Assembly (NCBI GenBank): GCA_018830405.1
Contig: JAHJSF010000126.1
Location: 1-18,933 of the forward strand
Origin: Nitrospinota bacterium
GTDB taxonomy: Bacteria > Nitrospinota > Nitrospinia > UBA9942 > JAHJSF01
Reading direction: 5' to 3'
Length of the DNA stretch: 18,933 nt
Numbering within the stretch: the first letter of the stretch is position 1; every line of letters starts with the position of its first letter. This document shows, in pieces, positions 1 to 18,933 of this stretch. The notes under the pieces are model-generated. The model did not search any database, was not told where the DNA came from, and saw nothing but the letters and a program-made list of their open reading frames with translations. A program made the translations under genes and the position numbers.

Positions 1-1
1 C

Positions 2-157
2 TGGGGCTATGCCAAAACTAGGCTTTCCGGTTTCCGAGGCATGAGTAAAAAAACATTTCACTTGCATTTAAAAGAGTGTGAGTTTAGGTTTAATAACAGG
101 GGTGGTGATTTGTACTTTTTGATACTTAAAATCATCAGAAAGTGTCCTCTGTTCTAG
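2..157 (+). CDS. IS1595-family (ISXO2-like) transposase, C-terminal 51 residues only
   Basis: An open frame enters from the left edge and ends at TAG 155-157. The fragment starts WGYAKTRLSGFRG and continues through FHLHLKECEFRFNNR and DLYFLILKIIRK. From memory of the family, this is the characteristic C-terminal end of IS1595/ISXO2-like DDE transposases, where the HLKECEFRFNNR segment carries the final catalytic-domain residues. The stop lies inside the terminal inverted repeat, as is common in compact IS elements. No frameshift is visible in the part shown. The N-terminal zinc-binding region and most of the catalytic domain are outside the window, so whether the full gene is intact cannot be judged. 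Confidence 0.8.
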   Translation, partial: WGYAKTRLSGFRGMSKKTFHLHLKECEFRFNNRGGDLYFLILKIIRKCPLF

Positions 158-166
158 TCATGACCC
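142..166 (+). repeat. IS terminal inverted repeat, left-edge copy
   Basis: These 25 bases are the exact reverse complement of 18909-18933. They form the outer end of the IS1595-family element and include the transposase stop codon. Confidence 0.85.
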
Positions 167-216
167 ATAGTTAATTGCCTGTGCCATGAAGAACTGTCAG
201 TCAGGGAGGAATAAAG

Positions 217-909
217 ATGGGAAGACAGAATATTATTCTGGTTGAGGATGACCGTCATATATCTAAATTGGTGAAATACAATTTTGAAAAGGCCGGTTTT
301 AATTGCCTAATAACTGAAAGCGGGGAATCGGCTTTAGAGGCCTTAAGACACAAGTCGTTCGACCTAATTATCCTTGATATCATGCTCCCCGGCATGGACG
401 GGTTTGAAACCTGCAGAAATATTAAGCAGGATAAAAAGATATCATATATTCCAATCATAATAGTTACGGCCAAGGGGGAGGAGGTGGACAAGGTCGTCGG
501 CTTTGAGCTTGGAGCGGATGATTATGTCGTAAAACCCTTCAGCCCCAGAGAACTGATCCTAAGGGTAAAGGCGGTGTTGAAACGTGGCAAACATGATGAA
601 GAAGAGGGGGAAGATATATTAAGTATCGATAACATAGTCGTTGATATTCCGCGCCATAAGGTTACGGTTGATAAAAAGGAGATAACATTAACCAATATTG
701 AATTCAAACTCTTGGTGACTCTTATCAGGCGAAAGGGGCTGGTTCAATCGAGAGATATATTGCTGGAGGATGTTTGGGACATAGCCGCCGATATCACCAC
801 CCGCACCATTGATACCCATATCAAGAGGCTTAGGGAAAAATTGGGGAAAAGGGGGAAGTGTATCGAAACAGTCCGAGGTATCGGCTACCGGTGCAGTGAA
901 GGAGATTAA
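217..909 (+). CDS. phoB: Phosphate regulon response regulator PhoB (OmpR family)
   Basis: PhoB is the DNA-binding half of the PhoB-PhoR pair that turns on phosphate-scavenging genes when phosphate is scarce. The 230-residue protein has an N-terminal receiver domain (about residues 5-120) with acidic pocket D11/D12, phosphoacceptor D54 in LDIMLPGMDG, T84, and K107 in VKPF. A C-terminal OmpR-type winged-helix domain (about 130-228) ends in the typical THIKRLREKLG and TVRGIGYR motifs. GGGAGGA at 204-210 gives a good Shine-Dalgarno 6 nt before ATG. The gene stops 2 bp before phoR. The IS end lies only 50 bp upstream, so the native promoter may be displaced. The PhoB assignment over other OmpR-family members rests on the adjacent phoR-pst-phoU genes. 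Confidence 0.93.
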   Translation: MGRQNIILVEDDRHISKLVKYNFEKAGFNCLITESGESALEALRHKSFDLIILDIMLPGMDGFETCRNIKQDKKISYIPIIIVTAKGEEVDKVVGFELGADDYVVKPFSPRELILRVKAVLKRGKHDEEEGEDILSIDNIVVDIPRHKVTVDKKEITLTNIEFKLLVTLIRRKGLVQSRDILLEDVWDIAADITTRTIDTHIKRLREKLGKRGKCIETVRGIGYRCSEGD

Positions 910-911
910 GG

Positions 912-2684
912 TTGAAGACAAATATCCATAACAAAATTGCCGTTATTTTTATAACAATCACCGCCGCCATTCTTTTGGGGGTCTTTCTAAGCCTCAGCCA
1001 TAATCTGCAGGATTATACATACAACCGGATAAAAACCAATGTTACCAGGCAAATCAGGTTATCCAAATCATATATAGAGGATAACCCCTTAAACCGTATC
1101 AATTCCTACGATTCAGATTATATCGCCGATAAAATAGGAAAAGACCTAGACCTAAGGGTCACTATAATAGGCCTCGACGGAACTGTTTATGGCGACTCGG
1201 AGCTTGAGGGGAAAGAATTAATCAAGGTTGAAAATCACCTCTATCGGCCTGAGGTTCAGCAGGCCATTCAATCCGGTATTGGAGAAAGTAGGCGGTTCAG
1301 CACCACTATAAAAAAGGATTTTCTCTATATCGCCTCTCTGTTCAATAAGGGGGAGAAGAAAGGGATTATCCGTCTATCTATACCCCTTTCAGATATAGAA
1401 CATCTGTTGAACCGCCTGAGGTATACCCTCGCCACCTCCCTTTTAGCCGCCTTTATCCTATCCGCCCTGGTCAGTTATTCGGCCTCTTTATTTATCTCCC
1501 GCCCCATCAGAGAAATATCTCGGGCCGCCAAGGATATTGCCGATGGGGATTATTCAAAAAAGATATCACTCCGGTCGGAGGACGAGATAGGAGATTTGTC
1601 CTCTATCTTTAATCACATGGCCGGCCAGGTTAAATCACGCATCGGGGAGGTCAACGAAAGTAAGTCCCGCTTGGAGGCGGTATTGTTAAGCATGTTTGAA
1701 GGGGTCATGGTTGTTGATTCTAAAGGAAGTATCATATTAATCAATCAGCCCCTTAAAAATGTCCTCAAAATCGAGGAAGAACCATCAGGGAAAAGGCCGA
1801 TAGAGGCGATCCGCAATCTGCAAATACAGGAGATTGCCGACAATATTCTGCATACTAAGGAAGGGCTGATATCAGAGGAGATAACAATCCTCCTTCCGGT
1901 AGAAAAGACATTATTGGTCCATGCAACGCCGGTTAAAAAGGGGGGGAAGACGGAAGGGGCGGTTTTGGTTTTTCATGATGTAACAAACCTGAGAAGGCTT
2001 GAAAAGGTCAGGCAGGATTTTGTGGCCAATGTCTCCCATGAGCTAAGGACCCCTATTTCAAGTATCATCGGATATGCAGAAACCTTATTGGACGGGGCCT
2101 TAAGAGACGAAGAGAATGCTACCGATTTTCTTAATATTATCCTCACCGATTCCAACCGTTTAGCCACTTTAATAGATGATCTGCTAAGCCTAGCCAAAAT
2201 AGAATCCGGGAAAATCATGATGGAGAAGAGACCCTGTCAGCTCCTGCCGATAGCCGAGCAGGTTTTGGCCAGCCTTAAGGGGCACATAGAGGGGAAGGAA
2301 ATTAAAATCAAAATAGATATCCCTGAAAACATCCCAAGTGTCTCGGCCGATGAGACAAGGATAAAGCAGGTTTTGCTAAATCTTATCGACAATGCCGTAA
2401 AATATAATATTCAAGGAGGCAAGATATCTATATCGGCGGATGAAACAAATGATTCTGTTAAAGTAAATATCAGCGATACCGGTATCGGCATCCCCCGCAA
2501 AGACTTGCCCCGCCTGTTCGAGCGGTTTTACAGGGTAGACAAGGCCCGCTCCCGTGAATTGGGGGGAACAGGATTAGGTCTTTCGATTGTCAAACATATC
2601 ATCCACTCGCATAACGGCGAGGTATCGGTTCAAAGTGTAGAGGGGGAGGGGTCTACGTTCAGCTTCTCCCTCCCCAAGGCCTAA
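912..2684 (+). CDS. phoR: Phosphate regulon sensor histidine kinase PhoR
   Basis: PhoR is the inner-membrane kinase/phosphatase that controls PhoB. The 590-residue protein has a transmembrane segment near 8-28, an extracytoplasmic sensor region (about 30-168), a second transmembrane segment (about 170-195), a HAMP linker (about 193-247), a PAS domain (about 250-360), HisKA with phosphoacceptor H376 in VSHELRTP, and a HATPase domain with N-box N490/N494, DTGIGI at 522-527 and GGTGLGL at 551-557. The large periplasmic loop differs from E. coli PhoR, which lacks one, and resembles Bacillus-type and many non-gammaproteobacterial PhoR proteins. The start is TTG at 912, supported by AAGGAG at 899-904 in the phoB 3' end; no nearby ATG fits. 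The 2-bp gap to phoB implies co-transcription and probably coupled translation. Confidence 0.92.
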   Translation: MKTNIHNKIAVIFITITAAILLGVFLSLSHNLQDYTYNRIKTNVTRQIRLSKSYIEDNPLNRINSYDSDYIADKIGKDLDLRVTIIGLDGTVYGDSELEGKELIKVENHLYRPEVQQAIQSGIGESRRFSTTIKKDFLYIASLFNKGEKKGIIRLSIPLSDIEHLLNRLRYTLATSLLAAFILSALVSYSASLFISRPIREISRAAKDIADGDYSKKISLRSEDEIGDLSSIFNHMAGQVKSRIGEVNESKSRLEAVLLSMFEGVMVVDSKGSIILINQPLKNVLKIEEEPSGKRPIEAIRNLQIQEIADNILHTKEGLISEEITILLPVEKTLLVHATPVKKGGKTEGAVLVFHDVTNLRRLEKVRQDFVANVSHELRTPISSIIGYAETLLDGALRDEENATDFLNIILTDSNRLATLIDDLLSLAKIESGKIMMEKRPCQLLPIAEQVLASLKGHIEGKEIKIKIDIPENIPSVSADETRIKQVLLNLIDNAVKYNIQGGKISISADETNDSVKVNISDTGIGIPRKDLPRLFERFYRVDKARSRELGGTGLGLSIVKHIIHSHNGEVSVQSVEGEGSTFSFSLPKA

Positions 2685-2721
2685 TAAAAAGTCGCAACAT
2701 CTCAAATCAAAATTTGCCGAT

Positions 2722-2739
2722 TTGTCACCTGACTGTCAT
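2722..2739 (+). promoter_or_regulatory. Pho box 1 (PhoB binding site) downstream of phoR
   Basis: TTGTCAC at 2722-2728 and CTGTCAT at 2733-2739 are two 7-bp direct repeats separated by 4 bp. This is the canonical PhoB site architecture with 11-bp periodicity. The site lies 233 bp before the pstS ATG. Possible -10 elements downstream are TTAATA at 2746-2751 (close) and TATACT at 2761-2766 (far); neither has the ideal spacing of about 10 bp. If active, it would give a pstS leader of roughly 200 nt. Confidence 0.6.
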
Positions 2740-2917
2740 CTCTCCTTAATACCCCCTCTATATACTTTTTCTTGAAAGGATAAAAACAGAGAAAGGGGGT
2801 GAAGCGTATTTTGAATTTGAAAGTAGCAGGAAGATATTAAAAACATCTTTTAGATTACCTATTGTTTAAATTCTGTCCTAGGTTGGCGGAATATTAATTT
2901 ACACGGAAGTATCCTGT

Positions 2918-2935
2918 TTGTCACAAAGTTGTCAC
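2918..2935 (+). promoter_or_regulatory. Pho box 2, perfect TTGTCAC direct repeat upstream of pstS
   Basis: TTGTCAC at 2918-2924 is repeated exactly at 2929-2935 with a 4-bp AAAG spacer, giving the 11-bp periodicity of a PhoB site. A weak -10 (TAGCAT, 2946-2951) lies 10 bp after the box, the expected spacing when PhoB replaces the -35 element. The transcript would then start near the Shine-Dalgarno at 2958, leaving a very short leader. The upstream TTG that could extend the pstS frame is itself the first three bases of this box, which argues against that longer start. Confidence 0.7.
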
Positions 2936-2957
2936 ATTGAAATAGTAGCATGGTTCG

Positions 2958-2967
2958 AAAGGAGAAG
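2958..2967 (+). promoter_or_regulatory. Shine-Dalgarno that fixes the pstS start
   Basis: AAAGGAGAAG lies with its GGAG core 7 nt before ATG 2972. It selects this ATG over the in-frame TTG at 2918 and places the signal peptide at the N-terminus. Confidence 0.75.
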
Positions 2968-2971
2968 AATT

Positions 2972-3835
2972 ATGAAGAGGCATATTATAAAGTTGGTTTT
3001 GGTATTAACTATTTTGGGTTTTACCGCAACAAATATATTCGCTCAGGAAATGATTCAGATTAAGGGTTCAGATACCCTGATTAATCTTGTTCAGAAGTTA
3101 TCTGAGGTATATATGGAGAAACATCCTGGCGAATATATCGCAATAACCGGAGGGGGTTCAGGAACCGGCATTGCCGCCCTGATCAACGGCCAGTGCGATA
3201 TTGCCAACGCCTCTCGGGACATCAAGGAAAAAGAAGTCGCCCAAGCCAGGGAAAGGAATGTTGACCCGAAGAGCGTAGTCATCGCCATAGACGGACTGAG
3301 TGTAATCGTCAACAAAAGCAATAAAACGGATAAGCTGACGGTAGGCCAGATTGGACAGATCTTTCGTGGTGAGATTAGAAACTGGAAAGATGTCGGCGGA
3401 CAGGACAGCCCCATTACCCTTTATGGAAGACAATCAAATTCGGGGACATATATTTTCTTCATGGAAGAGGTTTTGAAGGGGGATTACTCTAACAAGATGA
3501 ACCACATGAATGGCAATGCCCAGATTGTCGAAGGGGTTAAGCATGACGCCACCGGTATCGGCTATGTTGGGGTAGGCTATGTAAAAGAGGTTAAAGGGAT
3601 CAATATTTTAAAGGTTGCCTCTGCCCCTAATGGATACTACTCCAGTCCTCTGAATACCCAAGATGTTAAAAGCGGTAAGTATCCTATCTCCCGCACCCTT
3701 AATCAGTATGTCAATGGTTCGCCCAAAGGGAAGGTTAAGGCCTTCATTGATTTTGAATTGAGTGCCGAGGGACAAAAGATTGTTGAGGAAGAAGGATTTT
3801 TCCCGGTTTCCAATATAGAGTTGCATTCAAAATGA
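2972..3835 (+). CDS. pstS: Phosphate-binding periplasmic protein PstS
   Basis: PstS captures inorganic phosphate in the periplasm and delivers it to the PstCA channel. From ATG 2972 the protein has 287 residues. It begins with a signal peptide: basic MKRH, then a hydrophobic core, with cleavage probably near the A/Q of IFAQE. The mature protein starts with the family motif IQIKGSDT and continues with GGGSGTG and SNSGTYIFF, which contribute phosphate-binding Ser/Thr/Asp residues. It is shorter than E. coli PstS and resembles the compact form found in many non-gammaproteobacteria. An in-frame TTG at 2918 would add 18 residues with no signal-peptide character and would lie inside the Pho box, so it was not chosen. 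The last four residues (LHSK) and the stop lie inside an interspersed repeat. Confidence 0.92.
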   Translation: MKRHIIKLVLVLTILGFTATNIFAQEMIQIKGSDTLINLVQKLSEVYMEKHPGEYIAITGGGSGTGIAALINGQCDIANASRDIKEKEVAQARERNVDPKSVVIAIDGLSVIVNKSNKTDKLTVGQIGQIFRGEIRNWKDVGGQDSPITLYGRQSNSGTYIFFMEEVLKGDYSNKMNHMNGNAQIVEGVKHDATGIGYVGVGYVKEVKGINILKVASAPNGYYSSPLNTQDVKSGKYPISRTLNQYVNGSPKGKVKAFIDFELSAEGQKIVEEEGFFPVSNIELHSK

Positions 3836-3883
3836 TAACAACCCCCTTATTCCCCCTTAACAAAGGGGGATAGGGGGTTGTAA
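3818..3883 (+). repeat. Interspersed repeat, copy 1 (short form)
   Basis: This segment closely matches 17614-17676. It starts GAGTTGCATTCAAAATGA and includes the C/G-rich hairpin, with small differences (TTATT against TAT in the left arm). Its first 18 bases encode the last residues and stop of PstS. Compared with copy 2 it lacks the second hairpin. A CAGTTAG motif after the hairpin (3885-3891) also occurs near the right end of copy 2, so copy 1 could be an internally deleted version. Confidence 0.8.
3839..3880 (+). terminator. Strong pstS-pstC intergenic hairpin (partial terminator or RNA-stabilising stem)
   Basis: CAACCCCC at the left and GGGGGTTG at the right form the outer stem. CCCCCTT (3852-3858) and AAGGGGG (3863-3869) form the inner stem around loop AACA. 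No U-run follows, so it is unlikely to be a full intrinsic terminator. A stable stem just after the binding-protein gene usually protects the upstream mRNA and lowers downstream expression, which would suit a need for more PstS than PstC. Confidence 0.65.
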
Positions 3884-3912
3884 CCAGTTAGAATAAGAGG
3901 AGCCTGTAGAAG

Positions 3913-4791
3913 ATGAAAAACCTAAAAGAAAGGTCTATCCACGGGCTCTTTTTATTAAACGGAATCTTTGTGGTAACCGTCCTGCTGGGAATATTTTTCC
4001 TATTGGTTTTTACTGCGATTCCCGCCTTCAGGGAAATCAAACTTACCGAATTTCTTTTCTCCGCAGACTGGAACCCCACCTCTTACTATAAAGCCTCTTA
4101 CGGGATAGTTGCCATGATAGTTAGCACCTTTATGGTAACAATAGGGGCGCTGATAATAGCTGTCCCGATAGGGATAGGAACGGCGGCCTACCTGTCAGAT
4201 GTGGCCAGCCCGGGGGTAAGGGAGATTGCCAAACCTGTCATTGAGATATTGGCCGGGATACCTTCGGTTGTTATAGGATTTTTGGGTATTGTCCTGGTCG
4301 GCCCTTTTCTGGCCAAACTGTTTGGGCTAAACAACGGTTTGAACGCTCTGAATGGAGCTATTCTATTGGCTGTTATGGCCCTTCCGACCATTATAAGCCT
4401 GTCGGAGGATGCCCTTAAGAGTGTTCCGACAACATATCAGCAGGCCTCACTCGCTTTAGGGGCCTCCCATTGGCAGACGCTTATCAGGATCAAAATTCCG
4501 GCCGCCTTGTCTGGCATATTGGCCGCAGTAATGCTCGGTATGGGAAGGGCTATAGGGGAGACAATGACCGTCCTCATGGCCACAGGATGCGCCCCGGCCA
4601 TGCCGGGAAGTTTTTTTGATTCGGTTCGGACCATGACCTCAACCATCGCCATTGAGTTAGGAGAGGTTCCCTATAACACCACCCACTATTACGCCCTTTT
4701 CGGCATTGCCTTAACCCTGTTTATAATCACCTTCTCCATAAACATGGTCTCCGATATTATCCTGCATAAACAGCAAAGGCTGACCAAATGA
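3913..4791 (+). CDS. pstC: Phosphate ABC transporter permease PstC
   Basis: PstC is one of two inner-membrane subunits forming the phosphate translocation channel. The 292-residue protein shows about six hydrophobic segments, beginning near residues 14-36 and ending near 265-285. The conserved cytoplasmic EAA loop reads ALKSVPTTYQQASLALGASH (about residues 163-182), the surface that contacts PstB. Further family motifs are IPSVVIGFLG and GRAIGETMTV. Length is typical. AAGAGGA upstream at about 3896-3902 serves as the ribosome binding site. The gene follows the intergenic hairpin and overlaps pstA by 4 bp (ATGA), indicating translational coupling. Confidence 0.93.
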   Translation: MKNLKERSIHGLFLLNGIFVVTVLLGIFFLLVFTAIPAFREIKLTEFLFSADWNPTSYYKASYGIVAMIVSTFMVTIGALIIAVPIGIGTAAYLSDVASPGVREIAKPVIEILAGIPSVVIGFLGIVLVGPFLAKLFGLNNGLNALNGAILLAVMALPTIISLSEDALKSVPTTYQQASLALGASHWQTLIRIKIPAALSGILAAVMLGMGRAIGETMTVLMATGCAPAMPGSFFDSVRTMTSTIAIELGEVPYNTTHYYALFGIALTLFIITFSINMVSDIILHKQQRLTK

Positions 4792-5642
4792 ATAAGAAAA
4801 AGGTAACAGAGTTTATCGGTTTTGCCCTGCTAAGGTTATCTATAGCCATGGTAGGCCTGATACTGATAATCATCCTCTACGATATTATCAGCCGGGGGGC
4901 CGGAAAAATATCCTGGGAATTCCTTACCACCATGCCCAAAAACGGGATGACCGAGGGGGGGATACTTCCGGCGATTGTCGGGACATTTATAGTTACGGTC
5001 ATTACGGCCATTCTGGCAGTCCCCCTCGGTATGGGGTGTGCCATCTACCTAAATGAATATGCCAAAGATAATCTGATAACAAGGATTATCAGAATGTCTA
5101 TCCGCAACCTCTCCGGCGTCCCCTCAATAGTCTATGGCCTGTTTGGGGTAATCCTTTTTGTTCAATTGATGCATCTGGGAACCTCTATCCTCTCATCAGG
5201 CCTGACCTTGGGACTTATGACCTTGCCCTGGACAATTACCGCCAGCGAAGAGGCCTTAAAGAATGTCCCAAATTCATACCGGGAAGGGGCGTTGGCCCTG
5301 GGAGCCTCAAAATGGCAGACCATTAGCACCAATGTCCTCCCCTATGCGGTTCCCGGCATGCTCACCGGAACCATCCTGGGGCTGGCCAGGGCGGCCGGCG
5401 AGACCGCCCCGATACTCTTCACCGGAGCGGCCTTTTATTTGCCATTCCTGCCAAAATCTCTTTCCAGCCAGTTTATGGCCTTGCCGTATCACCTCTATAT
5501 AATGTCAACCCAGCACCATGCCATAGATAAGGTCCGCCCTATTGCCTACGCAACGGCCCTTGTCCTGATAGTCCTGGTCTTTACCATAAACCTGTCCGCT
5601 ATCGCCCTCAGATACCGGTTGAGAAAACGGAGAATGGAATAG
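4788..5642 (+). CDS. pstA: Phosphate ABC transporter permease PstA
   Basis: PstA pairs with PstC to form the transmembrane pore of the high-affinity phosphate importer. The 284-residue protein has about six hydrophobic spans. Its EAA loop contains [20 protein letters not shown] (about residues 152-171), followed by KWQTI. It also has the [11 protein letters not shown] segment and [19 protein letters not shown], both diagnostic for PstA. The start ATG overlaps the pstC stop in ATGA. The next gene, pstB, begins 4 bp after the stop, so pstCAB form a tight translational block. Confidence 0.93.
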
Positions 5643-5646
5643 AAAA

Positions 5647-6402
5647 ATGAATATCAAGATAAAATCGGAAAACTTCAGCTTCTACTACGATGAGGTCAAG
5701 GCCCTTAAAAATGTCTCCATGGATATAATTAAAAATAAGGTTATCGGGATCATCGGCCCCTCAGGTTGCGGCAAATCTACCTTTCTCCGCAGCATAAACC
5801 GGATGAATGATTTAATACAAGGGGCAAGATGCGAGGGGACCCTGATGATAGACGGGAAGGACATCTACGCCCCTGATATAGACGTTGTCCGGATCAGAAG
5901 GCAGATAGGGATGGTCTTCCAAAAATCAAATCCTTTCCCCAAATCAATATTTGATAATGTGGCCTATGGCCTTAGAATAAACGGGGTAAAGGATAAAGAC
6001 TATATACATCATAAGGTGGAGAAGAGCCTGAAGGATGCCGCCTTATGGAGCGAGGTGGAAAATAGGCTCTCTAAGAGCGCCTTCGACCTGTCGGGGGGGC
6101 AGCAGCAGAGACTCTGTATCGCCAGGGCGCTGGCGGTTGAGCCGGAGGTATTGCTCATGGATGAACCGGCCTCCGCCCTCGACCCCTCGTCTACCCTGAA
6201 GATAGAAGAGCTTATTCAGGAACTTAAAAAGAAATATACGATTATAATTGTTACCCACAATATGCAGCAGGCGGCCCGCATCTCCGACTATACAGCCTTC
6301 TTTATGACAGGGGAATTATTGGAGTATGATATTACAAGTAAGATTTTCACCAAACCGTCTAAAAAGATAACGGAAGATTATATAACCGGAAGATTCGGAT
6401 AA
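5647..6402 (+). CDS. pstB: Phosphate ABC transporter ATP-binding protein PstB
   Basis: PstB hydrolyses ATP to drive phosphate import through PstCA and takes part in signalling to PhoU and PhoR. In 251 residues the complete ABC set is visible: Walker [10 protein letters not shown] (37-45), Q-loop Q92 in VFQKSNPFP, signature LSGGQQQ (148-154), Walker B LLMDE with D172/E173, D-loop SALDP, and H-loop H204 in VTHNMQQA. The [18 protein letters not shown] stretch is particularly typical of PstB. The ribosome binding site (GGAG) lies in the end of pstA. The 18-bp gap to phoU keeps both in one operon. Confidence 0.95.
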
Positions 6403-6420
6403 CAGAAAAGGGGGTTACTT

Positions 6421-7107
6421 ATGAGAAGGCACTTCGACGAAGATTTGAAGGGATTGAATATGGATATCATAAAAATGGCCACCCTTGCGGAAGAGGCTAT
6501 TTTCAAATCTATAGAGGCCCTGAAAAACAGGGACAGGGGATTGGCAGAATCCGTTGTGCTGGGGGATGCCAAGATTAACGATTTGGAGCTGCTGATCGAG
6601 GAAAAGATTATCGACCTTCTGGCCTTAAGACAACCACTGGCCCGAGATCTGAGATTCTTAACCACCGGTATGAAAATAAATGCCGAACTGGAAAGAATAG
6701 CCGACCTCGCTTCAAACATAGCCCGAATGGTTATAGAGCTCGTGGATAAACCGATATTAAAGCCCCTTATCGATATCCCCAAATTAAGCGACGTGGCCAT
6801 TAAGATGGTCAAGGATAGTATCGATGCCTTTGTGGACAGTGATGAAAAATTGGCCAAAGAGGTCATGCTCTATGATTCCAGGGCAAACGCCCTAAGGAAT
6901 TTGATCCAGGAAGAGCTTATCAATGATTATATGAGTAAGGACGCCTCAACCGTAACCAGGGGCATCCCCCTTCTTCTGATTACCCGCTCTTTAGAGAGGA
7001 TCTGCGATCATGCCACTAACATCGCTGAAAACGTGGTTTATATGATTAATGCTAAGGTCTTACGGCATAATTATCAATACCTCGAGAATGATGCCGACAA
7101 AGAGTAG
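6421..7107 (+). CDS. phoU: Phosphate signalling protein PhoU
   Basis: PhoU is a cytoplasmic, membrane-associated helical protein that relays the state of the Pst transporter to PhoR and represses the regulon when phosphate is ample. The 228-residue protein has the expected tandem repeat of two three-helix bundles. Each repeat carries the metal-cluster motif E-x3-D-x3-N: ELERIADLASNIA (E91, D95, N99) and SLERICDHATNIAENV (E192, D196, N200). Length is typical. AAGGGGG just upstream supplies a ribosome binding site. It is the last gene of the pst operon. A modest stem without a clear U-run follows at 7115-7134. Confidence 0.94.
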   Translation: MRRHFDEDLKGLNMDIIKMATLAEEAIFKSIEALKNRDRGLAESVVLGDAKINDLELLIEEKIIDLLALRQPLARDLRFLTTGMKINAELERIADLASNIARMVIELVDKPILKPLIDIPKLSDVAIKMVKDSIDAFVDSDEKLAKEVMLYDSRANALRNLIQEELINDYMSKDASTVTRGIPLLLITRSLERICDHATNIAENVVYMINAKVLRHNYQYLENDADKE

Positions 7108-7114
7108 CCCACAA

Positions 7115-7134
7115 AAACCTTAACGAGAAGGTTT
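7115..7134 (+). terminator. Weak stem-loop after phoU
   Basis: AAACCTT (7115-7121) and AAGGTTT (7128-7134) form a 7-bp stem around a 6-nt loop. It is followed by CAATCTTTCTCC, which is U-rich but interrupted. It may be a weak terminator of the pst-phoU transcript, so read-through into the copper genes remains possible. Confidence 0.4.
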
Positions 7135-7158
7135 CAATCTTTCTCCTCCACGCAAATC

Positions 7159-7176
7159 TTCTATCTACTGATAGAA
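7159..7176. promoter_or_regulatory. Inverted repeat TTCTATC-N4-GATAGAA in the phoU-copB gap
   Basis: A perfect 7-bp dyad with a TACT centre lies 91 bp before the copper ATPase start. It could be an operator or a short RNA stem. A -35-like ATGACA (7176-7181) overlaps its right arm, but I see no convincing -10 at the right distance. Confidence 0.35.
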
Positions 7177-7233
7177 TGACAGGGGTAGATACCAACATGA
7201 CCAATAGCAATTCCTTCGTGGGAAGTAGAAGGG

Positions 7234-7249
7234 GATAAACACGTTTATC
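7234..7249. promoter_or_regulatory. Candidate operator: 16-bp dyad GATAAAC-AC-GTTTATC upstream of copB
   Basis: Two perfect 7-bp arms flank a 2-bp centre. The dyad ends 5 bp before the GGGAGG Shine-Dalgarno (7255-7260) of the copper ATPase gene. Position and symmetry fit a repressor operator for a dimeric regulator, perhaps copper-responsive. No regulator gene is nearby. It does not match the CopY cop box, as it lacks TACA-N2-TGTA. Confidence 0.45.
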
Positions 7250-7266
7250 AATATGGGAGGAAGCAG

Positions 7267-9309
7267 ATGGAACATATGAAGGAAGGCACTCATCACGAGG
7301 GACATAGGCATATGCCTGCTGAACACGGCGAACATGCCGGCGGGGGACACGCCTCTCATCATGCCCACATGGTAGCTGACTTTAAGAAGAGGTTCTGGAT
7401 ATCGTTGCTCCTTACCCTGCCAATAATAACTCTTTCGCCGATGATTCAAAAGTTTCTCGGGCTGGGGGAGGCTATAAAATTTCGGGGAGATTTATACCTT
7501 CTCTTCTTCCTTTCCACCGTGGTCTTCTTTTATGGGGGCTATCCTTTCCTCAAAGGGTTTTTTGAGGAAATAAAAAACAAACTACCCGGAATGATGACCC
7601 TTATTGCCGTAGCCATCACTACAGCCTATCTATACAGTAGTGCGGTTGTATTTGGACTTAGTGGAAAAATGTTTTTCTGGGAGCTGGTTACCCTCGTTGA
7701 CATTATGCTTCTTGGACACTGGATAGAGATGAAATCGGTCATGGGGGCATCACGGGCACTTGAAGAATTGGTCAAACTGATGCCACAGGATGCCCATAAA
7801 ATCATGCCGGATGGGAGCGTCAAAGATGTCCCTCTGAGCGAATTAGAGGTCGATGACAAAATTATTATAAAGCCGGGCGAAAAAATCCCCGCTGACGGAG
7901 ACATTATTGAAGGAACAAGTTCTGTCAATGAGGCTATGTTGACCGGAGAATCGAAGCCTGTATCAAAAAAAGAGGGGGGGAAGGTTATAGGAGGTTCAAT
8001 CAATGGTGAAGGGTCGCTGACCGTAGTTATCAAAAAAACAGGCAAGGACTCTTTTTTGTCGCAGATTATCAACCTAGTTCGGGAGGCCCAGCAGAGCAAG
8101 TCTAAAACACAGGATTTGGCCAATCGTACCGCTTTGTGGCTGACAATAATAGCCTTAAGCTGTGGGGCGTTAACGCTTTTTATATGGCTTTTCCTGATGA
8201 ATAAAGATTTTGCCTTTGCCCTTGAAAGGGCCGTAACGGTTATGGTCATCACCTGCCCTCACGCTTTAGGCTTGGCAGTTCCGCTTGTTGTGGCCGTTTC
8301 AACCGCTCTAGCCGCAGGGAACGGATTGCTGATACGAAATAGGGCGGCCTTTGAAAGGGCACGGAATATAGATGCCATAATATTCGACAAAACGGGAACT
8401 TTAACCGAAGGTAAATTTGGGGTTACAGATAAAATCATCCTTACCAACGACCTTAACGAGGAGGAACTTTTAAAATACGCCGCTTCGGTAGAGGCTCACT
8501 CCGAACATCCAATAGCCGCAGGGATAGTCTCCGCATCAGGGGAAACCTTTCCCGTTGAGGGATTCAGTGCCATAACAGGAAAAGGAGCCGAGGGGGTAGT
8601 CAATGGCAAAAATGTTAAGGTTGTCAGCCCCGGTTATCTGAGAGAAAAAAATATATCCGTGGATAATGAGAAAATAAAACAACTTTTCTCACAAGGCAAA
8701 ACGGTTGTATTTGTCATTATAAACGACCAGCTTCAGGGGGCTATCGCCCTGGCCGACATTATTAGACCGGAATCAAAGAAGGCTATTGAAATGTTCAGAG
8801 GTATGGGGATTAAGTGCATGATGCTGACCGGAGACAACAAACAGGTCGCCCAATGGGTCTCCGAAGAGATAGGTCTGGATGAGTATTTTGCCGAGGTATT
8901 ACCCCATGAAAAATCATCAAAAGTAAGGGAGATTCAAGAGAGGGGATTGATAGTCGCTATGACGGGGGACGGGGTTAACGATGCGCCAGCCCTAGCCCAA
9001 GCAGATGTGGGTATCGCCATTGGCGCAGGGACAGATGTGGCCGTAGAGACAGCCGATATTATTCTCGTTAAGAGCAACCCTCTTGATGCTGTGGCAATTA
9101 TTGGCCTTGCTAGGGCCACCTATAGAAAGATGATTCAAAATTTGGTATGGGCGACAGGATATAATGCCGTGGCTATTCCCCTCGCCGCGGGAGCCCTTTA
9201 TAAGTTTGGCATACTACTCAGTCCGGCTGTGGGGGCCGTCTTTATGTCTTTAAGCACGGTCATTGTTGCCGTCAATGCCCGTTTTCTGAGACTTCCAAAA
9301 CAGGAGTAA
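7267..9309 (+). CDS. copB: Copper-translocating P1B-type ATPase, CopB-like (CPH subgroup)
   Basis: This inner-membrane pump exports copper ions using ATP. The 680-residue protein starts with about 35 residues rich in His, Met and Gly and lacks an HMA metal-binding domain, as is normal for CopB-type pumps. Visible catalytic elements are actuator motif LTGES (225-229), metal-site CPH at 330-332 in the sixth predicted span, phosphorylated D374 in DKTGTLTEG, H414/P415 of the SEHP motif, MLTGDN, and GDGVNDAP (567-574). CPH rather than CPC places it in subgroup P1B-3, described for Cu(II)/Cu(I). GGGAGGAAG lies just before the ATG. A small Met-rich membrane protein follows 62 bp later. Substrate preference is inferred from the motif class. 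Confidence 0.88.
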   Translation: MEHMKEGTHHEGHRHMPAEHGEHAGGGHASHHAHMVADFKKRFWISLLLTLPIITLSPMIQKFLGLGEAIKFRGDLYLLFFLSTVVFFYGGYPFLKGFFEEIKNKLPGMMTLIAVAITTAYLYSSAVVFGLSGKMFFWELVTLVDIMLLGHWIEMKSVMGASRALEELVKLMPQDAHKIMPDGSVKDVPLSELEVDDKIIIKPGEKIPADGDIIEGTSSVNEAMLTGESKPVSKKEGGKVIGGSINGEGSLTVVIKKTGKDSFLSQIINLVREAQQSKSKTQDLANRTALWLTIIALSCGALTLFIWLFLMNKDFAFALERAVTVMVITCPHALGLAVPLVVAVSTALAAGNGLLIRNRAAFERARNIDAIIFDKTGTLTEGKFGVTDKIILTNDLNEEELLKYAASVEAHSEHPIAAGIVSASGETFPVEGFSAITGKGAEGVVNGKNVKVVSPGYLREKNISVDNEKIKQLFSQGKTVVFVIINDQLQGAIALADIIRPESKKAIEMFRGMGIKCMMLTGDNKQVAQWVSEEIGLDEYFAEVLPHEKSSKVREIQERGLIVAMTGDGVNDAPALAQADVGIAIGAGTDVAVETADIILVKSNPLDAVAIIGLARATYRKMIQNLVWATGYNAVAIPLAAGALYKFGILLSPAVGAVFMSLSTVIVAVNARFLRLPKQE

Positions 9310-9314
9310 ATTGG

Positions 9315-9323
9315 TGATATAAT
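9315..9323 (+). promoter_or_regulatory. Extended -10 promoter candidate before the small copper-locus gene
   Basis: TGATATAAT gives a perfect TATAAT (9318-9323) preceded by the TGn extension. Such promoters can work without a good -35, and none is evident here. It lies just after the copB stop and 48 bp before the small ORF, so that gene may have its own transcript as well as copB read-through. Confidence 0.45.
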
Positions 9324-9371
9324 GCGGGCATAAACAATGTATCTGGTAAACCTAAAACGGGGAGGGGTAAA

Positions 9372-9515
9372 ATGGGATATATGGCCGGCGGGGAACATAT
9401 GATGGGTGGCGGTTCTATGTTAGTAGGCGGTGCGGTTTTTGTCTGGTTTATCGTTTTCACGGTATTGGTAGTTCTGAAATTAGACAGGATTGTCAAACTC
9501 CTTGAAAAGGAATAG
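9372..9515 (+). CDS. Small Met/His/Gly-rich single-span membrane protein, copper-locus associated
   Basis: This 47-residue gene is too short for most automatic length cutoffs. The N-terminus reads MGYMAGGEHMMGGGSM, with five methionines and one histidine in 16 residues, a composition suited to soft-metal binding. A hydrophobic span follows (about residues 17-36, LVGGAVFVWFIVFTVLVVLK), then a charged tail LDRIVKLLEKE. GGGGAGGGG at about 9359-9367 is an excellent Shine-Dalgarno 4-5 nt before ATG 9372. An extended -10 promoter lies upstream and a strong terminator 29 bp downstream, so it is bracketed as a real gene. I do not recognise a named family. A role as accessory subunit or metal-handling partner of the adjacent copper ATPase is inference from composition and position. 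Confidence 0.75.
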   Translation: MGYMAGGEHMMGGGSMLVGGAVFVWFIVFTVLVVLKLDRIVKLLEKE

Positions 9516-9543
9516 GGATTTCCACAACCCGCATTAAAATACC

Positions 9544-9583
9544 AAAAAACGTGGAGAGGGATTCACCCCCCTCTACGTTTTTT
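9544..9583 (+). terminator. Strong intrinsic terminator ending the copper unit
   Basis: AAAAAACGTGG at the left pairs with the ACGTTTTTT right side through a G/C-rich upper stem (GAGAGGG with CCCCTCT, one mismatch). The right arm ends in a run of six T. The A-run at the left could also let it act for transcription from the opposite strand. Confidence 0.8.
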
Positions 9584-9632
9584 GCTTCAATAAATCGCCG
9601 TTGCTCTGGTTATAAATTAGGATAGTTTTTAA

Positions 9633-10976
9633 GTGTCAATAAGATTAAATAGTTCCAAAAAATCACCCAGACTGGTCTACATAAAGACCTTCGGCTGTCA
9701 GATGAATAACTATGACTCCGAAATAATGGCCGGGGTGTTGACCGCTCACGGGCATAAAATGACAGATAATCCCTCCGAGGCGGATATTATACTCCTGAAT
9801 ACCTGCAGCATAAGGGATAAGGCGGAACAGAAGGTCTATAGCCAGGTTGGCCGGTACCGACCCTACAAGGATAAGAATCAAAACCTTATCATCGGTGTAG
9901 GTGGCTGTGTCGGGCAGTTGGTTGGGAATGATATTCTTAAAAAGGCCCCTCTGATAGACCTGGTATTCGGAACATCAAACATAGATAAACTCCCACAGTT
10001 TCTAGATTACATAAATTACAGTGGAGAGAGAATCAGCCGTATAGATAAAGCAGAGGAGTGGACCGACAAAGATATCCCAATCTCCCGTAATACAACCAAG
10101 AGCGGCTGGGTATCTATAATGCGCGGCTGTAACAACTTCTGCGCCTACTGTGTCGTCCCCTACGCCAGAGGGCGGGAAAGAAGCCGGGCTCACCAAGATA
10201 TTTTAAAAGAGATAGAAGAGTTGGTCCGGTCGGGACATAGTGAGGTTACGCTTCTTGGCCAAAACGTCAATTCTTACGGGAAAGGCAAGGAAGATGAGAT
10301 TTCCTTCCCACAACTCCTAAGGTTAGCTAATCAGATAGAAGGTATTGAGAGGATCAGGTTTGTAACCTCTCATCCGAAAGATTTTTCTCCCGAGCTGGTT
10401 GAGGCTATGAAACTTGAGAAGATTTGCGAAACAATCCACCTCCCCCTCCAATCAGGTTCAGACCATATCCTTAATAGGATGAACCGGGGATATACGGCTA
10501 CTCAATATAGGTCTAAGGTAGATATGGCCAGAAGGGAGATTGCCGGGCTTACCATAACAACAGATATCATTGTCGGATTTCCGGGGGAGACGGAGGAAGA
10601 TTTTGCCAAGACCAGGGATATGGTCAAAGAGATAGGGTATGACAGCATGTTTCTCTTCAAATACTCGGTTCGTCCGGGAACTGCCGCGGCTGATTTTGAC
10701 CAACAGATAGATGAGAAGACGAAACAGAAACGCCTTGAAGAGATATTGAATATACAGAATCAGATTACTCTCGAAAAAAACCGGGCCTATGAGGGGAAAG
10801 TTGTAGAGGTTATGGTTGAGGGGCCAAGTCAGGACAAAAAAGACATAATGATAGGCAAAACAAGGGGGAATAAGGTTGTCCTTTTCCCGTCTGCCGACGG
10901 GATCAGAGAAGGTGATTTGATTAAGATTAAAATTGATAAGGGGAGGCTATACGGGCTGGACGGCGAAGTTGCCTAA
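9633..10976 (+). CDS. miaB: tRNA-2-methylthio-N6-dimethylallyladenosine synthase MiaB
   Basis: MiaB is a radical-SAM methylthiotransferase that converts i6A to ms2i6A at position 37 of tRNAs reading U-starting codons. The 447-residue protein has the N-terminal UPF0004 domain with three Fe-S cysteines, C22 (FGCQMNNYDSE), C58 (NTCSIRDKA) and C92 (GGCVGQ). The radical-SAM domain has the CxxxCxxC motif C166/C170/C173, followed by PYARGRERSR. A C-terminal TRAM domain covers about residues 380-446. NTCSIRDKAEQK and YARGRERS favour MiaB over MtaB or RimO. The start is GTG at 9633 with a weak TAGGAT site at 9618-9623. The first internal Met is within the catalytic N-terminus, so a non-ATG start is needed. 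It follows the copper-unit terminator and precedes a nitroreductase 26 bp downstream. Confidence 0.93.
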   Translation: MSIRLNSSKKSPRLVYIKTFGCQMNNYDSEIMAGVLTAHGHKMTDNPSEADIILLNTCSIRDKAEQKVYSQVGRYRPYKDKNQNLIIGVGGCVGQLVGNDILKKAPLIDLVFGTSNIDKLPQFLDYINYSGERISRIDKAEEWTDKDIPISRNTTKSGWVSIMRGCNNFCAYCVVPYARGRERSRAHQDILKEIEELVRSGHSEVTLLGQNVNSYGKGKEDEISFPQLLRLANQIEGIERIRFVTSHPKDFSPELVEAMKLEKICETIHLPLQSGSDHILNRMNRGYTATQYRSKVDMARREIAGLTITTDIIVGFPGETEEDFAKTRDMVKEIGYDSMFLFKYSVRPGTAAADFDQQIDEKTKQKRLEEILNIQNQITLEKNRAYEGKVVEVMVEGPSQDKKDIMIGKTRGNKVVLFPSADGIREGDLIKIKIDKGRLYGLDGEVA

Positions 10977-11002
10977 TATTTAATCATGGGAGGGATCTTC
11001 TG

Positions 11003-11536
11003 ATGGATGAGAACTCAAAACAATTTTACGATACCTTAGTCTCAAGAAGTAGTGTCAGAGTTTATCAGGATAGGGAGATAGAAGAAGAGAAGATAGCCCT
11101 ACTCCTTGAAACCTTGCGACTCTCCCAGAGTGCAGCCAACCGACAACCTTGGCACTTTATCCTTCTTAAAAAGGGGGAGGAGAGGAAAGGCTTTGAAGAA
11201 TTGCTCCATAGAGAAACATTCAAAAAAGCACCTCTAATTTTAGTCGCCTGCGCCGATCCTGATTCCGGTTGGGAGCGTAAATATGATGGTGAAAGGTATG
11301 CGGTGGTCGATGTAACCATAGCGGTAACCGATATGATTGCCGTGGCCAACTCGCTAGGTCTGGGGACGTGCTGGATAGCCTCTTTTGATCCCCCAAGGTT
11401 GAAAGAGGTTTTAGGGATACCGGATAATATTGTTCCGGTGGGAATCATTACTATAGGCTATTCGGACGAAAGTGAAGAAAAGGGAGAAACAGTGAGAAAA
11501 TCGCTGAAAGAGATAATCCACTACGATAGGTGGTAA
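11003..11536 (+). CDS. Nitroreductase-family FMN oxidoreductase
   Basis: This small flavoprotein belongs to the nitroreductase superfamily, whose members are FMN-binding dimers using NAD(P)H. The 177-residue sequence has the FMN-phosphate motif SRSSVRVYQDREI (about 14-26), the SQSAANRQPWHF motif (41-52), and GLGTCWIASFD with GIITIGYSDE near the C-terminus. It is at the short end of the family. GGGAGGG lies a few bases before ATG 11003. The 26-bp gap from miaB suggests co-transcription, though the functions are unrelated. The physiological substrate cannot be inferred from sequence; nitro compounds, quinones and flavins are all possible for the family. Confidence 0.85.
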   Translation: MDENSKQFYDTLVSRSSVRVYQDREIEEEKIALLLETLRLSQSAANRQPWHFILLKKGEERKGFEELLHRETFKKAPLILVACADPDSGWERKYDGERYAVVDVTIAVTDMIAVANSLGLGTCWIASFDPPRLKEVLGIPDNIVPVGIITIGYSDESEEKGETVRKSLKEIIHYDRW

Positions 11537-11565
11537 ATATTAAAACTGATTTTTTCTCTAAACAC

Positions 11566-11691
11566 GCCATCTCATTTTTAGGATTGAAATAGGTTGGGTG
11601 AGGATAAAAGCCTAAAGCATGTCTGAGCGAAGCGAGTTCTTTAGGCTCCGAGACCAACCGTAATTTCAAGCCGTAAAAAAAATGAGCAGGC
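11566..11691. repeat. Long multi-segment foldback between convergent genes
   Basis: Nested complementary segments run across 126 bp: GCC/GGC at the ends, CTCATTTTTA (11571-11580) with TAAAAAAAATGAG (11674-11686), TTGAAAT (11584-11590) with ATTTCAA (11663-11669), GGTTGG (11592-11597) with CCAACC (11654-11659), and AGCCTAAAG (11609-11617) with CTTTAGGCT (11639-11647). The apex carries a GAGCGAAGCGAG motif. It lies between the ends of the nitroreductase and kdsA genes. It could be a bidirectional terminator or a small MITE or REP-like element. The A/T tracts near the outer arms fit termination on both strands. Confidence 0.7.
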
Positions 11692-11708
11692 CGTCATTCT
11701 TTCCTCCA

Positions 11709-11728
11709 TTTCTTGGACGAGCAAGAAA
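11709..11728 (-). terminator. Short hairpin 3' of kdsA
   Basis: TTTCTTG (11709-11715) and CAAGAAA (11722-11728) form a 7-bp stem around GACGAG. It lies 14 bp beyond the kdsA stop on the minus strand. No U-run follows on that strand, so it is at best a weak terminator or a 3'-end stabiliser. Confidence 0.35.
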
Positions 11729-11741
11729 GGGAGAAGAAAAA

Positions 11742-12560
11742 TTATTTCCCCTTGACCAGTTGGTTTATCTCTTTGGCCTGTTTCAATATAGCCGCCAGAT
11801 CATCCAACCTAATCATATTAGGCCCATCACTCGGTGATTTGGATGGATCGGGATGCACCTCAAGGAAGAGACCATCACACCCTACCGCCATCGCCCCTCT
11901 GACAAGATAGGGAACAAACTGGCTATCCCCTGATGTTTTATCTCCGCCGCCGCCAGGTCTTTGAACCGAATGGGTAGCATCAAATATAACCGGATAACCA
12001 TAATCGCGCATTATAGGGAGTGACCTAAAATCTACCACCAGGTTGTTATAGCCAAATGAGGTTCCCCTCTCGGTAATTATAATATTTTTATTCCCGGTAG
12101 AGATGGCCTTATTGATAATATTCCCAACATCATTAGGGGCCAGAAACTGCCCCTTCTTGATATTAACGGCCAGGCCTGTTGCGGCGGCCTTTAAGATAAG
12201 GTCTGTCTGGCGGCAGAGAAAGGCGGGAATTTGGAGGATATCAAGGACTTCAGCGGCTTGGTCTACCTCCCCTGCCTCGTGGACATCGGAAACAACGGGA
12301 ATATTAAAGGTCTCTTTAACCTTCTTGAGTATCTGCAACCCTTTTTTAAGTCCGGGACCACGGTAGGCGGCTACCGATGTTCGATTGGCCTTGTCGTAGG
12401 AGGCCTTAAATATAAGGGGAAGACCTGCCTCGGCGCATATATCCACTAGACGTTCGGCTATATTGAGGGCAGAGAGTTCATCCTCCAAGACACACGGCCC
12501 GGCAATAATAACCGGCAGGGCTCCTCCAAACTTGACATCACCGACCGAAACAACATTCAT
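11742..12560 (-). CDS. kdsA: 3-deoxy-8-phosphooctulonate synthase KdsA, metal-dependent class
   Basis: KdsA condenses phosphoenolpyruvate with arabinose 5-phosphate to make Kdo 8-phosphate for LPS. The 272-residue cytoplasmic protein shows [11 protein letters not shown] (52-62), [11 protein letters not shown] (111-121), KKGQFLAP (135-142), [15 protein letters not shown] and [12 protein letters not shown]. It carries C23 in AGPCVLE, where E. coli KdsA has Asn. With H197, E234 and D245 this matches the four-ligand metal site of the Aquifex-type enzyme, so it should be a metal-requiring KdsA. Its ATG overlaps the pyrG stop by 4 bp (ATGA), giving translational coupling. In many genomes kpsF, kdsC or lpt genes follow; here the block ends. 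Confidence 0.94.
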
Positions 12561-14176
12561 ATCCCTGACGCCTTACTAAGTACTGAATTAGCCATAGAGG
12601 CCTTAACAAAAGCTGCAAAGAGAGGGTGCGGTTTGCGTGGTGTTGATTTGAACTCAGGGTGGTACTGAACAGCCAGAAACCAAGGGTGCTCCGGTATCTC
12701 AACTATCTCAACCAGATTCGCATCCGGGGAAAGGCCGCTAAATTTGAGACCGGCCTCATCCAACTGAATCCGATATTGATTATTAAACTCATACCTGTGG
12801 CGATGGCGTTCACAAATCTCCCGCACACCATAGGCCTCAAAGGCCTTTGTATCCTTCCGCAGCTTACAGGGGTAGGAGCCAAGCCTCATGGTCCCCCCCT
12901 TATGTGTCTCTTTTGCCTGATCAGGGAGGAAGTCTATGACGGGATGAATTGTATCAGGATTCATCTCGCTACTATTAGCCTCTTTAATACCGCACTTGTT
13001 TCGGGCATATTCAATAACAGCACAATGGAGACCGAGGCATATCCCGAAGAAGGGGATATTTTTGGTACGGGCATACCCAACAGCTGATATCTTCCCCTCC
13101 ATCCCTCTCTGTCCGAAACCACCCGGAACAAGGATACCATCAAGTCCGCTGAGAATCTTCTCCTCTCCCTCTTTCTCTATATCTTCGGCCTCTACCCAAC
13201 GTAAGTTTACACGGCAGTTATTGGCCAGACCTCCATGATTGAGCGCCTCATAAAGGCTCTTATAAGACTCCTTGAGCTCTACATATTTGCCTATTATTCC
13301 AATCGTTACATCATAGGCGGGGTTTTTAATCTTGTTGCTTATCTCCTCCCACATGGTTAGATCAATGGGGCAGGCATTGGTGAGCTGCAGCTTCTTGACA
13401 ATAAGATCATCCAGTCCCTCATCGTGAAAGATCAGCGGGACATCATATATCGACTTAACATCTCTGGCTGTAATAACCTCATTCTTCTCCATATTGCAGA
13501 AGAGTCCAAGCTTGGCCTTAACTGGTTCGGTGAGTTGGCACTTGGTACGGCAGAGGAGTATATCGGGCTGAATACCGATTGCCCTGAGAGACTTAACACT
13601 ATGTTGGGTGGGCTTTGTCTTTAATTCATCGGCAGTCTCGATGTAAGGGACAAGGGTTACATGGGCATAGAGGACATTTTCTCTACCAATATCGAACCTA
13701 AACTGCCTTATAGCCTCAAGAAATGGGAGGCTCTCTATGTCTCCAACCGTTCCTCCGATTTCGCAGATAACAAGGTCAAAATCTTCTGCAACCTCCATTA
13801 TTCTTTTCTTTATCTCATCTGAGATATGCGGAACAACCTGAACAGTGGCCCCAAGGTATTCTCCTCTTCTCTCCCTATCTATAACGGTCTTGTAGACCAT
13901 CCCTGTGGTGACGTTATTTTTGGCCCCCATTGGGGTACTGACAAAACGCTCGTAGTGTCCCAGGTCGAGATCGGTCTCGGCACCATCTTCGGTAACATAT
14001 ACCTCTCCATGCTGATATGGATTCATTGTCCCCGGGTCAACATTTATATAAGGATCCATCTTGATATGGGTTACCTTAAGACCCCTCGCCTCTAGCAAAG
14101 CGCCTATCGAAGAGGCAGAGATCCCTTTACCAAGAGAAGATAAAACTCCGCCGGTTACGAAAATAAATTTTGCCAA
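12557..14176 (-). CDS. pyrG: CTP synthase PyrG
   Basis: PyrG makes CTP from UTP, ATP and glutamine. The 539-residue protein has the N-terminal synthetase domain with [14 protein letters not shown] (6-19) and [20 protein letters not shown] (39-58). Its C-terminal class I glutaminase domain (about 290-530) has PGGFGQRG (351-358), nucleophile C380 in FFGICLGLH, and H506/E508 in QYHPEF. The start is TTG, chosen because AGGAGGA (plus-strand 14181-14187) lies 4 nt before it and the frame begins directly with the family N-terminus (AKFIFVTGG). It sits between kdsB and kdsA, a common arrangement that places CTP supply next to the CTP-consuming CMP-Kdo synthetase. Confidence 0.96.
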
Positions 14177-14180
14177 TAGA

Positions 14181-14187
14181 TCCTCCT
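14181..14187 (-). promoter_or_regulatory. Consensus Shine-Dalgarno deciding the pyrG TTG start
   Basis: On the minus strand AGGAGGA precedes TTG (14176-14174) by 4 nt. This strong site supports translation from TTG. The next in-frame Met is far inside the conserved nucleotide-binding domain. Confidence 0.8.
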
Positions 14188-14204
14188 AATGCAACATTTA
14201 ATAA

Positions 14205-14966
14205 TTAATTAAAAATCTTACCCCTCAATATCTTCTCTGCCGTCTCAAGATCTTCAGGGGTATCAATTCCTACGCCTTCATAATCTGTAAAAACCACTCT
14301 TATCCTATAGCCATTTTCTATTGCGCGCAACTGCTCTAATTTTTCCGCCTGCTCCAAAACTGACTCCTGGAGAGAATTAAAGACCGGTAGAAAATCGGCT
14401 CTATAGACATACAAACCTATGTGCTTACGATAGATGGAGGTAATGTCCGATACCCCGGCCCCATCACGCAAGAAGGGGATAGGGAGGCGGGAGAAATATA
14501 TGGCAAACCCCTTTTTGTCAACAATGACCTTAACGATATTGCGACTGTTAAGCTCCTCGTCATCCTTTATCTTGGCGCAGATGGTCCCCATCGGTATAGA
14601 GCTATCCTCCACAAGGGGCCAAACCGCCTGGTCTATAATATCCCCCCTTATCAGAGGTTCATCCCCCTGAATATTGACCACAAGGTCGGCCTCAATCTTA
14701 CGGGCCACCTCGGCCACACGGTCGGTCCCTGTTTTGTGGTCAGGGGAGGTCATCATAGCCTCTCCGCCAAAGGACTCAACCGCCACTTTTATCCTCTCGT
14801 CGTCGGTGGCCACAACAACCCTGGTGATCAGCTTCGATTGCTTGGCTCCTTCCCAGACATATTGTATGATTGGCTTACCTAATATCTCCTTAAGGGGCTT
14901 ACCCGGAAACCTTGTTGAGGTATACCTGGCTGGTATAACCCCCAGAATATTTAAATCGGTAGACAT
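14205..14966 (-). CDS. kdsB: 3-deoxy-manno-octulosonate cytidylyltransferase KdsB
   Basis: KdsB activates Kdo with CTP to CMP-Kdo, the donor for lipid A-core assembly. From ATG 14966 the protein has 253 residues, close to the usual length of about 250. Visible motifs are IPARYTSTRFPGKPL (N-terminal nucleotide-binding loop), VVATDDERI, NIQGDEPLI (metal and nucleotide contacts), YFSRLPIPF and HIGLYVYR. An in-frame TTG three codons upstream (14975) is an alternative start: AGGG is 4 nt before the TTG and 13 nt before the ATG, neither ideal, so the start is uncertain by three residues. It is the first gene of kdsB-pyrG-kdsA, 28 bp before pyrG. Confidence 0.94.
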   Translation of the reverse strand: MSTDLNILGVIPARYTSTRFPGKPLKEILGKPIIQYVWEGAKQSKLITRVVVATDDERIKVAVESFGGEAMMTSPDHKTGTDRVAEVARKIEADLVVNIQGDEPLIRGDIIDQAVWPLVEDSSIPMGTICAKIKDDEELNSRNIVKVIVDKKGFAIYFSRLPIPFLRDGAGVSDITSIYRKHIGLYVYRADFLPVFNSLQESVLEQAEKLEQLRAIENGYRIRVVFTDYEGVGIDTPEDLETAEKILRGKIFN

Positions 14967-14988
14967 TTGTGACAATAAACCCTATTAA

Positions 14989-15039
14989 GTAAAATAAAAA
15001 TACGCCCGGCAGACCGGTCAGGCCTGTTGCCTAAGCGTA
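14989..15039 (-). terminator. Intrinsic terminator after accD
   Basis: Read on the minus strand, TACGC (from 15039-15035) pairs with GCGTA (15005-15001). The interior is G/C-rich with further pairing (GGCA with TGCC), and TTTTTATTTTA follows. A stem plus U-run 10 bp after the accD stop separates leuA-accD from kdsB-pyrG-kdsA. Confidence 0.65.
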
Positions 15040-15049
15040 ATAAATTGTA

Positions 15050-15898
15050 CTACGGTGTGGACAGCAGAGAGACTATCCTAATGATGGTAGGTCTAATATC
15101 CTTGCGGTGCGAGACTATATCCACCATCCCCTTCTCTCTCATAAACTCCGCCCTCTGAAATCCTTCAGGTAGTTTCTTTTTAATGGTCTGTTCTATAACC
15201 CTGGGGCCGGCAAATCCGATCAGGGCATCCCTTTCAGCAATGATAACATCGCCAAGCATGGCAAAACTTGCAGTAACCCCCCCCATGGTCGGATTGGTAA
15301 GAACGGAGATAAATAGTAACCCTGCCTCAGACATCTCGGCAATGGCCGCCGAGGTTTTGGCCATCTGCATAAGAGAGATAATTCCCTCCTGCATCCTCGC
15401 CCCCCCTGAACAGGCAAAGATAATTAGGGGGGTCTTCTCCTCTATGGCCCTTTCGGCTGACCGGACAATCTTCTCCCCCACTACAGACCCCATACTCCCC
15501 CCCATAAACTTAAACTCCAAGGCAGCGATTTGAGTCCGCATTCCGCCAACATAGGCCCGGCCGGAAATAATGGCGTCCTTCAGCCCTGTCTTCTTAGCGC
15601 TGGTCTTGAGGCGTTCCGTATATTTTCTACTATCCTTAAAGTTGAGTATATCGACCGGCGTAAGATTTGCGTCGAACTCCACAAAGCTCCCCGGATCAAC
15701 TACGCTTTGGATTCGTTCAGCCGCCGGAAGATAGTGGTGGTGCTCACACTTGGGGCAGACATTCATATTGTTTTCGAGCTCTGTCTTGTAGATAATCTCG
15801 CGGCATTTCTCGCATTTTACCCACACCCCCTCAGGTATCTTTAACTTCTTAACCGTCAGGGCATCCTTAGGCTCTCTCTTTCTAATAAACCATGACAT
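15050..15898 (-). CDS. accD: Acetyl-CoA carboxylase carboxyltransferase subunit beta AccD
   Basis: AccD is the beta subunit of the carboxyltransferase that moves the carboxyl group from biotin to acetyl-CoA, the committed step of fatty-acid synthesis. The 282-residue protein has an N-terminal four-cysteine zinc ribbon, C29/C32 and C48/C51 (KCEKC and CPKCEHHHY). The crotonase-like carboxyltransferase core follows, with GGSMGSVVGEKIVRS, FACSGGARMQEGIISLMQM and NPTMGGVTASFAMLGD. The C-terminus has GFAGPRVIEQTI. Length is typical. GAGGAG lies 9 nt before ATG. Its partner AccA is not in the window; in many bacteria accA and accD are unlinked. leuA ends 31 bp upstream, so the two are probably co-transcribed. 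Confidence 0.95.
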   Translation of the reverse strand: MSWFIRKREPKDALTVKKLKIPEGVWVKCEKCREIIYKTELENNMNVCPKCEHHHYLPAAERIQSVVDPGSFVEFDANLTPVDILNFKDSRKYTERLKTSAKKTGLKDAIISGRAYVGGMRTQIAALEFKFMGGSMGSVVGEKIVRSAERAIEEKTPLIIFACSGGARMQEGIISLMQMAKTSAAIAEMSEAGLLFISVLTNPTMGGVTASFAMLGDVIIAERDALIGFAGPRVIEQTIKKKLPEGFQRAEFMREKGMVDIVSHRKDIRPTIIRIVSLLSTP

Positions 15899-15929
15899 CT
15901 AAACATTCTCCTCTACGAGGGGTCTTCTA

Positions 15930-17459
15930 TTAACCCTTCTTTTGCTTCTTGCCTGGCGGGATAGCTGCTACCTTGTTCAGGGCGTTCAGGTAGGCCCTGA
16001 CACTCCCCTCGATTATATCGGTACTGATCCCTCGGCCTAAAACGGACTTGTCATTAAAGACAACCTTGAGGTTCACCTCCCCCATGGCATCTTTGCCTCC
16101 GGTTACGGCCTTTATGACATACGACTCCAGTTTGCCGGGTATTCCCGTTATCCGGTCTATGGCCTTAAAGGAGGCATCTATCGGTCCGTCCCCTATGGCG
16201 GCATCCTGTAATATAAGTTCGCCATTCTTAAGCCGGACAGTAGAGGTGGCCATCGTTGTATTCCCTGATGTTGTATGGAGATATTCCAAGGAGAAGACCT
16301 CTTCAACCTTGTTGATCTCATCTTCGGCGATAGCCCTTAAATCCTCATCAAATATCTCTTTTTTTCTATCGGCCAAGTCCTTAAATCTTACGAAGGCAAG
16401 GTTAAGCTCTTTCGGCTTCAGCTGTATCCCTAATTTCTCAAGCCTCTCCGAGAAGGCGTGCCTGCCCGAGTGCTTACCAAGGACGAGACGATTCTGCTGC
16501 AGGCCGATCGACTCAGGGGTCATTATCTCATAGGTTGTCTTTTCCTTAAGTACACCGTCCTGATGAATCCCCGCCTCATGGGCAAAGGCATTCCTCCCGA
16601 CCACCGCCTTATTCGGTTGAACATCTACCCCGGTTATCGAGGTGAGGAGACGGCTCGTCTTATATATCTCTTCCGTCTTTACCCCGGTCGTAATCCCCAA
16701 AAGGTCTTTACGCACCTTAAGGGCCATAACAAGCTCCTCCAACGAGGCATTACCCGCCCTTTCTCCGATACCATTTATGGTGCATTCAACCTGCCTGGCC
16801 CCATTCTGGATGGCGGCCAGCGAGTTGGCCACAGCCAGACCAAGGTCGTTGTGGCAATGGACACTAATAACAGCCTTATCTATATTAGGAACACGTGAAC
16901 GAATCTGGGCTATCAAGGCCCCAAACTCATAGGGGATGGTATAACCAACCGTATCGGGGATGTTAACCGTCTTGGCCCCGGCATCTATAACCGCTTCAAT
17001 AACCTCGGCCAGGTAGGCAATATCGCTCCGGCCGGCATCTTCGGCCGAAAACTCCACATCATCCGTATATTTCAAGGCGTGGCGGACGCCGGCGATGGCA
17101 TCGGCCAACACCTCGCTTCGAGTCTTCTTCAGCTTGTATTTCAGGTGCAAATCGGAGGTGGCCACAAAGGTGTGTATCCTCTTCTTCTTGGCCGGCTCCA
17201 GGGCCTCGGCCGCCCTATCGATATCCTTCTTAAGGACACGGGCCAAAGCGGCTATGGTTGGCCCCCTGACCTGTTTGGCTATCTGACGAACCGCCTCAAA
17301 ATCCCCTACCGAGGCAATCGGGAAACCAGCCTCAATAATATCAACCTTAAGTCTGGCCAACTGTTTCCCCAGCCTAACCTTCTCTTCTATATTCATGCTG
17401 CAGCCGGGAGACTGTTCCCCGTCGCGCAGAGTTGTATCAAATATAAATACCCTAGACAT
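15930..17459 (-). CDS. leuA: 2-isopropylmalate synthase LeuA
   Basis: LeuA condenses acetyl-CoA with 2-oxoisovalerate, the first committed step of leucine synthesis. The 509-residue protein begins with the HMGL-like TIM barrel: [16 protein letters not shown] (7-22) with metal ligand D13, then [17 protein letters not shown] with H201 and H203, and [13 protein letters not shown] with N237. A C-terminal regulatory LeuA-dimer domain (about 370-500) suggests leucine feedback inhibition. Sequence and length favour LeuA over homocitrate or citramalate synthase, although specificity can switch within the family. AGGA lies 6 nt before the ATG on the minus strand. I see no T-box or leucine-rich leader in the roughly 150 bp upstream before the repeat element. 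Confidence 0.92.
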
Positions 17460-17634
17460 CTTTAATCCTCATAAAAAGGCCATAATCGCAAACTACTTAC
17501 AAACGATAATCAGTACCCCTCTTTTAAGCTGCCATTTTACCATAAAGAAGGATATTTTACCCGAATCATACCGCCCGAAGATATTTTGAAGGAGGGTCTT
17601 GGGCCCGAGTTCGGAGTTGCATTCAAAATGATTA

Positions 17635-17674
17635 CAACCCCCTATCCCCCTTAACAAAGGGGGATAGGGGGTTG
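17635..17674. terminator. Perfect hairpin downstream of pdxA (within repeat copy 2)
   Basis: CAACCCCCTATCCCCCTT and its exact complement AAGGGGGATAGGGGGTTG form an 18-bp stem with loop AACA. Being nearly symmetric, it reads the same on both strands. No U-run follows on the minus strand, so it is more likely an mRNA 3'-end barrier than a classic terminator for pdxA. Confidence 0.55.
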
Positions 17675-17683
17675 TATGTTGAG

Positions 17684-17714
17684 GAGCTGATCCCGAACAA
17701 GTCGGGACAAGCTC
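17684..17714. repeat. Second hairpin of repeat copy 2
   Basis: GAGCT-GA-TCCCGA at the left pairs with TCGGGA-CA-AGCTC at the right around loop ACAAG. An 11-bp stem is interrupted by a symmetric 2-nt internal loop. This part is absent from copy 1 near pstS. Confidence 0.6.
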
Positions 17715-17748
17715 TGCAACACAGTTAGGGTTTGAATGCGACTTCGTA

Positions 17749-18738
17749 TTAAAGATTGAGAAAGGCGGCCGCCGCCGAGATTGCCTCAAACAGACTTGAG
17801 GGATCAGCCACCCCTTGCCCGGCTATATCGTAGGCCGTTCCATGGTCAACCGAGGTACGGATAAAGGGAAGCCCTATCGTCACATTAACCGCCTTACCAA
17901 AGGCGGCCATCTTGATTGGAATCAACCCCTGATCATGGTACATCACCACAACTACATCATATTTCTTTCTATTCTTCTCGGCAAAAAGGGAGTCGGCCGG
18001 GTATGGGCCGGAGACATCTATCCCCTCTTCAGCTGTCTCTTCTATGGCCGGGGCTATAATATTAATCTCCTCATAGCCAAAAAGTCCCCCCTCTCCGCCA
18101 TGCGGGTTTAGGGCAGTTACGGCTATTTTAGGCCGAGCAGGTAACCAACCAGTAAGAACCCTATCGGTCAGCCTTATAATTCTCAAAACTCCATCCTTGG
18201 TAATCGCCTTGGGCAGGTCTGATATGGCCAGGTGTGTTGTGACCAAAACAACCCTAACGCCTCCCCCCTGAAGAAGCATCGCATAATCGGTGGTATCGGT
18301 AAGATCGGCCAACATCTCCGTATGGCCGGCATAATGATATCCCCCCATATTGAGGGCCTCTTTATTGATGGGGCAGGTCGTAACGGCACCTACCAACCCC
18401 GACGAAGCAAGTTCTACGGCCTTGATGATATATTCGGCCGAGGCCCTTCCTCCTATCGGACCGGCTACTCCAATTTTGAGATCCCGCGGGACGTTGTCAA
18501 GGTCAATTACGTTGATTACCCCTTTGCCTGAAGGGGATAGTAATGTCTCATCGATTCTTTTTATAGTTACATCGACAGATAGTTTATCAGCTACATCGGC
18601 CAAATGTCGGGCATCCCCTATAACCACCACCCCCGCCCCAACTGGAAATGCCCTATCCGCAAATAGTTTTACTATAATCTCAGCCCCTATTCCGGCCGGG
18701 TCTCCCATAGTCAGGGCAATAAAAGGATTTTGCTTCAT
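17749..18738 (-). CDS. pdxA: 4-hydroxythreonine-4-phosphate dehydrogenase PdxA
   Basis: PdxA oxidises 4-phosphohydroxy-L-threonine with NAD(P) in the DXP-dependent pathway to pyridoxal 5'-phosphate. From ATG 18738 the protein has 329 residues, the normal length. Key motifs are TMGDPAGIGAE (10-20), AGHTEMLADLT (137-147) and the three metal-binding histidines: H169 in TTHLA, H213 in NPHGGEGG and H268 in YHDQGLIPIK. FIRTSVDHGTAYDIAG follows near the C-terminus. The frame also has TTG directly before this ATG, but AGGA is 9 nt before the ATG, so ATG is preferred. It is upstream of leuA but separated from it by a 131-bp repeat element. PdxA2-type paralogues exist, but the full motif set fits PdxA. 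Confidence 0.94.
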   Translation of the reverse strand: MKQNPFIALTMGDPAGIGAEIIVKLFADRAFPVGAGVVVIGDARHLADVADKLSVDVTIKRIDETLLSPSGKGVINVIDLDNVPRDLKIGVAGPIGGRASAEYIIKAVELASSGLVGAVTTCPINKEALNMGGYHYAGHTEMLADLTDTTDYAMLLQGGGVRVVLVTTHLAISDLPKAITKDGVLRIIRLTDRVLTGWLPARPKIAVTALNPHGGEGGLFGYEEINIIAPAIEETAEEGIDVSGPYPADSLFAEKNRKKYDVVVVMYHDQGLIPIKMAAFGKAVNVTIGLPFIRTSVDHGTAYDIAGQGVADPSSLFEAISAAAAFLNL

Positions 18739-18790
18739 CAAGTAGGTTCCTAAAGATTTGATTAAAAGGAATTGTACCCCCTGCTGGTCT

Positions 18791-18809
18791 TATTATACAG
18801 ATATTATAC
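18791..18809 (-). promoter_or_regulatory. Tandem TATAAT elements upstream of pdxA
   Basis: On the minus strand two perfect TATAAT hexamers lie at 18808-18803 and 18797-18792, within an 8-bp direct repeat (TATTATAC on the plus strand) at an 11-bp period. Both face pdxA, 54-70 bp before its ATG. No good -35 is seen for either, so this is a candidate promoter only. Confidence 0.45.
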
Positions 18810-18908
18810 GGAGCGGCAGAAAAAAGTAGACCGAGGATAAACAAAGGGATATAAATTTATGTCGCTCTGTATACTTACTATCAGAAAATAGAGAGAAGAA
18901 AAGAAAAA

Positions 18909-18933
18909 GGGTCATGACTAGAACAGAGGACAC
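18909..18933. mobile_element. IS1595-family terminal inverted repeat at the right edge
   Basis: The last 25 bases, beginning GGGTCATGAC, are the exact reverse complement of 142-166. The IS outer boundary is therefore at 18909 and the IS body continues past the window. The adjacent 8 bases (18901-18908, AAGAAAAA) differ from the 8 bases flanking the left copy (167-174, ATAGTTAA). The two ends are thus not the two sides of one insertion with an intact duplication. Confidence 0.8.

Follow-up and report, generated by a model that had tools for sequence, protein, structure and literature searches.

SilE and PcoE are Met/His-rich sponges. To our knowledge, few one-span small proteins are known to work with transporters, and most of these come from E. 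coli and Salmonella; KdpF is encoded together with its transporter. Membrane transporters are the targets of AcrZ (49 aa) and MgtS (31 aa) (PMC10710835). The copper ATPases of the P1B-3 or CopB type are marked by a His-rich N-terminus and by CPH in the transmembrane domain (PMC5552934). For CusF, a Cu(I)-tryptophan contact is mentioned in the passage of PMC10656224 that cites Loftin et al. 2009.

We have analysed a stretch of 18,933 nucleotides from a Nitrospinota bacterium (the window), in which a gene for a 47-residue miniprotein (MGYMAGGEHMMGGGSMLVGGAVFVWFIVFTVLVVLKLDRIVKLLEKE, ATG start) lies directly behind an ATPase gene (Table 1). This ATPase has a His/Met-rich N-terminus and CPH in its transmembrane domain (VITCPHALGLA), as expected of a P1B-3 pump. 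On the one hand, the miniprotein resembles the CusF/SilF chaperones and SilE/PcoE in that Met, His and aromatic residues stand close together in a copper-export cluster. These proteins are soluble and periplasmic, whereas the window protein is a peptide anchored in the membrane, and no homology between it and them was detected; Pfam found no CusF domain in it, and a single membrane helix stands in place of the soluble CusF domain. On the reading favoured below, the miniprotein would be a membrane-tethered counterpart of the periplasmic copper handling of the CusF/SilE type. On the other hand, it shares a length of about 30-50 aa and one span with KdpF, MgtS/MgtU and AcrZ, but differs from them in its Met-rich exposed start, its conserved charged tail and its persistence without a pump, and no sequence relation to them was found. 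The SHOCT (PF09851) proteins near CopB likewise have a Met/His/Gly/Trp-rich N-terminus and one span, and stand beside CopB in several of 80 loci. However, they end in a SHOCT tail of about 27 aa instead of LDKIxxLLxKK and are not matched by the family profile, and Pfam found no SHOCT motif in the miniprotein.

Table 1. Features of the CopB-miniprotein locus in the window
Feature	Position	Strand	Basis
CopB-type (P1B-3-like) copper ATPase	7267..9309	+	TIGR01511 E 7e-189; E1-E2_ATPase, Hydrolase
Extended -10-like TGATATAAT, possible own promoter	9315..9323	+	In the 62-nt copB-miniprotein gap
Shine-Dalgarno GGAGG	9361..9365	+	6 nt 5' of the miniprotein ATG
47-residue miniprotein gene	9372..9515	+	Sequence, homologues, dN/dS
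Codons 1-16, Met/His/Gly-rich N-terminus, predicted outside	9372..9419	+	No K/R; positive-inside rule
Codons 17-36, single transmembrane span	9420..9479	+	AlphaFold2 helix
Codons 36-47, conserved amphipathic tail K-L-D-[KR]-I-x-x-L-L-E-K, predicted cytoplasmic	9477..9512	+	Alignments
Intrinsic terminator-like hairpin and T run, near-symmetrical on both strands	~9544..9584	+	Terminator scan

The original prediction described a small membrane protein with a Shine-Dalgarno sequence, a Met/His-rich start, one hydrophobic span and a following terminator, and each of these elements was recovered. The first 16 residues hold five Met and one His (M1, M4, H10, M11, M12 and M16), and the homologues carry aggaggtg or ggaggtgt at the equivalent upstream position, so the Shine-Dalgarno sequence is conserved. 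The region 9000-9800 gave five terminator-like matches where 0.8 would be expected, and the hairpin behind the gene accounts for four of them. The predicted extended -10 is present as an exact match that occurs only once in the window, but chance alone would give about one per 18.9 kb, and a paired -35 was looked for and not found. Accordingly, this motif is weak evidence when taken alone, and an own promoter is no more likely than co-transcription with the ATPase gene, since the equivalent gap in L057, a locus of the UBA6262 lineage, is only 25 nt.

Homologues were sought around the 80 ATPases most similar to that of the window and then with a profile grown from L057, which gave the first clear homologue, directly behind CopB (E 1.5e-8, 51% identity by alignment). 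Six clear relatives were found, all from Omnitrophota and the UBA6262 lineage. The closest is that of L217 (genome G749), which is 66% identical to the window miniprotein, followed by L218 (G771, 62%), L196 and L057 (47-51%) and L172 (43%). The family profile matched 36 of 285 Omnitrophota genomes at E 0.01 and 37 of 384 at E 0.001, the weakest of these being unsure, as well as two of the five genomes of the UBA6262 phylum. In 345 Nitrospirota genomes there was one weak match (E 0.005). Within the window's phylum, no credible homologue came from pairwise or profile searches, and its 76 other genomes lack the miniprotein; a plasmid search with the miniprotein gave no match.

The family is under purifying selection. 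dN/dS was 0.09 between L057 (G079) and L196 (G389), 0.11 between L217 and L218 and 0.15 between the window and L217, and for L057 and L196 none of 5000 random mutation sets had as few amino-acid changes as were observed. Considering that these ratios are well under 1, the frame at this position is no chance ORF; it is a real gene with codon-level conservation across phyla. The refuting condition named in the original prediction, that relatives would not conserve the frame, therefore does not hold once other phyla are compared. The suspicion that such a protein is easily missed thus proved justified, as this one is conserved, has homologues in other phyla and was overlooked.

No fitting family was found in Pfam, NCBIfam or PHROGs, in line with the original remark that no named family was known. 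The last 12 residues of the miniprotein are similar to those of DUF4083 (PF13314). Membership was rejected, because the match covers the tail only and reaches 12.7 bits (E 0.13) against a cut-off of 25.4 bits; the best E among six A3 family members was 0.03. Pairwise matches in 60 relatives (E 0.05-1) were set aside as compositional, being mostly a single match that recurs within frames of about 700 codons, with NCBIfam naming FlhA for the same residues, and a Pfam match to Renin_r in two members (E 7e-4) was rejected as a match of the hydrophobic span. A literature search of partial coverage found no account of a Met-rich family with the LDKI tail. This conserved protein is apparently undescribed.

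In terms of architecture, AlphaFold2, run on nine aligned sequences, gave one helix over residues 11-45, with a block-mean pLDDT of 90-95 across the span and of 53 for the loose residues 1-10. All six members with copper, YHS or DUF302 neighbours lack K/R before the span, and the tail is net positive in five of these six; by a count beginning late in the tail, those of the window and L172 are neutral. This charge distribution suggests that the N-terminus lies outside and the C-terminus inside. After the single span comes the core W-x3-F-[TS]-x-L-V-x2-[KR]-[LM]-D-[KR]-I-x2-L-L-x-K, which is common to all members but has drifted somewhat in the remotest rows; the window miniprotein has both the span and the W...LDKI-type core.

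Judged by their sequences, the members fall into two branches, one Met-rich (with starts such as MWGHMAGEGYMMGG... and MWGHMGSQGINMGYG...), which includes the window miniprotein, and one Met-poor. The miniprotein lies directly 3' of CopB in four genomes of three phyla, namely in the window (62 nt gap) and in three genomes of two other phyla (L057, L196 and L218). In L057, a CusB-type protein with a heavy-metal-binding domain, CusA, a YHS-CopB, the miniprotein and a YHS and cupredoxin protein with a leader-like start follow each other, and L196 keeps the order of CusA, YHS-CopB, miniprotein and YHS. The order is YHS-CopB, miniprotein and DUF302 in L218, and miniprotein and DUF302 in L217, while the miniprotein of L172 follows a gene like YHS-thioredoxin-reductase. 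The window thus shows a copper-gene neighbourhood as well; the exception is the Met-rich member L219 of genome G774, which has no copper neighbour. At least two extra Met residues precede the span in 6/6 members with a copper, YHS or DUF302 context and in 3/20 others (Fisher p 4e-4, only a guide because the assignment of groups followed inspection of the data and involves related rows). The original association with a copper pump therefore holds for the Met-rich form in several genomes, but does not extend to CopB loci in general, with one instance among the 80 closest. As a separate observation, phoU lies directly 5' of copB in the window (6421-9309) and also a few kb from the copper cassette of L057 (L057:11753-12013), possibly by coincidence.

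The sister branch matches the Met-rich one in its membrane helix and LDKIxxLLxKK tail, but its members usually begin without the Met-rich segment (e.g. with MGYGLSFIGGLISLALT). In Omnitrophota, its genes are found mostly before rpsO-pnp-ftsK, often after a gene like a GGQ release factor, and the remaining members adjoin nth-like and dinB- or RmuC-like genes, all names being given by reading of the sequences. No copper link is visible in the genes neighbouring the Met-poor loci. The Met-poor family looks unrelated to copper, and since helix and tail persist across the wider family even where Met is lacking, copper need not be part of the core function. Two side observations concern Omnitrophota. 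The Met-poor miniproteins kept just before rpsO-pnp-ftsK (L173-L175, L177, L178, L183, L184, L187 and L188) represent a small gene in a core housekeeping locus. Cys/Met-rich variants occur in L176, L189 and L190 (MMCPTMGSGCSMSYFM..., MMCPFTDKALYM... and MNCPIFALGKHSLCF...), two of them near nth-like genes.

The relation between miniprotein and pump is a loose one. Among the 80 closest CopB loci, 79 have no adjacent miniprotein. L056, whose ATPase belongs to the same clade as that of the window, has none beside it either. The closest CopB proteins within the phylum (G053 and G021, 65-68%) also have no miniprotein behind them, which gives no sign that the adjacency is ancestral there. In L217 (Omnitrophota), CopB is reduced to its last 12 codons (VAINARFLKINK, L217:6434-6469; 11 of 12 residues identical to L057) directly before an intact miniprotein-DUF302 pair. 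No CopB-like ATPase match was found in genome G749, which contains a 1.14-Mb contig, so the job of the miniprotein in this genome may not be copper. In L218 (Omnitrophota, reverse strand), an IS3-type element at 2085-3235, in turned orientation, splits CopB and leaves the miniprotein intact. The comparison of these two genomes still shows constraint on the miniprotein and on the adjacent DUF302 gene.

With regard to origin, a mis-binned contig was considered and rejected, because PyrG encoded on the window contig has its best matches within its own order (69-70%), ahead of Omnitrophota and UBA6262 (59-62%). On the ATPase tree, one clade with good support (99/91) unites the sequences of the window, L055, L056, L057 and L196; that of L218 stands elsewhere on a long branch, and therefore the miniprotein was joined to CopB on two ATPase branches. 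The window ATPase groups with those of UBA6262 and Omnitrophota, not with the in-phylum ATPase on the tree. In the simplest reading of these sequences, the copB-miniprotein cassette was transferred into the lineage of the window.

Considering composition and genomic context, we infer that the miniprotein probably helps to handle copper at the membrane surface. The reading that it is a membrane-tethered, outward-facing accessory that binds Cu(I) is one to which we give not quite even chances, and we favour it over that of an obligate regulatory subunit, which we regard as unlikely. The original prediction put forward a regulatory or metal-loading subunit. As a regulatory or stabilising subunit, the miniprotein would pack its helix on the membrane domain of CopB, in the way of KdpF, MgtS/MgtU or AcrZ with their transporters, and tune its activity or shield the pump from FtsH. 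The position directly behind CopB in the four genomes and on both ATPase branches fits such a role, as do the size and the single helix, which resemble AcrZ and MgtS, and the CusA genes of the UBA6262 cassettes would even allow an AcrZ-like belt on the RND pump. The adjacency to the pump has thus been borne out, but the subunit claim finds only partial support, since the miniprotein is rare at CopB loci and absent from the other genomes of its phylum, its sister family has the same helix and no pump neighbour, and it remains intact where CopB is deleted or interrupted. This survival argues against an obligate subunit and fits pump-independent copper binding better; it weighs against the subunit role and does no more, because the constraint may in large part be older than the losses.

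A general small membrane protein outside copper biology, such as a scaffold or stress peptide, appears improbable to us. Its place in the cassette would then come from hitch-hiking or shared promoters and its Met-rich start would be incidental, for which the rpsO-pnp-ftsK and nth-like neighbours of the wider Omnitrophota family, the contexts without CopB in G774 and G749 and the frequency of Met/Gly-rich starts in small membrane proteins can be adduced. However, the linkage to CopB, YHS and DUF302 genes recurs across separate genomes and phyla, and Met-richness tracks it. That the frame is a chance or decaying ORF is extremely improbable; its absence from the other 76 genomes and a promoter match no better than chance across the window would suit such an ORF, but the 66% identical homologue in another phylum, the dN/dS of 0.15 over that distance and the conserved Shine-Dalgarno sequence speak against it, and codon-level conservation already refutes it.

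For the tethered Cu(I)-binding accessory, the following mechanism can be proposed. The miniprotein of the Met-rich branch would be a small single-span protein of the inner membrane, with its N-terminus out and its C-terminus in as judged from charge, made within a copper-efflux cassette headed by the CopB-type ATPase. With its flexible N-terminal segment of Met, His and aromatic residues (MGYM...HMMGGG in the window, MWGHM...MMGG in relatives), it would bind Cu(I) on the outward side of the inner membrane and take or buffer the copper delivered by CopB. The Cu(I) could then be held for, or passed to, CusBA or the YHS/cupredoxin proteins. The conserved helix and LDKIxxLLxKK tail would anchor the miniprotein and probably mediate association with itself or a partner. 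More speculatively, and with appreciable doubt on our part, an unnamed family of membrane peptides of about 40-56 residues may have had one branch that gained the Met/His/aromatic outer segment and became a tethered Cu(I) relay from CopB to CusBA/YHS/cupredoxin; this branch would have moved with the pump among Omnitrophota, UBA6262 and the window's phylum and stayed useful after pump loss.

Other small proteins are also found beside CopB. Within 1 kb of the 80 CopB genes, same-strand ORFs that are small, one-span and Met/His/Gly/Trp-rich had a density of 9.9 per 100 kb, versus 2.5 at a distance of 2.5-5 kb; the raw count is noisy, given that the density on the opposite strand was 6.6 in the nearer zone. 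Met/Gly/Trp-rich one-span SHOCT-like proteins lie within 1 kb of CopB in L077, L095, L097, L100, L110, L111, L118, L122 and L134. SHOCT was confirmed by Pfam in all four long-tailed ORFs tested, which are unrelated in sequence to the window miniprotein. These companions stand outside the family profile, which suggests repeated recruitment of similar companions. A still smaller type of about 36 aa (MMNHxGGWMGGGMWxWTVIGVL...) lies beside CopB in L074:4673-4783, L105:7204-7365, L081 and L108, with hosts in Acidobacteriota, Lentisphaerota and Betaproteobacteria; it has no Pfam family, and L105 matched only DUF4064 at E 0.02.

In summary, unrelated Met/Gly/Trp-rich one-span proteins beside CopB suggest a recurring need for such companions. 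The natural deletion of CopB and its interruption by an IS beside an intact miniprotein offer a way to separate the role of the miniprotein from that of the pump. Our study indicates that a selected, copper-linked family of uncultured phyla that has no entry in Pfam, NCBIfam or PHROGs is a testable candidate for a membrane copper relay or pump modulator.
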